From Planctomycetales bacterium (lineage in GTDB: Bacteria > Planctomycetota > Planctomycetia > Planctomycetales > Planctomycetaceae): DNA of 64,000 nt. Positions 1 through 64,000 of this stretch are shown here, piece after piece. The stretch covers positions 1-64,000 of the forward strand of contig JAPLOA010000095.1 of NCBI GenBank assembly GCA_026400835.1, written 5' to 3'. Position 1 is the first letter of the stretch. The number at the start of each line of letters is the position of its first letter. The notes under the pieces are model-generated. The model did no database searches. It was not told where the DNA came from and worked only from the letters and a program-made list of their open reading frames with translations. The position numbers and the translations under genes are program-made.

Positions 1-66
1 TCACCTGCAACAGCCCTGCTCAGGGTGAAAAAGGCAGCTACAGCTCTTACTAAATCTGAATCCGAA

Positions 67-85
67 CGGCAGGGCGTCAGCCCTC
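67..85 (+). repeat. 19-bp hairpin repeat, copy 1
   Basis: This 19-base sequence occurs again, exactly and in the opposite orientation, at 56298-56316. It contains a small perfect stem (AGGGC / GCCCT around a 4-base loop). Both copies lie close to a CACAGAGG-type inverted-repeat element, so the two repeats seem to travel or accumulate together. It is intergenic and has no visible coding role. Confidence 0.7.
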
Positions 86-115
86 CAAGTGATCACGACA
101 TGTTGAACGATTTGA

Positions 116-260
116 TTCACCACAGAGGTCACAGAGTCCACGGAGAGAAATCCAATACAGGACTTAACTCTGCGTTCCTCAGCGACCTCTGCGTTCGAAA
201 AGTTCTGCTGTCCTGCCGCTTCTGTGAATCTTCTGTGCTCTCCGTGACTTCTGTGGTGAA
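116..260. repeat. MITE-like element with CACAGAGG inverted ends, copy 1
   Basis: The left end reads TTCACCACAGAGGTCACAGA and the right end is close to its reverse complement (ends in TTCTGTGGTGAA), giving a 145-bp element with imperfect terminal inverted repeats of roughly 25-30 bases. Inside, 170-198 carries another degenerate unit of the same type. There is no transposase or credible ORF, so it would be non-autonomous. A second, more diverged copy lies at 56057-56235. CACAGAGG-rich dispersed repeats are common in planctomycete intergenic DNA, as far as I recall. Confidence 0.65.
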
Positions 261-322
261 AACGCCCTCTTCGCCTCCCCCCGGAAAACATTCTCCCGAG
301 CACCCGTGTCTCCTGTTTCGGG

Positions 323-362
323 ACAAACAGCCCGCATTCCTCGCGAATGCCGGGCTGTTTGT
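323..362. terminator. strong intergenic hairpin, probable bidirectional terminator
   Basis: Arms 323-339 and 345-362 pair over 17 bases with one bulged base and a 5-base loop. On the plus strand the stem is followed by GTCTTTTG. It lies about 35 bases beyond the stop of the minus-strand gene ending at 397, so it could end the exbB-exbD operon. The T-tract is on the plus-strand side, so termination of the minus-strand operon is an inference. Confidence 0.55.
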
Positions 363-396
363 CTTTTGTTGGGCAACGGAATAGATCATCTTCGTA

Positions 397-747
397 CTAT
401 CGCCGTTTCTTGGGGCGAACAATCCAGACCGCGATTCCGATCACAAGAAGAATCGGGAACAGAATCTTGATCCTGTTCACAAATACAGCCAGCAGCACGA
501 GCACCGCTAGTCGTCCGCGTCCAAGACCGTTCCAGACCGATGGTCGACGACTGACCGGAAGGCACAGCCAGAGTGCTCCCAGTACGATTCCGATTCGAAG
601 ACAGGCGGCCGGCCACGCAGAATCCTGATAGCCTCCCCAAAGGCCATAGACGGACAAAAGCCCACACGCCAAAGCGATAATTCCAACTCGGCGACGGCGA
701 TCAACTGACGAAACAGGCTGATCAATAACTGGGGCCTTACCGGACAT
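397..747 (-). CDS. small membrane protein of unknown function
   Basis: A 116-residue protein starting MSGKAPVID, chosen because this ATG lies 6 bases beyond the stop of the upstream gene and the longer reading would overlap that gene. After a basic cytoplasmic-looking N-terminus (VDRRRR) there are three hydrophobic stretches (about 26-45, 52-66 and 82-108) and a basic tail ending RPKKRR, consistent with an inner-membrane protein with both ends positively charged. It is the last gene of the exbB-exbD-cyclase-like operon. I do not recognise the family; function unknown. Confidence 0.7.
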   Translation of the reverse strand: MSGKAPVIDQPVSSVDRRRRVGIIALACGLLSVYGLWGGYQDSAWPAACLRIGIVLGALWLCLPVSRRPSVWNGLGRGRLAVLVLLAVFVNRIKILFPILLVIGIAVWIVRPKKRR

Positions 748-752
748 CGTGT

Positions 753-3700
753 TTACTTTTCGAGTTCCAGATAAAGCGGTAAATGCCGGTAGTAGACTTC
801 CAGCATCAACAGATTCAAGCAAGTCAGATAATGACGACCACCGCCATTAGCCCATTTGTCAGCCGAAGGTCGAGAAGGATCCCAACTGCCGCTGACCGAT
901 CCCTCTTTACTCTGAGTCATCACGAGCAGATCCCGTAAACCATTGTTCCACTCGTTCCAATGATCTCCCTGCATGTGAAACATCACCTGCGTAGCATAGT
1001 ACCAATAGTAGGCGTCACGCTGGCCAAAATCGGGCAAACGTGTTCGCAGATAATTTGCGCCAGCAATCAACTGAGCGTCTTCACGTTTGGCTCCAAGATA
1101 TTGCCGCATCAGCAGTCCTTCCGCAGTCATGGCAGGGCTGACTTTTTCTCTGGGATGATAACTAAACTGCCCGACAGCCGACTTGCTCTCCACAGAATCA
1201 AGCCAGCGACTCACTCCGGTGTAGGAGTCCTTAGGCACATTGAGTCCAGCCATTTCACCACTCTTCAGTGCCATCAATTGCCAACCGGAAACCGACGTGT
1301 CCGATTCAAACTGTGGACGGTATCTCCATCCTCCGAACTCCTTATGTTGTGACTCGACAATGAAGTCCAAAGCCTTCTGGGCAGGGGCTCGCAGGGCAGG
1401 ATCTTTCGTCAGTCCATACGCTTCACAAAGCGCGATCGACGCTATTCCGTGGCTGTAAAACCATACAAATTCCGTCTCGTCGGCAAAGAGATCTCCATCG
1501 GACTTTTGATGTTCCAACAGCCACTTCATTCCACGATCAACGGCTTCCTGATGCTTTCCAGACTGATGAGTATATCCGGCTCCCAGAAACGCCAGCAGAC
1601 TCAACCCTGTCGCCGCACTATTGGAGACGAAGCTGCCTTCACCGAGCGACTCAGACGTCTCCCCGGGAAAGTCATCAATGCTCCAATGTCCATCAGGATA
1701 TTGATTGCGAATAAGCCACTGCAGACCTCGTTCAACAGCCTCCTCAGAATCCTCTGAACCTCCAAGCGTCTTCGCGGCTTCACGACGTGCATCTGTTGTT
1801 CGCATCGAAAGACTCTCAGGGATCGAGGCCTCCGGAGAACTGCCACGTCCCTGAACCGATTTTTTTGCTAGTCCGGCGATCGCTTCCGCCGATGCCAACG
1901 ACGGCCGATCAACTCCAACACCCTTGCGTCCTGATGGAGTAGTAATTCGTGAACTCAATGAAGGATCTCCAGCAGTACCAACTCCGGAAGACGCTGGAGC
2001 AGGTCCGCTCGCTCCCGGCAATCCTGCAGATCGTCGAGGCAGCGCGCGGGTTCTGGGACCAGCGACAGCAGCAAGTCCCGCAGAAGCCGCCTGCGGACCA
2101 GCAATCACCAGAGCACCCCCTCGTTCCGCTGCCACAGCTCCTTCGGCTAAACCCGGCAAAGCCCCCATGGATTTCGATCGTGCCAGGCCGGGACCACGTC
2201 CGCCCGCAAAGCCGTCCGTAACTGAAAGACGAGCATTCGGTTCGGTTCCACGTGCCCCATCGATGCCTCCTGTTGCGGCTTTCATTAGCCCGGATGCTGC
2301 AGTCGAAGAGGGACCCACTCCATTTGATACGGTTCGACTTTGGATCAATGCCCCCGCCTCACCCGTTGCTTTCCCAGTCGGTAATCCGCCGCTCTGGCGC
2401 CCGGTTGAAGTTCGCGCGGGTCCGGCAATCATCCCCTCAGCCGTTGGTTTGGTTCCAACTCCGACACCACTCACTCCGCTTTCACTCGCCGCCGTTCCAA
2501 CAGCTTCAGCACCGGTACGTGAACGTGGTCCCGGAGCAATCGACAAGCCTGCTTCGGTGCCCAACCCGGGCCTTGCCGCACCAACAGACTGCGATTTGGC
2601 AACCTTCACTCCCGATGGCGAATTGTCGGCAACTCCAGAACCCGTCGGTCCAGTCGACAATTTCAGTTCACCTGCGGCCATCGTCCCGGCAGGTACTTTC
2701 GCTGTAGTAGTCCGCTGGCCGGATCGTGAGTTGGCGGACTCAGAAAACGTTGGCGAGGAAACCTCACCGGTCGACGAGACCTCAACACTTTCAGCAGCAA
2801 CACCAGTCGATGCAGCCTGGGCGGCGGACACTGTTGTCGAGCGTGCCATCACGGCAACTCCACCATCAGCCGGAGCACCTCCAGAAAACTCTTCAGCTCG
2901 CGCCGATCGAGATGGAACCTGCGCTCTGACAGTCGGCTCAACAGACGGAGATGCTACATCGGCCCGCATGTTCGATTCCGCGACCAACGCCGGATTGGCC
3001 GAGGCTTGGCGACTGATGTCTGTGCTTCGCTCTTTCGGATTCGATTGAGCCGCTTCTTTTGATGCAACCTCGATCTCCTCAAGCTTTGATTCAACGGCTT
3101 CGGCTTCGGCAACCTCCCGTTCGGAAGCAGCGGCATCCACCATCTCCGGAGTCACCTCGGCTTCACTGCGATTCGCCTGAATCCGGGCCGCCTCAACCTG
3201 CATTTCCGGCGAATCGCTATTGTCCAACTGACGCTCAGTAACCGGAATTTCTGCCGCCGCTTTATTCTGCTCGACCTGATCCTCCAGTTTCACTTCTTCA
3301 GCAGAGGCTGCGGCTGCGACATCCGGAGCGACTACGACTCGCGGTTCTTCCATCTCGCCCGTCGTCGTTTGACGTTCCATTTGCTCCGCAGACTCAGGAG
3401 CGAGCTCGACTTTCTCACGACGTTCCGGCGTCTCTGCTTCTTCTGCAACTTGAGGCGATGCAACAGCCTCTGACTCCGCCTTCTCAACTTCAGCGATCAT
3501 CACTTCTGAACGCTCCGGCTCAAGCTCTCGATCAGGTGTCTCAGTCTCATTCTGCTGGAGCCACGCTGCAGCAGGATCCGGCACGTCACTGGTGGCATAG
3601 TCCGGCAGAGTAAACTCTTCATGTGGGATCTGTGACAGATCAGCAGCCTGAGCAGGTGTTGGCAACGGCCCTCGAAAATCCACGGTTGTCATCGACAGAC

Positions 3701-4007
3701 ACAAGAGAAAATGAATCAGCAGACTCAGAGCGATCGCCCACTGCAACCGGCGTTTGATCACTCCGCGAACCAGAAACGTAACCAGTAGCAGCATCGCGAT
3801 CAGCGCGAACACCCACGCAATCTGACCTGCAAGGTGCTGCATACCCGGCAGCGGAACAACATTGGCATCGGTGAAAACAGCCGCCATGCCCTGCAGAGAA
3901 ACAATTCCACTGGCGACAGAGACACCTATGGCGACGAATATTCTCAGTCGCTGAGCAGTTGTCAGCTCGTTCAATTCCTCATTCGAAAGCTGAACAAGAT
4001 CTCTCAC
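753..4007 (-). CDS. large membrane protein with squalene-cyclase/prenyltransferase-like C-terminal repeats
   Basis: 1084 residues. The N-terminus has three likely membrane helices (about 22-45, 60-85, 90-110). Residues 130-720 are low-complexity, rich in Glu/Ala/Ser/Pro and then Gly/Ala/Thr, with no folded domain visible. From about 760 to the end there are repeated alpha-hairpin units such as GLQWLIRNQYPDGHW, GMKWLLEHQKSDGD and FIVESQHKEFGGWRY, which resemble the alpha/alpha-barrel repeats of terpene cyclases and prenyltransferases. The canonical DxDD cyclase motif was not found, so enzymatic cyclisation is not supported. Its ATG overlaps the exbD stop, so it is translationally coupled to an ExbB/ExbD motor; the long linker and terminal domain may be a periplasmic effector driven by it (inference). 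Confidence 0.85.
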   Translation of the reverse strand: MRDLVQLSNEELNELTTAQRLRIFVAIGVSVASGIVSLQGMAAVFTDANVVPLPGMQHLAGQIAWVFALIAMLLLVTFLVRGVIKRRLQWAIALSLLIHFLLCLSMTTVDFRGPLPTPAQAADLSQIPHEEFTLPDYATSDVPDPAAAWLQQNETETPDRELEPERSEVMIAEVEKAESEAVASPQVAEEAETPERREKVELAPESAEQMERQTTTGEMEEPRVVVAPDVAAAASAEEVKLEDQVEQNKAAAEIPVTERQLDNSDSPEMQVEAARIQANRSEAEVTPEMVDAAASEREVAEAEAVESKLEEIEVASKEAAQSNPKERSTDISRQASANPALVAESNMRADVASPSVEPTVRAQVPSRSARAEEFSGGAPADGGVAVMARSTTVSAAQAASTGVAAESVEVSSTGEVSSPTFSESANSRSGQRTTTAKVPAGTMAAGELKLSTGPTGSGVADNSPSGVKVAKSQSVGAARPGLGTEAGLSIAPGPRSRTGAEAVGTAASESGVSGVGVGTKPTAEGMIAGPARTSTGRQSGGLPTGKATGEAGALIQSRTVSNGVGPSSTAASGLMKAATGGIDGARGTEPNARLSVTDGFAGGRGPGLARSKSMGALPGLAEGAVAAERGGALVIAGPQAASAGLAAVAGPRTRALPRRSAGLPGASGPAPASSGVGTAGDPSLSSRITTPSGRKGVGVDRPSLASAEAIAGLAKKSVQGRGSSPEASIPESLSMRTTDARREAAKTLGGSEDSEEAVERGLQWLIRNQYPDGHWSIDDFPGETSESLGEGSFVSNSAATGLSLLAFLGAGYTHQSGKHQEAVDRGMKWLLEHQKSDGDLFADETEFVWFYSHGIASIALCEAYGLTKDPALRAPAQKALDFIVESQHKEFGGWRYRPQFESDTSVSGWQLMALKSGEMAGLNVPKDSYTGVSRWLDSVESKSAVGQFSYHPREKVSPAMTAEGLLMRQYLGAKREDAQLIAGANYLRTRLPDFGQRDAYYWYYATQVMFHMQGDHWNEWNNGLRDLLVMTQSKEGSVSGSWDPSRPSADKWANGGGRHYLTCLNLLMLEVYYRHLPLYLELEK

Positions 4008-4465
4008 TGCTCAAGCCCCTCCGTGGCGACCTCCGGCGGAATCACCGCCACTCGATAGTCGCGAATTCCGGCCTTGTTACAAAGACTCATAACCCGTGCG
4101 ATGTACTTCCAGTCAGATCGTTCGTCCCCCCGAATCACGACCGGCTGGTTTCCGGGATTATTCGTTCCTGCCCGCTGCAGTCGTTCCGCCAATTGCACCT
4201 CATTGTGCAATTCACCAGCCACATAGTACTGACCATCAACGTTGATATTGACGACCATCTCACGCGGTCGCATCACCATCGGCATGGCGGCTACGGCATC
4301 CGGCAACGTGGCATCAAGCGATCCTTCGCCGGAGGCCCTGGACTCTTCTTCAAATCGACTGGCCACCATAAAAAACAGAAGCAACTGAAAGACGCAGTCG
4401 ATCATGGGCGTCATGTCGATTAAACGCTTGCTGGCTCCCTGTCGATTCTTATAGCGAAACCGCAT
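4004..4465 (-). CDS. exbD: ExbD/TolR-family biopolymer transport protein
   Basis: 153 residues. The N-terminus is cytoplasmic and basic, followed by a single membrane helix in the typical context IDMTPMIDCVFQLLLFFMVA (residues about 16-35), where the Asp in MTPMID is the position that takes part in proton flow in ExbD/TolR proteins. The rest is a periplasmic domain with the usual strand pattern (VVIRGDERSDWKYIARVMSLC). The gene follows the ExbB-type gene by 2 bases and overlaps the next gene by 4, so one operon. It should form an inner-membrane proton-driven motor with the ExbB partner. No TonB gene with a canonical TonB C-terminus is present nearby. Confidence 0.93.
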   Translation of the reverse strand: MRFRYKNRQGASKRLIDMTPMIDCVFQLLLFFMVASRFEEESRASGEGSLDATLPDAVAAMPMVMRPREMVVNINVDGQYYVAGELHNEVQLAERLQRAGTNNPGNQPVVIRGDERSDWKYIARVMSLCNKAGIRDYRVAVIPPEVATEGLEQ

Positions 4466-4467
4466 TG

Positions 4468-5511
4468 CTACGACTTCTCCCTGACACCCGGCGAAGATGG
4501 GGCCGTCACTATACGAAGCGCACTGCGATCATCGATCGTCGCATTCATTTCCCCACTGCCACTTTTTGAGGATGATGTCGATTCCTGACGAGGTCCAGTC
4601 CCCTTCAACAGAACTCCCGACGCATCACTTTTCCGGGTCACTCGCCATTTGCCTTCAAACCGTTCAAACAACGGCACGATCTCATTGAAAACATCTTCCA
4701 TACCCCGCAACAGGCGTTCAATTCGCCCCTCAAGCATATTGGCAATCACAATCGCCGGAATTGCGACAACGAGTCCGGCAAACGTCGTAATCAATGCCGT
4801 GTAGATTCCCTGTGCAAGTTCCTGCCCCTTGGCGGTTCCTGTGGAAGTCGAAGCACTGATGACCATAAATGCCATGATCATTCCCTGCACGGTTCCCAGA
4901 AGTCCCAGCATCGGCGAAATGCTGACCGCCACATTGATTGGGCGAATGTTCTGAGCCATCTGGTCAGCTTCCCGACTGACCGCATCTTCGACAGCTTTCT
5001 CCAACTCTGCCTGAGGTCTCCCGACTTTCAGGATCGCCGACTCGAGAACCCGCGCTAACGGGGAGCGATACTTCAGGCAAACATCGTAAGCCAGTCGAGG
5101 ATCGATACCGCTGCTCTGCTGATTTAACTTCTGTAATCCGACCAGGAGCCCGGGAGGGATGATCAGATTTCTTCGTAGCCCAATTCTGCGCTCAATGGCA
5201 TACGCCATGACAACGATTGAGCACAACGCAATCGGGATCATAAAGAGGCCACCCTGAACGGCCAGATCCCATAAAAACGGCAACGGCTGAGGTATCCCCA
5301 GCCGCACAAGTTCATCAGACACGTTTCTGGTAAAAGACTTGGCTTCCGCTGTCGCATCCGAAGAAGAATCTTCGGCTGCGACATTACCCTGCGGTCCACC
5401 GGCGATTTGACCAGATTGATCAACAGGAGCGGACGACTCCTGCGCCAAAGCCTGTGGCAGAGTAAGGCACAGAAAAACCACAGAACCAAGAACAATCAGC
5501 GAAGTTCGCAT
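4468..5511 (-). CDS. exbB: MotA/TolQ/ExbB-family proton channel protein with signal peptide
   Basis: 347 residues from the ATG at 5511, chosen because it begins a clean signal peptide (MRTSLIVLGSVVFLCLTLP, then ALAQ) and has AGGA upstream; a longer reading from 5547 has no ribosome site. A first helix at about 92-112 (LFMIPIALCSIVVMAYAIE) is followed by a cytoplasmic loop and two helices (about 200-225 SPMLGLLGTVQGMIMAF and 240-265 GIYTALITTFAGLVVAIPA), the conserved MotA/TolQ/ExbB core including the GLLGTVQGM motif. It partners the ExbD downstream. The cleaved N-terminal extension before the first helix is usual for ExbB proteins of this phylum and absent in E. coli ExbB. Confidence 0.92.
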   Translation of the reverse strand: MRTSLIVLGSVVFLCLTLPQALAQESSAPVDQSGQIAGGPQGNVAAEDSSSDATAEAKSFTRNVSDELVRLGIPQPLPFLWDLAVQGGLFMIPIALCSIVVMAYAIERRIGLRRNLIIPPGLLVGLQKLNQQSSGIDPRLAYDVCLKYRSPLARVLESAILKVGRPQAELEKAVEDAVSREADQMAQNIRPINVAVSISPMLGLLGTVQGMIMAFMVISASTSTGTAKGQELAQGIYTALITTFAGLVVAIPAIVIANMLEGRIERLLRGMEDVFNEIVPLFERFEGKWRVTRKSDASGVLLKGTGPRQESTSSSKSGSGEMNATIDDRSALRIVTAPSSPGVREKS

Positions 5512-5946
5512 GGAACATCCTGAGAGGCCATTAATAAGGTACGTCATGGTTCAGTTTCGCCTGAAACAATTAGCAATTCATTTCCTGTGCTGACCCGCAG
5601 GTCACAAAACTCTATTCAGACGGGCATGCCGCTCGCCACTCACTTGACGTCCATCTTCGGGACATTTCAGGATGTCGACGATTTCCTCCGAATTCTCTCC
5701 GGCTGTTTTCTGTGTTAAAGCCGCGAAACAGCAAACTCTGGCTATTCAGAGAAAGTATTCCTCTGAAACTGAACGGAAAACCATCGCATAGTCTATCGCA
5801 GACTATGCGACCCCGTCGCTGACGAAAACCCACTGCGCGACGGCTTGAACTATTCGTGCTATTCGGGGGGTTTTCCGAGTTTCCCGGACTTCTGCGCCGC
5901 TTCGCACCAGAGCCGAACATAAACGCCGTATCTTCGGAAAGCCAAC
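5512..5946. other. intergenic region with a 10-bp inverted repeat
   Basis: No credible gene. It contains a perfect inverted repeat, CGCATAGTCT / AGACTATGCG at 5785-5794 and 5800-5809 with a 5-base loop, roughly 140 bases beyond the stop of the minus-strand gene that ends at 5947. It is followed on the minus strand by ATGGTTTTCC, so it may act as a weak terminator. The part nearest 5512 must hold the promoter of the exbB operon; no clear -35/-10 pair was picked out. Confidence 0.5.
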
Positions 5947-6648
5947 CTATTTTCGACATCGCTGAAGCCGAACCCCATTTCCCTCAACAACCAGTTCCAG
6001 CAGAATATCCTGCAACTGGGAGCAAAGTCGAGTTCTATGGCGTTCCAGATAAGTATGTTTGCTGCCAGGATCAATCTCCAGAAAGGCTTCCGTACTCAGA
6101 CGGTGTTTAGGGGCTCTCCAGAACGCCAAAAACATAGGAATGTTCACTGTGCCGCGAAGTTTAATACTCCCATCCTGATCAGTTCGGACGATTAAATCGT
6201 CTCCAGATTGCTCAATCGTCGTTCGCAACAGGTCACTTCGAAGCGGAACTTCAGTCGCTCGGTACGACTGTTTCTTCGCCCAATGCTCCACAGCCAACAC
6301 GGCTTCTTCAAGCTCTGGAACCCCGGAGAACTGGACAGGATTCTTCGTCTCTACAGCCTGCCGCACAGCTTCAATCAGCGGTTGCAGCATTCTGTATTTC
6401 ATGCGAGTCTCAGGAATTAGCCTGCGGTACTCCCATAGAGCACTGTCATCTGCGACCAGGATTTCCAGCACTTCCGCAGCATTCCCGGCAGTAACGGTAT
6501 AATCACGAGCGATGCCGACCGACGCAGCATCACGGGCTTCAAAGACGTTCTTGTAGATAAAGTCGAGGCGACGGCGAAGATCTTCAGCAAGGATCTCTGG
6601 TGACTCAACCCACTGCTTACCCTGTGACTTGGCTTCTCGATTTGACAT
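5947..6648 (-). CDS. conserved-looking protein of unknown function
   Basis: 233 residues, no signal peptide, no membrane helix. The sequence is helical and charged in the first 140 residues (MSNREAKSQGKQWVESPEIL onwards). The last 50 residues (HRLSTEAFLEIDPGSKHTYL then ERHRTRLCSQLQDILLEL) look like a winged-helix-type end of a regulator, but this is weak. I do not recognise the family. It stands alone: about 100 bases separate it from the cytidine deaminase gene upstream. Function not assignable; cytoplasmic location expected. Confidence 0.7.
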   Translation of the reverse strand: MSNREAKSQGKQWVESPEILAEDLRRRLDFIYKNVFEARDAASVGIARDYTVTAGNAAEVLEILVADDSALWEYRRLIPETRMKYRMLQPLIEAVRQAVETKNPVQFSGVPELEEAVLAVEHWAKKQSYRATEVPLRSDLLRTTIEQSGDDLIVRTDQDGSIKLRGTVNIPMFLAFWRAPKHRLSTEAFLEIDPGSKHTYLERHRTRLCSQLQDILLELVVEGNGVRLQRCRK

Positions 6649-6748
6649 ATGCGAACTACGGTCTGAAATGGCCTATAAGCCCGCCGGACAAATACTGGCG
6701 GCTTCATCAGAGGTTGACTCTCATGAGTCCGATGAATTTCCCCGGATC

Positions 6749-7174
6749 TTACAGACTCCCATGATCCAGACGAAAGGCTCGAGGTAGAAGTTCGCTCAGG
6801 AGTACCACTTCCGGGTCATTGGCACCCGCGGAATCGAGATTATCAAGAATTACGAGTAATTGAGGGCTGAACTCCATCAGAAACTGACGACAGGCCCCAC
6901 ACGGGACCGGCACTCCGGTCAACGAAATACAGATGGCTCGAAAGTCCCGATGCCCATGAGCTACCGCTGAGCAGACCGCCACTCGCTCTGCACAAATCGT
7001 CAGACCGTACGAGGCGTTCTCAACATTGCATCCTGTGAAAATCTCTCCGGAGCCCGTCAAAACAGCAGCCCCGACATGGTACTTCGAATACGGAGCCCAC
7101 GCCTTTTCCCGCACTTTGCGTGCCGCATCGCGCAGAGCAATCCATTCCGGAATCCGGGCCAGCATAAAGTTCAT
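6749..7174 (-). CDS. cdd: cytidine deaminase
   Basis: 141 residues. Zinc site of the small tetrameric cytidine deaminases is complete: C61-A-E63 (the Glu is the proton shuttle) and P-C92-G-A-C95. The substrate-binding stretch FTGCNVENASYG (46-57) is also intact. It hydrolyses cytidine and deoxycytidine to uridine and deoxyuridine for pyrimidine salvage. The start at 7174 has GGGAG six bases upstream and lies 3 bases after the stop of the LarA-like gene, so it is the last gene of an operon with a glycosyltransferase and the LarA-like protein; no functional link between them is evident. Confidence 0.95.
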   Translation of the reverse strand: MNFMLARIPEWIALRDAARKVREKAWAPYSKYHVGAAVLTGSGEIFTGCNVENASYGLTICAERVAVCSAVAHGHRDFRAICISLTGVPVPCGACRQFLMEFSPQLLVILDNLDSAGANDPEVVLLSELLPRAFRLDHGSL

Positions 7175-7177
7175 CGG

Positions 7178-8404
7178 TCACTCCCGTGCAAATGAAAGCT
7201 GATGCCGGCCATCGCGAAATGTCAGCGGAACGGGACGATCGGCGACTCGAAATTTCGGATGCTGCAGGAGTTCTTCTCGCAGGTCCTCACTGACATACAA
7301 CGATTCGAGATGCAGCGTATTGGGGATGAACATCCAACGCTGCTCGCCATATCGATCAGAAATCATCCGCATCAACGTTTCATCATCCGCGATAGTTGCC
7401 GGAATCTTCGCTCGATCCATATCACCCGTCGTCAGAGTGTTGATCAAAGTTTTGTGCTCATCGATTGCTGAGCGAAGCCTTTGCGTAATGAAGTCCGCAT
7501 TCCCGACTCCAATTGCATTTCCCTGACTGGATGCAGAGAGCGATAACGCTGCAATCGTCCGAATGCGTGGCGTCGTCAAGTCTTCGAACCCCGGCAGTCC
7601 GCGTCGTCCGATGACATTCGTGTCCATCCCCGTCCCGCTGTAAGTCTTACCAATCGAATCCACAATCAGCACATTCAGGTCTTCGACCGGCAGTCGCGGG
7701 AAATAACTGCGATAATGTTCCAGCAACGCCGCCTCACGTCTCAGAATATCCTGCGGTGCAATGGCATGAATCTCTGCCGTTTCATCGTAACCATCTTCAA
7801 GGATCCCGACGCCCGCAAAGATCTTTCCCGAGTCCAGCACGAACTGTCCCATCTCCAGCAGCATATCTTTCATCGCACCGGCCCGTGCCGAGTGAAACGT
7901 GCGTGCCGAGCGAATTTTGCCCATCCCGACCACCATCATCTTGGTCAGTCCACTCTGAATCGGCCCCGCAAAGCAGGTGTGCAGCTTGATTCGATTGAGC
8001 ACAAGCACGCCGTCAGATTCCAGACAATGCCGATCCATGAACACCGACCCGGTTCTCACCTGACCAATCTCAGCCACTTCCATGCTGCTGCGGATCGGCA
8101 TCCCCATCGTGGCTTCGGTAATCCCCAGCGACTCAACCATCGCTCGCTGACCATCGGCTGTTGCTCCATTATGCGACCCCATCGCCGGAACAATGAAGGG
8201 CAGGGCACCATGATCCTTCAACCACTGACCACAAGCTTTCACGATCACCGGCAAATTGCAGATTCCGCGACTGCCAACGGTGATCGCAATTTCGCCGCGC
8301 GGTACGGGAAGTTTGAGTTGTCCCAACTGCTGAAAAACGGCCGCAGGAATGTCCTTCAGCGGACTTGAAACCAACTGCTGCGAGACTTTATATACATTCA
8401 TCAT
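7178..8404 (-). CDS. LarA-like (DUF2088, lactate racemase N-domain) protein
   Basis: 408 residues from ATG 8404, which overlaps the stop of the upstream glycosyltransferase (ATGA); a GTG at 8413 is a possible alternative. The protein has the LarA-type pattern: an early ITVGSRGICNLP, then PFIVPAMGSHNGATADGQ, and LNRIKLHTCFAGPIQSGLTK. LarA uses a nickel-pincer nucleotide cofactor made by LarB, LarC and LarE; none of these is in the window, so whether this homologue is a nickel enzyme, and on which 2-hydroxyacid it would act, is open. Many LarA homologues act on substrates other than lactate. Cytoplasmic. Confidence 0.8.
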   Translation of the reverse strand: MMNVYKVSQQLVSSPLKDIPAAVFQQLGQLKLPVPRGEIAITVGSRGICNLPVIVKACGQWLKDHGALPFIVPAMGSHNGATADGQRAMVESLGITEATMGMPIRSSMEVAEIGQVRTGSVFMDRHCLESDGVLVLNRIKLHTCFAGPIQSGLTKMMVVGMGKIRSARTFHSARAGAMKDMLLEMGQFVLDSGKIFAGVGILEDGYDETAEIHAIAPQDILRREAALLEHYRSYFPRLPVEDLNVLIVDSIGKTYSGTGMDTNVIGRRGLPGFEDLTTPRIRTIAALSLSASSQGNAIGVGNADFITQRLRSAIDEHKTLINTLTTGDMDRAKIPATIADDETLMRMISDRYGEQRWMFIPNTLHLESLYVSEDLREELLQHPKFRVADRPVPLTFRDGRHQLSFARE

Positions 8405-9543
8405 GAGTGCCACGTTCCCGTCATGCGGCCGACAACAGGCTGAGATTCCTGCATATGAGGCGAACCAGCCTGCACTTCGCGATAGACCTGAATAACCTCA
8501 TCCAACATGCGTGTTTCATTAAAGCGATCACGAATCAACTGCTGCCCGGCGGCCGCAATGGTGCGAGCACGCTCTCGATCCTGAAGCAGCTCAATAATTC
8601 GATCAGCCAGACTTCGACTATCTGAAGGCGGCACAATTAAGCCAGTCACATTATCCTGAATAACGCTGACAACTCCGCCCACACCAGAGGCAATCACAGG
8701 ACGTCCCAGAGCCATCGCTTCCAGCATCATGACTCCCAGTCCCTGCTGCAGCGAAGGAAGACAGAAAATATCGATTGCGGAAATGTAACCGGCCATCGAA
8801 ACACCGCCGTCCACAAACGTCAGACGCCGCGACAACTCAAGAGATGAAGCCAGTTGCCGAAGACTCCGCTCCTCCGGTCCACTCCCTGCAATCACCATAC
8901 GAATGTTATGCCCGGCTTCGATAACGCGGTGACAGGCTCGTAAAAAGAAGGCGGCTCCCTTCACGATCTCCAATGGACCTGCCATTCCAATGACAGGAGG
9001 ACGATTATCGTCAAGCGGAAGACACACAGTCGAATTCTCGGGCACCGCAACCCCCGGCAGAATCACTCGTCGCTCAACTCCGTCAAGGAACGGAGATTCA
9101 GGAATCTGCGCCTGCACGCTCTCGCTGACGCAAATGATCGCTTTCAATTCCGGCGTTGGGGCTTTTAGAGTCAGCGATGCAGCATCAGTCTGATCACCCA
9201 GACTGACAATCAGCGGTCGATTCAATTTACGAGCCAGCCGAATCCCCTGAGGAAGCAACCTCGAATCCTGCAGATGAATCACATCCGGCCGCTGTTCCTT
9301 CAAGTCTCTGTACAACGTTCTCAGAACCAGATGGCCCCACACAGGGAAATTATAGCCCTGAATCGTGTGAAGTCTGACGCCCTGCAGCAACGATTCATTC
9401 AGCCCTTCGCAGCTTGTACAGACCAAAGCTGTGTCAAACTCCCTCTTCTCCAGCCCATGTGCGAGACGCAGCGTCAGCAGGGACGAACCACGAAAAGACA
9501 TTTCGGCGTCGAGCAACAAAATGCGTTGAAGACTGTCAGCCAT
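8401..9543 (-). CDS. GT4-family glycosyltransferase
   Basis: 380 residues, two Rossmann-like halves of a GT-B fold. The C-terminal half has GMAGPLEIVKGAAFFLRA, VIAGSGPEERSLRQL, the FCLPSLQQGLGVMMLEAMA donor-sugar segment and GVGGVVSVIQDNVTGLIVPP. In the usual EX7E motif the first Glu is replaced by Gln here (QGLGVMMLE), which is unusual but occurs in active members. It transfers a sugar from a nucleotide-sugar to an unknown acceptor. It starts 24 bases after the stop of the gene ending at 9568 and overlaps the LarA-like gene by 4 bases. Confidence 0.88.
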   Translation of the reverse strand: MADSLQRILLLDAEMSFRGSSLLTLRLAHGLEKREFDTALVCTSCEGLNESLLQGVRLHTIQGYNFPVWGHLVLRTLYRDLKEQRPDVIHLQDSRLLPQGIRLARKLNRPLIVSLGDQTDAASLTLKAPTPELKAIICVSESVQAQIPESPFLDGVERRVILPGVAVPENSTVCLPLDDNRPPVIGMAGPLEIVKGAAFFLRACHRVIEAGHNIRMVIAGSGPEERSLRQLASSLELSRRLTFVDGGVSMAGYISAIDIFCLPSLQQGLGVMMLEAMALGRPVIASGVGGVVSVIQDNVTGLIVPPSDSRSLADRIIELLQDRERARTIAAAGQQLIRDRFNETRMLDEVIQVYREVQAGSPHMQESQPVVGRMTGTWHS

Positions 9544-9567
9544 AAGATCTGCCGAAACCCTGTGCCA

Positions 9568-9927
9568 TCAAACTCGTTGTCGAAACTCGGGAAGAGGATA
9601 TTCAGGCAGCGGAACTGTCTGAGCCAGCTCAAACAGCTCCTGAAGCCTTAGCCATCCGCGAGTGACCAATTCTGCTCTGTGTCGTGAGTAGTCCGCGTCG
9701 AATAATCGCCGATCAAAATCACCCTCAACCACAACCGGTTCAAAGTCCGGATGGTCAATAAACTGGGCTGTCACCGGATTGCACCTTAAATGCCTCTCCG
9801 GTGCAGCCAGTAACGATTTTGCCGCGATTTCTCCGATCACGAATCGCAGGTACAGATCACTCTCGCGGATGTTTTCTACTTCATCCCCGCAGACGTCGCA
9901 GAGATATCCCTGATCACAACGCGCCAT
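9568..9927 (-). CDS. small protein with N-terminal CxxC, function unknown
   Basis: 119 residues. It begins MARCDQGYLCDVCGDEV: C4, C10 and C13 could bind a metal with C49 or histidines further on, but this is a weak pattern. The rest is mixed alpha/beta and acidic, with no signal peptide or helix in the membrane. It is the first gene of a minus-strand group with the glycosyltransferase, LarA-like protein and cytidine deaminase. I do not recognise the family. Confidence 0.7.
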   Translation of the reverse strand: MARCDQGYLCDVCGDEVENIRESDLYLRFVIGEIAAKSLLAAPERHLRCNPVTAQFIDHPDFEPVVVEGDFDRRLFDADYSRHRAELVTRGWLRLQELFELAQTVPLPEYPLPEFRQRV

Positions 9928-9991
9928 GGAAACAACTCTTTTATCTTGCGCTCAGAAGATTCAGGCCCTGAGAAGCTGTGAATAAATGCAG

Positions 9992-10057
9992 GACGCCCTT
10001 GTTCAGGGCGTCGAGATTGGCCGTTTTTTGCGGCAACGACGGCCTGAAAAGGCCGTC
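9992..10057. repeat. two tandem 8-bp-arm hairpins
   Basis: The first hairpin is GACGCCCT / AGGGCGTC (9992-9999 and 10005-10012); the second is GACGGCCT / AGGCCGTC (10038-10045 and 10050-10057). They lie downstream of the sugar isomerase gene that ends at 10103 and may act as its transcription end. Similar GC-rich dyads occur elsewhere in the window (31622, 33281, 67), so they could equally be members of a dispersed palindrome family. Confidence 0.55.
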
Positions 10058-10102
10058 CTACGAATCGACTGACAACCCTTGATGACCGGCTTCACACTGT
10101 AT

Positions 10103-10957
10103 TCATGTCCCCAGAATCTTCTCTCTCAGTGTCGTCAGAATCTTAACGGCCTGACCGATGTCAGCCTTCTGACGTACCGGATCCTGAGGAATCTCGCGTT
10201 CAATCGTCAGCGGACCCGTGTAACCGATGGCCAACAATGTCCGCAGATAATTCTCCATGCCAACATCGCCGTCGCCCAGAGGAACTTCCTGTCCCCAACC
10301 TGTACCGCGAACTTCAACAGGAGCCCACTTGGCATCCTTGCAGTGAATACTGCGAACAAGGTGGCCTACCTTTTTCAGGGCAGCAATCGGCTCACCAGTC
10401 CCGTACAAAATCATATTGGCCGGATCAAAGTTGATGAACAGATTGTCGCGCTGGACATCACTGATGAAGTGCAGCAGATGATCGGCAGATTCCTGACCCG
10501 TTTCCAGATGCAGATTCTGTCCATTGGCTTTGATGTGGTCGAGCAGATCTCGAGTCACAGTGATCAGATCCTTGTAGCTGGCTGACGCAGAATCTTCCGG
10601 CACGAATCCAATGTGCAACGCAACCGTGTTACATCCCAGCAGCTTCGTGAAGTCGCTGATCTCTTTCATTTCCTGGACACGTGCCGCGCGAGTGACCTCA
10701 GGAACGAGTCCAACCGTCTTTGCGGTCGTCGCGATGTCAGCGTAGCTTTCGCCTTCAAATCCACCAAACACGGCCGTGATCGTAATTCCCGCGTCCGAAC
10801 ACTTCTTCAGGAACGCAGCGGCTGCAGCAGGATTTCGAGTTCCCGCGTGCGGCGCATGAACCTGAATCGTCGGAACTCCCAGTTCACGTGCAACCTCCAG
10901 ATGAACACCCAAACCCGCATCAATTGAAGCAAAAACACCAATAGGCCATTTCGACAT
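10103..10957 (-). CDS. sugar phosphate isomerase/epimerase (xylose isomerase-like TIM barrel)
   Basis: 284 residues covering a whole TIM barrel. Likely metal ligands sit in order at strand ends: the Glu of NLHLETGQE (about 152), the Asp of FINFDPANM (about 178), the His of SIHCKDAKW (about 205) and the Glu of LTIEREIP (about 257). These are the positions expected for the AP2Ec-type fold of the IolE/hexulose isomerase group. The substrate cannot be read from the sequence. A GGAGAG ribosome site lies just before the ATG. It is a single-gene unit. Such proteins are very abundant in planctomycetes and often act with Gfo/Idh/MocA oxidoreductases, one of which is at 19403-20440. Confidence 0.88.
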   Translation of the reverse strand: MSKWPIGVFASIDAGLGVHLEVARELGVPTIQVHAPHAGTRNPAAAAAFLKKCSDAGITITAVFGGFEGESYADIATTAKTVGLVPEVTRAARVQEMKEISDFTKLLGCNTVALHIGFVPEDSASASYKDLITVTRDLLDHIKANGQNLHLETGQESADHLLHFISDVQRDNLFINFDPANMILYGTGEPIAALKKVGHLVRSIHCKDAKWAPVEVRGTGWGQEVPLGDGDVGMENYLRTLLAIGYTGPLTIEREIPQDPVRQKADIGQAVKILTTLREKILGT

Positions 10958-11096
10958 GAATCTCTCCGCTGCCGCTTAATTGAGTCGCAAATTGTTTCAG
11001 GGAGCGCCGCTACGGCACATCCACTCCGCCATGTTGGCGTGCCTCGCCCGGGAACGCAACCGTCTGCGAAGAATTCCGATCCCAGCAGTGTTTCGA

Positions 11097-11636
11097 TCAG
11101 TGTGAGGGAATTCCTGCCTGAATCAGGTCCAGAATCTGATCAGCAACATTTCTGACGCTGTTTCGCGGCCAGACCGGACACGAAAGTCCACCTACAGAAT
11201 CATCGGAGACAAGAGCAAGAATCGCAGAGTCGACAGCAGCATACGGTTCTTCACTGACAACGCTTCGCCAGACTTCGATGCGTGGTGCTGCGGAATTCAG
11301 ATCTCCCTCAACAAGAATCAAAGAACAGTCTGCAAACAAAGATTCAAACTGTTCGTACCGTCGCTCTCCACGAAGTTCTCGATCCGATGGGATAAACATG
11401 GCTGTCATTTGCGGCGACAGAATCCCCACGGCCGCCGCGCCTGCTTCGCGATGCAAATGAGAATCCTTGCCCGGCGTATCAAGCTCGTGTTGGTGATGAG
11501 TATGCTTAATTGTTGCGACCCGAATCCCTCGCGATGTGAATTCACGGACCAGCTCACAAACCAGAGTCGTCTTCCCCGAGTTCTTTCGCCCCACAATATG
11601 CACTCTCGCTGGCTTTGACTGAGATTCTGTTTGCAT
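11097..11636 (-). CDS. mobB: molybdopterin-guanine dinucleotide biosynthesis protein B
   Basis: 179 residues. P-loop GRKNSGKTT near residue 16 followed by LVCELVREFTSRGIRVATIK and the characteristic KHTHHQHELDTPGKDSHLHR segment, which match MobB. MobB binds GTP and assists MobA in attaching GMP to molybdopterin for bis-MGD cofactor. No other molybdenum-cofactor gene is adjacent. The start has an AAAGAAG ribosome-like site. Length agrees with the family (about 170 residues). Confidence 0.9.
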   Translation of the reverse strand: MQTESQSKPARVHIVGRKNSGKTTLVCELVREFTSRGIRVATIKHTHHQHELDTPGKDSHLHREAGAAAVGILSPQMTAMFIPSDRELRGERRYEQFESLFADCSLILVEGDLNSAAPRIEVWRSVVSEEPYAAVDSAILALVSDDSVGGLSCPVWPRNSVRNVADQILDLIQAGIPSH

Positions 11637-12147
11637 GTGACTTCTTTCCCGGTTCTCTCTTCACTGAGAGCCTGATTCACTCAACCATACGTCCATGAAT
11701 GGCCTGCGAATTCAAGGATAGACTCCTTGAGGCTACTCCGTTCTTACAAAGAGCTGCAAAGCCAATTTCGACTACTTCGACAGGCAAAAACAGCTCGTAC
11801 AGGCGACTCCTTGATTTCCTGCAAATCGTTCAGGAGTAACTCTCCAGATCTCAAAGGACGGAACATCTGTCTCTGAATCTTACGTTATAACGACAGCCCA
11901 CAAATATCGGCCCGCCTCAGCTCGGGGTTTTGGTGGAGATATTCCGAGAACTCCGGTTACGCTAAAGAAAGCGGCTGGGCTTGTTCGATGAACACGAGGA
12001 ATCTCGCATGATGCGAGACCGGCAGTTATTGCCGATCAGTGTGTCGGCCACGGACGGGGTGATTACTCTCCCTACGGTGAATTCAGAGGCCGAGTGTTCG
12101 CGGGATACCATGTAGAAGTTAGTCTCATTCGTGGACGCGCACCGAAA
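11637..12147 (+). promoter_or_regulatory. intergenic leader with three successive stem-loops
   Basis: No gene seen in 511 bases between mobB and the ExeA-like gene. Just upstream of the latter are three short perfect stems in a row: TGTTC/GAACA (11982-11986, 11990-11994), TCTCGCA/TGCGAGA (12002-12008, 12012-12018) and CGGCA/TGCCG (12020-12024, 12030-12034). Such a close row suggests a structured 5' leader, but I cannot match it to a known riboswitch class. The promoters of both divergent genes must also be here; no convincing box pair was found. Confidence 0.4.
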
Positions 12148-15096
12148 ATGTACGAAACAAATTTTGGATTTCATCGCCAGCCCTTTCAGTGTGCTGATCT
12201 AACTCGGGCTTTTTTCATCTCCGAGTCGATCCGCAGCATTCTTCCCCAGCTGCTTCACGCCCTGCGCTCCGATCTGGGGGTCGCAGTGCTGACAGGACCC
12301 GCTGGTGTCGGAAAAACCTCGCTGCTGAAACATCTGCAGATGCAGCTCGCTCATGAAGGACGAGCCATGCTGTGTTCAGGCGCAGGACTGGAAACTCCCA
12401 CCGAAGTTTTGCAAACTCTGCAGGCCGCATCACTCCTGAAAGCCGGAGAAAGTTCGTCCGAATCCTCATCGTCAGTCGCAGTGCGAAGTCGCTGGACAGT
12501 CGTTGAACAGATGCGGAAGACAACGGAATTCTGGGGTCCCATTCTACTGCTGGTCGACGATGCTCAGCTTCTTTCCGTGCCCGTTTTGAACGAACTCCGC
12601 GCCTTCACGGAGGAGGAATGGAACGGCCGCGCACTGGTTCGATGTCTGATCGCCGGACCACTGAACCTGGAAGAAGAATTGGCTCGACCCGCGTATGCGG
12701 ATTTCAGCCGACGCGTTCGCTGCCATGCCTTTTTGGAACCTTTGTCGTCCAAAGAATCGCTCGAATGCCTGAATCGCCATTTATCAGTCGTCGGCGGAAG
12801 ACTGAGAGATGTCTTTACACCGCAGGCCCTTGACCTGATTGCCGTCGCAAGTGACGGATTACCTCGCTGCCTGACTTTGCTGGCAGATGAATCGTTGGTA
12901 GTGGCCGTAGAGCGATCAACAAAGGTTGCCGATGAGGATTGTGTTCGCTCGGCACTGACACGGCTGCAACATTTGGCTTACGCATGGAACACATCGCCGC
13001 TGGTTTCTGATCATCAGAGTAGTCCGGCGGAACCAGATCCTGAGTTGCCATCCACTTCGGCAAATATGAAAACGTCGCACACTGCGACGACCTTGACTCA
13101 TGTGGCCGCCGGCGTATTTGAGTTCGGTGCTCCCGGAGTTATCGAGTTTGGTGCCAAATCCTCGACCGACTTTTCGATGTCTCGTCCAGCATCGGTGACG
13201 GTCAATCCTGCCGAGATCGCAGTTTCAGAGCTGTCCGGAAATCGTGAGCCGGCAGCAGCACCTTCCCTGACAACGACACAAGAGCTCAGTCTCGGGGCAA
13301 TTGAGATCGAATCCACTCAGGCTCAAAGTTTTGAAGTCGGCCATCGCTATCAGCCTGATGCTCTGGAGGCTTCTGAAGCAGTCGAAATGGATGCGTTTGC
13401 GTCCAGCTCCGCTGAGAACGACGAAGCGTTATTTTCACACGATACTCAGGAACTGAGCTATCGAGACTCGTTTCACGAACACATGGCTGAATTCGATGCC
13501 GATGCCGCCACAATGCTGCTCAGCGTGCAAACGACGTCATTCGAAGATCAGACACAGCCAGGGGTGGACGGTCAGGATTCTGACTTTGACTCCACAAGTA
13601 TCGAATTCCAGAGCACGATCTCGTCACAGCACGTTCATTTCATGCACAACCCAGCGGATACAATCCCCTCTGCAGAGTCATCGCCAGTTTCTGCCGACGC
13701 GCAGGAACAAATGATTCGCAGTGCGACCGGGGCTGATCTCTCAAGTCGGCTTCCCGTTTTCGATCGCTACACATGGATTGCACTGGGACGTGAAGTTCCG
13801 TCGGGAACTTATTCTGTCTCATCAGCATCAGACATGCAGCGGGTCACGGACAATGAATTTGGCGCACACGATGAATGGCTGACAAAAGATTCGCTCCGGA
13901 ATGCTCTGGCGTTCGACATGATTCCTGTCAGTCGGACAAGTGATGCAGACATCATGATGATGCTGAAATCACATCAATTGGAACCAGATCATGGTGAATT
14001 TGTAACATTTCGCCCCGCGCCTTTGTTTGGACACGGAGCGAAGGAAACAAAGGAACTGCAGAACAGAGAGAGTGCTGCAGCAAGCTTTGCACCGGCTCCG
14101 ACTCCTTTCGCAGGCGTCGAGCCGCGTAGTCAACAGAATACTCCGATGGAATCAGAAGATGATGTCATCTCTGATGCCAATCGTCAGGTGATTCAGGATG
14201 CGATTCGATCAAGCCTGCTCGCAAGCTTCGCAGAATCTGCGTCAGTTATGTCTGCCGTGGACGCGTTCAACGTTACTGAGTCACTCGAAGTTGCGGACTC
14301 TTTCGCAACTCTGAATGGCCCGCTGAATCCTGTCTATCCGGGCATCATCGAACAGTTTCAGGTAAACGGCTGGCATGACGGTCAGCTCATCTTTAATCCC
14401 GCTTCTGCGGAATCGACTGAGTCGTCGGCATCGCTTTCCGCTAAGGAAGTTGCTCCGGAGCAGGAACGCGTTTCACTGAACTTCGAAGCCGCAAGACTCG
14501 CACGCGACGGCCAGACCGTCCCGTGCCGTGACAACACCGGATCCAGTAATCGGGAGCCAGATCGATCGTCTCCAAAATTCTTTTCACTGCCCAATGAAGT
14601 TCGCACTCTGGAGTGGGATCTTCGCGGGGACATCCTGAGCACGGATGATGCGGGGCCACTTGCTGATACGCTGGCGTCTTTCCGAGATGAAGTCACACGA
14701 TTTCAGAAAACAGGGCGGCTCAATTCACTTGATAATGACGCAACTTCACTGCCGACCACCGAATCCAGCGACAGGAATTCCGACGGATCGCCGGAAAGCC
14801 TTGTCTCCACCGCGCGAAACCGGCTTGAGTCACTCTCGTCGGCCGAAGTTCTTGTGTCTACCATCATGGGCACGGCGACCGATGCCGCAATCCTGGCTCA
14901 GCCAGTACCACAAATATCGGGCGTTGAACGCAGCGTATTGCCAGCAGAATCAACAGTCCTGCCGGAAGCGACGTCATCACCGGCAGACAATCGTTCGCCC
15001 ACAGGGGCAGCAGAGCCGGGGGATTTCAGCCCTCGTTATTCTCAGTTGTTCACGAAGCTTCGCCAAGTGCGTTCCAGAGCTGCCGGAAATCGGTAA
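12148..15096 (+). CDS. ExeA-like AAA ATPase with a long disordered C-terminal region
   Basis: 982 residues from ATG 12148. This start was chosen because MYETNFGFHRQPF is the typical opening of ExeA/GspA-type ATPases; the longer reading adds 18 unrelated residues. Walker A GPAGVGKTS (50-58) and Walker B ILLLVDDAQ (132-140) are intact, with the AAA lid ending near residue 285. From about 310 to the end the protein is acidic, Ser/Glu/Thr-rich and without recognisable domains. In ExeA the ATPase works with ExeB in type II secretion assembly; here no secretin gene is adjacent and no membrane helix is visible, so the role is unknown. It is followed 52 bases later by glgB. Confidence 0.88.
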   Translation: MYETNFGFHRQPFQCADLTRAFFISESIRSILPQLLHALRSDLGVAVLTGPAGVGKTSLLKHLQMQLAHEGRAMLCSGAGLETPTEVLQTLQAASLLKAGESSSESSSSVAVRSRWTVVEQMRKTTEFWGPILLLVDDAQLLSVPVLNELRAFTEEEWNGRALVRCLIAGPLNLEEELARPAYADFSRRVRCHAFLEPLSSKESLECLNRHLSVVGGRLRDVFTPQALDLIAVASDGLPRCLTLLADESLVVAVERSTKVADEDCVRSALTRLQHLAYAWNTSPLVSDHQSSPAEPDPELPSTSANMKTSHTATTLTHVAAGVFEFGAPGVIEFGAKSSTDFSMSRPASVTVNPAEIAVSELSGNREPAAAPSLTTTQELSLGAIEIESTQAQSFEVGHRYQPDALEASEAVEMDAFASSSAENDEALFSHDTQELSYRDSFHEHMAEFDADAATMLLSVQTTSFEDQTQPGVDGQDSDFDSTSIEFQSTISSQHVHFMHNPADTIPSAESSPVSADAQEQMIRSATGADLSSRLPVFDRYTWIALGREVPSGTYSVSSASDMQRVTDNEFGAHDEWLTKDSLRNALAFDMIPVSRTSDADIMMMLKSHQLEPDHGEFVTFRPAPLFGHGAKETKELQNRESAAASFAPAPTPFAGVEPRSQQNTPMESEDDVISDANRQVIQDAIRSSLLASFAESASVMSAVDAFNVTESLEVADSFATLNGPLNPVYPGIIEQFQVNGWHDGQLIFNPASAESTESSASLSAKEVAPEQERVSLNFEAARLARDGQTVPCRDNTGSSNREPDRSSPKFFSLPNEVRTLEWDLRGDILSTDDAGPLADTLASFRDEVTRFQKTGRLNSLDNDATSLPTTESSDRNSDGSPESLVSTARNRLESLSSAEVLVSTIMGTATDAAILAQPVPQISGVERSVLPAESTVLPEATSSPADNRSPTGAAEPGDFSPRYSQLFTKLRQVRSRAAGNR

Positions 15097-15148
15097 GAAT
15101 CCGGCAGGGAATCTCAACCGGATGAATTTCGGAGTGTTGTGAAACGCC

Positions 15149-17125
15149 ATGCAGACGGAAACGACTTCGTTGCAGTCAACCGGAACTTCGCGGGGTGTCA
15201 ACTCGTTTGATCAGCCTGCCGATGCATCCTCGCTTTATCGCTACTGCGGCGCTCATTTAGTGCCCGGGGGTGTCAGGTTCGCCGTCTGGGCTCCCAACGC
15301 CCGTGAAGTGTCCGTCATCAGCGATGGAAACGGATGGACGTCGGGGCGTGACTGGCTTAGCTCCAGCGATACCGGAGTCTGGAGCGGAACGATACGTGGA
15401 GTCATTCCCGGCACCCGCTACAAATACGCGGTTCGTACGCAAAGCGGGCATCTGCTGGAAAAGGCAGACCCGGTTGCCTTCTATTCCGAAAAACGCCCCA
15501 ACACAGCTTCCATCGTCTGGAGCCTCCGCGACTTTCAGTGGCACGACGCAGCATGGTTGAAACGCAGAGCGGAAACGGACTGGCTCAGGGCTCCGGTTTC
15601 CATCTACGAAGTTCACCTTGGTTCCTGGAAACGTCCTCGCGATGGTCGCACGTTTTTCAATTATCGTGAACTTGCACATGCTCTGGCAGATTACATCGTC
15701 GAAATGGGTTATACCCATCTCCAGCTGATGCCAATCACAGAACACCCATTTGATGGATCATGGGGCTATCAGGCCACAGGCTTCTTTGCTCCAACGTCGC
15801 GCTTTGGCTCACCACATGACTTCCAGTACTTCGTGGACCATATGCACCAGCGAGGCATCGGTGTCCTGATTGACTGGGTGCCGGGACATTTCCCGACCGA
15901 CGTTCATGGGCTGGCAATGTTCGATGGCACATGCCTGTATGAGCATGCTGATCCGCGACTCGGATTTCATCCGGACTGGAATACGCTCATCTTTAACTAC
16001 GGGCGCCGTGAGGTAACCGAGTTCCTGATTTCCAGTGCGAGGTTCTGGTGCGAGGTCTACCATATCGATGGTATCCGTGTTGATGCTGTCGCTTCGATGC
16101 TGTATCTGGATTATTCACGCGACTCCGGCCAGTGGATCCCCAATCAGTACGGAGGCCGCGAGAACCTTGAAGCCATTGACTTCCTGCGAAGCTTTAATAC
16201 GCTGATGCATGCCGAGTTCCCGGGAGTCATGACCATCGCAGAAGAATCGACGGCGTGGCCCGGCGTTTCACGTCCCTGCTATACCGGTGGACTTGGCTTC
16301 ACAATGAAATGGGATATGGGCTGGATGAACGATACGTTGCGATTTATGCGACGCGATCCCATCTTCCGTGGCTATCATTTGAACGATCTGACGTTCCGCA
16401 GCATCTATGCGTTCTCCGAGAATTTCGTGCTGCCGCTTTCGCATGATGAAGTCGTTCACGGCAAACATTCGCTGTTGTCTCAGATGTCCGGCGACACTTG
16501 GCAGAAGTTTGCAAATCTGCGTTTGCTGCTGGCCGGGCAGTACATGGCGCCAGGCAAAAAACTGCAGTTCATGAGTACCGAAGTTGGTCAATGGACGGAA
16601 TGGAACCATGACGCAGAGGTGGACTGGCCCTTGCGCACATTCGAGACGCATGAAGGGATTCGCCGCATGATGTGCGATCTCAATCGACTCTATTCCGGTG
16701 AACCAGCTCTGTACGATGGGGACGTCGTTCCGCAGGGGTTCGAATGGATTGTCGGTGATGATCAGACCAACGTTGTGATCGCCTTCCTTCGCCAAACACA
16801 GGACGCATCGGAAATCATTGTTGTCGTCAGTAATTTGACGCCTGCCCCACGCGAGCAGTATGGACTGGGGGTTCCTCGTCCCGGTTTCTACAAGGAAATC
16901 TTTAACAGCGACGCAGCCTGGTATGGCGGTGCTGGAATTGGGAACCAGGGCGGAGTTTACTCCAGGGCAGAAGCTGCTCACGGGCGTGCTCAAAGCATTG
17001 CTATCACAGTCCCACCGCTGGCAACACTGTGTTTTAAAGCCATAACTACAGCCGCCATTTTGCCGCTCAATGCCGCAGGAGCGGTGACCGCCGAGCCGGC
17101 GTCGAAAAAACCAGAAAAAGCATGA
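15149..17125 (+). CDS. glgB: 1,4-alpha-glucan branching enzyme
   Basis: 658 residues, GH13 family. An N-terminal CBM48-like domain ([20 protein letters not shown], about 31-50) precedes the catalytic barrel. Catalytic residues are present: nucleophile D312 ([11 protein letters not shown]), acid/base E365 (IAEEST) and D433 ([14 protein letters not shown]). The C-terminal beta domain follows. It lacks the extra N1 domain of the 728-residue E. coli enzyme, like many short GlgBs. It makes alpha-1,6 branches in glycogen. No other glycogen gene is next to it. The start is 52 bases after the ExeA-like gene. Confidence 0.95.
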
Positions 17126-17248
17126 TTGGGAAACGTCGTCCATCGGAATTACAGTGATGGACAGGAAGCAACAGCGTTCTAAACTCTATTGCGACAACCC
17201 AACTCGACCGTACGTATTTCCAAGGCCAGATTCGATAAGAGACTCAGT

Positions 17249-17551
17249 ATGAAAAGCTTTGTTCAAGCCGCACTCTTTTCAGGTTGCCTGTGCCTCGCAG
17301 GCTGCTCCGAAACCGGAGTCGAAGTGACTACATCAGCCGCCGGTGCTTCGGAATTCGTGAACACAGTCTGTCCAATCATGGGCAATCAGATCGAGCCGAA
17401 AGAAGTTGATGCCTCGCTGGTGAAGAATTTCAATGGAAAGAAGGTCGCTTTCTGCTGCCCACCTTGTCTGGAGGAATGGGATGAGCTAACGGACGCAGAG
17501 AAAACAGAGAAGTTGTCAAACCCGCCGAAAGGGGATGCTCACAGCCATTGA
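17249..17551 (+). CDS. small lipoprotein with YHS-like metal-binding motif
   Basis: 100 residues from ATG 17249, which opens a lipoprotein signal peptide (MKSFVQAALFSGCLCLAGC, lipobox LAGC with the acylated Cys at 19). The mature part carries VCPIMGNQI and FCCPPCLEEW, a spacing and context like YHS/TRASH-type metal-binding domains (CPxMG ... FCC..C). It ends in a His-rich tail (DAHSH). This suggests a periplasmic, membrane-anchored copper or other soft-metal binding protein. No metal transporter is adjacent. A longer reading from 17189 would put residues before the signal peptide and is rejected. Confidence 0.8.
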   Translation: MKSFVQAALFSGCLCLAGCSETGVEVTTSAAGASEFVNTVCPIMGNQIEPKEVDASLVKNFNGKKVAFCCPPCLEEWDELTDAEKTEKLSNPPKGDAHSH

Positions 17552-17861
17552 AATGCAGTCTCGACCAACCTGGTGATAGCCTGTTTTTATAAGGCAAGAA
17601 GAGAGGCTGGCTATGTCTCGCTTTTCGGGACAGATCGCAAGCCGTTCTTGAGTCTCTCGCTGTCGCGATCAAGTCTGGCGAGCCTGAAAGAACAGCGTTT
17701 TCCGATGGATCATTTTCGGGGGCGAGGTCTCATGTCCTGAATTAGGATGTGTGATCGCCGGCGGCTGTTTCAGTGATTTACCATTCAGGCGGCCGCTTTT
17801 GCCCGACCGTCGCGTGCTACTTGACGGCAACGGAAAATCCATGCCATTGACTGCTCTCAAC
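17552..17861. other. intergenic region between convergent genes
   Basis: 310 bases between the lipoprotein gene and the convergent MFS gene. No ORF, RNA or strong terminator was recognised; only short imperfect dyads are visible. Confidence 0.5.
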
Positions 17862-19367
17862 TCACGTTGCCTCCTCTGGTCGTGGCTTCGCTGGAAGCAA
17901 TAGAACTGCCATTACGATGCCCGTCAAAATGAACAACCCGCAGACAAGAAAACTCAGCCGAAACCCCAGTGCGGTACTGTTCATCCCAAGCGCTGTCCAG
18001 CCTGAACTTTTCACGCCATCGACGATAGCCCCAAACAAATATCCGGCCGGCGCAGCAGGTACCATCAACATCGTGACAAAAGCCATGTTGCGTCGGAGTT
18101 GATCACGACGCGAGGCCGACACGATGTAGTTGGGAGCATATACCCCAACTAATTCGCCAGCTCCGTGGATACCAAAAGCGACCAGATACCACGGGCCAGT
18201 CACACACATCGCCCAGATTTGAGCCAGCAGAAAGATCGACGCGGTCGCCAGAATTCCCACGCGAGGATTTGTGCGTGTCAGCAGCCATCCCAGCATTGCT
18301 CCGGCGACAACTTTGAACCCAAACCGCAGCATGTTCTGCACGCCGGCATACTTCTCCGGAAGATCTCCTAATGCCTCGCCGGAATACAGGTTCATGTTCG
18401 AAGGAATCACATTGCCAGCATAAACAAGGATTGTTACCACGGTCGCCAACAACAGAATGCGTTGCTGGAGGACCGATCGGAAATGGGCCATAAACGCGAC
18501 CACTGCACCGACAGCAGAGAGAATCCCCAGCACGCGAAAGAGCTGTCCGTATTTGAGGAAGCCTGCGTTCGCTCCATTCGCCGGATCAATCGGGCTGTCA
18601 GCAGTATGCATGGACGCAATCGAGACTAGCATCAGCAGAATTCCAGCGAGCAATCCACTGACCGCCGAAAGCGGTTCTCTGGGCTGCTCCTGAGCAACCG
18701 GTTGAATCACGAACAACTGCGAGACAACTGCAGCAAGGCCCATTACGGGAACACCTGCAGCAAACAGAATGACGAAGTTGCGAGGATACGCAAGTCCGTC
18801 AAAGTGCCATCCAAATAAGTCACCGCCCAGCAATGCGGTCTGCCCCAGCGAACCTAGTACAGCCAGAAGCGGCCCCGCACCAAAAGCCAGTCCCAATGCA
18901 AGGCCACGCCGTGATTCATCTGAGCCACGCCCCATAACTTCCCAAAGCAGCCCAATCGCAGCGGGCATTACGGCTCCGGAAACACCTCCCTGCAAAATCA
19001 CCATACTCAGCTTAAAAGAATCGGAAACTGGTAACGACAACGTGATGGCCAGCATCACCAGCATGATGGCCGATGTCCCATAGAGCAATCCCAGATTACG
19101 ACGCAATGCCCCAACTCCGGGAGACAACCAGGCGTACAAAGCCGGCATGGCCGTCATCGCAAAGAACAATGTACCGGGCAGGTTCGAGGTTCTGGCATCA
19201 GCTCCGAGGCGATCACACAATGAGGCTTGAGTAATGCCGACGTAAAGAACCGGAGCCGCGAGATACTGCGTTCCTGTGCACAGAGCAAACAAAATCAGAT
19301 TACGCCGCTGTTCAGGCCACGAAAGTCCACAGCCTGCGGAAGAAGTCTCGGCCACTTGTTCGCTCAT
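17862..19367 (-). CDS. MFS transporter
   Basis: 501 residues, twelve hydrophobic helices in two groups of six separated by a central loop near residue 230 (VAQEQPREPLSAVSG). The start has GAGG seven bases before the ATG. MFS-like features include GLALGLAFGAGPLLAVLG and the late helix pair MAFVTMLMVPAAPAGYLFGA. The substrate is not predictable; N-terminal helices (LCTGTQYLAAPVLYVGIT) do not match a specific subfamily I know. It is 35 bases upstream of nothing on its strand except the oxidoreductase gene starting at 20440, which ends at 19403, so the two genes may be one operon for uptake and oxidation of a sugar-like compound (inference). Confidence 0.85.
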   Translation of the reverse strand: MSEQVAETSSAGCGLSWPEQRRNLILFALCTGTQYLAAPVLYVGITQASLCDRLGADARTSNLPGTLFFAMTAMPALYAWLSPGVGALRRNLGLLYGTSAIMLVMLAITLSLPVSDSFKLSMVILQGGVSGAVMPAAIGLLWEVMGRGSDESRRGLALGLAFGAGPLLAVLGSLGQTALLGGDLFGWHFDGLAYPRNFVILFAAGVPVMGLAAVVSQLFVIQPVAQEQPREPLSAVSGLLAGILLMLVSIASMHTADSPIDPANGANAGFLKYGQLFRVLGILSAVGAVVAFMAHFRSVLQQRILLLATVVTILVYAGNVIPSNMNLYSGEALGDLPEKYAGVQNMLRFGFKVVAGAMLGWLLTRTNPRVGILATASIFLLAQIWAMCVTGPWYLVAFGIHGAGELVGVYAPNYIVSASRRDQLRRNMAFVTMLMVPAAPAGYLFGAIVDGVKSSGWTALGMNSTALGFRLSFLVCGLFILTGIVMAVLLLPAKPRPEEAT

Positions 19368-19402
19368 GGTGATCCTCGTTTCTATCGGGAATGAAAATCA
19401 CT

Positions 19403-20440
19403 TCACAGCGGCAAAGTAACAGCCTGGCCGGTTCTTGCAGAAATCAAACACGCTTCGCACAGTTCCACCGCGGCTCGACCTTCAGCACCACCAACTTTGG
19501 GCGGACGCTGTTCACGGATACTATCGATGAATTCCTGAATCACGCCGATATGCGGGAACAAGCGAATCGGCGACTTCGGCTCTTTCAGATAATCGAACCT
19601 CTCCGGAGTATAAACACGCTCCCACTTGTCGCCTTTGCCGACGTCCAGAAACTCGAAGTTCTCCAGATCCAGCATGGCATCTCGACCGAAGACCTGAAAC
19701 CGAACTTCACTGCTGGGCAAACTCGGATTAGGCAGCTCGCCGGTAATCCACATCTGCGCCATGATGTTGTCTTCAAACACAATCTGAGCCATCACCGACA
19801 GTGGCGGTCCGGCGATATCACTGTAAGTTGTGGCCTGAGCAAATACTTTGACGGCATTGCGGCCGGTCAGCCATCGCAGAAAGTCTGTGTTATGCGATGC
19901 CATGCCCATGAAAAGTCCGCCGCCTTTGGGATCCGACATCCACGCTCGCTCATCGAAAAGCTGGCGTGACAGCGGAAGCGGAAAAGCCGAAACCGTTCGC
20001 AGCATTTGAATCGGCCCGACCGTCCCATCGTCGATCAGTTCTTTGGCCTTTCGAGTGATCTTCCGAAATCGCTCAGTCTTGACCACTGAAAGATTCACAT
20101 TCGCCGCCGCACAGGCCGCAATCATCGCATCGCACTCGGCGACAGTCGGAGCCATCGGCTTCTCGGCCAGCACATGCTTGCCTGCCGCAGCCGCCATTTG
20201 AGTCAGCCGGAGTCGATCAATGTCGGGAGTCGCCAGAACAACAGCATGCACATCATCGCGTGACAGCAATGACTCAACGGTCGCCTCGGCCGGCACATTA
20301 TAATCAGCCGCCAACTGCGCCGCTCGACGCCCGCCAGCAATTGCGACCAGCTTGCATCCCCGAACATGCCTGGCAGCAACTTCGCTGTATGTCAGCCCCA
20401 TGAAACCACTGCCGATGATTCCAACGCCAATCGTCTGCAT
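19403..20440 (-). CDS. Gfo/Idh/MocA-family oxidoreductase
   Basis: 345 residues. N-terminal Rossmann domain with GIIGSGFMG (8-16) and the hallmark AEKPMAPT near residue 95, where the Lys is catalytic in the family. The C-terminal alpha/beta domain contains GGGLFMGMASHNTDFLRWLTG with the likely catalytic His. It oxidises or epimerises a sugar or cyclitol with NAD(P). GGAG lies five bases before the ATG. It precedes the MFS gene by 35 bases on the same strand. Such enzymes are strongly amplified in planctomycetes and the substrate cannot be told from sequence. Confidence 0.92.
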   Translation of the reverse strand: MQTIGVGIIGSGFMGLTYSEVAARHVRGCKLVAIAGGRRAAQLAADYNVPAEATVESLLSRDDVHAVVLATPDIDRLRLTQMAAAAGKHVLAEKPMAPTVAECDAMIAACAAANVNLSVVKTERFRKITRKAKELIDDGTVGPIQMLRTVSAFPLPLSRQLFDERAWMSDPKGGGLFMGMASHNTDFLRWLTGRNAVKVFAQATTYSDIAGPPLSVMAQIVFEDNIMAQMWITGELPNPSLPSSEVRFQVFGRDAMLDLENFEFLDVGKGDKWERVYTPERFDYLKEPKSPIRLFPHIGVIQEFIDSIREQRPPKVGGAEGRAAVELCEACLISARTGQAVTLPL

Positions 20441-20541
20441 GGATACTCCAAACGGGAACTTTTTGAGAGAAGAAAAGAATAGTTGAAAATCAATTCATTG
20501 GGCGACGCTGAATCAGAATGGCACCATCCATCGCTCACATC

Positions 20542-20805
20542 TCACCCAACTCGCTGATCGCACTCCGAACATCGCCAGCCCGGCCGACGGACAGCATCAG
20601 CAATCCAGACAACGGACCATAGCCCGAGCGTAATCATGGTCAACAGCATCTGTCGAAGCCGACTGGTTCCGGGACGCAAAGCCAAAACATGTTTCTGGCA
20701 CTTCGCACAGTACTTGGTCGTCTCCTGCTGAGACACGATCTGCACAATCCGGGCTGTGACCTCAGCGGGAGTCAGTCGTTCCTGGCGTTGTGAAGGTTCC
20801 TGCAT
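20542..20805 (-). CDS. small membrane protein with a split CxxC zinc-ribbon
   Basis: 87 residues from ATG 20805 (a GTG at 20817 is possible). A first CxxC (YCAKCQKHVLALRPG) is followed by a hydrophobic helix (MLLTMITLGLWSVVWIADAV) and a second CxxC (WRCSECDQRVG). This is the arrangement of a zinc ribbon whose two knuckles flank a membrane segment. Function unknown. It is transcribed toward the oxidoreductase gene, about 100 bases away. Confidence 0.7.
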   Translation of the reverse strand: MQEPSQRQERLTPAEVTARIVQIVSQQETTKYCAKCQKHVLALRPGTSRLRQMLLTMITLGLWSVVWIADAVRRPGWRCSECDQRVG

Positions 20806-20858
20806 CTGAATTACCACTCTGCGGATGATCGAAGATTATGGCCGACTGTTTTCTGGAT

Positions 20859-20918
20859 GAGTGTCGTCTTTCGCTCTGCGAAAGCAACGCCACTTTCGCA
20901 GAGCGAAAATCGACACTC
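20859..20918. repeat. 60-bp nested palindrome
   Basis: Two 26-base arms (20859-20884 and 20893-20918) are reverse complements with two mismatches and an 8-base spacer. Each arm itself contains the smaller palindrome TTTCGCTCTGCGAAA. It lies 16 bases beyond the stop of the radical SAM operon, so it may end that transcript; the nested design also resembles REP/BIME-type dispersed palindromes. Confidence 0.7.
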
Positions 20919-20934
20919 CAAAATCAACACACTA

Positions 20935-22359
20935 TCAACGCACACCCGTCGTCTCGGCCGACCTCTCGATCGACCGACGACTCGACGTTTCACCAACCGG
21001 AACACCGATTGGTCCTTTTCGATTTCGACCAAACAGCATCCCTTGCTTCTTATACGATTCCTTCGCATACAACGGGTTGTACGCGAGGTACATAAACAGC
21101 CGCGTGAAGGAACTCATGTGAGTTTTAAAGTCCCACATTCTCCAGAAGATGGATCGTGGACTGTTCCATTTGTCTCGACAACTCCAGATCACATCGGTCA
21201 ACTCGTCCGGCGTCATGTTCTTCGGAATAAAGGTCGCCTGATTGAACCGATACTCAGGATGCAACCACCATTTGCCGTCAAACAGAAGTCGCCCTTCGCT
21301 GTTCAGGCGATCGTAAAGCGGAGTGCCGGGGTAGGGCATCAGAATATTGTACGCCGCAAAGCAGAAACGGTTTCGCATGGCGAATTCATGCGTCTGCTGA
21401 ATGGATTCGATCGTGTCAAAGTCATGCCCCAGCGTAAATGTGGCCCAGGTCTGCATGTGGAACTGCCGAAGAATTTCCACCTGAGCCTCATAGCGATCCC
21501 AGCCCTGCTTGTGCATTAGATTGGGAGCTTTTTTCATAAGCTTGATGCTATCCGGACTGATCGACTCAAAACCAACTACATGTCCCATGCAGCCGCTTTT
21601 TGCCATCAGCTCCATGAGTTCCAGATCGTTCGTCATATCGATCGACGCCTGAGACACCCAGCGAATCTTCATCGGAATCAGATCGCGCAGAAATGACTTG
21701 GCGGCATTATGATTGGACAGAAAGTTATCATCGACGAAGAACACAAATTTGCGATCCTGTCGACGAATCTCTTCCAGAACTTCCTGAGTCGGCCGAATGT
21801 ATTGCGTCTTCTTGAAATAAGCACTCACGGCACAAAAGTCGCAGGCGAAGCGACAACCGCGACTGAACTGCATCAGCGTCAGGGGCAGATAACCTTTGCC
21901 GACAAACAAATCGCGGCGAGGCAGCGAACCGCCTGCCTGAGCAACCCCGACAGCAGCATCGTAACGAGGCTTCAACTGTCCTTGCCTTGCATCTTCCACG
22001 GCTTCGGCCCACCGGAACTCCGCATCGCCGATATAAATGGAATCTGCGTAAGCCTGACACTCTTCCGGAAACAACGATGGATGGGCGCCGCCGAGGATAA
22101 CCGGAACACCGCGTGAACGATACTCGGCAGCGATCTCGTATGCGCGACGAGCCGCATAGATTTCGATACTGATCGCCACCAGGTCCGTCGGTTCATCGAA
22201 TGGAATCTCCTCCATGCGATCATCGTAAAGCACACACTCCACGTCCGGCGGTGTCAGCCCTGCCAGAACCCCCAGACTCAGCGGTTCCATGCGAGCTTCG
22301 TCGATGTAGAGGCTGTGATCCTGGCGCCCGATATTGGGCATGATGAAGGTGATTTTCAT
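20935..22359 (-). CDS. B12-binding radical SAM protein (third gene of a desaturase operon)
   Basis: 474 residues. Residues 1-130 form a Rossmann-like cobalamin-binding domain (YDDRMEEIPFDEPTDLVAIS, GVPVILGGAHPSLFPEE); the DxHxxG cobalt-ligand motif is absent, as in many class B enzymes. The radical SAM cluster motif is C169-x3-C173-x2-C176 (SRGCRFACDFCAV). A C-terminal extension of about 100 residues looks like the DUF4070-type tail found in this group. The family includes methylases of hopanoids and bacteriochlorophyll enzymes. Its ATG overlaps the stop of the second radical SAM gene by 4 bases. The substrate is unknown; the neighbours suggest a lipid or isoprenoid. Confidence 0.9.
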   Translation of the reverse strand: MKITFIMPNIGRQDHSLYIDEARMEPLSLGVLAGLTPPDVECVLYDDRMEEIPFDEPTDLVAISIEIYAARRAYEIAAEYRSRGVPVILGGAHPSLFPEECQAYADSIYIGDAEFRWAEAVEDARQGQLKPRYDAAVGVAQAGGSLPRRDLFVGKGYLPLTLMQFSRGCRFACDFCAVSAYFKKTQYIRPTQEVLEEIRRQDRKFVFFVDDNFLSNHNAAKSFLRDLIPMKIRWVSQASIDMTNDLELMELMAKSGCMGHVVGFESISPDSIKLMKKAPNLMHKQGWDRYEAQVEILRQFHMQTWATFTLGHDFDTIESIQQTHEFAMRNRFCFAAYNILMPYPGTPLYDRLNSEGRLLFDGKWWLHPEYRFNQATFIPKNMTPDELTDVIWSCRDKWNSPRSIFWRMWDFKTHMSSFTRLFMYLAYNPLYAKESYKKQGMLFGRNRKGPIGVPVGETSSRRSIERSAETTGVR

Positions 22360-23693
22360 GCAAAGGTACTCATAGGCTCGGGCAGGTCGGCTGATCCCAG
22401 CCGATGCCCCTGTTTCCTCAGAATCTCACGCTTCGAAATCAGGTTCGACAACAAATACATACCCAGACGATACGGTGTCCGCATATTGGTCGCCGGTGCA
22501 AACGCCCGACGACACAGGGAACGAAACGTATTGAACTTCAAACGAGCCCGCAGACATCCGGCCGTCAATTCATCAGCCGTCATGCCTTTCGGATGAAAAG
22601 TCGCGGTGCCGTAACGAAAAGCAGGATCCAGCCACCAGCGATCAAACACGAGCCGATTCTGTTCTTCTAACTCGCGATACAGATCCGCCCCTGGAGTCGG
22701 TGTCAACGGATTGAAGTTGGCCAGATAGAACTTATTCTCGATCGCAAAATCAACGGCCGCATCGAAAGAATCTGCGGTATCCTGATCGTACCCGAAGACG
22801 AACGTTCCGTAGATCATAATGCCAGCTTCCTGAAAGACTCGTACAGATGTTTGATAATCGTTGTACTTAACGTTCCAGGATTTACGCATCTGCACAAGGT
22901 TGTCGCGATTCAGCGACTCAAATCCGATCAACGCGCTGATGCAACCGCTCCTCTGCATCAACTTCACAAGAGATTGATCCTGTGCTATGTCGATGGAAAT
23001 CTGACATGACCAATTGATCTTCAGCGGGATCAGCGCTTCGAATAACTCAACCGCCTTGGGAATGTCAACAAACAGATTGTCGTCAACCAGAAAAACCATA
23101 CGACTGCGGAGACGCCGAATCTCAGCCACCACTTCCGATACCGGGCGTTGCCGAAGTGAGTTCCCATAGAAGGCTCGTATCGAACAAAAGTTGCAGTTGT
23201 ACTTGCAGCCACGGCCGTACTGCACCAACGTCAGTGGGGCGTAACGTTTGCCTTTGAAGATGCTGCGATCAGGATCGGAGCCAGACAGCGACGGGAATTC
23301 GTTCTGTTGATAAAGTCGTCGCAGCTTTCCGCTTCGAGCATCCTCAACCACCTGCGGCCAGATTCCTTCGGCATCACCCACGACCACAGCGTCAGCAAAT
23401 TGCAGAGATTCGTCTGGAAGAAATGTCGGATGATACCCTCCCATGACGACGGGAATTCCGCGATTCCGATAAATCGCTGCGATCTGATAGGCTCGCCGTG
23501 CGGTATAAGTTTCGACGGTCATCGCCACGAGATCGGTTGACTCATCGAGAGGCAGATTTTCAAGACGCTCGTCGTAAAAAACCGTCGTAACATCCGGTGG
23601 AGTCAGTCGTTTCAGGATCGCAAAACACAGCGGATGCATCGCATCCGACGAACGTCCGTCGTAAAGATTCGGCCGAATAAATGTGATCTTCAT
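22356..23693 (-). CDS. B12-binding radical SAM protein (second gene of a desaturase operon)
   Basis: 445 residues from ATG 23693, whose A is shared with the stop of the desaturase gene (TAATG); the longer reading to 23750 is inside that gene. It has the same layout as its downstream paralogue: cobalamin-type domain (YDERLENLPLDESTDLVAMT, GIPVVMGGYHPTFLPDE), cluster Cys C163-x3-C167-x2-C170 (GRGCKYNCNFCSI), then a TIM-barrel half with VFLVDDNLFVD and IGFESLNRDN. The C-terminal tail is again DUF4070-like (HPKGMTADELTAG). It is clearly homologous to the proteins at 20935 and 40908, with a more distant relative at 39433. Confidence 0.9.
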   Translation of the reverse strand: MKITFIRPNLYDGRSSDAMHPLCFAILKRLTPPDVTTVFYDERLENLPLDESTDLVAMTVETYTARRAYQIAAIYRNRGIPVVMGGYHPTFLPDESLQFADAVVVGDAEGIWPQVVEDARSGKLRRLYQQNEFPSLSGSDPDRSIFKGKRYAPLTLVQYGRGCKYNCNFCSIRAFYGNSLRQRPVSEVVAEIRRLRSRMVFLVDDNLFVDIPKAVELFEALIPLKINWSCQISIDIAQDQSLVKLMQRSGCISALIGFESLNRDNLVQMRKSWNVKYNDYQTSVRVFQEAGIMIYGTFVFGYDQDTADSFDAAVDFAIENKFYLANFNPLTPTPGADLYRELEEQNRLVFDRWWLDPAFRYGTATFHPKGMTADELTAGCLRARLKFNTFRSLCRRAFAPATNMRTPYRLGMYLLSNLISKREILRKQGHRLGSADLPEPMSTFA

Positions 23694-24727
23694 TAACCTG
23701 CATCCTGTGACTGCCGAGGTGGAGGCCCTGCTGGTCGCGGCCCCAACCATTGACGCAGGTAGTGGCGAATGTATCCGGGTCGCTCATCGTCGTCACGAAC
23801 ATCACCAGGCAAATAATACCAGGAAAGTTCCGGATGCCGATGATGATTCAAGTCCCATTCGCCATGCAACAAAAGCAGCGACATGAGTTTGTTATGACGA
23901 AGATTCCAGGCTCCTTCGATAATTTCTCGTTTGGAAAATGCATGCCCGATATACTGCCGTGTTGACCAGTTAAACGAGAAGCACGCATACATCAACAGAA
24001 CAGCCTGCCATCGCAGTTGCAGCAACCAGAACAGCAAACCGAAAACGACCAGCGTCAGCAGCAACTCAAGGCGAATCCACTTCAGATCCTTCGAGGTGAT
24101 GTCTTTAACATTCGCATTCCCCAGTGGCGGCCCGCTGAACAATTGCATTCCGATCGTTCTCGGCACGATCGCAAACAGCACAGCACAAACGGGAATGCAG
24201 GGCCAGAAAAATCCCGTTAACGTCGCATACCACTGGCAGCACTTCCAGAAAAAACTGTCATGCGGATAGTACAGATCAAAGATCTCGGCATCCGTTCGAT
24301 TACGCTGATGATGCCCCTGATGTGTTACCCGAATCATGGAAAACGGCGCGAGAAATAACACGCCAGTGATCACCCCAAGCCAGTAATTCCAGCGAGTATT
24401 CTCATGCAGATTATCATGCGTCGCTTCGTGCAACAGAGCGTAATTCGTAAGCATGAGGTACGAGTAGGCAATCGCGGCCAGGATAACTCCCAGAGTGGAC
24501 TCCAGCCGTGAACCGAGCCACAACAATCCAACAGCCGCGAAAACGTCGAGCAATACCAAGGCGACATTCAGCCGATTCGGAACAGGCATGCCCTCGGGTC
24601 GATCGATTTTGATCGACTCCCGATCAGTCAGTTTCAACTGGGCGAGGCTTTCTGTGGCGTGCACGAAATCAACCTGTTCATGCGAATGCAAATCCGTCCG
24701 GCGAGACCGCAGTGTAGTCGCAGACAA
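23693..24727 (-). CDS. membrane fatty acid desaturase / carotene hydroxylase-like di-iron enzyme
   Basis: 344 residues counted from TTG 24727; no ATG precedes the first helix, so the exact start is uncertain (a GTG 21 codons in is another choice). Histidine boxes of membrane di-iron desaturases are present: HEATHDNLH (100-108), HQGHH (136-140) and NHHRHP near the end (about 300), with hydrophobic helices at 52-72, 78-98, 115-132 and 180-230. It inserts a double bond or hydroxyl into an acyl or isoprenoid chain using oxygen. It is the first gene of an operon with two B12-radical SAM enzymes and is divergent from the gene at 24932. Confidence 0.85.
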   Translation of the reverse strand: MSATTLRSRRTDLHSHEQVDFVHATESLAQLKLTDRESIKIDRPEGMPVPNRLNVALVLLDVFAAVGLLWLGSRLESTLGVILAAIAYSYLMLTNYALLHEATHDNLHENTRWNYWLGVITGVLFLAPFSMIRVTHQGHHQRNRTDAEIFDLYYPHDSFFWKCCQWYATLTGFFWPCIPVCAVLFAIVPRTIGMQLFSGPPLGNANVKDITSKDLKWIRLELLLTLVVFGLLFWLLQLRWQAVLLMYACFSFNWSTRQYIGHAFSKREIIEGAWNLRHNKLMSLLLLHGEWDLNHHRHPELSWYYLPGDVRDDDERPGYIRHYLRQWLGPRPAGPPPRQSQDAG

Positions 24728-24931
24728 TCTGACTCACAACGTTGCCGACCCTCTGAAGATTGCTGAACTTCCAGCGCCACAGTAGACTCACATTGATCAT
24801 CGAGAAAACAACCTCTGTCGAGCGACTGGGCATCAGCCCTCCGTGCACATCGCTCCACTCTCAGTTGCTTAGAAAAGCCTGGCGACATCGGCGTCAAATT
24901 CGCCGCCATTCAAAAACGACATCCACACTTC

Positions 24932-25600
24932 ATGAAATTCTTCAACATCTACCAGTTCCTCGCGCCAGCAATCCTGGTGCCGCTCAGCTACTGGTTGTGG
25001 TGGACACGGTACGATCATCGCCATGACTTTGTTCTGCTTGTTTTGTCGATTCCTGTCCTGTTTGCGTACATCATCCCGGGCATCGGAACAAACGTTCTTG
25101 GCCTGTGGGAGTTCAATACTCGTTTTCGCCTTGGCAAGTTTCGTCCGCATCACGGTTTTGTCTTCGGCAGTGCGACAAGCATGCTGACACTCGTCAGCCT
25201 CAATCGGGCAACACTTCCGATCGAAGCATGGGAGTTCGCGCAAGCCGGGATTGTGCTCGGATCAGTCCTCGGATTCTGGAACTGGTACTACGACGTCCGC
25301 GCGATCAAGGCGGGATTTATTCTGGTTTACAATCGTCCCTATGCGGATGGACTCGGACCAGAGGCCATCGCCATGGATTATGCTCCGGTTCTTTTCGGCG
25401 CGTTTGGACTCTGCTATGGCCTCGCACTTCGTCTGATTGAATGGCAACTTCTGGAACAGGGTCATTGGCATCGCTACTGGTGGTTGCTCATTGGCTGTAA
25501 CCTTTTCGTCCTGACGGTTCCGGTAGCGATTCTGATCGCGTGTACTTATAGTCGTTATGGCATCTCGGGAATGAAGCCGCTCAAAAGGGAGACGGAGTAA
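24932..25600 (+). CDS. polytopic membrane protein of unknown function
   Basis: 222 residues with about six helices (6-22, 30-50, 78-95, 106-122, 145-165, 182-205). Polar features on the loops include WEFNTRFRLG, GFWNWYYDVRAIKAG and VYNRPYADGLGPEAIAMDYAP, which look conserved-active rather than random. I do not recognise the family; size and topology recall small membrane isoprenoid enzymes such as lycopene cyclase domains, but no diagnostic motif supports that. It shares a TAATG junction with the next gene and is divergent from the desaturase-radical SAM operon. Confidence 0.75.
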   Translation: MKFFNIYQFLAPAILVPLSYWLWWTRYDHRHDFVLLVLSIPVLFAYIIPGIGTNVLGLWEFNTRFRLGKFRPHHGFVFGSATSMLTLVSLNRATLPIEAWEFAQAGIVLGSVLGFWNWYYDVRAIKAGFILVYNRPYADGLGPEAIAMDYAPVLFGAFGLCYGLALRLIEWQLLEQGHWHRYWWLLIGCNLFVLTVPVAILIACTYSRYGISGMKPLKRETE

Positions 25601-26229
25601 TGCGGACATGTTTTCTTCTGGGACTGGGATTTTTACTCGCAGTCAATGCGGCGACAATTCGAGCACAAGAAGCGGCAACCGAGGATACTCAGTCCCAGGC
25701 ATCCGTCGATACGAAAGCCATCGATGCCGAACTCGACAAATTCCGCGACGAGCTGTTCCACGCGTTTAACACAGGCGATTATCCGGCCATGCTGGAAGAA
25801 TATTGCCACAAGGACATCATCGCGACGTGGCAGGACGGCACAACCTCCGAAGGCCATGCGGGAGTCATTGCAGAATTTGACAAGCTGAAACAGTTCATTG
25901 ACAAGATAACCGTTGACGCCACAACCGATAAACGACTGATCCTGAACAACGGCAATCTGGTCATCTCTTCCGGAGAAATGAAGGACCAATATGTACTGGG
26001 CCGCGGTCCAAGCGTTAACCTCAACAGCCGCTGGTCAGCAACGTTGATCAAAGACAACGATCGCTGGCTGCTTGCCAGTTTCAGTGCATCAACGAACGCA
26101 TTTGATAACGAAGTGGTTTCGTTGTACCTCACGAGTCAGAAGTACACAGTCTCGGCTGCAGCAGGGTTAATTGGTATTGGTATCGGCTTACTGCTTTCTC
26201 GCATTATGAACCGACGCAGCAAGGCATAG
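25600..26229 (+). CDS. exported NTF2/SnoaL-like protein with C-terminal membrane anchor
   Basis: 209 residues. Signal peptide MRTCFLLGLGFLLAVNA cleaved near ATIRAQ. Residues 42-165 have the NTF2-like alpha+beta pattern (FRDELFHAFNTGDYPAMLEE, then EGHAGVIAEFDKL and WLLASFSAS), as in SnoaL/DUF4440 proteins. A C-terminal helix (AAAGLIGIGIGLLLSRIM) with a basic tail anchors it in the membrane. NTF2-like folds act as small isomerases or cyclases or simply bind ligands; the catalytic residues cannot be named. Translationally coupled to the preceding membrane protein. Confidence 0.8.
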   Translation: MRTCFLLGLGFLLAVNAATIRAQEAATEDTQSQASVDTKAIDAELDKFRDELFHAFNTGDYPAMLEEYCHKDIIATWQDGTTSEGHAGVIAEFDKLKQFIDKITVDATTDKRLILNNGNLVISSGEMKDQYVLGRGPSVNLNSRWSATLIKDNDRWLLASFSASTNAFDNEVVSLYLTSQKYTVSAAAGLIGIGIGLLLSRIMNRRSKA

Positions 26230-26274
26230 GCTGGATCATTTCCCTACCGATAGACAGGACCGAACGAGATTCTG

Positions 26275-27237
26275 CTATCCAGAAACCAGCTTGTCACCAC
26301 TCTCGAGTCCTCGAAGTATTTGCAGCTCTCGGGGCAATGGGAATCGCATACTTTCATCGCGGAGGACAGCATCCGAGAACTCTGCATTGAAATGATGTTT
26401 CAGGTAGTCGACGCATTCTGTAACGGCTGACTCAGGAGCACTTGCCCCGGCCGTCATTACGACCGTCTCAACATCCGCAAACCAGTCTGAGTCAAGGTCT
26501 TCGGCACCATCCACCAGATAACTCTGCACACCCTCCGCGAGACCTTTCTCCAGAAGCCGGCGACTGTTGGAACTATTCTGGCTGCCAACCACGATCAGCA
26601 GGTCGGCGGACTTAAGAAGGGATTTGATCGCATCCTGTCGATTCGTCGTGGCGTAGCAGATATCTTCCTTTGCGGGTGACTCCAGGTGTGGGTAACGCCG
26701 ACGAAGCTTCTCTAAAATTGTGTTCGCCTCGTCCACACTAAGCGTTGTTTGCGTCAGACAGGCGAGCTTATCACGATCCTCAAGTTGCAGATGTTCGACA
26801 TCCTCAGGCGACTCAACCAGAACGATTTTGTCGGGGGCTTCTCCGACCGTGCCAATGATCTCATCATGCCCACTGTGGCCAATCAGGACGATCGTGTAGC
26901 CCTCACGGGCGTAGCGAATCGCTTCAAGATGGACTTTTGTCACCAGCGGACACGTCGCATCAATGACCTGCAGTTTTCGTTCCCTGGCAGCTTGCCTGAC
27001 TGCAGGCGAAACACCATGAGCGCTGAAGACGAGCGTGCTGCCGCAGGGAACATCATCGACCGAATCGACAAAAGTTACACCCTGATTCTGGAAGCGTTCA
27101 ACCACAATCCTGTTATGAACGATTTCGTGGTACACAAAAATGTTCGGTCCCACGCAGCGGATTGTCTCATCAAGGCACTCAATGGCCATATCAACGCCGG
27201 CACAGAAACCACGAGGGCTGGCGAGCAAAACGTTCAT
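26275..27237 (-). CDS. ispH: 4-hydroxy-3-methylbut-2-enyl diphosphate reductase
   Basis: 320 residues. The three cluster cysteines are in place: C12 (RGFCAGV), C96 (DATCPLV) and C194 (DICYAT), together with H41 (EIVHN), H74 (SAHG) and the HDE of GHSGHDEIIGT (H124, E126). It makes IPP and DMAPP in the last step of the MEP pathway, so it supplies the divergent carotenoid cluster. Length matches the family. It is convergent with the NTF2-like gene and separated from the squalene/phytoene synthase by 143 bases. Confidence 0.97.
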   Translation of the reverse strand: MNVLLASPRGFCAGVDMAIECLDETIRCVGPNIFVYHEIVHNRIVVERFQNQGVTFVDSVDDVPCGSTLVFSAHGVSPAVRQAARERKLQVIDATCPLVTKVHLEAIRYAREGYTIVLIGHSGHDEIIGTVGEAPDKIVLVESPEDVEHLQLEDRDKLACLTQTTLSVDEANTILEKLRRRYPHLESPAKEDICYATTNRQDAIKSLLKSADLLIVVGSQNSSNSRRLLEKGLAEGVQSYLVDGAEDLDSDWFADVETVVMTAGASAPESAVTECVDYLKHHFNAEFSDAVLRDESMRFPLPRELQILRGLESGDKLVSG

Positions 27238-27380
27238 GAACTTCCCTGATAAATCCCAGCGCTACCGTTCTTTAACCTAGCCTTGCAAAACTGCGCCGCG
27301 ACGCCTTAAGATCACCCCACAGAAACAAATCTGTCGGTTATTCGACGATTGATGCGGGAAAAGATAACGTGGATTAAATA

Positions 27381-28334
27381 ATGACGCCAGTCCATCACCT
27401 CTATACCGACGATGAATTTATAGACCGCCACCTACAGGGAACCAGTCGAACTTTTGCTTTAGCGATTCCGTTGCTGGCCCCTGATCTCCGCCGAGAAATT
27501 GGGATCAGTTACCTTCTGTTTCGAGTCGCTGACAGTATCGAAGACGCTCCGGAAGGCGATGCGGCTGTGAAGAAGCACCTATTAACCGCTTTGCGTGCTT
27601 GTCTCAGCGATTCTAATGTCACAAACGCCAATGTCCGCAATTCAGGGCATGAGCAGTTTTCGACGCCAAAATCGCCTGGGCTCGAAGGACTCTGGCCTGC
27701 TCAGAGCCCAACGGAATTGCTCCTGCGAGACTTTCCCAGACTCCTGTCCATTTTTTTTGAACTGCCATCACCGATCTCTCAGGCTATCAGAAAATCGCTG
27801 ACATCAACGATTACCGGAATGATTAGTTTTCTGGACGCCTCCCGAAACCTGCCGAATCAGATCCAGATCCAGACCGTCTCTGATCTTCGTCTCTATTGTT
27901 ACGCGGTTGCAGGCGTTGTCGGTGAACTTCTCACAGATCTCTTCGTTCTGCATCATCCCGCAGGTCTGAAGGATCACGCAGAACTGCGCCGCCTCTCCGT
28001 TGGTTTTGGAGAGTTCCTGCAACTGATCAATATCCTGAAAGATGCGGGGCGCGACGCCAAAAGCGGCCGCGTGTTCATTCCATTGGAAGCCTCCCGCGAA
28101 AACGTTCATGAACTGGCGATCGAAAGTCGCAAAGATGCTCTGGCGTACATCCGTCTGCTCGAAAAGAACGTTTTCCCTTCCGACATTATTCTCTACTGCC
28201 GGTTTCTATACCTTTTAGCAGATGGATCGCTCCAGCAACTACAACTGGGCGGCCCTGGCAGCAAACTAACTCGTGGTGAGGTGATGCGAATTCTTTCCGA
28301 AATCAAGTCTGAATCCGTAGTCCTGCCCGTTTAG
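27381..28334 (+). CDS. squalene/phytoene synthase family protein
   Basis: 317 residues. First Asp motif RVADSIEDA (D51xxxD55) and second NILKDAGRDAKSGRVFIP (D221xxxD225), with YCYAVAGVVGELLTDLF between them, are the substrate-Mg sites of head-to-head prenyl synthases. NILKD followed by a complete second motif resembles squalene synthases and CrtM. Given the CrtN/CrtP-like partners, the product is probably squalene or dehydrosqualene (C30) from two farnesyl diphosphates; C40 phytoene cannot be excluded by sequence reading. It is divergent from ispH and begins the carotenoid gene run. An insertion of about 35 residues after position 75 is variable in the family. Confidence 0.92.
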   Translation: MTPVHHLYTDDEFIDRHLQGTSRTFALAIPLLAPDLRREIGISYLLFRVADSIEDAPEGDAAVKKHLLTALRACLSDSNVTNANVRNSGHEQFSTPKSPGLEGLWPAQSPTELLLRDFPRLLSIFFELPSPISQAIRKSLTSTITGMISFLDASRNLPNQIQIQTVSDLRLYCYAVAGVVGELLTDLFVLHHPAGLKDHAELRRLSVGFGEFLQLINILKDAGRDAKSGRVFIPLEASRENVHELAIESRKDALAYIRLLEKNVFPSDIILYCRFLYLLADGSLQQLQLGGPGSKLTRGEVMRILSEIKSESVVLPV

Positions 28335-28381
28335 AATCCGACGAGACAGGACCACCGAAATTCCCTCGTTCCTGACTCGTA

Positions 28382-28410
28382 TTGCACCGCACAAAAAATT
28401 TCGGCATAAT
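28382..28410 (+). promoter_or_regulatory. possible sigma70-type promoter
   Basis: TTGCAC (28382-28387) and CATAAT (28405-28410) are separated by 17 bases, 42 bases before the start of the first desaturase gene. The -10 is a 5/6 match; the -35 matches at only three positions. An internal promoter in the carotenoid run is plausible because there is a 117-base gap here. Confidence 0.3.
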
Positions 28411-28451
28411 TTTATGCTCTTGATCAATTCCTCGATGTGACAGGACGCGCA

Positions 28452-30020
28452 ATGGCAAGGATGCCAGCGAACAGGAAGAAGGTCTGCATCGTCGGTGCAG
28501 GGCCAGGTGGTTTGGCGAATGCCATGCTCATGGCCCAGGCTGGCGCAGACGTAACATTATTTGAACGCGCCGAACGTGTTGGCGGTCGCTGCGCGGCGAT
28601 TGAAGCGGATGGATTTCGATTCGATACCGGTCCGACCTTCTTTCTTTATCCGCGAGTGCTCGAGGAAATCTTCCAGTCCGTCGGCCGCAATCTCTGGCAT
28701 GACGTCCCGATGACTCGGCTGGATCCTCAGTACCGGCTTGAGTTCGGTGCCGGAGGACGCATTGATGCAACGCCGGATCCGGAACGCATGCGAACTGAGA
28801 TCGCGCGGATCGCTCCGCAGGATGCCGATTCATTCGCTCGCTTCATGAACGAAAATCGAACCAAGCTGGAACGCTTCCGGCCGATCCTGGAATCACCTTT
28901 CAGCAGCATTCTTGATCTGCTGCGTCCATCTGTGCTGAAAGCTGCCCCTTGGGTTCGGCCATGGCGATCGGTTGCCGGTGATCTGAGCAAAAATTTTTCC
29001 GATCCTCGTCTGGTCACCGCGTTTTCATTTCAGTCCAAGTATCTGGGCATGTCGCCATTTCAGTGCCCGAGCTTGTTTACGATCCTCGCGTTTCTGGAAT
29101 ACGAATACGGCGTCTTTCATCCTCACGGAGGTTGTGCGGCTGTCAGCGAAAAGATGGCCGAGATCGCTCGTGACATGGGCGTTGATGTTCGCCTGAACGA
29201 ACCTGTCGAACAATTGCATTTCGAAGGTCGCAAAGCCGTCGGGCTGAAGACTCGCACCGGCGATCAGATGTTTGATTCACTGGTGATCAACGCCGACTTC
29301 GCTCAGGCCATGAAGACGCTGGTACCCGATCATCTGCGAAAGTCGTGGAACAACAAGAAACTGGACCGCAGCAAGTATTCCTGCTCGACGTTCATGATGT
29401 ATCTCGGCATTGAAGGCCGATACGACCACCTGCCGCATCATACGATTTACATAGCGAAGGATTACGAACGAAATCTCGATGAGATTGATCGCCTGAAGAT
29501 CCTGTCTGAAGATCCGTCAATCTACGTCCAGAACGCCGGTGTGACCGATAGTTCGCTGGCTCCTGAAGGAATGAGCACTCTCTATGTGCTGGCTCCGGTG
29601 ACGAATCAAAGCCCGCATGTTGACTGGAAATCTCAGACAACGATGTTTCGCAGGCGTGTGCTCCAGCAAATAACAAAACTTGGACTGCACGATGTCGAAG
29701 AACGCATTCGCTTCGAGAAAATTGTGACGCCGGATGATTGGCAGAATACGTATCAGGTTTTCCGTGGCGCTACGTTCAATCTGGCTCATAATCTGGGACA
29801 GATGCTGCATGCTCGCCCGCGAAACCACTTCAACGATCTTAAGCAGGTCTACCTCGTCGGCGGTGGAACTCACCCGGGCAGCGGCCTGCCAGTGATTTAT
29901 GAGTCTGCTCGGATCTCGGCTCGCATGATGTGCGATGCATTGCAACTGCAGTTTCCAGAAGCGTCTTCATCGCCCGCCACGTTGCCGATGGCACCACCGG
30001 TAAAGCGGAGGGCGGCGTGA
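28452..30020 (+). CDS. carotenoid desaturase/oxidase-like flavoprotein (CrtN/CrtP family)
   Basis: 522 residues from ATG 28452, preceded by AGGA at a 6-base spacing (GTG 28437 rejected). N-terminal FAD Rossmann motif VCIVGAGPGGLANAMLMAQA with downstream GGRCAAIEADGFRFDTGPTF, and the C-terminal carotenoid-desaturase signature YLVGGGTHPGSGLPVIYESA. In the squalene route CrtN desaturates the C30 backbone and CrtP oxidises its end methyl; the two cannot be told apart here by eye. Two such genes are in this run (also 31707). The stop overlaps the aldehyde dehydrogenase start (TGATG), suggesting that this copy makes the aldehyde substrate (inference). Confidence 0.9.
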   Translation: MARMPANRKKVCIVGAGPGGLANAMLMAQAGADVTLFERAERVGGRCAAIEADGFRFDTGPTFFLYPRVLEEIFQSVGRNLWHDVPMTRLDPQYRLEFGAGGRIDATPDPERMRTEIARIAPQDADSFARFMNENRTKLERFRPILESPFSSILDLLRPSVLKAAPWVRPWRSVAGDLSKNFSDPRLVTAFSFQSKYLGMSPFQCPSLFTILAFLEYEYGVFHPHGGCAAVSEKMAEIARDMGVDVRLNEPVEQLHFEGRKAVGLKTRTGDQMFDSLVINADFAQAMKTLVPDHLRKSWNNKKLDRSKYSCSTFMMYLGIEGRYDHLPHHTIYIAKDYERNLDEIDRLKILSEDPSIYVQNAGVTDSSLAPEGMSTLYVLAPVTNQSPHVDWKSQTTMFRRRVLQQITKLGLHDVEERIRFEKIVTPDDWQNTYQVFRGATFNLAHNLGQMLHARPRNHFNDLKQVYLVGGGTHPGSGLPVIYESARISARMMCDALQLQFPEASSSPATLPMAPPVKRRAA

Positions 30021-31606
30021 TGGGGCCGGCGATTCTGGGCGCGAAGACAGACCCTTCAGGCGTTCGACTGCGTCTGCTCGCGGCGGATAGCATCAGTGAA
30101 GATCCGTCGCTCTCGGATGCCAGCCATGAAGTGGCTGATACAGTTCGAACGCAATTGATGAATGCTCGAACATCGCAGCCCGACTGGGCCTCTGTCCCTC
30201 TGTCGAGTCGCCTTCAGATTCTGAAGAAGCTCCGCTTGCTGATCGCCGCCGATCCTCGCACACTCGCGAATACGGTGGACCGTGACAATCTCGCTGAAAC
30301 GCTGGCGGCTGAGGTGTTGCCACTGCTGGACGCCTGCCGGTTTCTGGAGACCGAAGCCACTCGTATTCTGCAGGAGAAAACGGTCGGTCAGCGCGGGCGC
30401 CCGATGTGGCTCTGGGGAAACTCAGTTGTTCTGCGGCCGGAACCTCTGGGTGTTGTGTTGATCATCGGTCCTTCGAACTATCCGCTGATGCTGCCCGGGA
30501 TTCAATTGCTGCAGGCGATCGCGGCGGGGAATGCCGTTCTGGTCAAGCCGGCTGCGAATGGTTCACAAGCCATGCAGACTCTGGTTTCGATGGCTGTCTC
30601 CGCAGGCTCGTCCGAGGGTTTGATACAGGTGTTGCCGGAAGGTTCCGAAGCGGCTACCGAAGCGATTCACGGCGGTGTCGATAAAGTGTTTCTGACAGGT
30701 TCAGCAAACACTGGCAGAGCGGTTAGCCGTGAGTTGGCCGAATCAGCGACTCCGTCGGTAATGGAGCTTTCCGGCTGCGACGCGGTGTTCATACTGGACG
30801 ACGCCGACCTGAATCTGGTCAGTGATTGCCTCGTATTTGGACTGACGCTGAACAACAGCCAAACATGCATGGCTCCTCGCCGAGTTTTCGCAAACAACCA
30901 GCAGTCGGATGAAATCCTGCGACTTCTGAAGTTGAAGCTGGCGACAAGAAAACCAGAGAGTGACCAGCATAGCGTCACTTCGCAACGCGCGATCAGTTTC
31001 GCAGCCAAAAAGATTCGCGAAGCCATTGCCAGCGGCGCGGAATTGGTCTGTGGTTCTTTGTCCAACACCAGCACGGCGGAGCTTTCTGGCGTCGCCATTT
31101 TGGATCATGTCACTTCCGACATGTCGATTGCTCAAGCCGACATCTTTGCTCCGGTGCTGTCGTTCATTCGCGTAGAGTCAGCCGAACAGGCTCTGCGAGA
31201 AAACTCCCGATGTCCGTATGCATTGAGTGCGACCGTGTTTGGATCACCGGCTCGTTGTCAGCAATTCGCACGTCTGATTCATGCAGGGTGCGTTGTGATC
31301 AATGACATGATCGTGCCGACGGCTGATCCGCGAGTTCCCTTCGGTGGTCGCGGAATGAGCGGCCATGGGATGACTCGCGGGGAAGCAGGACTGCTGGAGA
31401 TGACTCAACTGAAGGCCATCGTGGGAACTCGTCGCTGGTTCAAACCGCATCTGCAGTCGCCAACCGCGGCAGACGCAGACGTGATGGAACAACTGATTCG
31501 CCTGGAGCACGCGGCCCATCCACTGCAGTCCCTGCTGGCTGTGCCAAAGATGATCAAGGCGACAATAGAACAAATGAAGATACGGCGCAGTCAACGTCGC
31601 GAATGA
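30020..31606 (+). CDS. aldehyde dehydrogenase (AldH of C30 carotenoid pathway)
   Basis: 528 residues from ATG 30020, which has GGAGGG upstream and overlaps the preceding stop. The catalytic pair is E249 (VMELSGCDAV) and C283 (NNSQTCMAPRR), at the usual 34-residue distance. NAD-binding segments IIGPSNYPLMLPG, LVKPAANGSQ and FLTGSANTGRAV are intact. The usual GGK after the Glu reads SGC, which is uncommon. Next to desaturase/oxidases it likely turns a diaponeurosporenal-type aldehyde into the carboxylic acid, as AldH does in staphyloxanthin synthesis. The last 60 residues form a basic helical tail absent from most ALDHs. Confidence 0.9.
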   Translation: MGPAILGAKTDPSGVRLRLLAADSISEDPSLSDASHEVADTVRTQLMNARTSQPDWASVPLSSRLQILKKLRLLIAADPRTLANTVDRDNLAETLAAEVLPLLDACRFLETEATRILQEKTVGQRGRPMWLWGNSVVLRPEPLGVVLIIGPSNYPLMLPGIQLLQAIAAGNAVLVKPAANGSQAMQTLVSMAVSAGSSEGLIQVLPEGSEAATEAIHGGVDKVFLTGSANTGRAVSRELAESATPSVMELSGCDAVFILDDADLNLVSDCLVFGLTLNNSQTCMAPRRVFANNQQSDEILRLLKLKLATRKPESDQHSVTSQRAISFAAKKIREAIASGAELVCGSLSNTSTAELSGVAILDHVTSDMSIAQADIFAPVLSFIRVESAEQALRENSRCPYALSATVFGSPARCQQFARLIHAGCVVINDMIVPTADPRVPFGGRGMSGHGMTRGEAGLLEMTQLKAIVGTRRWFKPHLQSPTAADADVMEQLIRLEHAAHPLQSLLAVPKMIKATIEQMKIRRSQRRE

Positions 31607-31621
31607 CACAGAACAAAAATG

Positions 31622-31672
31622 CCCGTCGGCGGAGCGACGGGTGTACCGTACACCCGTCGCTCCGTCGACGGG
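31622..31672. repeat. 51-bp near-perfect palindrome, copy A
   Basis: Two 25-base arms with one central base and a single mismatch, in the 100-base gap between the aldehyde dehydrogenase and the second desaturase. It agrees with copy B at 33281-33331 at 48 of 51 positions; the left 25-base arms are identical. Each arm begins CCCGTCGGCGGAGCGACGGG, itself a partial dyad. It may be a dispersed REP-type element or an attenuator between genes of the operon. Confidence 0.8.
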
Positions 31673-31706
31673 AAAGTGATTCTTGATTTCTCGAAGGAAC
31701 GTCCTC

Positions 31707-33263
31707 ATGAAAACTCAATCAGACGTCATCGTTATCGGCAGCGGATTAGCTGGCCTGGCTTCCGCGTGTACTTTGGCTGCCCGAGGATACTCGGTGACTG
31801 TGGTCGAAAAAAACGAATGGCTTGGCGGGAAAGCCGCGCTGCTGGAAGACAAGGGCTACCGCTTCGACATGGGGCCCACGATTCTGACTCTGCCTTCTGT
31901 TCTTCGACGAGTCTTCACGGAAGCCGGTCGGAAACTGGAAGATTATCTGGACATGGTCCGCCTCGATCCACAATGGCGATGTTTTTTCGAAGACGGAAAA
32001 CAGTTTGATCTGGTCGAATCGCTGCCAGAAATGAAGAACCGTTTGCGCGACTTTACTGGAGCTGACACGACCGGCAACGGTTATGAAAAGTTTATGACGA
32101 TCTCGAAGAAGCTGGACGAGGTTTCTCAGAAGTTCTTCTTCTGGAAGAGCGTTGGTGGCATTGCCGACACGATGAACGTCAAGGAGTCCTTTTCCCTGAA
32201 CGTCCTGCGAGACGTGCTAAGCCTACGCTTCGGCCGCACAGTGGCCGGGCTGGTACGGTCGCATATCCCGGACGCACGAATCGCTCAGATGATCGACCAC
32301 TTCACTCAGTACGTCGGTTCGTCTCCCGAAGCATCGCCGGCTGTGCTCTGCGGAATCGCTCATATGCAGACGGACGAAGGAATCTGGTATCCAATGGGCG
32401 GAACCCGCGCGGTTCCGGAAGCAATGGTCAGACTGGGACGAGAGTTGGGCGTCAAATACATCACGGGCCATCAGGTCAAGTCAATTGATTCACAGTCAGG
32501 TCGAGTTTCCGGCGTGACTCTGGACAATGGCGAAGTGCTTAAGGCCGAAACTGTCGTTTCCAATTCCGACTGCGTGCGAACCTGCGAAGAACTGCTGCCA
32601 AAGAAAGTCGCTGACAAATTCATGTCAAAGCGAAAGTTCGAAGCGGCCTGTTCTGGAGTTGTCCTGTATCTGGGTCTTCGCAAAAAGTACGACCACATCC
32701 TGCATCACAACTTTGTCTTCAGCCGCGATCCGCATGTGGAGTTCAGCGAGATCTACGGCAAAGGCGAACCCGCAGCCGATCCAACATGTTATGTCTGTGC
32801 TCCGTCCCTTTCAGGCGACAAGGTTGCTCCTGGAAATGGCGAAGCGTTGTACATTCTGGTTCACACGCCGTACCTGCGAAAGCATCACGACTGGAACAAG
32901 ATGCTTCCTGAGTATCGAAACGTCATCATCAACAAACTCAAGACCACGGCTGGCATGGAGGACATCGAAGACCGCATTGAAGTAGAACACTCGCTGACAC
33001 CGGCCGATATCCATCGCCGTTATCATGTGCTGAACGGAGCCATCTATGGCTTGGCGAGTCATGGCCGATTCATGGGGGCTTTCAAACCAGCCAATCGTGT
33101 TTCTGAAATGAAGGGCCTGTACCTTGCCGGCGGGTCGGCTCATCCTGGTCCCGGGATGCCGATGGTAATGATGTCCGGCTGGATCGCAGCAGACACCGTC
33201 GATCAGGATCTGCGGGCATCAGGGACGAAGGTTGAAAAGAGCATTCAGGGAAAAGCGGCCTGA
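31707..33263 (+). CDS. second carotenoid desaturase-like flavoprotein (CrtN/CrtP family)
   Basis: 518 residues from ATG 31707, with AAGGA seven bases upstream. FAD motif VIGSGLAGLASACTLAARGY, then LGGKAALLEDKGYRFDMGPT, and the C-terminal signature LYLAGGSAHPGPGMPMVMMS. It keeps the DMGPTILTLPS and LHHNFVFSRDP stretches common to CrtI/CrtN desaturases and is more CrtN/CrtI-like in overall look than the copy at 28452, so it may be the true desaturase. It is flanked on both sides by copies of the same 51-bp palindrome. Acts on a membrane-dissolved C30 (or C40) polyene. Confidence 0.92.
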   Translation: MKTQSDVIVIGSGLAGLASACTLAARGYSVTVVEKNEWLGGKAALLEDKGYRFDMGPTILTLPSVLRRVFTEAGRKLEDYLDMVRLDPQWRCFFEDGKQFDLVESLPEMKNRLRDFTGADTTGNGYEKFMTISKKLDEVSQKFFFWKSVGGIADTMNVKESFSLNVLRDVLSLRFGRTVAGLVRSHIPDARIAQMIDHFTQYVGSSPEASPAVLCGIAHMQTDEGIWYPMGGTRAVPEAMVRLGRELGVKYITGHQVKSIDSQSGRVSGVTLDNGEVLKAETVVSNSDCVRTCEELLPKKVADKFMSKRKFEAACSGVVLYLGLRKKYDHILHHNFVFSRDPHVEFSEIYGKGEPAADPTCYVCAPSLSGDKVAPGNGEALYILVHTPYLRKHHDWNKMLPEYRNVIINKLKTTAGMEDIEDRIEVEHSLTPADIHRRYHVLNGAIYGLASHGRFMGAFKPANRVSEMKGLYLAGGSAHPGPGMPMVMMSGWIAADTVDQDLRASGTKVEKSIQGKAA

Positions 33264-33280
33264 GCAAATGAAGCTGCAAG

Positions 33281-33331
33281 CCCGTCGGCGGAGCGACGGG
33301 TGTACGGTACGCCCGTCGCTCCGCCGACGGG
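33281..33331. repeat. 51-bp near-perfect palindrome, copy B
   Basis: Same layout as the element at 31622: 25-base arms, one central base, one mismatch. It lies 17 bases after the second desaturase stop and 25 bases before the acyltransferase start. The centre differs (G here, C in copy A) and two arm positions differ. Confidence 0.8.
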
Positions 33332-33355
33332 AAGCACTTTTCACCCGGAACCGAC

Positions 33356-34159
33356 ATGGCCAGTCTGCCCTCAAAAATCCTGAACTGGGGCTTTCGAGGG
33401 TACGTACGTCGATTCGTGCGGAAGAATTTCAATGCCGTTCGAGTGACCGGGCAGGAACAGTTAGCCAAACTGCCCGCTGCACCGATCGTGTGCTTCATCA
33501 ATCATCCCGGCTGGTGGGATCCGATGACCGGCGTGCTGATGACGGATCTGCTTTTCCCTCGTTGTCAGTTTGCAGCTCCCATGGACGCGGAAGCCCTGAG
33601 AAGTTACCCCATTCTTGAGCGACTCGGCTTCTTCGCGGTTGAACGTGAGACCGCCAGCGGGGCAAAGGGTTTTCTGCGGACCAGCCGCGAGCTGCTGAAG
33701 AATCCACTGACGATTCTCTGGCTGACTCCAGCGGGGAAATTTCACGACATACGTAAGCCCGCCCCGTTCATGAATGGGCTTAGTCATCTGGTTGATTCTG
33801 ACTTCCACGGAACCGCACTGCCGATGGCGATTGAATACACGTTCTGGAATGAACGTTCTCCGGAACTGCTCGTGCGGTTGGGTGATCCGATTGATTGTGC
33901 AAGTCTTCCGGCCGATCGTGACGCAAGAACACTCGTGTTCGAAACAGCTTTGGCGACGACGCAGACATCATTGGCGGAACTGGCGATCGCTCGCGACCCG
34001 GCGAGTTTCACAACTTTGGCGATGGGGCGGGCCGGCATTGGAGGACTCTACGATCTCTGGCGTCGAATGATTGCCGGTCTTCGCGGGCAACAATTCCAGG
34101 ATCGACATCGTGGCGAGTCGTTGGCTGCAGCCAAGGCCATCAAGGGAGAACTTATATGA
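33356..34159 (+). CDS. PlsC-like acyltransferase
   Basis: 267 residues. The H50-P-G-W-W-D55 sequence (NHPGWWDP) is the HX4D catalytic motif of glycerolipid acyltransferases. The usual second motif EGTR is not found; its place holds LTPAGKFHD, so the acceptor may not be a glycerol phosphate. No long membrane helix; likely peripheral at the inner membrane. In the staphyloxanthin pathway the last step is acylation of the sugar by CrtO, which is a different family; this protein may fill that role (inference). It shares an ATGA overlap with the following glycosyltransferase. Confidence 0.85.
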   Translation: MASLPSKILNWGFRGYVRRFVRKNFNAVRVTGQEQLAKLPAAPIVCFINHPGWWDPMTGVLMTDLLFPRCQFAAPMDAEALRSYPILERLGFFAVERETASGAKGFLRTSRELLKNPLTILWLTPAGKFHDIRKPAPFMNGLSHLVDSDFHGTALPMAIEYTFWNERSPELLVRLGDPIDCASLPADRDARTLVFETALATTQTSLAELAIARDPASFTTLAMGRAGIGGLYDLWRRMIAGLRGQQFQDRHRGESLAAAKAIKGELI

Positions 34160-35328
34160 CGGCCGTCACGTCAGTTTTCGTCTGGTCAACGCTCATTGCC
34201 AGCGCATTTGTTTCTGTCATGTTCCTTGTGAATTTGCTCTTCTTCCGAAAGGCTGTTCACAGCGCGAATTCAGCGGGTATCGCGAACGCAAGCCCACCAG
34301 ATTCGTACGATGTCTCTGTACTGATTCCCGCGCGAAACGAAGCGTTGCGAATAGGTCCACTTCTGAATTCAGTGCTGGCCAGCGAGGGGGTCTCCTGTGA
34401 CCTGTGTGTGCTGGACGACGAAAGTCAGGATGGTACAGACGCGATCGTGGAAGCGTATTCGAAGAAACATCCGAACGTTCGACTGCTGAAAGGAACACCC
34501 GTCCCGGCCGGCTGGAGTGGCAAGCAGTTTGCCTGCTATCAACTGGCTCAGCAGGCGAAACACGAAGAACTTGTCTTCATCGATGCTGATGTGGCTCTTT
34601 CCAAAAATGCCCTGCGTCGAGCCATCATGCAGCGACGAGAAAGTCGCGCGGATCTGCTCAGCGGGTTTCCTCGCCAGCGAGTGATCACAATTGGCGAGCA
34701 GACGCTGATCCCCCTGATTCATGTCATCCTGCTCTGCTTCCTGCCGTTTGCTCTGATGCGATGGACTCGGATGACCGGAGCTGCCGCAGGATGTGGCCAG
34801 TTTTTTCTGACCACGAAACGAGCGTACGAGCAGAGCGGTGGACATGGTGCGATTCGTCAGTCACTGCACGACGGAATTATGCTGCCTCGCGCGTATCGCA
34901 TGTTGGGCCTGAAGACCGATCTGTTTGATGCGTCCGATGTGGCGTGCTGCCGAATGTATACCTCGTTTTCTGAAACCTGGTCCGGCCTGATGAAGAACGC
35001 GAACGAAGGATTCGCGAAGATGCCACTGTTGCCGATCATGACTGTGCTTATGCTCATGGCGTTCGTCGGCCCATTGCTGTCCACAGTCGCGTTGTGGCTG
35101 AATCTGATCAGCGAAGACTTCGCGATCCCGATCATTGCGGCTTTTGTGTTGAGCTATCTGCCTCGCGTTCTGTGCTGTCTGAAGTTCGACCGCGCGTGGC
35201 TGGCCTGTATGCTGAATCCTGTCTCGATCGTTTTTTTTCTGACCATTCAGTGGATCGCTCTAATCCGCAGGTCACAGGGCAAAGGTGTTCAGTGGCGTCA
35301 ACGAAGTTATGAGATGGCAACGTCATGA
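34156..35328 (+). CDS. GT2 glycosyltransferase (CrtQ-like)
   Basis: 390 residues. N-terminal helix (about 8-30), a GT-A domain with VSVLIPARNE (53-61), VLDDESQDGT (D87, D88) and FIDADVAL (D143, D145) as metal and nucleotide-sugar sites, then three C-terminal helices (about 285-305, 318-335, 355-370). This membrane-bound GT2 layout is that of CrtQ, which glucosylates the carotenoid acid. An alternative acceptor lipid is possible. Start overlaps the acyltransferase stop; end overlaps the ABC ATPase start (ATGA). Confidence 0.88.
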   Translation: MTAVTSVFVWSTLIASAFVSVMFLVNLLFFRKAVHSANSAGIANASPPDSYDVSVLIPARNEALRIGPLLNSVLASEGVSCDLCVLDDESQDGTDAIVEAYSKKHPNVRLLKGTPVPAGWSGKQFACYQLAQQAKHEELVFIDADVALSKNALRRAIMQRRESRADLLSGFPRQRVITIGEQTLIPLIHVILLCFLPFALMRWTRMTGAAAGCGQFFLTTKRAYEQSGGHGAIRQSLHDGIMLPRAYRMLGLKTDLFDASDVACCRMYTSFSETWSGLMKNANEGFAKMPLLPIMTVLMLMAFVGPLLSTVALWLNLISEDFAIPIIAAFVLSYLPRVLCCLKFDRAWLACMLNPVSIVFFLTIQWIALIRRSQGKGVQWRQRSYEMATS

Positions 35329-36275
35329 CGGAGTCGTCGGCCACCACAGTTTCCCCCGTCCTGACGCTCCAGAACGTTCGCAAAACCTACCGCGGACGTG
35401 AAGCGTTGAAGGGGATCTCACTGGAACTGCGGCCCGGCGAACTGCTCGGATTCTTCGGCCCCAACGGTGCTGGCAAGACCACCATGATCCGCTGCATCAG
35501 TGGTCTGCTGAAGCCGGATTCCGGGAAGATCATCCGACACCCGTTTGATCATGGGGACGATGATGATCAGAACAACGACGAACCGATTCGGCTCGGACTC
35601 GTGCCTCAGAATCTGGCGGTCTATCCCGACCTGACGGTTCAGCAGAATCTGGAAGTCTTTGGACGCCTCGAAGGTGTCAGCGGCAAGGCTCTGAAGCATC
35701 GCATCAATGAAGTGCTGGAATGGGCAGCTTTGAAGGACCGAACTCAATCCCTGACGAAGACTCTCTCAGGAGGCATGCAGCGACGTCTCAACATTGCCTG
35801 CAGCGTGCTGCACGATCCGGACATTCTGCTGCTCGATGAGCCCACGGTCGGCGTCGATCCGCAAAGCCGCGAACGCATTTATGAAATGATGCAGCAACTG
35901 ACGGCTGATGGAGCAGCCGTCCTGCTGACGACTCATCAACTGGAAGAAGTGGAAACTCGCTGCGACCGGATCGTGGTAATGGATCATGGTACGATCGTTG
36001 CCGACGGCACATTAAGCGAGCTGGTCAGCAGGACGATTGGTCAGCCACATCGAGTGATACTGAGATTCGATCGTCCCTGTTCTAAGCCTCTCGCAGCGTT
36101 CGCGTTCGATGAACCACGAACCACGGCCACCTGTTCACTGGCGTCCATGAAGGAGCTGCCTCAGGTTCTGTCGGTACTGAAGCAGCTTGATCAGGAACCC
36201 AGCCGTATTGATGTTCGCAGCTACGGATTGCAGGACGTCTTTCTGGAACTGACCGGAAGGAGTCTGCGGGAATGA
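35325..36275 (+). CDS. ABC transporter ATP-binding protein
   Basis: 316 residues. Walker A GPNGAGKT (45-52), signature LSGGM (about 146), Walker B ILLLDEPT (about 166-173), and the switch His in [11 protein letters not shown]. An acidic insertion [12 protein letters not shown] sits just before the Q-loop region. The C-terminal 80 residues form the regulatory-type extension common in ABC-2 exporters. It pairs with the permease immediately downstream (ATGA overlap). As part of the carotenoid run it may export or translocate the finished lipid to the outer leaflet (inference). Confidence 0.93.
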
Positions 36276-37729
36276 TCCTGACGATCCTTCGCATTCTATT
36301 TTTGCGACTGCGGAACAATCCGCTGGAGCTGGTGCTGGTCTTCGTGATGCCCGTTGTGTTCTTCAGCATCTTCGCGGGGATCTTCAGCAAGGGGATTGCC
36401 ACGGGCAGCGATAAGAAACTGCGAGTTGGCTGGATCGCTGCTCATGAGACCGCGCTGAGTCTGGGACTGCGAGCATTCCTTGAGAAGAATTCGACGCTGC
36501 AGTGCTCATCGCTGATCGTAAAACCGTCATTGGCGGATCTCGAAGACGAAGCTGAAGAAGAATCTGTCGCTGAGATAGAAATTGAAGCGACGATCGCGGA
36601 AGCCCAACGAGCCGGGCGATACGACCTGATCATCAGGCTTCCGAATGATTTTCCTTCTCAGCTGGTCGACTCACAAGACTCCACGCCCTGTGCCGTGCAG
36701 TTGGTCACCGACGGCCAGAATCCAATGGCGGTGGCGATGGTCACGTCCGTCGTCAGAGGCTTCTTCGCGCAGAAGAAGGCGGAAGTAACCGCCGAGCAGA
36801 TGATGAGCCTCAGCCTGGCGGCTCAGCCTTCCAGCGGATATGGCAGCCCTCGCGAACCCAATGAATCGCAATACTTTGATCCGGCGAAGAATCCATCTCA
36901 GTTTTTTGGAGACGATCCAGACAGTCGCTTCATTGTGACCAATTTAGATGGCGTGAATTCGGTGAATGGAGTTTCGAACGTTCCCAAAGAATGGGCGATC
37001 GCTCCGCCGCAAGCTGAACTCACCACCGAAGAACTTCTGGAAACGGCGTTGGCTGATACAACGGAGTCTGAAAACGACGAGGCGGTCAGTATCAGCGTTG
37101 AAAATCCACAGGCGGCGACTCAGGAGAATCCTCGTATCGCCATGTACGCAGCCGGGATCGCAGTCCTCTTCCTGCTGTTCTCCTCCACCGGCAACGCCGC
37201 CGCGCTGCTGGAGGAAGCGGAATCGGGAACACTGGATCGCATTCTGGTCAGCCAGGCGGGGTTATTTCATATCGTCACCGGCAAATGGCTGGGCATCCTT
37301 TTGCTGGGATGCCTTCAGATCACAGTGATGTTTGTCTGGGCGGAACTCGTCTTCCGGATACAGCTTGCAAAACACATTGTCGGATTCTGCATCATGACCT
37401 TCAGCACGGCTGCCGCCACCGCAAGTTTCGCGATGCTGCTGGCGACATTGTGTAAATCACGAGCACAGCTTAATGCGGTTTCTGTTGTCATTATCCTGAG
37501 CATGTCAGCCGTCGGTGGCAGCATGATTCCTCGCTTTGCCATGAGCGATCGCATGAAGGAAATCGGCCGCTGGACATTTAATGCGTGGGCTTTGGATGGC
37601 TATCAGAAGATCTTCTGGTTTCAATCTCCGCTGACAAGCCTGCAGAACGAGGTCGCCGTGCTACTGGGCAGCTCATTGGTGCTGGGCGTGCTTACTTTAT
37701 TGTTCTCCGGCCGCTGGAAACGTGGGTAG
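36272..37729 (+). CDS. ABC-2 type transporter permease
   Basis: 485 residues. One helix at about 12-32 (LELVLVFVMPVVFFSIFAG), a large non-membrane domain of roughly 250 residues, then five to six helices from about 290 onward (IAMYAAGIAVLFLLFSST, ILLLGCLQITVMFVWA and so on), the usual topology of DrrB/YhgE-type ABC-2 permeases with a long extracytoplasmic loop. The loop is acidic (LADLEDEAEEESVAEIEIEA). Works with the ATPase at 35325. Confidence 0.9.
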   Translation: MILTILRILFLRLRNNPLELVLVFVMPVVFFSIFAGIFSKGIATGSDKKLRVGWIAAHETALSLGLRAFLEKNSTLQCSSLIVKPSLADLEDEAEEESVAEIEIEATIAEAQRAGRYDLIIRLPNDFPSQLVDSQDSTPCAVQLVTDGQNPMAVAMVTSVVRGFFAQKKAEVTAEQMMSLSLAAQPSSGYGSPREPNESQYFDPAKNPSQFFGDDPDSRFIVTNLDGVNSVNGVSNVPKEWAIAPPQAELTTEELLETALADTTESENDEAVSISVENPQAATQENPRIAMYAAGIAVLFLLFSSTGNAAALLEEAESGTLDRILVSQAGLFHIVTGKWLGILLLGCLQITVMFVWAELVFRIQLAKHIVGFCIMTFSTAAATASFAMLLATLCKSRAQLNAVSVVIILSMSAVGGSMIPRFAMSDRMKEIGRWTFNAWALDGYQKIFWFQSPLTSLQNEVAVLLGSSLVLGVLTLLFSGRWKRG

Positions 37730-37770
37730 AGGGTGCTTGAACCTGTAACAACTCAGCACGAGTGTGACAC

Positions 37771-37780
37771 GGGGGGGGGG
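37771..37780 (+). repeat. homopolymeric G10 tract
   Basis: Ten consecutive G bases, 55 bases before the DUF2141 gene start. No other run this long was noticed in the window. Long G tracts are prone to slippage. A GTG-initiated longer reading of the DUF2141 gene (from 37733) would run across it. Confidence 0.9.
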
Positions 37781-37834
37781 TTGCTCATTCAATCTCAAAA
37801 TCCCAGCTCAGAATTTAATCGCAAAGACCAACTC

Positions 37835-38458
37835 ATGAGACGACTCAATCCGGTCGCGATACTGCTCACAATCACAGGCTTTGCAGCCAGCGTTCTGCTT
37901 TACCTTGACAGCCGCAGCACGCCCGTCGTGGCAGAAGATTCAGGACCACTGGCAGCAGTCAAGCCACTACCGGGGTACACGGAAACAGCGAATGACCGGA
38001 TCTCACTCAGTGCCAACGAAACTGAAACCACCACGCAAGCGAATCCAGAAGCAAACCTGCCCGATGTGCCTGTACCAGTGCCTGCCGATGAATCAACGCA
38101 AACCGTCTCGATTCATGTCTCCGGCCTGAAGACCCGGTCTTCAAACCTCTATGTCGCGGTCTTCGATTCTGAAGAAGGATTCCCAAAACCTGAGCACAGC
38201 CGGACAACAACGACCATACCCGTGTCAGCAGAAAGCGTGGAGTTTTCCCTTTCGCTGCCAGACACATCAACAACCGGCATCGCCATCTTTCAGGACCTCA
38301 ACGGTGACGGAAAGCTGACAAAGAACGGTTTTGGTTTGCCGATCGAACCCTACGGATTCTCCAACAACGCCCGCTCAGCATTCGGGCCACCATCCTTCAG
38401 CCAAGCCGCTTTCAAGGTGAGCGAGAAGACGACTTCGATCGAAATCAGCGTTCGGTGA
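37835..38458 (+). CDS. DUF2141 protein with N-terminal membrane anchor
   Basis: 207 residues from ATG 37835, which opens a signal-anchor (MRRLNPVAILLTITGFAASV). After a linker of about 70 residues, residues 88-207 match the DUF2141 pattern: TVSIHVSGLKTRSSNLYVAV, FDSEEGFPKP and IAIFQDLNGDGKLTKNGFGL, then IEPYGFSNNA and a final beta-rich part. DUF2141 proteins are extracytoplasmic and small, often near carotenoid or lipid genes; the function is not known. Last gene of the run. Confidence 0.85.
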   Translation: MRRLNPVAILLTITGFAASVLLYLDSRSTPVVAEDSGPLAAVKPLPGYTETANDRISLSANETETTTQANPEANLPDVPVPVPADESTQTVSIHVSGLKTRSSNLYVAVFDSEEGFPKPEHSRTTTTIPVSAESVEFSLSLPDTSTTGIAIFQDLNGDGKLTKNGFGLPIEPYGFSNNARSAFGPPSFSQAAFKVSEKTTSIEISVR

Positions 38459-38524
38459 TCAACAATGTCGTCGGCCCCTGTTTATGGGCTGAACAACGGA
38501 TCTGAATCGCAGGAGATTGTGCCC

Positions 38525-39190
38525 TCAATGAGATATCCCGTTTCGGCCACAGAATCCCGGATACAACACTCGCGAACCCCAGAACGCAAGAACAAGTCCA
38601 CCCACAACGTCGATTACATGATGTTGGTGAAGGACTAGCGTCGAAAGACTCAGACCAGCAGCCCAGCTCCATAACAGTACTCTTGTCGTGCGCGCAGCGG
38701 ATCGAGCATAAACATCGAGCGTCGCAACTCCCCAGGCGACATGCAGTGATGGACAGCAATTGAATCTGAGATTGGCGTTGTCGGCGAATTCGAACATCCC
38801 GCGCCACATTCCCATCTGAGAAGAATCCGGAAGCGAAAAGCCGGGCTCGAAGGGAATGATAAAAAAGAAAACTCCTCCCACCAAAGTCATCAGGAACCAG
38901 ACCAGCGCCAGAGCATTCATTTCAGGGCGAGCTCTAAGAATGAACGGCGCAACCGCATAAATCAGATGCAAAGAATTGTAGAAGACTGTCATGGCCGGAA
39001 TCAGAGGGATCGATAACTCCGCGCTATGATAGAGAGGCACTCGATACTGATGCAGTCCGGTCAAATAGTCAGCACCGGCGTAAACAAATGCAAACCAGGC
39101 AAAACTAGGGATGCCCACAACGAAGTAAGCATAGACCAGATTCTTTCCTCCGGGCCAGCCCCAGAATTTCCCGTCAGCATTGCTATTCAT
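38525..39190 (-). CDS. PAP2-superfamily membrane protein (inositol phosphotransferase/phosphatase-like)
   Basis: 221 residues from ATG 39190; a longer reading to 39325 would add 45 residues before the first helix and is unlikely. About six helices. PAP2 motifs: CCPSLHVAWG (contains the proton-donor His, C2) and VLHQHHVIDVVGG (C3 with the nucleophile His and Asp); the first motif (KX6RP) is weak, possibly near RARPEM. The CPSLH form of C2 resembles the inositol-phosphoceramide synthase and AUR1-like branch. It would remove or transfer a phosphate-linked group on a lipid. It is divergent from the radical SAM gene at 39433. Confidence 0.85.
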   Translation of the reverse strand: MNSNADGKFWGWPGGKNLVYAYFVVGIPSFAWFAFVYAGADYLTGLHQYRVPLYHSAELSIPLIPAMTVFYNSLHLIYAVAPFILRARPEMNALALVWFLMTLVGGVFFFIIPFEPGFSLPDSSQMGMWRGMFEFADNANLRFNCCPSLHVAWGVATLDVYARSAARTTRVLLWSWAAGLSLSTLVLHQHHVIDVVGGLVLAFWGSRVLYPGFCGRNGISH

Positions 39191-39432
39191 GTTTATGGAT
39201 CTGGTTGAGAGCGATTCTTTGCTGTCGATTCCGGAGAAAAGAAGGCTCGCCGAATGGCGAACAATGTGTTTGTCTCGGTCAAAAGTGGTCCCCCGGACGC
39301 CAGCCCTGCATTGAGGTCGCGGCAAGCCGCGAAATTCTGCGCAGCAAGGAGGATCTGACTCTAAGCAGTTTCAATTCCTTCAGAGCGATTATCTTCCTAC
39401 ACTCCGCGGCAAGTGTTGTACGAAGAAATGAA

Positions 39433-40911
39433 ATGCTGCGTGAGCCAACGCCTGTGGATGTTAATCCTCAATCGCTGCGAATTGCACTGATCTCTCCGAA
39501 AGGGCCGTTGTATCGGCATCGCGGAGGCATCTTCGGCAAATCTCTGCGCTATATGCCGCTGACATTGCCGACTCTCGCGGCACTTGTTCCGCCGGAACTC
39601 AATGCCACGATTCAATGCTTCGACGAAGGCATTGCCGACGTTCCCATGGATCTCAAAGCCGATCTGGTCGGGCTTACGGTGATCACCGGAACAGCTCCGC
39701 GAGCTTACGCTCTGGCCGCTGAGTTTCGCCAGCGAGGCATCAGAGTTGTTCTGGGCGGGCCTCATGTCACACTGCTGCCCGATGAAGCTCAGCAGCACGC
39801 AGACAGTATCGTCATTGGCTATGCCGAAGAAGAATGGCCGCGTTTGTTACACGACTTCGTGGCCGGTCGCATGAAACCTCGCTATCAACAGCGGCCAGAT
39901 TTTGAATTGACGGGACGACCCCTGCCGGATCGATCCGTTTTGCCGGAGAAGCGTTATCTGACCGCGGATGTTTTCGAGGCGACTCGAGGCTGCGTCCATA
40001 ATTGTTCGTTCTGTGTTGTCCCTGCGGCATGGGGACGAAAACCTTGGCAAAAACCGGTCGAAGCTGTCATCGAAGATCTGATCCGTCGCAAAGCTCGGCG
40101 AGCGATCTTTATTGATCTCAACCTGATCTCTGACAAAGGTTACGCCGCTCGACTATTCGAAGCGTTGATCCCACTGAAGATTCAATGGTACGGTTTGGCG
40201 ACAACTTTACTTTGCGACGATATCCCATTGCTGGACCTGGCCGCTGCGAGTGGTTGCCGGGGGCTGCTGATGGGATTGGAGTCCATCTCGAACACGGCTC
40301 TGAAGGGATCTCACAAGGCGTTCAATAATCCGGAAGACTATCCTCGAATCGTGCGAGAACTTCACAAACGTCGCATCGCTCTTCAGGGCTGCTTTGTCTT
40401 TGGGCTTGATGACGACACTCCGGACGTATTCCAAAAGACGGCTGATTTCGCAGTTCGTTGTGCCATCGACTTGCCTCGATTTGCAATCGTGACACCGTTT
40501 CCGGGCACAGGCCTGTATAACGAGCTGAGTGCTCAGGACCGAATCTTCACACGCAACTGGGAACAGTACGACGGACAACACGTCGTCTTTCAGCCGGCTC
40601 AGATGACTGTCGACCAGTTGCAGAAGGGTACGGAGATGGCTTGGAAACATACGTATTCCTGGAGCAATATCGCTCGACGATTGTGGCACTCTCCAACCGC
40701 GTGGCCCTTGGCTCTCACCACCAATATCGGCTACCGCTATTACGCTTATCACCTGAATCGCTTCTACAATTGTGATGTCCCGGTGTTGCCGACTCTGATG
40801 AAATCAGCAGCGACTCCAGTTGAATCACCAGACCGACCAGCGGTACGTCGAGAAGGTTGCGGCACAACGGCCGACGAGGTCCTTGTCTCTCTAGAAATGC
40901 GGGAGTCATGA
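39433..40911 (+). CDS. B12-binding radical SAM protein (first of a second pair)
   Basis: 492 residues from ATG 39433; upstream in-frame codons lack similarity to the family. Cobalamin-type domain about 15-150 (GLTVITGTAPRAYALAAEF, VVLGGPHVTLLPDEA), then the cluster motif C187-x3-C191-x2-C194 (TRGCVHNCSFCVV) and a TIM-barrel half with FIDLNLISDKG and MGLESISNT. It is more divergent than the other three copies. ATGA overlap with the next gene. It belongs to the same broad group as methylases and other lipid- or polyketide-acting enzymes; the substrate is unknown. Confidence 0.88.
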   Translation: MLREPTPVDVNPQSLRIALISPKGPLYRHRGGIFGKSLRYMPLTLPTLAALVPPELNATIQCFDEGIADVPMDLKADLVGLTVITGTAPRAYALAAEFRQRGIRVVLGGPHVTLLPDEAQQHADSIVIGYAEEEWPRLLHDFVAGRMKPRYQQRPDFELTGRPLPDRSVLPEKRYLTADVFEATRGCVHNCSFCVVPAAWGRKPWQKPVEAVIEDLIRRKARRAIFIDLNLISDKGYAARLFEALIPLKIQWYGLATTLLCDDIPLLDLAAASGCRGLLMGLESISNTALKGSHKAFNNPEDYPRIVRELHKRRIALQGCFVFGLDDDTPDVFQKTADFAVRCAIDLPRFAIVTPFPGTGLYNELSAQDRIFTRNWEQYDGQHVVFQPAQMTVDQLQKGTEMAWKHTYSWSNIARRLWHSPTAWPLALTTNIGYRYYAYHLNRFYNCDVPVLPTLMKSAATPVESPDRPAVRREGCGTTADEVLVSLEMRES

Positions 40912-42290
40912 GCAGCCGAAAGCCCTTTCGACTCACGATCGTGCATCCGTGTGTTGGTCGACCGCGAGGCATGAAGCGTTACATCCGAACATGGCAGATG
41001 GAATGTCTTCCAGCGGCGATGATTGCAGCTCTGACACCGCCAGACGTTGAAAAGAAATTCTACGACGATCGCCTTGAACAAATTCCGTTTGATGAACCGA
41101 CAGACCTGGTTGCCATCAGCGTAGAAACCTATACCGCCAAACGCGCTTACCAGATTGCCAGCGAGTATCGTCAGCGCGGTGTGCCGGTTGTGATGGGCGG
41201 GTTTCATGCGACGCTCTGCCCCGAGGAAGTGGGCTTGTACGCCGACACACTTGTTGTCGGTGAAGCAGAAGGACTCTTAGAACAGGTCATTGATGATTAT
41301 CGCCACGGCTGCCCCAAGTCGTTTTATCAAAGCAAAGAGCGACCTCAGTTGCGGGTCACGCCGGATCGCTCCATCTTTCAGGGTAAGCGTTACCTGCCGA
41401 TTCGCCTCGTCGAGTTCGCTCGTGGCTGTCGATTCCGCTGCGACTTCTGCGCGATTCAGTCCTTCTTCAGTGCAACGCACAGCCATCGTCCTGTGGATCG
41501 AGTTCTGGAGGAGATTGCCCGAGTTCGTCGGCCGGGGCAGATGATCTTCTTTATTGATGACAACCTGACGTCCGGGCTGGACGAAGCCAGGGAACTGATG
41601 GAGGCGTTGATTCCGCTCAAGATCCGCTGGGTGAGTCAGTCAGCGATCAATGTGTGTCACGACGAAGACACTCTGGACCTGATGCGTCGTAGTGGCTGTC
41701 AGGGAGTATTGATTGGTTTCGAATCTCTGCACGCGGACAGCCTGAAACAGATGAATAAGTCGTTTAATCTGATGGCTGGAGGACCGGCGAAGGCCCTGGC
41801 CAACATGTCTCGGCATAAGCTTTCCGTTTACGGGACGTTTATCTTTGGCTACGACCATGATACTCCGCAGTCGATTTCGGAGACGGTCGACTTCGCGATC
41901 GAGCATGGTCTTTTCATCGCGGCGTTTAATCACATCACACCATTTCCCGGCACTCCGTTATATGAGCGAATGAAGACCGAGGGGCGACTGTTGTACAATG
42001 CGTGGTGGCTGGATGACAGATATCGTTATAACATGATTCCGTTTCAACCTCGGAATATGTCGCCGGACGAACTTGCGAGACTCTGCCTGGGTGCTCGCCG
42101 ACGGTTCTACAGCTGGTTCAGCATTGCCCGACGCGCGATGGCTCCCGTCAATCGGCGAACTCTTTATCTGCTGCGGAATCATCTGATCATTAATGCCATG
42201 CATCACTGGGACGTGGAAGGGCGAAGCGGTTTGCCTCTGGGAGACGAATCATGGACCGGAAAACTGATCCCGGCCCATCAAAGGCAATAG
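40908..42290 (+). CDS. B12-binding radical SAM protein (second of a second pair)
   Basis: 460 residues from ATG 40908 (ATGA overlap). Cobalamin-type domain with YDDRLEQIPFDEPTDLVAIS, almost the same phrase as in the protein at 20935, and GVPVVMGGFHATLCPEE. Cluster cysteines C174-x3-C178-x2-C181 (ARGCRFRCDFCAI). FFIDDNLTSGLDE and LIGFESLHADS follow. The tail has the DUF4070-like QPRNMSPDELARLCLGARRR. Its last 40 bases overlap the next gene in another frame, so the two are tightly coupled. Confidence 0.9.
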   Translation: MSSRKPFRLTIVHPCVGRPRGMKRYIRTWQMECLPAAMIAALTPPDVEKKFYDDRLEQIPFDEPTDLVAISVETYTAKRAYQIASEYRQRGVPVVMGGFHATLCPEEVGLYADTLVVGEAEGLLEQVIDDYRHGCPKSFYQSKERPQLRVTPDRSIFQGKRYLPIRLVEFARGCRFRCDFCAIQSFFSATHSHRPVDRVLEEIARVRRPGQMIFFIDDNLTSGLDEARELMEALIPLKIRWVSQSAINVCHDEDTLDLMRRSGCQGVLIGFESLHADSLKQMNKSFNLMAGGPAKALANMSRHKLSVYGTFIFGYDHDTPQSISETVDFAIEHGLFIAAFNHITPFPGTPLYERMKTEGRLLYNAWWLDDRYRYNMIPFQPRNMSPDELARLCLGARRRFYSWFSIARRAMAPVNRRTLYLLRNHLIINAMHHWDVEGRSGLPLGDESWTGKLIPAHQRQ

Positions 42291-43420
42291 CCTCCTCCGG
42301 CCTGCATTTTGATTTGGTCGATGAGAGGGAAGAATCGCAACTGCGAGCGTTACTTAGAGAAACACCACTTGGCGGATCCATCGAAGCAACGCTGCGTCGA
42401 GAGCCACGTTACTTCGATGGCGCGGTTGTTGAAGGTCCGTTTCATCAGGTGCTCGCGGCTCGCAAAGGCCAATCAGACTCAGAGGCCTCAGACTTAATTG
42501 TGGCAATGGCGACTCGCAGCGTCCGCATGCGATATGTCAATGGCATCGCGACACCCGTCGGATATCTCGGCGGCCTGCGGATTCGCGAGTCAGCTCGAAA
42601 AGGCCTCGTCATCGCAAGAGGCTTTCAGAAGCTCAGGCAAATTCACGAAGATGGCCGCACGGATTTTTATCTGACAACAGTGACCGAAGGTAACACTGCA
42701 GCGATCGATGCACTGACGAAAGGACGAGCGGGCCTGCCCAATTATCATGAACTGGGGCGATACTTCACATTTATCCTGCCTGCACATTCGTGGCAGGCTC
42801 CTCGCCGAGATCCGACACTCCAGATTCGGCCGCTTCAGGAAAAGGAACTTTCGGAGCTTGTGGCATTTCTGAATCATGAAGGACAGTCACGCCTGTTTTT
42901 TCCTGTACTCGATGAACACGATTTTCTACAGCAGACTTCTACGTATCGAGACCTGTCGCTCGAACAGATCCTGTGTGCCTGGCGTCACGGCAGAATCGTT
43001 GGCACATTAGCGGCGTGGGATCAATCCGCGTTTAAGCAGTCTCACGTCGAGCGGTACACCGGTCATTGGAGATGGTCGCGGCATCTCTACAATCCACTGG
43101 CGCGTTGCCTTCGCCTGCCACTTTTTCCGGACCCCGGAGATCGCATGCAAAACGTGATGCTGGCCTTGCCGGTCACTGAAAACTCTGATCCAGACGTGTG
43201 GCAGCAATTACTGCATCAGGTTCGACATTTGCCGGTCACGAAACAGCATGACAGTCTGGCATTGGGATTGTTCGAACGCGATCCGCTCGTTCCATTCGCT
43301 CGACGATCCGCCGTGCATTGCTACGAAACTCGCCTGTACTTGGTAAGCTGGGCCCCGGAAAAAGTGCAGCCGGAGCAATTCAATGGCCGCAACGTTTATC
43401 TTGAGTTAGGCTGTCTGTAA
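42251..43420 (+). CDS. GNAT-like acyltransferase, double-domain
   Basis: 389 residues; the start at 42251 has GGGAG at a 7-base spacing and overlaps the upstream gene by 40 bases. Residues 60-165 resemble a GNAT N-half (VGYLGGLRIRESARKGLVIA, FYLTTVTEGNTAA) with the acetyl-CoA-type strand and helix; residues 190-380 look like a second, less clear repeat (LQIRPLQEKELSELVAFLN and FERDPLVPFAR). Function unknown; it may acylate an amine or hydroxyl made by the neighbouring enzymes. Second-domain assignment is tentative. Confidence 0.7.
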   Translation: MDRKTDPGPSKAIASSGLHFDLVDEREESQLRALLRETPLGGSIEATLRREPRYFDGAVVEGPFHQVLAARKGQSDSEASDLIVAMATRSVRMRYVNGIATPVGYLGGLRIRESARKGLVIARGFQKLRQIHEDGRTDFYLTTVTEGNTAAIDALTKGRAGLPNYHELGRYFTFILPAHSWQAPRRDPTLQIRPLQEKELSELVAFLNHEGQSRLFFPVLDEHDFLQQTSTYRDLSLEQILCAWRHGRIVGTLAAWDQSAFKQSHVERYTGHWRWSRHLYNPLARCLRLPLFPDPGDRMQNVMLALPVTENSDPDVWQQLLHQVRHLPVTKQHDSLALGLFERDPLVPFARRSAVHCYETRLYLVSWAPEKVQPEQFNGRNVYLELGCL

Positions 43421-43430
43421 CATACTCCGC

Positions 43431-44174
43431 ATGACAATTGCTGCTCGAATTCTGCGTCCTTCCCAACTGGCTTCGTCCGATCGCGACGCCATGTTTGCTC
43501 TGATGGATCGCCATTATGAAAATATGATTCGAGCTCGATTCGAAACAGACCTGTCAGAAAAGGACTGGGTCATTCTGTTGATCGATGAAGCCAGTTCCGA
43601 CGTTTGCGGCTTCTCGACACAGGCACTGATTTCCCTGAGCATCGACGACCGCCCCATCCGCTGTATTTTTTCCGGCGACACGATTGTCGATCGTGACCAC
43701 TGGGGCAGCAGTGCGTTGGCTCTGGCGTTCGGAAAACTCGCGTTGTACTGGATTGAAACGTATCCCGACGACGAAGTGTACTGGTGCCTGATCTCGAAAG
43801 GTTTTCGCACTTATCGAGTTCTTCCGGTTTACTTTCGTGACTTTCATCCCAGATACGATGCGGAGATGCCACTTGACCTTCGAGCTATCATTGCTGGCGT
43901 CGCAAAGATTAAGTTTCCTGATCGTTTTGACCAACAACAAGGTATCGTCAAGACCTCAGCCAACAGCGATCGACTCAGACCGGGCCTGGGTGAGATTACT
44001 CCAGAACGACTGCTGGATCCGCACGTCAATTTCTTTGTCGCAAAGAATCCCGGACATGCTGAGGGCGATGAGCTGTGCTGTATCGCTCGCATGACACCTG
44101 AAAATTTCTCCGCAGCAGCTCAGCGGATGCTTCAGTCAGCCGCGTTCGCTCGCCAGCGTGTCGGCTCATGCTGA
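43431..44174 (+). CDS. GNAT-fold-like protein, function unknown
   Basis: 247 residues. The order ILRPSQLASSDRDAMFALMD, VILLIDEASSDVCGFSTQAL, IFSGDTIVDRDHWGSSALAL and FGKLALYWIETYPDDEVYW resembles the beta-strand/helix order of GNAT enzymes, with WGSSALALAFGK near the pyrophosphate-binding place, but the motif is not canonical. It is 10 bases after the double-domain GNAT-like gene and overlaps the GH3 gene by 7 bases. Role unknown; likely a partner in the same pathway. Confidence 0.65.
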   Translation: MTIAARILRPSQLASSDRDAMFALMDRHYENMIRARFETDLSEKDWVILLIDEASSDVCGFSTQALISLSIDDRPIRCIFSGDTIVDRDHWGSSALALAFGKLALYWIETYPDDEVYWCLISKGFRTYRVLPVYFRDFHPRYDAEMPLDLRAIIAGVAKIKFPDRFDQQQGIVKTSANSDRLRPGLGEITPERLLDPHVNFFVAKNPGHAEGDELCCIARMTPENFSAAAQRMLQSAAFARQRVGSC

Positions 44175-45901
44175 TCCAGACCATAAACTCGCTTTGGATG
44201 TGGCAGAGCCGTGGCGAGAGCCGAGCCTTTCATAAGGCCACAACAAATATTCGACAGCAGCAGGAAGAATTGCTGCAATCAACTCTGCGTGACAATGCGA
44301 ACTCCAGCTGCGGTCGGGAACATCGATTCGCGACAATCAAATCGCTGGAAGATTTTCAGAAACATGTTCCGATCTGTGATTATGAAAGCCTGAGACCAAA
44401 GATTGAGGAGATCGCGAGTGGAGTGCAGGGGGTTCTGACATCTGAGCCGGTCCTGATGCTCGAGCCCACCGGAGGATCTTCTGGCGGCAGTCGCCTGATT
44501 CCATATACCGCCACACTGCGGCGACAATTCCAACGAGCCATCGCGGCATGGATGTACGATGTGCTGTCAGGTTTTCCAGGTTGTTGCAAAGGACGAGCGT
44601 ACTGGTCGATCTCTCCCGCAGCGCAGCGACCGGAACAAACACCAGGCGGAATCAGGATCGGGTTTGACAGCGACGCGGAGTATCTTGCGGGTTGGCAACG
44701 TGGGGCCATGAAACGGCTTTTGGCCGTGCCCACACCTGTGGCTCAACTCCGTAACATCGAGAATTTCCAATATGCGACGCTGGCTGGACTTCTTTCCGCA
44801 AAAGACCTTGCCCTGATCTCCGTCTGGAGCCCCACATTCCTGACAACTTTGTTTGCGAGGCTTCCCAACTGGGTCGAGCAAATCGTCGAAGACATCGAAG
44901 CTGGCCAGTTGCATTTTCCACAAACCGATGCTGATAAGGGCTTCAAAGAATTCTCCGTTGAGTGCAATCGCAGCCGGTCTCGTTTTCTGAAAAATAAGCT
45001 TCAGGAATTTGGCCCTTCAGCGGAGTTCCTGAAAACAATCTGGCCATTACTATCGCTTGTAAGTGCCTGGGGCGACGCCTCGGCGTCCATGTTTTTGCCA
45101 GAGTTAAAGAGTTGGTTACCAGATGTTCCGTTTCAGCCCAAAGGGCTGCTGGCAACAGAAGGAGTGACTTCGTTCCCGCTGAAGTCCAGCCCCGGTTCCG
45201 CACTGGCCATTCGTTCGCACGTTTTTGAATTCCGACCCGTCGAAACTGCAGCGGATGTAACCCGTCCAGCCAAATGGGCCTGGGAACTTGAGCAGGGCCG
45301 CCGTTATCAAGTCCTTTTGACGACTGGCGGTGGCTTGTATCGGTACGCAATTGGCGATGAGATCGAAGTAACCGGATTCGCTCGGCAATGTCCGTTACTG
45401 AAATTCACAGGCCGCACCGGGGTACAAAGCGATCTGGTCGGTGAAAAGCTTCATGAACAGCACGTTCGAGATGCCATCAGGCGAAGTTGTGAATCGCTTC
45501 GCCTCGAGCCTGCATTTGCGATGCTGATTCCGGTCCACGCCGAAGCCTCTGATCAGCATTTGGCCCCGGGTTATCGGGCCATTCTGGTGATGAGAAATCT
45601 GAATTGCACGACGGCCGAACTGGACAATCTCGAGCAACAAGTGGCGGAAAAGATCGAGCAGCAACTGAGCGATAATTCTCAGTATCGCTATGCAATCGGG
45701 CTTGGCCAACTAAGAAATCTTGACGCATGGATCCTGCCGACATCGGCAGAACGGGCATGGTCCGTTTATGAATCAGAATGTCGACGACGAGGTCAGAAGA
45801 GTGGAGACATCAAGCCCACGGTGATCGCCAGAGGGGCAGGGTGGGACAACGTTTTCAAGCAAGTTCGACGGAACGATTCATCGCAGGCTGAATACCGGTA
45901 A
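44168..45901 (+). CDS. GH3-family acyl-adenylate amide synthetase
   Basis: 577 residues. GH3 features: the ATP-binding LEPTGGSSGGSRLIPYT (about 98-114), AYWSISPAAQ, the central LLATEGVTSFPLK and FEFRPVE, then VLLTTGGGLYRYAIGDEIEV and FTGRTGVQSDLVGEKL, all standard places in plant and bacterial GH3 enzymes. They activate a carboxylic acid as an adenylate and join it to an amine, usually an amino acid. Plant members act on hormones; bacterial substrates are largely unknown. It is the last gene of the radical SAM-GNAT group. Confidence 0.92.
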   Translation: MLIQTINSLWMWQSRGESRAFHKATTNIRQQQEELLQSTLRDNANSSCGREHRFATIKSLEDFQKHVPICDYESLRPKIEEIASGVQGVLTSEPVLMLEPTGGSSGGSRLIPYTATLRRQFQRAIAAWMYDVLSGFPGCCKGRAYWSISPAAQRPEQTPGGIRIGFDSDAEYLAGWQRGAMKRLLAVPTPVAQLRNIENFQYATLAGLLSAKDLALISVWSPTFLTTLFARLPNWVEQIVEDIEAGQLHFPQTDADKGFKEFSVECNRSRSRFLKNKLQEFGPSAEFLKTIWPLLSLVSAWGDASASMFLPELKSWLPDVPFQPKGLLATEGVTSFPLKSSPGSALAIRSHVFEFRPVETAADVTRPAKWAWELEQGRRYQVLLTTGGGLYRYAIGDEIEVTGFARQCPLLKFTGRTGVQSDLVGEKLHEQHVRDAIRRSCESLRLEPAFAMLIPVHAEASDQHLAPGYRAILVMRNLNCTTAELDNLEQQVAEKIEQQLSDNSQYRYAIGLGQLRNLDAWILPTSAERAWSVYESECRRRGQKSGDIKPTVIARGAGWDNVFKQVRRNDSSQAEYR

Positions 45902-45952
45902 GCTTGCATCTTAAAATGGCAAACAATCGCGCGATCGAACTTCCCCACCACT

Positions 45953-46954
45953 TCAGACTCTTAGCCAGCCGGCTTCCACCTGTTGCCGAAAGAAGACCAG
46001 AGATTCTTTGACGGCAGTCAGCAATGGCGTATGCGGTGTCGAAGGAAATGCCCTCAGGAATGGCTCAAACTCGAGGTCGCAGATGAACGGCACTTCAGCA
46101 TCTCCGATCGTGATCTGGACGTCTTCACTGCAGCCAATTTCCGCTGCAGCCTGATGCAATGTCTCCAGAAACTTTCGAGTATCCACGGTGTGACTCGGGA
46201 GTGTGAAGACGCCATAATCGGAGTATGGAGCCATCAGGGCGTTTCCAAACGCGGCACCGACATCCGGTGAGTACAGATAATCCTGCCGGCTTGGAAAGGG
46301 AATCTCATAGGGCAGTCGCAAAGCCACATGCTTCATCGCTGTCGTCGGGGCCGCCGTCAGGCCGGCATCTCGCCCCGGCCCAAAGAGTACGCCAGGGCGA
46401 ATGCAGAGTGAGGGAATGCCGGTCTCCTGAAACAGAAAACGCGTGATCTGTTCTCCAGCGAGTTTCCACGCGCCGTAGACATTCACGGGAGCAGGCTCCG
46501 CCAGCATTGGCACTTTAGGTCCGGGGTACGTGCGACGCGGGCCATAAACGGCAACGGAACTTGCGAACACGAAGCGGTGGAGTGTCGGCCGGCATCTCTT
46601 CACCGCCTCAATCAGATTTTGAGCTCCGGCCAGATTAATCTGCAGGCCCAGATCCCGATCCGCGTTGCAGCCGGGTGTCTGCAGAGCAGCCAGATGTACA
46701 ACACGAGTCACGTCATGAGCCTGAAGAGCGCTTTCCAGCTGTTGTTGATCTCGGACGTCAAGAGAAACACAGGCGAGGCGTGACAGAGTCGAATCGCCAA
46801 ACAACCGATGAATTCTCGCAGCCGTTACTTCACGTGTACCAACAACCACGGTCACGTCTGTGTTTGACAGTAACCATTTGACGACCTGAGTTCCAATGCA
46901 GCCAAACCCACCGGTCACAAGAATTCGTTCAGATGTCGATTCTGTCACTGACAA
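45953..46954 (-). CDS. NAD-dependent epimerase/dehydratase (extended SDR)
   Basis: 333 residues counted from TTG 46954 (a GTG two codons later is possible; AAGGA lies just upstream of both). NAD motif TGGFGCIG (14-21), the catalytic Ser region FASSVAVYG and YGAWKLAGE for the YxxxK pair. It acts on a nucleotide-sugar or a hydroxy/keto acyl compound. It is convergent with the GH3 gene (51-base gap) and likely outside that operon. Cytoplasmic. Confidence 0.9.
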   Translation of the reverse strand: MSVTESTSERILVTGGFGCIGTQVVKWLLSNTDVTVVVGTREVTAARIHRLFGDSTLSRLACVSLDVRDQQQLESALQAHDVTRVVHLAALQTPGCNADRDLGLQINLAGAQNLIEAVKRCRPTLHRFVFASSVAVYGPRRTYPGPKVPMLAEPAPVNVYGAWKLAGEQITRFLFQETGIPSLCIRPGVLFGPGRDAGLTAAPTTAMKHVALRLPYEIPFPSRQDYLYSPDVGAAFGNALMAPYSDYGVFTLPSHTVDTRKFLETLHQAAAEIGCSEDVQITIGDAEVPFICDLEFEPFLRAFPSTPHTPLLTAVKESLVFFRQQVEAGWLRV

Positions 46955-47454
46955 TACGTCCTTCTCCTCTGCGACGAGCGAAATTGATTTCGGAGTCGCG
47001 GGTGCCGATTTGTTGATGAAGTGTTCATTTCAGCGTACTTGATACCATCCTCGTTCCCGTCTTCGTTTAACGCTGAACCGGAGGCGACCGGCTTCTGCGT
47101 CACTCATCCTTTTATCTATTCAAGTTCGTAGTTCAGCCTTCAGCCGACTTTTTCTGACTGATAGTCAGCGAGCTGCGGAAGAAGCAGGGACTGCGAACGA
47201 ATAGTCAACGAAATTGACAACCCGATCGCGTTTACCAGCATCCATGGCTGGATCCTGGAACCGACGACCATCAACAGCGAGGCATCCCGACGATCAAAGC
47301 ATCATGGTGATTCCGAAGAACACGGTTCGACAATTCGTTTGAACAAAACGGGAAACGGATTATCCTTGCGATCGTCGTAGGGCGGTTTCGACTGTCTCCG
47401 GCTCCAGAATGCAGAGAAACCTTAAACCCTGCGTGATAAAGGGACAACCACACG
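46955..47454. other. intergenic region with no recognised gene
   Basis: 500 bases between divergent genes. There is a GC-rich dyad CCGGAGGCGACCGG near 47083, similar in style to the palindromes elsewhere. A short minus-strand reading (47271-47567) overlaps the next gene and is not supported. Promoters for both neighbours should be here; none was clear. Confidence 0.5.
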
Positions 47455-48258
47455 ATGATGTCTGACGAATCGCTCCCTCCGATCGCTGCTGGATCAGGGC
47501 GAGCCGAAGTCATCGTGGACGAAGCACCCATGTCCGGTCGATTCAATATGGCGATGGACGCGGCCATGCTGGAGTTAGGAGCGACCCGCGACGTTTCAGT
47601 GATTCGAATCTACCGATGGTGTGAACCGACGGTTTCAGTTGGCTATTTTCAGGGGGCAGGGGTTCAGCACGAGTCGCCTTTTCCTGGACTGCCGACAGTT
47701 CGCAGACTTTCAGGCGGTGGAGCAATCCTGCATGATCTGGAAATCACATATTCGTGTACGCTCCCGGCCAGCCATCCGGTGCGGAATGATCCCTCCGAAC
47801 TCTACGGAATTATCCACCGTAATCTGATCAAGCTGTTGCAGGAATGCGGTGCCAAATGCATGCTGCGGAGCGATTTTGAGGCGAATCAGGCGGCGAAACC
47901 GGGAGAAGGCGATGAGTCAGGAAACAAGAACACTCGCCCCAACGCAGAGCCTTTCCTGTGCTTCTTGCGCAGCAATCCCAACGATATCGTTCATGAGAGT
48001 GGTACCAAGATTGTCGGAAGTGCCCAGAGGAGGCGAAAAGGCATCACCCTGCAACACGGAAGTATTCTGTTGTCGGCATCGAAAATCTGCCCGACGATTG
48101 AAGGGATTCAGCAACTATCGCAGGAGTTCGATATTGATCGATTCTACAGAGGGCTGCCCTGCGGGATCGCCGCTTCAATCGAACGGGAATGGACGATTCG
48201 CCCCTATTCTGATGTCGAGAGATCAATTTCCTCCGAATTTCTCTCTAATCCAGCCTAA
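47455..48258 (+). CDS. lipoate-protein ligase / octanoyltransferase-like protein (LplA-LipM group)
   Basis: 267 residues. The BPL/LPL fold is shown by RRLSGGGAILHDLEITYS (about 81-98, lipoyl/octanoyl binding loop) and GTKIVGSAQRRRKGI with the catalytic Lys. A Cys in PFLCFLRSNP (about 158) is in the place of the acyl-enzyme Cys of LipM/LipL, which favours octanoyl transfer over ATP-dependent ligation. It would supply lipoyl groups to 2-oxoacid dehydrogenases or GcvH. No lipA gene is near. The start is one of two adjacent ATG codons. Confidence 0.85.
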   Translation: MMSDESLPPIAAGSGRAEVIVDEAPMSGRFNMAMDAAMLELGATRDVSVIRIYRWCEPTVSVGYFQGAGVQHESPFPGLPTVRRLSGGGAILHDLEITYSCTLPASHPVRNDPSELYGIIHRNLIKLLQECGAKCMLRSDFEANQAAKPGEGDESGNKNTRPNAEPFLCFLRSNPNDIVHESGTKIVGSAQRRRKGITLQHGSILLSASKICPTIEGIQQLSQEFDIDRFYRGLPCGIAASIEREWTIRPYSDVERSISSEFLSNPA

Positions 48259-48675
48259 GATTGGCCTGGGAGAGTGACAACCGTGCGCCAGGAAGATGTT
48301 GTGAACCCGGGGCTTTTTCAACTTTGTCGAGCCATCAGGCACTATTCGATGCGGTTCCGGTCTCGCGATTTCCAATTTTCTGCCGATACTTGACCCGACA
48401 AATCGTTATCTCAAGTGGCTCTGAGATTTCAGAAAAAGAAGTCCGCATCACCAGAAACATGTGCGGTTTATTACCTTGGGTCGTCCTGTAACTTACGTCG
48501 GCATGATTTTTCAACAATTTTACGCCCTTGGCGGGCCTTTTCATGCTGGCAGTTGTAAAACGGATTGCTACATTCTTAGTCGAACCAACTTCAACACGTC
48601 CTGTCTATTCGCGCCGAGATACTTTGTTCGCGAGCCTCTCGGAAGGGCTTCTCATTCCTTCGGAGTTTCCCACTT
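48259..48675. other. intergenic region with no recognised gene
   Basis: 417 bases before the FHA gene, AT-richer than the coding parts. No RNA or repeat was recognised. It should hold the promoter of the FHA gene. Confidence 0.5.
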
Positions 48676-49611
48676 ATGGTCGCAGCGGAACTGAAAGTCG
48701 TCGGCGGTAAACACGCTGGCCAGGTCATTCCCCTGAATCGACGCAAGTTTCTGATCGGTCGGGAGCAGGATTGCCAGCTCCGCCCGAACAGCGACATGGT
48801 CAGCCGTCACCATTGCGTTTTCAGCATTGATGATTTCTCTGTGCGCCTAAGAGACTTGGGCAGCACCAATGGAACATTGGTTAATGGTGAGCGAATCCGT
48901 AAAGAAACGGTTCTTTCATCAGGCGACAGAATCATTATCGGAAATCTCGATTTTGAACTGGTGATTCGCCAAGGTGTCAGTCTGCCTGATTCGGACAGCA
49001 AGACTATGCCTCCGATCCCTTTGACAAACGAAGACACTCAGGTCAACTCCCGCACAGTGCTGGAAATTCCAACAACGCCGATTGCGGCTACGGAGCCAGT
49101 GACCTCAAAAGCGCCCGAGACAACGCAGGTTGTGCCGATTCAGAGCATTGCTGAGCCAGCCCTTGCGGCGGCTGCCGCTCCGACGGTCAGCACGGCGGAG
49201 ACAATGGTGATGCAGCCACAGGGGCAGATGATGCCCGGGCAGTACCCATACCAGCCAATGGTGAACCCCATGATGCAACCAATGATGCAGCCCATGGGTT
49301 ATCCCGGCGGAATGTACGGTAGCATGCCTTATCAGCAGATGATGCCAGGATACGGTCAGATGTATCCACAAATGATGCCGCAAATGGGCTATCCGATACA
49401 GGGGCAGCCGGTTGCCCCTGCTGCAACTCCGGCTCCAGCGGCCGCTGCAGGAATTGAGGTTGCATTGCCGGATCCCTCGCTCACCGGTGCTAAGGAAAAC
49501 GAAGCTCCTAAGGGCAGTTCCGGGGCATCATCTTCTGATGGTGCAAAGCCAACAGGTGCGGCCGACGCGATCATCAAACAGTACATGGGGCGTCGCCCCG
49601 GCAACAGTTAG
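48676..49611 (+). CDS. FHA-domain protein with Met/Gln/Pro-rich region
   Basis: 311 residues. FHA domain 1-100 with the phosphothreonine-binding residues IGRE, SRHH and DLGSTNGTLVNG. Residues 175-245 are rich in Met, Gln, Pro, Tyr and Gly in loose repeats (QPMVNPMMQPMMQP, then PYQQMMPGYGQMYPQMMPQ), and the last 65 residues are Ala/Ser-rich. It has no membrane segment or kinase domain. It binds phosphorylated partners, perhaps of Ser/Thr kinases, which are common in planctomycetes; the partner is unknown. A terminator-like hairpin follows. Confidence 0.9.
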   Translation: MVAAELKVVGGKHAGQVIPLNRRKFLIGREQDCQLRPNSDMVSRHHCVFSIDDFSVRLRDLGSTNGTLVNGERIRKETVLSSGDRIIIGNLDFELVIRQGVSLPDSDSKTMPPIPLTNEDTQVNSRTVLEIPTTPIAATEPVTSKAPETTQVVPIQSIAEPALAAAAAPTVSTAETMVMQPQGQMMPGQYPYQPMVNPMMQPMMQPMGYPGGMYGSMPYQQMMPGYGQMYPQMMPQMGYPIQGQPVAPAATPAPAAAAGIEVALPDPSLTGAKENEAPKGSSGASSSDGAKPTGAADAIIKQYMGRRPGNS

Positions 49612-49633
49612 TTGAATGTAAAGCATGGACACC

Positions 49634-49665
49634 AGACGGGCTTGCGGATATCCACAAGCCCGTCT
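49634..49665 (+). terminator. rho-independent-type terminator after the FHA gene
   Basis: An 11-base stem (49634-49644 with 49655-49665) with a 10-base loop is followed by TCGTTTATT. It lies 23 bases beyond the FHA gene stop. Confidence 0.7.
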
Positions 49666-49719
49666 TCGTTTATTGAGACTCCGCCATGCGGAGATCACGA
49701 TCTCGGGAGAAGACGAGTC

Positions 49720-49947
49720 ATGGCGGAACCAAACGATCTGCAACGAAAATACAAAGAGTTCCTGGACCTGATGCCACTGACTTTGGCACTGGCTGGACTG
49801 CCTGCCAGTGACCATGGCAAGTATTTTACTGCTGAACAAATCGAATCCAGACTATTTACCCTGCGCCACGCATGGAAAGCAGCACGTCAAATCACCCGTG
49901 AATGCATCCAGCCCAGCAACTCGCCAAACTCCTCAAGCGAATCCTGA
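49720..49947 (+). CDS. small soluble protein of unknown function
   Basis: 75 residues from ATG 49720, preceded by GGGAG (11 bases). It reads MAEPNDLQRKYKEFLDLMPL onward: a well-ordered amphipathic helix and a second, basic half (LFTLRHAWKAARQITREC). The composition and even codon use look like a real gene, and I believe similar small proteins occur in planctomycetes, though I cannot check that. A longer reading from 49612 would overlap the terminator and is rejected. Confidence 0.65.
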   Translation: MAEPNDLQRKYKEFLDLMPLTLALAGLPASDHGKYFTAEQIESRLFTLRHAWKAARQITRECIQPSNSPNSSSES

Positions 49948-51139
49948 CCTGCGAACGCTTCGGCGACCTGAAGCCCTCTCGGACGCTATTGCACAATTCC
50001 AGGTGTCCGTGTTGTCGAGCTTCCAGTTGTTATTTGCGCAGAACTGAGGAATCGCTCTACTGTCGTCGTCTTCCTTCACACGTTGCCTTCCGGGCTTGCC
50101 GCCTGATGACTCAGGGATCTCCAGAGCCCGCCATAGCGGCTTATCAATAGGCTAATGCCCGCCCGTTGACTCGCCTCCAATATTCGGACTAAGCCTCTCA
50201 CTGCCTCTAGTCCACGACGTCACAACAGGGAAGCATGTTTACTCACGTGAGCATAGCCAACCTGAACATGGTTTCATGGCGGGTTTCAGTTCTGCCCCTC
50301 AAAGCCGACGCAAAAACGTCGCATTGCGACTGTCAAAAAGATCGGTTTTCCGATCGATTCTGCGTCATAGGGCAAGACTGCCATTAGAGGCTGTCCTATC
50401 CCTTTGGAACCGCGTTTGTCGATGAGCAGAACGACAGCATTGACCATTGCTCAACCCTAAAACCCACCATCACCGCATAGCTGCACATGCCAGGATTTCA
50501 CAAAAAACCTACATAGAACGCATAAAAAAACCGCGACTGGCTCCCGCAGAGATCTCGGAATCATGGATCGCCAAGGGTGCCTGTCCCGGCCTTGTCAGTA
50601 TCCCTTAAGGCATTACCAGAGTGATGAAGCTCACGATCGAAGCGAAAAGGGTATATCTGAACGGAGTCGAACATTATCGACTACGTTTAGGATCTCCAGA
50701 CGCCCGTCGTATAACGAATCCACCTCGGCACCTCGGGCATCAGTACTGCATTCCTCGGGCCGACGGAAGTCGCGAGGAACAATCTTTGTCAGAGCTGAAA
50801 CAGCCACATGGGGAAAACAGCCGATTACGGTGACGAATCATTTCTAATGCTGCAGAATCGTGATTGCTCGGGTTAATGGAATGTGTGAAGAACCCGTCGA
50901 ACTCTTAACCATTTGTTCAGAAATGTGAGCAAAAATTTGCGGCCGTGCTGGCTGGAATTCCAGATCGGGTCTGATTTGCCTTTCGGTTCTGACAGTGCCT
51001 CCTGGATTGCCAATCTGAACGAATGTCGGCTCAACTTCCCCTTTGCGACACGCAACGGAAAAGTGACAGCGAACTTAACGGCACGAAACTTCCGCCCCCG
51101 GATCTTCTCCCGCCAATGTTCTTGAATCCTCAAACACTC
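49948..51139. other. 1.2-kb stretch without a recognised gene
   Basis: No ORF here has family-like sequence; the longest readings (50563-50847 and 50621-50833, plus strand) overlap each other and look random. No tRNA-like cloverleaf, known RNA or repeat of this window was seen. It may hold an unannotated RNA, a decayed gene or only regulatory DNA for the response regulator at 51140. Confidence 0.5.
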
Positions 51140-51823
51140 ATGTCGCCTAACATCCTTCTCGTCGAAGATGAATCTGCAATCGCAGAGATCGTTATGTATA
51201 ATCTTCAGAAAGAAGGATACGAAGTCAGTTGGGAAAATGATGGTATCAAGGGATTGTTGCGAGCTCAGTCCATGATCCCCGATCTGTGTATTCTCGACAT
51301 CATGCTGCCGGGCCTTGATGGACTGCAGATCTGCCGCGTTCTCAAGAGCGAATCGCGAACAAGATCAATACCGATCCTGATATTGACCGCAAAGAGTCAG
51401 GAGACCGACGAGATTCGCGGCTTCAACATGGGAGCTGACGACTATGTTGCGAAACCTTTCCGAATTCAACCACTGATCCATCGCATCAGAGCATTATTGC
51501 GCCGAGTGGAGCAGACGGAAGAATCGTGTAACGTGCTCGCACTACATGGAATAGAAATGGATCGCCGTAATCACCTTGTGTCCGCTCGCGACGTAACGAT
51601 TGATTTGACACCAACGGAGTTCCGCATGGTGTGGACGCTGATGTCTCAACCTGGCCGAGCCTTCTCTCGCTCCGAGTTGCTGGAGGGAGCTCGCGGTGAA
51701 GATATTTACACACTAGAGCGAACAATCGATGTACATGTTCGTTCAATCAGAAGAAAGATGGGTGAGTACGAACACCTCATCGAGACTGTCCGAGGGATCG
51801 GATACCGGTTCCATCGAAAATAG
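51140..51823 (+). CDS. OmpR/PhoB-family response regulator
   Basis: 227 residues from ATG 51140, where the receiver domain begins (MSPNILLVEDE); a longer reading from 51023 is not supported. Acidic pocket E9-D10, phospho-acceptor D53 (CILDIMLPG), T83 and K105 (DYVAKPF) are present. The C-terminal winged helix has LTPTEFRMVWTLMSQPGRAF and DVHVRSIRRKMGEYEHLIET with VRGIGYRF. It regulates transcription when phosphorylated by a sensor kinase; no kinase gene is adjacent, so it is an orphan in this window. Very similar in build to PhoB. Confidence 0.95.
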   Translation: MSPNILLVEDESAIAEIVMYNLQKEGYEVSWENDGIKGLLRAQSMIPDLCILDIMLPGLDGLQICRVLKSESRTRSIPILILTAKSQETDEIRGFNMGADDYVAKPFRIQPLIHRIRALLRRVEQTEESCNVLALHGIEMDRRNHLVSARDVTIDLTPTEFRMVWTLMSQPGRAFSRSELLEGARGEDIYTLERTIDVHVRSIRRKMGEYEHLIETVRGIGYRFHRK

Positions 51824-52048
51824 CCGGCGTTACGAGGTGAGAGGTTCCCACACATCTTGTTCTCTAACCCCATAGTCATTCAGAAGAAATCGGAGTTTAT
51901 CACGATCAAGCCAACAAGTCGCGTGCCATTCCAACTCACAACAAAAGCAACGCTTTTCATGGACGTTACTCCACGCTGACTTACATCAGTTTCCGGCGAC
52001 AGAACTCTCCTTAAAATCGGTCATGAGCAAGACCGTAAAGGATTTTCC

Positions 52049-52930
52049 TCAGAGCCATGCGAGTCGAAGTTCACCGTTGCGATCCTCGATAACGGCGGTG
52101 CAGTTCTCGACCCAGTCGCCGGCGTTGCAATAGGTGACGCCATCGACGTCAATGTGTTGGGGTGCGTGGATGTGGCCGCAGATGACTCCGTCGACTCCGC
52201 GATGACGAGCATGACGGACGATCTGATTGCGAAAATGACCGACATGATTGCCGATAGACGTCAATCGTCGCTTCAATCTTCCGACAAAGGAACCGTTTCC
52301 ATGCAAGGCTGCGGAAGTGACTCGGCTCCAGATCGAGTTCGCTCGCAACATCCCTTCATAGAACAAACTCAGAAATCCGACAGTGAATGAGGATGCCCGT
52401 TCATAACAATCAAACTGGTCGCCGTGCAGAACCAAGAATTGTCGACCATCGGCTGTTCGGTGATGAAACTCTTCCGCAACTTCCACCATTCCGCACTGCT
52501 CAAAAAATCGCAGGACCATCGGGCCACGCAGAAAATTGTCGTGGTTGCCGATAGCCAGTCGAATACGTGTGCCACCTCTGGCCAGATCCATCAAACGGGC
52601 CACAATCTGATTACATTCCGATTGCCAGTGCCACCCACTCTGCAAACACCATCCGTCGATGAAATCGCCGACAAGATAAAGATTTTCAGGCTCATGTCGA
52701 TTGAGAAATTCCAGGAGCGACTGAACCCGAGAGTGCCTGAAGCCGAGATGAAGATCGCTCAGAAATAGCGAACGAACACGAGTGGTCTTCGGAGGGGCAG
52801 TTGATTCAGGAGGCTTCCGGCTAATCGCCCGTTCTGGTGCCCAGAATTCATTGTCTGTTAATCCCGGCAGATGCGGAGCGACAAAATCCAGAGGTTCGTC
52901 GACAAGAAGATCTTCTGTGAAACTCATCAT
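52049..52930 (-). CDS. LpxH-like metallophosphoesterase
   Basis: 293 residues from ATG 52930 (a second ATG follows directly). A longer reading to 53029 would overlap the gene upstream by 71 bases. Di-metal motifs are complete and ordered: SDLHLG (about 55-60), GDFID, GNHD, LHGDQFD and CGHIHAP. In LpxH such enzymes hydrolyse UDP-diacylglucosamine to lipid X for lipid A; other members act on other pyrophosphates. The first 50 residues are an extra tail. It is in one operon with an alpha/beta hydrolase and a PAP2 phosphatase. Confidence 0.88.
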   Translation of the reverse strand: MMSFTEDLLVDEPLDFVAPHLPGLTDNEFWAPERAISRKPPESTAPPKTTRVRSLFLSDLHLGFRHSRVQSLLEFLNRHEPENLYLVGDFIDGWCLQSGWHWQSECNQIVARLMDLARGGTRIRLAIGNHDNFLRGPMVLRFFEQCGMVEVAEEFHHRTADGRQFLVLHGDQFDCYERASSFTVGFLSLFYEGMLRANSIWSRVTSAALHGNGSFVGRLKRRLTSIGNHVGHFRNQIVRHARHRGVDGVICGHIHAPQHIDVDGVTYCNAGDWVENCTAVIEDRNGELRLAWL

Positions 52931-52958
52931 GATCTCACGTCCCTGCGAAGTGAAGAGT

Positions 52959-53882
52959 TCAACGTCGTCGGCAGATGGGAGCAATATTCTCCCGAACAAA
53001 CGCCGCGTTCGTAGATCCGAAATGACCACCGAAATTCCAGGATTTGGCCATACTCTTTTTGTACGGAATCTGATTCAGTCTCGGCCCTTGCTCCCGTGAA
53101 ATGCCGGCGGACACCGAATCATGATCCGTGGTGAGGAACCCCAGTGCTCCGGCCGATACGGTGTGGCGCCGGTCCATTGTCCCGAAGAGCATGGTTCCAA
53201 TTCCCACGGTGGGCAAATCAAGCGGAGAATAAAAATTCCAGATGCCAGCCTTGGTGCGATTCAGCAGCCGACCCACATCAAACTTCCGTGAAACAGCCGC
53301 CGACAAAAGCGTGACCGAAGTCACGGCCTGATCTTCTCGAAGTTGCTCCAGAACGAACAACGCCATGCCAGCCCCAGCAGAATGACCAATCAGGTGAACC
53401 GACTGGCCCGGGAAGTCGCGCTGGTAGTTGACGATCAACTCCGCGACGACCCGGGCCTGAGTGCGATTATGTCGCTGCATGGCCAGATGCAGCGGGTTCC
53501 ATGGACGAAAACGTCGCCAGTCAATGATCTGAATCGCGTGCGACAACTGGCCGGCAACGAGGCCACGAGCGATGCTGTCATTGACAGTACTGCAACCTTC
53601 GATGCCCGGCAGAATGATGATCAGACCATGCTCCAGACGGCTCGAACAAGAAAGGGGTCTGTGAAACTTTGCTCCGCTTCGACCGAGCGGCGCGAGGAAC
53701 AAGCCAAGCATGGACTGCAATCCAAGCTTGAAGACTGCAGCGCGATCAGGAACGGTATTCGCCTGAGCGGAAGCAGAAAACAGGAGCCCATCCTGGTAAG
53801 ACTGTTCGGCGTGCATGACCAAATTGTTCGTCTCCGGAAGAGCTGCGTTGCGAATCGATCTGTCACCAAAAGCGAGCAGCAT
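52959..53882 (-). CDS. alpha/beta hydrolase
   Basis: 307 residues. The nucleophile elbow is GHSAG with Ser168 (SVHLIGHSAGAGMALF). The oxyanion stretch LIIILPGIEGCST is at 88-99. A likely catalytic His is near TTDHDSVS (about 253). No clear signal peptide. It likely hydrolyses an ester or thioester of a lipid. It ends 28 bases before the metallophosphoesterase and starts 10 bases after the PAP2 gene, so a three-gene operon. Confidence 0.85.
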   Translation of the reverse strand: MLLAFGDRSIRNAALPETNNLVMHAEQSYQDGLLFSASAQANTVPDRAAVFKLGLQSMLGLFLAPLGRSGAKFHRPLSCSSRLEHGLIIILPGIEGCSTVNDSIARGLVAGQLSHAIQIIDWRRFRPWNPLHLAMQRHNRTQARVVAELIVNYQRDFPGQSVHLIGHSAGAGMALFVLEQLREDQAVTSVTLLSAAVSRKFDVGRLLNRTKAGIWNFYSPLDLPTVGIGTMLFGTMDRRHTVSAGALGFLTTDHDSVSAGISREQGPRLNQIPYKKSMAKSWNFGGHFGSTNAAFVRENIAPICRRR

Positions 53883-53892
53883 CGAATGACTT

Positions 53893-54435
53893 CTATCCCA
53901 CGATCAGCAGGCTCAGTTGACTAATAAGCATGCCGAATAAGGCTCCCAGCACTACGTCCGTTGGATAATGGAGTCCCAGCACGACGCGGGAGATTGCGAC
54001 AAGAATCGTAAAGCCCAGCAGCAGTGGGAGAAGAGCCGGGAACCAGGCGACTGCAATCACAGAAAACGAGACTGCATGCATCGTATGGCCCGACGGAAAG
54101 CTGTACTCATCCAGAGCTACAGTTCCCTGCATAATCGCCTCGTAGACAGCACCGGGGCGTGGTCGCTGAGTCACACCTTTCACTGACTTGTAAACCAGAA
54201 GTGTGATAAGTGCGGTCAGCCCCATGTGCAGGGCGGCTTTGATTCCATAGTGACCGTGAAGCAACGGCAGGATCACCATCAACGCATACCAGAATTTCCC
54301 GTTGCCAAGATTACTAATGACTCGAAAGAACGGTGAGACTGTTCGCCATCTCAACGTTCTGTTCATCAGAAACGTAATCTGACGATCCCAATAGACCATT
54401 TGATTAATGGCCGCTTGCCGTCGACTGGTCTTCAT
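53893..54435 (-). CDS. PAP2-family membrane phosphatase
   Basis: 180 residues, about five helices. All three PAP2 motifs are clear: KGVTQRPRP (C1), YSFPSGHTMHA (C2) and SRVVLGLHYPTDVVLG (C3). It resembles undecaprenyl-pyrophosphate or phosphatidyl-glycerophosphate phosphatases (PgpB/BcrC type). A GGGAGGG ribosome site lies before the ATG. First gene of the operon with the hydrolase and phosphoesterase. Active site toward the periplasm (family knowledge). Confidence 0.92.
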   Translation of the reverse strand: MKTSRRQAAINQMVYWDRQITFLMNRTLRWRTVSPFFRVISNLGNGKFWYALMVILPLLHGHYGIKAALHMGLTALITLLVYKSVKGVTQRPRPGAVYEAIMQGTVALDEYSFPSGHTMHAVSFSVIAVAWFPALLPLLLGFTILVAISRVVLGLHYPTDVVLGALFGMLISQLSLLIVG

Positions 54436-54681
54436 AGAGCCCTCCCTGGAATGACGACAGATTTAACACCAGATCCTCTAACGGCCACATGCACCGATCG
54501 CTCTGTCATGAGAGAATTGCCTCGCTGGCTGCTTTTCGCGATTCCACCAACCACAAAGTCTGAGATTCAACGCCAGCAATACCGAATCCCGCGACAACCT
54601 CCATTAATTCTCGGACATGAACGTTAAACCTATAGCGCGATTTGAATTCATTTCTGATGAATTCCACGTTCAGATATCTTC

Positions 54682-55971
54682 TTAAACACCAGAACTTACG
54701 TGCTGATGCATGCGTGAAGTTTCCATGTTGACCGCAGGTTTCGTTTTCCCCGGCGCCAGCAACTGAAACAGTCGCACCAGTGCTTTTGTCAGAAGTGTGG
54801 CCATCATTCCAGGCCGACGATTCCCAATCCGGCTCGGTGACAGAAGCTGAAACTCACTGATCACCTGCTGATATTGTGAACGAACTTCATCGCTCGAATG
54901 TCTCCAGGTTCTCGTCTGAACCGACGCCAGAGCTGCCGCGGACATCTGCTCCTGACGGTCGAGCGACTGGATGATCTCTCCAACATACTGGCTGGCTTCA
55001 GTCGCATTACGAGGAGTAAACAGGTACCCGTTCGAGCCATGATGAACGAGGCTGGTCACTCCGCCCGCATTCGCTGCGATAACCGGCAATCCACAAGCCA
55101 TCGCCTCGAGAATGACATTCCCCATCGTCTCCGTTTCAGAGGCGTAGACAAAAGCATCGGCCGAAGCATAAGCCGCTGCCAGTTCTTCACCGCGAAGGTA
55201 TCCAACGAAATGAGCCTTATAGCGCGAGAATCGCCGAACAAGTTCATCACGCTGCGGACCTCCGCCAACAATGGCGAGTGTTGCCTCGGGAACTCGTTCG
55301 AGGACCTCGGTCAGAAAGCTGACATTTTTTTCAGAAGCGAGGCGTGAGACCGTCAGTAGCAGAGGTGATTCCGGATGATTGCCACTTAGCCGGCTTCGCA
55401 TTGCTGCAGATTTTCGCTCAGGGTTGTACAAACGGCAGTCAACGGCCGGTGGCCACAGTGCAACTCGTTCGAATCCTCGTTTGCGAAGGTCGTCGGCCAT
55501 GAAATCAGAGACGGTCAGGTTTCGATCGGCCGTGTTGTGGTAACTTTTCATCAGCCACCACAATAGCCGAGAAAGTATCCCCAATCCGCGATACTGCTTC
55601 ACAAACTCGCCATAGAGGGTATGGAACGAGAACAACACCGGAAGCTGAAGATCGCTGCGACAGAGCAGGTCATAACACTGAAACCCAAATGCGAACGGAT
55701 TCAGAAAATGAATCACATCAGGACGAAACGCCTTCAGCTCCTGAATGAGTCGCTGGTCAGGGCGACCGATCGCGTACTCGGGATAACTGGCGCAAGGAAA
55801 ACTGGGGAACTCGATCAAAGGAACCGGGGAATTACGGTACTCCGCGACCTTCGGACAGACGACGATCACTTCGTCCCCGTTGGCCAGCAATTGCTGAATA
55901 AGATTGACCGTGCGACCCACCACGCCGTCGATCTTGGGGAGAAATACCTCAGCCACAATCGCAATCCGCAT
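54682..55971 (-). CDS. GT4 glycosyltransferase (lipid-glycosylating type)
   Basis: 429 residues from ATG 55971, where MRIAIVAEVFLPKIDGVVGR begins and GGGAG precedes; a longer reading to 56082 is less likely. GT-B fold with VVCPKVAEYRNSPVPLIEFP, then VSRLASEKNVSFLTEVLE, and a full EX7E donor motif (ETMGNVILE) with AMACGLPVIAANAGG. It resembles SQD2 and mannosyltransferases that act on diacylglycerol or phosphatidylinositol. It is not fused to other domains. It is separated from the PAP2 gene by about 250 bases without a gene, so it may have its own promoter. Confidence 0.88.
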   Translation of the reverse strand: MRIAIVAEVFLPKIDGVVGRTVNLIQQLLANGDEVIVVCPKVAEYRNSPVPLIEFPSFPCASYPEYAIGRPDQRLIQELKAFRPDVIHFLNPFAFGFQCYDLLCRSDLQLPVLFSFHTLYGEFVKQYRGLGILSRLLWWLMKSYHNTADRNLTVSDFMADDLRKRGFERVALWPPAVDCRLYNPERKSAAMRSRLSGNHPESPLLLTVSRLASEKNVSFLTEVLERVPEATLAIVGGGPQRDELVRRFSRYKAHFVGYLRGEELAAAYASADAFVYASETETMGNVILEAMACGLPVIAANAGGVTSLVHHGSNGYLFTPRNATEASQYVGEIIQSLDRQEQMSAAALASVQTRTWRHSSDEVRSQYQQVISEFQLLSPSRIGNRRPGMMATLLTKALVRLFQLLAPGKTKPAVNMETSRMHQHVSSGV

Positions 55972-56056
55972 CGCGGAACTCCCGGAGAAAACAGTCAATC
56001 TATTCGGTGAGCGGTCAGACATTGAGTCCGCCGAATGCTTTATTGAATCGCGGTTC

Positions 56057-56235
56057 TTCACCACAGAGGCCACAGAGTGCACGGAGGAAACGCAGGGAGA
56101 ACGACAATCTGAATCGCATTTGCTGAACTGCGAAGGAAGACAGAATGCGGCTTTCTCAGCAGACTCTTTCCTGCCCGTCCGTCACGATTTCTTTGCGATT
56201 CCCACCCGCGGATTCTCTGTGACCTCTTTGGTCAA
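56057..56235. repeat. MITE-like element with CACAGAGG inverted ends, copy 2
   Basis: The left end reads TTCACCACAGAGGCCACAGA; the right end (56213-56235) is TTCTCTGTGACCTCTTTGGT plus CAA, near its reverse complement. It spans 179 bases, diverged internally from copy 1 at 116-260, and lies between two minus-strand genes. No ORF. Confidence 0.6.
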
Positions 56236-56297
56236 TCCTTTTGAGCCATATCTCATGGCATAGCGTGACCTGACGGCGACAGGATCGACCAAACCTT

Positions 56298-56316
56298 GAG
56301 GGCTGACGCCCTGCCG
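56298..56316 (-). repeat. 19-bp hairpin repeat, copy 2
   Basis: Exact reverse complement of 67-85. It lies 62 bases beyond the inverted-repeat element and 19 bases beyond the stop of the methyltransferase gene, where its small stem might help end transcription. Confidence 0.7.
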
Positions 56317-56334
56317 CACGCCGAGGAAGTGTCG

Positions 56335-57153
56335 CTACGCAGGTCGACGCGCTACGGCGAGAACTATGCTGTGGTGATCCACAACCGGAAAGACCAGTCG
56401 ATTCAGAATCGCCTGTTGCCAGCGCTTCGCTTTATGCAGCCCAATCTCCTCAATGAACGGAGTCAGCCAGCCGCCGTGATATCCGTATTCGATGAAGGAA
56501 GCGAAATCAGGGAACTTCAGCTCTGGCTCGAAAGTTTCCGACATCAAAATCTCAAAACCATTCTTCTTCAAGACTTCAATGATATCCCGTTCGCTGTTCG
56601 GACAAATCATGCCCTGAAGGTCAGGGGCACCATGACCAAAGAGCAACTTCAACAGCGGATGGCCTGCCCGACGTTGCAGTTCGCCGTAACCCGCTGTGGT
56701 GCCACCCACAAATGACCAAACGCCACCGGCTTCAAGCTTCTCGAAGATTCGCGGAGCAATATGATCAATCGGAACAAAGCCAGTCACAAAATGCGTGGCG
56801 ACAAGATCAAACTTCTCGTCGATGAAATGATGATCCAGATTCGCTCCGTCATCAATCGCACAGACCAGATCCGGCAGCTTCGTTTTGGCGATGCTGGCCA
56901 TCTTCTCTGAGATATCGATTCCCCATGGTTCGATCACTCGTTGCGAACGAGATCGCAACTTCTCCAGAAACATCCCGGTTCCCATTCCTACGTCGAGAAC
57001 TCGCATGGCGGGAAGTATCGCAGACAGGATTCCTTCTGCATCCAGATGATCCAGAGCACGTTCCAGCGAGTTACTGGTGGTGTTTTGAGGATCCTGGTCG
57101 TATTGACTTGCAATGACATCGTCATACTGACGTTGAATGACCGCTGATTCCAT
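56335..57153 (-). CDS. SAM-dependent class I methyltransferase
   Basis: 272 residues. SAM motif I is LDVGMGTGMFLEKL (about 53-66), motif II region WGIDISEKM, and FDLVATHFVTGFVP for the post-motif strand. No fused domain; the substrate is unknown. Single gene in this orientation, 180 bases from the divergent GMC oxidoreductase. The C-terminal part (ASFIEYGYHGGWLTPFIEEI) is a lid or dimer region. Confidence 0.88.
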   Translation of the reverse strand: MESAVIQRQYDDVIASQYDQDPQNTTSNSLERALDHLDAEGILSAILPAMRVLDVGMGTGMFLEKLRSRSQRVIEPWGIDISEKMASIAKTKLPDLVCAIDDGANLDHHFIDEKFDLVATHFVTGFVPIDHIAPRIFEKLEAGGVWSFVGGTTAGYGELQRRAGHPLLKLLFGHGAPDLQGMICPNSERDIIEVLKKNGFEILMSETFEPELKFPDFASFIEYGYHGGWLTPFIEEIGLHKAKRWQQAILNRLVFPVVDHHSIVLAVARRPA

Positions 57154-57335
57154 CAGAGGTTGCCAATTCTATTAGAGTCGCTAAGCCGGTTTGTTAAGGC
57201 CACTGAATGCGAGTTTTGAATGAGAAGAATTAAGAATAAGCGCAGGAAATGTTTAATTTCTGCGTAGGGACGAGCTTCGCGAATCATTAACAAACACTTA
57301 ACCGGAAGTTCTCAATTCGCGTCCAGATTCCGCAC

Positions 57336-58898
57336 ATGGATGCGGATTTCGACATCATCGTTGTTGGCAGCGGCGCGGGAGGCGGGACACTGGCTTCAGT
57401 ATGCGCGTCGGCTGGAAAGAAAGTTCTGCTGGTTGAACGTGGTGGATTGACAGGTGGAAACGAAGGCGCTGCAGCACTCCGACCGAGTTCTCTGCACGAT
57501 GAATTTGCGACGCTGATCCAGAAGCAGCCCTACGATGATCGCTCGATCGTTTTGAACTCCAGCCCTGCTCGACTTTATATGGGGGGGATCATCGGTGGTG
57601 GTACATCAGTCTACGGAGGTGCGCTCCTGCGTCCTCATCCCTCTGATTTTTCTCCCGGCCGATATTATGCCCAGCGTATTCCTAAATACATTCATGAGTG
57701 GCCAGTGTCCTATGAGTCGTTCGAGCCCCATCTGAAGGCGGCCGAAAGTCTTTACTGCGTCGCTGATGTTCGAGATCCACGAGGTCCCGAAGCATCGCCA
57801 GACACGTCAACTATCGAGAGCCTGAAAAGAGATAAATCCGGAGCCTCCTCCGTCGGCCGGAGTGGCATTCCTCTTGCCCGGATCAATGAGAAACTAATCC
57901 GCTCGGCCCGGAATTCGGGCTTGAATCCTTATCGATTACCGCTGGCAATTGAAACCTCGAAATGCCTGCGCTGTGATAACTGTGCGGGATTCGTCTGTCC
58001 CACCGGAGCGCGACGTTCGTCGGGCCAGTTGGTACGGGAAGGCATTGATCGCGGCGATTCTTTAACTTTGAAAACTCAGTGCGAAGCGGACCTGCTGGAG
58101 CGAGGTGTCGGCGGTCGGCTTAGCGGTCTCTGGCTGAAAGATAGAGTGACGGGATCGCGAGTTCGGTACACCGCCAAACGTTATGTGCTCTCGGCCGGCG
58201 CGATTGGATCAGCGGCATTGCTGCTGAAGTCGGGGTTTGACCATCCGATGATTGGTCGGAACTATATGATGCACTATTCACCGATCTCGATCGGGGTCTT
58301 TATGCGTCCCACCGGCGCGACGCAGACGTTTATCAAACAGATTGGTTCCTCAGACTATTATTTTGGCACTCGGGATCTGCCGGAAAAAATGGGGATTATT
58401 CAATCACTGCCCGCACCGGGGCCGTGGATGATGGCGAAAACCGGAATGAGGTGGGTTCCGCACTGGATGCTGAAATTTCTGCGTTCACGCATGTTGCCAT
58501 TGGTCGGCATCGTTGAAGATCTGCCGAATCCGGACAATCGCGTTTCGCTCGATCGGTCCGGGACCATCCAGCTCCATCATCAGTTTTCGGATTACGATCG
58601 TACACGTGGTGCGGAGTTATCTCGCTGCATGTCGGAACTCCTGAAGAGCACCGGAGCTGTCCATTGTGTCTCCGGTTTAAGTCCGTCTCAGGAACACGTC
58701 GCTCATCAGTGTGGCACGATTCGATTTGGGGTGTCGCGGGATTATGCGGCCGCAGATGCCGAATGTCGTTTGTTTGATCAGCCGGATGTTTTTGTGGTTG
58801 ACGGAAGTTTCATGCCAACTTCATTGGGAGTTGGCCCGTCCTTAACAATCATCGCCAATGCTCTGCGTGTTGCCGAGATCGTGGCGTCAGAAGTATGA
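57336..58898 (+). CDS. GMC-family flavoprotein oxidoreductase
   Basis: 520 residues. FAD-binding IIVVGSGAGGGTLASVCASA (8-27) and the C-terminal VDGSFMPTSLGVGPSLTIIA, typical of GMC oxidases and dehydrogenases (cholesterol oxidase, choline dehydrogenase). A Cys-rich phrase CLRCDNCAGFVCPTGARR (about 209-226) is like that of the cholesterol-oxidase-like branch. A likely catalytic His is in HQCGTIRFG near 457. It oxidises an alcohol to a carbonyl. First gene of a coupled operon: its stop overlaps the start of psd. Confidence 0.92.
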   Translation: MDADFDIIVVGSGAGGGTLASVCASAGKKVLLVERGGLTGGNEGAAALRPSSLHDEFATLIQKQPYDDRSIVLNSSPARLYMGGIIGGGTSVYGGALLRPHPSDFSPGRYYAQRIPKYIHEWPVSYESFEPHLKAAESLYCVADVRDPRGPEASPDTSTIESLKRDKSGASSVGRSGIPLARINEKLIRSARNSGLNPYRLPLAIETSKCLRCDNCAGFVCPTGARRSSGQLVREGIDRGDSLTLKTQCEADLLERGVGGRLSGLWLKDRVTGSRVRYTAKRYVLSAGAIGSAALLLKSGFDHPMIGRNYMMHYSPISIGVFMRPTGATQTFIKQIGSSDYYFGTRDLPEKMGIIQSLPAPGPWMMAKTGMRWVPHWMLKFLRSRMLPLVGIVEDLPNPDNRVSLDRSGTIQLHHQFSDYDRTRGAELSRCMSELLKSTGAVHCVSGLSPSQEHVAHQCGTIRFGVSRDYAAADAECRLFDQPDVFVVDGSFMPTSLGVGPSLTIIANALRVAEIVASEV

Positions 58899-59782
58899 AG
58901 CACTTCATGAAGATACGACTCGAACAATTTCGACAGGCTCGTCGAATCCATGGTGGAACACTGAACATGCTCGGGGCCGCAATCGGAGTGCGATTGTCTC
59001 GAACACCCATCCCCACAGCGGCCTTGCGCCGAAAGGTGTTTTCGATGATCTACGGCGGAAAATATGGAGCACTGGACGAGACCGAACTGGAAAAGCCTCT
59101 CGAGCAGTTTCGATCGCTGAACGAATTATTCACGCGAGGCGTCAAGCCATCGCTTCGGCCGATTCCAGAACAGACAAATCAATTTCTTTCTCCAGTCGAC
59201 GGAACCGTTCAGGACATCGGTCGGATTGAAAAAGACACTGTGATGACCATCAAGGGGATTCGTTACACCCTGGATTCATTGTGCCCGGAAACCGATACTT
59301 CTCCATTCAATGATGGGCACTTCGCGATTCTGTTTCTGTCTCCTCGCGACTGTCACCGCGTGTTTACGCCGGCCGATGGCGTGCTGAAACAACTGGTCCA
59401 TGTTCCCGGTCATCGACTGCTTGTCCATCCGCCTTATCAGACGCCCGAGTTTCCCGTCTTCGCGCTGAATGAGCGGCTCATCATGCAGCTCGACACGTCT
59501 TTCGGCAAGTGCCTCCTGATTATGGTGGCTGGCTGGGGAGTTGGTCACATCACTCATCCGTTTCGAACCGGACACCGATTCAGCCCACGCCGAGTCACAG
59601 TTACGAAACTGGAGACACCTCGCCCCATGGATCGCGCGGAGTGGATTGCGACCTTTGAACTGGGATCAACAGTGATCCTGATGACGGAGAAAAACTGGAC
59701 AACTTCGGCACTTGTCGAACGAGATCAGTCAATCCACTTCGGCGAACCGCTGTTCGATACAATCACAGGGAAGGCGGACTGA
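58895..59782 (+). CDS. psd: phosphatidylserine decarboxylase proenzyme
   Basis: 295 residues. The autocleavage motif LGST is at 256-259 (ATFELGSTVILM), so S258 becomes the pyruvoyl group of the alpha chain. D102 (SPVDGTV) and H154 (SPRDCHRVF) are the charge-relay partners. It turns phosphatidylserine into phosphatidylethanolamine at the inner membrane. Length fits the type I enzymes. Placement between a GMC oxidoreductase and an FAD oxidase-like protein, with overlaps on both sides, is unusual and suggests that it serves the same pathway, possibly on a modified lipid. Confidence 0.96.
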   Translation: MKHFMKIRLEQFRQARRIHGGTLNMLGAAIGVRLSRTPIPTAALRRKVFSMIYGGKYGALDETELEKPLEQFRSLNELFTRGVKPSLRPIPEQTNQFLSPVDGTVQDIGRIEKDTVMTIKGIRYTLDSLCPETDTSPFNDGHFAILFLSPRDCHRVFTPADGVLKQLVHVPGHRLLVHPPYQTPEFPVFALNERLIMQLDTSFGKCLLIMVAGWGVGHITHPFRTGHRFSPRRVTVTKLETPRPMDRAEWIATFELGSTVILMTEKNWTTSALVERDQSIHFGEPLFDTITGKAD

Positions 59783-62013
59783 TGAAACTGTCGGGAGAGG
59801 AGACGGATTCTGCGGCCCTTAGCGTGTTGGAATCCCATACGAGCGGGCTGGACGCGCATTTCAACGTGGCGGCTGATGGAAATTCGTCTGCCTGCGGCTT
59901 ACGACTGATTGTCTCCTGTGGTGATACCGGGCTCGCGAAGGACTATCTCCGCTTTCTGAATCAGAACTCCGCACAGAGCGAGGACGGGGCTTCTTATCAG
60001 TTGCTTTCACCGGAAATCCTCCTTCAGAAGATTGCCCGCGGTGAGGTCCGTCCAGTCGAGATTGTTTTTTTTCTCAACCGGAGGGTTTCCGGCCAGGTGA
60101 TAAATGTCTTTGCAGGGTTATCGCAACTCGCGTCGATCATGCCGTTCACTTGCCTCATCGTGCTTCCTTCATTGTTCAGCCATCTGTGTCCGGGCCACAA
60201 CGACGGCATGCAGGCAATGCTTGATCAGTTGAGCGAATCGTTTCGAAAGTCCGAAGACCGAACGACAGCGGGACTAAACACGTCGAACCCCGATTTTGAT
60301 TCTTCAAATCCCGTGGATGGCGCCACCTCAATTCGAGATCACGGAACGATTCAAAGCCCTCGAAGATCCCGACTGATCGTTCTCTCTACAGGGTATGTGC
60401 TAAGTCCGTCATCGTCGATTACAAACCGACTGAAGCGGTTGCGAAGATTTCATGTCCTGACAGGCCCTCAGTTAACGTCTACGTTCGTCGCCGGAGAAAA
60501 GCTGTTCTCCGTGATCAATGCTGAGCTTGAACAGACTGCGCAGAAGTGTCTACCTCGCGCCGCTGTTGCGAATTCAGCCGTAGCGACAATTGAGAACGCT
60601 TCGTTAGATCGCAGTCAGAGAATTTCTGGCGAAGACTCCTCCCTCGCAGGTGCGAAGCCCCGATTAGTAACTTCTGATGTCGGACACATTTCTGAACCGG
60701 GCAGCACTCGCCATTTGACGATCCTTGGAGTTCGTCGAAGCTGGCAGGCTGTGCTCATTGAGCAGATGCCGGAGGGATCGGCCGAAAGATCCTCCGGAAA
60801 GGCGGAATCGCTGGTGGCGTCTCTCTTCAAGCGCCTTGGAATCTCATGGCTCGTCTGCACAATTATCCGCCTGTTTGGCGTGCTTGTGCCTTCGTTCCGG
60901 CAGATTCATTTCGATACGTTGAAACCTCGCTCCGTTCGAGAAATCATTAGTCTGTACAACCGACACAACTGCCAGGATGTGCAGTTGGCCGGATACAACA
61001 ATGGCGTGAACCACTTTGGCTGGAAGTTTCCCGAAAAGACAGTTGTGCTGACGACGGGACTACCCGGGAAAACTCGGTTGTCCGATGCTTCGATGCTCGA
61101 TCTGGAGGCCCGCCTGCGCAGCGCGGTACAGGGCGAGAAATTGGACTCTACTTCGCAGAACAACGCCACAGTTTCCGATACGCATTTTACAGTCGATGCG
61201 GGTCTGACTCTGAAGCACTGCATTCAGGAACTCAACAAGGCAGAACGGGAGTTCTACGTTGTCCCGAATTACTCCTGGATCAGTATGGGGACTTTGTATT
61301 TTGTTCCGGTTCACGGATCGGGTAGCCACGTTTCCACACTGGGCGACACAATTGAGGACGTCCTGCTCTACGACGGCGATACGGAAGAATTTATTTTGAC
61401 TCGACGCGGCGAAACACTGTTTCGAGATGCGATGTACGACACCAGTCGACATCGCCTGTTGTTGCGGCTGACGTTGCGAGTGAAACCGAAGTCCGTGTAT
61501 TCCGTCAAGCATGAGACGCTGGAAAATCCGTCGGCTGAGGACGTGCTGAAAGTCTTCGAGGATCCCGAAGCCTCAAATGTGGAGATTCGGAAGAATCGAG
61601 CCGCAAGCACTTCGATCGATATACGACGCTATTACGTCGATTCACCATCGGCCGCTGCAGGGGCTTTGGAAATGCCGCGAGACAGCATCGGTCGTGTCTG
61701 GGATCGACTCGAAGAAACGCCGATCGTGTCTACTCTGTTTCACTGGTTTGTACGAAGGTTCGCATTCCATGTGGAGTTGTTCCTGAGGCCAGAAGAATTT
61801 GTCGTCTTCTGGAACCATCATAAGACGCTGCCGATCTCAAAAATTCAGCTCCGGCAGATGCTGAAGGATGGGATGACAAACTCCGCGTGTGCTTTTGAGA
61901 ACTGCCTTTCCGCTGACTTGTTTATGACGAGGAGCAATCGAGATGTCTTCCTTGGATTCATCAGTACGCATCTTCCGCGCGTCCGCTGCAACCCCGGCAA
62001 ACAGAGCCTTTAG
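59782..62013 (+). CDS. two-part protein: degenerate Rossmann-like N-half and FAD-binding oxidase-like C-half
   Basis: 743 residues. Residues 35-255 are a loose alpha/beta part (LRLIVSCGDTGLAKDYLRFL, VEIVFFLNRRVSG, RLIVLSTGYVLSP) that recalls an NAD-type Rossmann domain without a clean glycine motif. Residues 380-620 match a VAO/PCMH-type FAD domain: FTVDAGLTLKHCIQELN, PNYSWISMGTLYFVPVHGSG, STLGDTIEDVLLYDGDTEEF, LFRDAMYD and LLLRLTLRVKP. The rest is C-terminal cap. Such FAD enzymes oxidise alcohols or form ether lipids (alkyl-DHAP synthase is one); the substrate here is unknown. Start overlaps psd; the end overlaps the aminotransferase gene. Confidence 0.75.
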   Translation: MKLSGEETDSAALSVLESHTSGLDAHFNVAADGNSSACGLRLIVSCGDTGLAKDYLRFLNQNSAQSEDGASYQLLSPEILLQKIARGEVRPVEIVFFLNRRVSGQVINVFAGLSQLASIMPFTCLIVLPSLFSHLCPGHNDGMQAMLDQLSESFRKSEDRTTAGLNTSNPDFDSSNPVDGATSIRDHGTIQSPRRSRLIVLSTGYVLSPSSSITNRLKRLRRFHVLTGPQLTSTFVAGEKLFSVINAELEQTAQKCLPRAAVANSAVATIENASLDRSQRISGEDSSLAGAKPRLVTSDVGHISEPGSTRHLTILGVRRSWQAVLIEQMPEGSAERSSGKAESLVASLFKRLGISWLVCTIIRLFGVLVPSFRQIHFDTLKPRSVREIISLYNRHNCQDVQLAGYNNGVNHFGWKFPEKTVVLTTGLPGKTRLSDASMLDLEARLRSAVQGEKLDSTSQNNATVSDTHFTVDAGLTLKHCIQELNKAEREFYVVPNYSWISMGTLYFVPVHGSGSHVSTLGDTIEDVLLYDGDTEEFILTRRGETLFRDAMYDTSRHRLLLRLTLRVKPKSVYSVKHETLENPSAEDVLKVFEDPEASNVEIRKNRAASTSIDIRRYYVDSPSAAAGALEMPRDSIGRVWDRLEETPIVSTLFHWFVRRFAFHVELFLRPEEFVVFWNHHKTLPISKIQLRQMLKDGMTNSACAFENCLSADLFMTRSNRDVFLGFISTHLPRVRCNPGKQSL

Positions 62014-64000
62014 AAGTATGAACTCAGACTGTCTGTCAGCGCTTCAGACATGTGACCAGATTATTCGTCTGAAAATCCCCAACCTGCTGCGCCTTTATCT
62101 GAATCCGTTCGTCGCTCAAACATGCGTCGCGCTTGCGGAAATAGTGTCAGAAGTCTGGCCTGCGACGAGAAGTGAAGGGCGTCGATCGTCGTTTCTGGCG
62201 AACTCTGGCGAAGAAGCATTGAGCGGGGCTCTCAAGCTGGCTCGTTATGCGCAGAATGTTGGCTCACAAAAGGATGCCGCAGCGACTGAGCGCAGGACTT
62301 TAGTCACGCGAGCCTTCCTGGTGGATGATGGGAATCGCTTCCGTCACTTTGCTTCGACTGAGATTGAATCAGATGAATCTGACGAGCAAGTGACCATCGA
62401 GTTCATTCCCGAGATGCACTCGATATCGACGGCCCAGTTCATTGCACACAATGAGCAAGCCGGTGCCTCCGGCGGAATCCTTGTGCTATCACCGGATGCT
62501 CTGAGAGAGGCTCATCGATCAGACGATCTTCAACAGGCCGTGATGCGATTCTGCAGCGGTAATCGCGGTCTGGTAATCGCCTGCATGGATCATGACCTGT
62601 TCAATGATCGAGTAATGTTTCAGGGCAATGGACTGGTCCCGGACATTGTGGTTTTTGATGAGTCATTCACAAGGCGTCAGGTTCCTTTCGGAGCCTTTTC
62701 GGCTCGCCCCGAACTTGCGGCATTATGGACGGTGAAGGGAATGACGAATTTCCATTCCACGACTTTCCAGCCGAACACGATCTCCACGATGCACTTTCTG
62801 AAGTGCCTTCAGGAATATTCTGAACCTTTTTATCGTCAACTTCAGCCAATGCTGAAACCGCTGCTCGTTGACCATGATTTGTTGCACCACACTTTTCGAG
62901 ATCTCTTCAGTTCATCACTCGCAAAGTTGATCTCACTCGCGGGATACGACCAGGATGACGTGACCGCGTCCGGGCACTACATTCGCGTTGGAAACAAGCG
63001 AATCTTTGATGGAGTTGGCGGAGTCGCCTGCAGCCTGAGAGGACACAATCCACCGGACTGGGCCAAAGAGATTCGCGAGTTGGATCCCGTCGAAAGCATC
63101 CGAAGCGAAGTCCAGTCGCGACTGGATGCACTGACTGGACTTCCGCATCATGTGCCCGCCGTCAGTGGTGCGGCTTCCGTTGAACACGCGATTAAGCTGG
63201 CATTGACAGCTCATCCGTCCGGATCACGGATCGTGGCGTTTCAGGGGGGATTTGGTGGCAAGACTCTGTTAGCATTGTCCGGCACCGCAAAAGGTTTCTA
63301 TCGACAGAACATCGATCCTCTTTATGCCAACGTTGTCTATCTCGATCCGTTCGCGGACGACGCGGCCAGCAGACTTCAACAGCTCGCCGAAGAAGCTCCG
63401 ATTGCCCTGATGCAACTTGAATTGATTCAGGGTGTCGGCGGTGTCCGGGAGATCCCCGAGTCACTACTTCGCAGCATCGAGGAGGTTCGGCAACGGACGG
63501 GAGCATTCCTGTTTGTCGACGAGATTCAGACGGGGATGTTTCGAACTGGCCCTTTCGTCAGATCCTCGGGGAAGCCAATTCAGCCCGACCTGTTGACGAT
63601 TGGCAAAGGGATCAGTGACATGATGTTCCCGTTTGCTTTGACGCTCTATTCGGATCGCATCGACTATCTCCTGAAGGCTCGGCAATCAACGCTCGCTTCA
63701 GATCTGCATAACCAATACTCGTATGAACTCGGATACCGAGCGTTGCTGAATACTCTGCGTCGAGCTGAGCATGAAGACGTGAGCCTTCAGGTTGCCAGGG
63801 CAGGACAGCGGTTTCAGGAAGAGTTGGCTCGTCAGTTAAAGGGCGTCTCACTGGTACGCGAAGTTCGTTGCTACGGACTCCTGATCGGCATTGAACTGAA
63901 CTGCCGAAAGAGTCTGATGCAACGAGCCGGCCTGAATGCGGCACAGTTGTACCTGCTGCAGATGATGAATCACTCCCGGTGCCCGGTGCTGATGGGGTTC
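61943..64000 (+). CDS. duplicated class III aminotransferase-like protein (first copy inactive), partial
   Basis: At least 686 residues; the gene runs off the window end. Start 61943 is chosen because AGGAG (61930-61934) lies 8 bases before it; it overlaps the upstream gene by 71 bases. An ATG at 62018, 5 bases after that gene's stop, is the alternative. There are two PLP-fold units. The second has the usual VSGAASVEHAIKLAL, FVDEIQTGMFRTG and K555 (LTIGKGIS), so it should be active. The first has NSGEEALSGALKLAR and a matching PDIVVFDESFTRR, but E240 stands where the PLP-binding Lys should be, and the Asp-Glu before it reads CM. Substrate unknown; amino transfer onto a lipid-derived carbonyl is likely. 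Confidence 0.82.
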   Translation, partial: MSSLDSSVRIFRASAATPANRAFRSMNSDCLSALQTCDQIIRLKIPNLLRLYLNPFVAQTCVALAEIVSEVWPATRSEGRRSSFLANSGEEALSGALKLARYAQNVGSQKDAAATERRTLVTRAFLVDDGNRFRHFASTEIESDESDEQVTIEFIPEMHSISTAQFIAHNEQAGASGGILVLSPDALREAHRSDDLQQAVMRFCSGNRGLVIACMDHDLFNDRVMFQGNGLVPDIVVFDESFTRRQVPFGAFSARPELAALWTVKGMTNFHSTTFQPNTISTMHFLKCLQEYSEPFYRQLQPMLKPLLVDHDLLHHTFRDLFSSSLAKLISLAGYDQDDVTASGHYIRVGNKRIFDGVGGVACSLRGHNPPDWAKEIRELDPVESIRSEVQSRLDALTGLPHHVPAVSGAASVEHAIKLALTAHPSGSRIVAFQGGFGGKTLLALSGTAKGFYRQNIDPLYANVVYLDPFADDAASRLQQLAEEAPIALMQLELIQGVGGVREIPESLLRSIEEVRQRTGAFLFVDEIQTGMFRTGPFVRSSGKPIQPDLLTIGKGISDMMFPFALTLYSDRIDYLLKARQSTLASDLHNQYSYELGYRALLNTLRRAEHEDVSLQVARAGQRFQEELARQLKGVSLVREVRCYGLLIGIELNCRKSLMQRAGLNAAQLYLLQMMNHSRCPVLMGF

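Follow-up and report, generated by a model that had tools for sequence, protein, structure and literature searches.

Glucose and fructose dehydrogenases of the FAD type are GMC enzymes that carry an iron-sulphur cluster, and in aminoglycoside pathways class III aminotransferases partner another GMC enzyme, 6'''-hydroxyparomomycin C oxidase. DprE1 is the oxidase of lipid-linked ribose, and its partner DprE2 is an SDR. Relatives of these proteins stand next to a homolog of phosphatidylserine decarboxylase (PSD) at the end of the 64,000-nucleotide stretch of planctomycete DNA analysed here (the window). We tentatively propose, as a reading that could well prove right, that the cassette they form carries out a membrane-associated conversion in which a hydroxylated lipid head group of polyol or sugar type becomes amine-bearing. 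In the open-licence literature we found no paper combining GMC oxidoreductase, PSD and aminotransferase in planctomycetes, and papers on Planctomycetes and PSD included none on this operon, judged by title or start of abstract.

An initial annotation of the window had described four overlapping or nearly overlapping genes. All four reading frames lie on the forward strand at the positions it gave (Table 1), and they are indeed adjacent or overlapping: the GMC and PSD frames share 4 bases (58895-58898) and the PSD and orf3 frames a single one (59782). The third claimed overlap, 71 bases between orf3 and the aminotransferase (61943-62013), is doubtful. Several relatives begin some 25 codons further in when aligned, and residues 1-24 have a pLDDT below 50 in the model, so the true start of the aminotransferase may be near 62018. 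The set also proved larger than four, consisting of five core genes and a methyltransferase.

Table 1. Features of the cassette and its neighbourhood (window positions unless stated).
Feature	Position	Strand	Size and matches
GMC oxidoreductase	57336..58898	+	520 aa; PF00732/PF05199 over cut-off
Phosphatidylserine decarboxylase homolog, pyruvoyl type, LGST cleavage site	58895..59782	+	295 aa; PF02666, TIGR00163
orf3, degenerate, possibly SDR-like half and FAD-binding half	59782..62013	+	743 aa; FAD_binding_4 in family, DprE1/alditol-oxidase fold
Tandem class III aminotransferase	61943..64000, on to contig position 64159 (L002:1943-4159)	+	738 aa; Aminotran_3
Fifth gene, small membrane protein	contig position 64141-64668, outside the window		175 aa
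SAM methyltransferase, divergent neighbour	56335..57153	-	272 aa; Methyltransf_25 1.6e-9
GT4 glycosyltransferase, accessory	54682..56082	-	Glycos_transf_1 2.2e-32
PAP2 phosphatase, accessory	53893..54435	-	PF01569 3e-23
Alpha/beta hydrolase, accessory	52959..53882	-	PF00561 1e-5, at its cut-off
LpxH-like metallophosphoesterase, accessory	52049..53029	-	PF00149 2.4e-11

A scan of database genomes gave 30 loci, 27 of which have all five genes in identical order and strand. The remaining three (L036, L045 and L052) end at contig edges and are consistent as far as their sequence runs, and two genomes beyond the scanned loci (L032 and L033) show the same arrangement. The distribution is patchy (12/99 relatives), and the cassette is kept together across distantly related planctomycetes, among them the completely sequenced named strain Singulisphaera acidiphila DSM 18658 (L049). 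Linkage therefore exceeds chance, which supports the initial view of the operon as a functional unit and not a chance grouping. Within the flanks (frames of at least 80 aa, up to 10 kb) we saw no recurrent transporter, regulator or NRPS/PKS gene. Two clusters of neighbours, a prepilin-like family in five loci and zinc dehydrogenases in three, were discounted because they were scattered or mixed.

The PSD homolog scores above the family thresholds (PF02666: 3.1e-44, 151.5 bits against a cut-off of 22; TIGR00163: 143.3 bits against 111.75), and its profile matches E. coli PSD in the PDB (2.6e-38). With that enzyme (PDB 7cnw/6l06) it shares the sequence family, the LGST site and the self-cleavage and carboxyl-recognition residues: D90, D142, H144 and S254, whose roles are given in PMC7952604, are retained in 28/28 cassette rows. 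In E. coli PSD, Y137 and S166 contact the phosphate of PS, and here the cassette proteins differ, with Phe replacing Y137 in 28/28 and Leu (27/28) or Pro (1/28) replacing S166. The E. coli string DYHRVH reads DCHRVF in 27/28 (one Tyr); Arg is likewise found at position 137 within the PSD family, again according to PMC7952604. Together with the linkage to four other genes, these changes set the cassette PSD apart, and on sequence grounds it is distinct from ordinary PSD. The replacements at Y137 and S166 lower the case for an ordinary PS substrate, not that for PSD homology.

Each of the 14 cassette genomes that possess another PSD gives a strong match to PS synthase (PssA), while such a match (E<1e-15) is found in 0/16 genomes whose sole PSD is that of the cassette, so that, unlike in the PssA-PSD route to PE, PssA does not accompany the cassette PSD in 16/30 genomes. 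An E. coli-type PS synthase was rejected as a hidden partner, since its model reaches the cut-off in 0/13 cassette genomes, with one weak match (G070, 5.4e-5). A candidate for a divergent PS synthase, the weak PssA-like match of S. acidiphila, was rejected as well: it is homologous to phosphatidylcholine synthase (1.3e-41, below the NCBIfam cut-off), and such a protein also occurs in a cassette-minus genome. One could still suppose that the PSD homolog makes ordinary PE from PS beside unrelated neighbours, as its conserved catalytic residues and its passing of the TIGR00163 cut-off would allow. The persistent linkage of the five genes, the PssA counts, the second PSD in 14 genomes and the altered phosphate contacts make this very improbable; as the whole story we judged it unlikely from PSD/PssA co-occurrence and PSD residues, and for the cassette PSD clade ordinary PE synthesis is probably the wrong reading. 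Because 16/30 cassette genomes have no recognised PS synthase, the amino-acid substrate of the cassette PSD is plausibly supplied by the cassette itself.

Published lipid profiles were also considered. Phosphatidylcholine is listed for S. acidiphila in Table 8 of PMC4334474, a table that has no PE column, and in PMC7828035 a figure legend on four planctomycete strains, one of them S. acidiphila, mentions PE, methylated PE, PC and PG as peaks for the four taken together. The phosphatidylcholine-synthase homolog gives S. acidiphila another likely source of phosphatidylcholine, and we dropped PC and methylated PE as support for a cassette product.

Both GMC domains exceed their cut-offs (PF00732: 1.8e-15, 57.8 against 23 bits; PF05199: 2.1e-15, 57.9 against 24.6 bits). 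In the PDB the profile is nearest to FAD glucose dehydrogenase (1.6e-44), followed by fructose dehydrogenase (1.2e-31); it aligns with these over its full length, including a C-P-x-G-A motif. Four cysteines (C210, C213, C216 and C221) are invariant in 23/23 aligned rows, but their spacing, CxxCxxCxxxxC, is unlike that of the dehydrogenases in the alignment, and the subunit genes of those complexes are absent among the recurring neighbours. The profile also matches 6'''-hydroxyparomomycin C oxidase (PDB 7dve, 1.5e-18). This suggests another scenario, in which the cassette would make a soluble or secreted aminopolyol or aminosugar, aminoglycoside-style, and the PSD homolog would decarboxylate a free amino acid. 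The matches of the PSD profile to PSD-family L-tryptophan decarboxylases (8zia, 4e-6; 8x4q, 5.4e-6) and its two changed phosphate-contact residues agree with this, and the NeoQ-type oxidase-transaminase pair of aminoglycoside pathways likewise joins a GMC oxidoreductase to a class III aminotransferase. However, the cassette adds an FAD enzyme, a PSD homolog and a membrane protein to such a pair, its aminotransferase is a tandem, and its GMC protein is nearer glucose dehydrogenase than 7dve. Moreover, the PSD is much nearer its E. coli counterpart than the tryptophan enzymes, the orf3 linker is hydrophobic, the membrane protein is conserved, and the flanks hold no recurrent gene of the kinds listed above. 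We consider a soluble product unlikely, though a serious contender.

The orf3 product consists of a degenerate, possibly SDR-like N-half (residues ~36-330), a hydrophobic linker (~350-370) and an FAD-binding C-half (~376-743). The window protein has no Pfam match up to E 10, and FAD_binding_4 is matched by 6/10 family members tested (best 1.7e-8). Its AlphaFold2 model (pLDDT 78.5, pTM 0.79) agrees with the FAD fusion proposed in the initial annotation: a fold search with model residues 133-743, that is, the C-half, and uninformative on the N-half, gave DprE1 (4fdo, VIA Z 22.4) and alditol oxidase (Z 21.9). Identity to these enzymes is ~10-15%, and they differ from orf3 in its fusion to this N-half, in which no YxxxK was found. 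For the N-half, hhalign against SDRs gave 53% (score 35.4; 30 shuffles never exceeded 12.8, and a methyltransferase scored 11.1), Pfam gave no SDR match in 10 members, the catalytic YxxxK is absent from the aligned stretch 90-200 (0/29), and a GxxGx(1,2)G string occurs in 6/29, none evident at the first strand. The 19-residue mean hydropathy of the linker is at least 1.6 in 22/29 members; the linker of L062 is not hydrophobic, and that of L044 is no more so than its FAD domain. Cytokinin oxidases tie with sugar/polyol enzymes among the structural neighbours of orf3, a counterpoint to the polyol reading.

The duplication suspected in the aminotransferase is genuine. In the window protein Aminotran_3 matches across the C-half (1.2e-41), and 7/10 N-halves tested match at E<=0.01, three being without a match; the best (6.5e-8) is the sole N-half of these 10 above the Pfam cut-off. 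The PLP lysine is present in 29/29 C-halves, where it is invariant together with the aspartate, and in 0/29 N-halves, which have Glu (24), Asp (3), Gln (1) or Ala (1) at this position; conversely, the HSTT-QPN motif is retained by all 29 N-halves and missing from the C-half. By these residues the enzyme is a dead N-half fused to a live C-half, and the two probably share a single composite active site. The model, obtained via the 92%-identical L036 protein (pLDDT 85.2, pTM 0.89), was searched with residues 295-725, i.e. the C-half, and uninformatively for the N-half; it resembles ArgD (2ord, Z 42.7) and PigE (4ppm, Z 41.8). The class III fold of the C-half and its invariant lysine and aspartate are as in these enzymes; the tandem chain, with an N-half lacking the PLP lysine and a C-half lacking HSTT-QPN, is not. 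The nearest relatives of the aminotransferase work on soluble substrates, a counterpoint to the lipid reading. A membrane-binding C-terminal helix was unconvincing, with amphipathic moments of just 0.14-0.36.

The fifth protein has no PDB sequence match up to E 10. Against the Mpo1-like family PF06127, 6/12 members match weakly (best 0.036, below the cut-off), and trimmed hhalign gives a probability of 22% (score 25.6, whereas none of 40 column shuffles exceeded 17.6); we did not accept an Mpo1 identity. A methyltransferase homolog adjoins the cassette in 25/30 loci. It is generic, with a single phospholipid-methyltransferase match (1.6e-5, far under the cut-off) and no PDB sequence match up to 1e-12. 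The GT4 glycosyltransferase, present in 19/30 loci counting the window, best matches N-acetylglucosaminyl phosphatidylglycerol synthase in NCBIfam (5.5e-40, below cut-off). It is absent near the cassette in L046, L048, L049, L056, L058 and L061, which led us to reject sugar transfer as an essential step; it is also missing in L059, L053, L045, L052 and L055, but their sequence ends close to the cassette. An LpxH-like metallophosphoesterase homolog is found in 19/30 loci, with a weaker match in eight of those. Phosphonate-degradation genes lie 16-29 kb beyond the window end in the same genome, and near L037; phosphonate metabolism was rejected as a context, the dehydrogenases at L043 and L055 belonging to other families.

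The cassette could instead be catabolic, oxidising and stripping a polyol or 2-hydroxy-acid lipid, with the Mpo1-like protein removing one carbon by alpha-oxidation, and both the weak Mpo1 similarity and the downstream phosphonate genes would suit it. We find this improbable: the hhalign probability is low, PAP2 and hydrolase genes each occur in just 8/30 loci, and a transaminase with a decarboxylase but no recurring transporter or hydrolase would be unusual in catabolism.

In the head-group conversion that we favour, two alcohol positions would be oxidised by the GMC enzyme and the FAD half of orf3, the carbonyl so formed would be aminated by the tandem aminotransferase, and the PSD-like pyruvoyl enzyme would decarboxylate an amino-acid-type intermediate, in an order that we infer; methylation of the product by the adjacent methyltransferase may follow. 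Two flavoenzymes and a transaminase fit the alcohol-carbonyl-amine chemistry put forward in the initial annotation, whose substrate and product we can only infer. It had left the choice between lipid head group and chain undecided; a polyol head group is favoured over an acyl chain because, for both flavoenzymes, most of the closest relatives of known structure are sugar/polyol enzymes. Given the hydrophobic orf3 linker and the membrane protein, a lipid-linked substrate in a presumably membrane-located system is plausible, in keeping with the aminolipid that the link to PSD had suggested, but an ordinary PS/PE product is not implied.

A specific variant is a route that leads from phosphatidylglycerol through PS to PE independently of PS synthase. 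The flavoenzymes would oxidise the glycerol head group, its end carbon to a carboxylate and its middle carbon to a ketone, the aminotransferase would form the serine head group in place, and the cassette PSD would decarboxylate the resulting phosphatidylserine to PE, which the methyltransferase may methylate. Such a route would mirror, at the level of lipids, the phosphorylated serine pathway; we hold it to be rather improbable.

Should its product be an aminolipid, the cassette would add to the membrane lipid chemistry of Planctomycetota a branch not recognised so far, and it would explain why 16/30 cassette genomes have a PSD homolog without a recognised PS synthase. Its presence in S. acidiphila DSM 18658 makes the hypothesis testable. 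The tandem aminotransferase, with apparently one composite site per chain, offers a clear case for the study of dimer fusion and division of labour.

All four reading frames of the initial annotation were borne out by a frame check of the window, which belongs to contig 37 of a 7.58 Mb genome. The four-gene operon that it had drawn from them held for its genes and fell short in its extent, as the operon continues beyond the window with a fifth gene.

Features at the cassette locus and related matches in fetched stretches
Feature	Position	Placement	Profile match
Tandem aminotransferase, 3' end	contig 64159	past window	
Membrane protein, 175 aa	contig 64141-64668	after aminotransferase, past window	
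PhoX-family gene		next after membrane protein, past window	
Methyltransferase, GT4 glycosyltransferase, PAP2 phosphatase, alpha/beta hydrolase, LpxH-like phosphoesterase		upstream of operon, divergent	
Second block adjoining methyltransferase (GT4, PAP2, hydrolase, LpxH-like)	window 52049-56082	(-) strand	
HD-domain oxygenase (phosphonate degradation)	L003:1657-2250, contig ~81.7 kb	past window	TIGR03276, 8.6e-59, below cut-off
HpnZ-type dehydrogenase (phosphonate degradation)	L003:12318-13397, contig ~92.3-93.4 kb	past window	TIGR03366, 3.8e-117
HpnZ-type dehydrogenase	L037:17351-18442		TIGR03366, 5.4e-123

Counting the window's own genome, 12 of 99 relatives carry orf3, as do 6 of 393 genomes sampled across the phylum. 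When the species-genome collection was scanned, 30 cassette loci came up; the nearest lies in a Planctomycetaceae MAG, with 93% in orf3, and the next, at 50%, in a Fuerstiella MAG. Planctomycete names stood on 27 of them, and the three exceptions were labelled as a 'bacterium' without further name (L053), 'Trichodesmium' (L060, a MAG) and 'Candidatus Kuenenia' (L039, a MAG); this last label looks wrong, because L039 agrees in length and match positions with L024, a contig from a genome assigned to the window's genus (G001). The initial annotation had proposed looking for the same four genes in order in other planctomycetes, and tblastn mapping revealed such synteny for five: GMC oxidoreductase, PSD, orf3, aminotransferase and membrane protein kept one order on one strand in 27/30 loci (in L053 and L055 the contig begins within GMC), as well as in L032 and L033. 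The remaining three loci (L036, L045, L052) are interrupted by contig ends and are consistent with the shared order over the part that is left. At L061:10301-10817 the fifth-gene match is split in two pieces, perhaps by a frameshift or an assembly error.

A methyltransferase homolog adjoins the cassette in 25/30 loci; three of the others are short (L036, L045, L052), one is cut upstream (L055) and one is a true absence (L063). Most loci have it upstream and divergent; it sits downstream of the cassette in L046-L049, L053, L056, L058, L059, L061 and L064, and L060 has it upstream on the cassette strand. Since position and orientation vary, its link to the cassette outlasts rearrangement. GT4 and phosphoesterase genes were each found in 19 of the 30 loci (window included), PAP2 and hydrolase genes each in 8; the block of all four is complete only in part of the loci. 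Beyond accessory genes, clustering of every flanking frame of at least 80 aa returned only a prepilin-like family (5 loci) and mixed zinc dehydrogenases (3 loci).

We searched for PSD and the PS synthase family TIGR00473 (PssA) in 98 relatives and 21 genomes reached via cassette loci. Strong PssA matches were those with E <1e-15, a threshold chosen post hoc, as the best per-genome E-values leave a gap between 4e-16 and 2e-8, and looser than the family's own cut-off (passed by 37/98 relatives). Among the 30 cassette genomes left after dropping three duplicates, strong PssA was found in all 14 with a second PSD and in none of the 16 in which the cassette PSD is the sole one (Fisher p 7e-9, which overstates independence because the genomes are kin). 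In the 86 cassette-minus relatives, it was found in 46/47 with PSD and in 0/39 without. PS synthase hence tracks the ordinary PSD, not the cassette PSD. The sole exception, G029, is a cassette-minus draft (93% complete) with PSD and no strong PssA match. Completeness is 87% in G008 and 86% in G022, and 20 locus-reached genomes carry no stated value; the same pattern was seen in G020, G070 and G091 (99-100% complete) and in the completely sequenced S. acidiphila. Cassette-only genomes may have a PS synthase of some other kind. The weak PssA-like matches in S. acidiphila and in G085 (cassette-minus, without PSD) are due to phosphatidylcholine-synthase homologs (L141 and L143, respectively).

Judged by its residues, the cassette PSD is an unusual decarboxylase. 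Alignment showed that D90, D142, H144 and S254 of E. coli PSD are retained in 28/28 cassette PSDs. Y137 and S166, linked to the phosphate of PS in the accessible text of PMC7952604, are replaced by Phe (28/28) and by Leu (27) or Pro (1), respectively; H147, dispensable according to the same text, is Phe in 27 and Tyr in one. R174 and H178 are newly invariant and could act as substitute phosphate binders. The window genome's other PSD (L105) retains Ser at 166 and bears Arg at 137, a variant known in the family (PMC7952604, accessible text). A cassette-PSD profile run on 30 supplied loci scored five cassette PSDs at 452-506 bits, nine other PSDs at 61-71 and four doubtful frames at 18-21, with no match in the remaining 12. 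GGSS-type PSDs with DYHRFH or DYHRYH (L102-L110) occur in the window's genome (L105) and eight other fetched genomes.

Orf3 and the aminotransferase are two fusions, each with one decayed half. In 29/29 aligned aminotransferases the C-half has K555 and D526, and the N-half has Glu (24), Asp (3), Gln (1) or Ala (1) at the K555-equivalent site; the N-half keeps HSTT-QPN in all 29, and the motif is absent from the equivalent place of the C-half in these rows. In dimeric class III enzymes, a threonine of the HSTT-type motif enters the partner's active site, so the natural inference is that each chain would form one composite site. The L036 aminotransferase, which shares 92% identity with the part in the window, gave a confident model (pTM 0.89), whose C-half resembles ArgD (2ord; Z 42.7, 2.5 Å, 379 residues) and PigE (Z 41.8). 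Homology of the N-half appears as Pfam matches in 7/10 tested, one above cut-off. The orf3 C-half model resembles DprE1 (Z 22.4, 2.9 Å, 322 residues), then alditol oxidase (Z 21.9), tied with cytokinin oxidases (~21.7). Its N-half appears SDR-like in profile comparison (hhalign 53%), with YxxxK in 0/29 rows. Linker hydropathy reaches 1.6 in 22/29 and 1.2 in 28/29; the exception is L062, and the linker of L044 is outscored by the FAD domain. In GMC, whose nearest solved proteins are sugar dehydrogenases, four cysteines are invariant across 23 aligned rows (six available rows, mostly partial or near-duplicates, being omitted). The fifth protein has invariant H20, H24, H33 and H128 (12 rows) and a weak likeness to Mpo1.

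These enzyme families are already known; neither the gene set nor its conservation nor the behaviour of PSD featured among the matches listed in the open-licence literature. Two alcohol-oxidising flavoenzymes, then the transaminase, then the PSD-type decarboxylase would lead from R-CH(OH)-CH2OH to R-CO-COOH, R-CH(NH2)-COOH and R-CH2-NH2. Among widespread lipids, PG is the simplest to bear a terminal diol of this kind; it would yield PS and then PE. We consider this bold route improbable; the changed phosphate contacts of PSD speak against it, as do the 14 genomes that already own PssA and PSD. Lipid records leave it undecided: in the accessible portions, the lipid table of PMC4334474 is without a PE column, and PE is named in a figure legend of PMC7828035 for four strains taken together. 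The membrane features and the ancestry of PSD point to a lipid as R, and sugar-bearing lipids would fit the same scheme of oxidation, transamination and decarboxylation.
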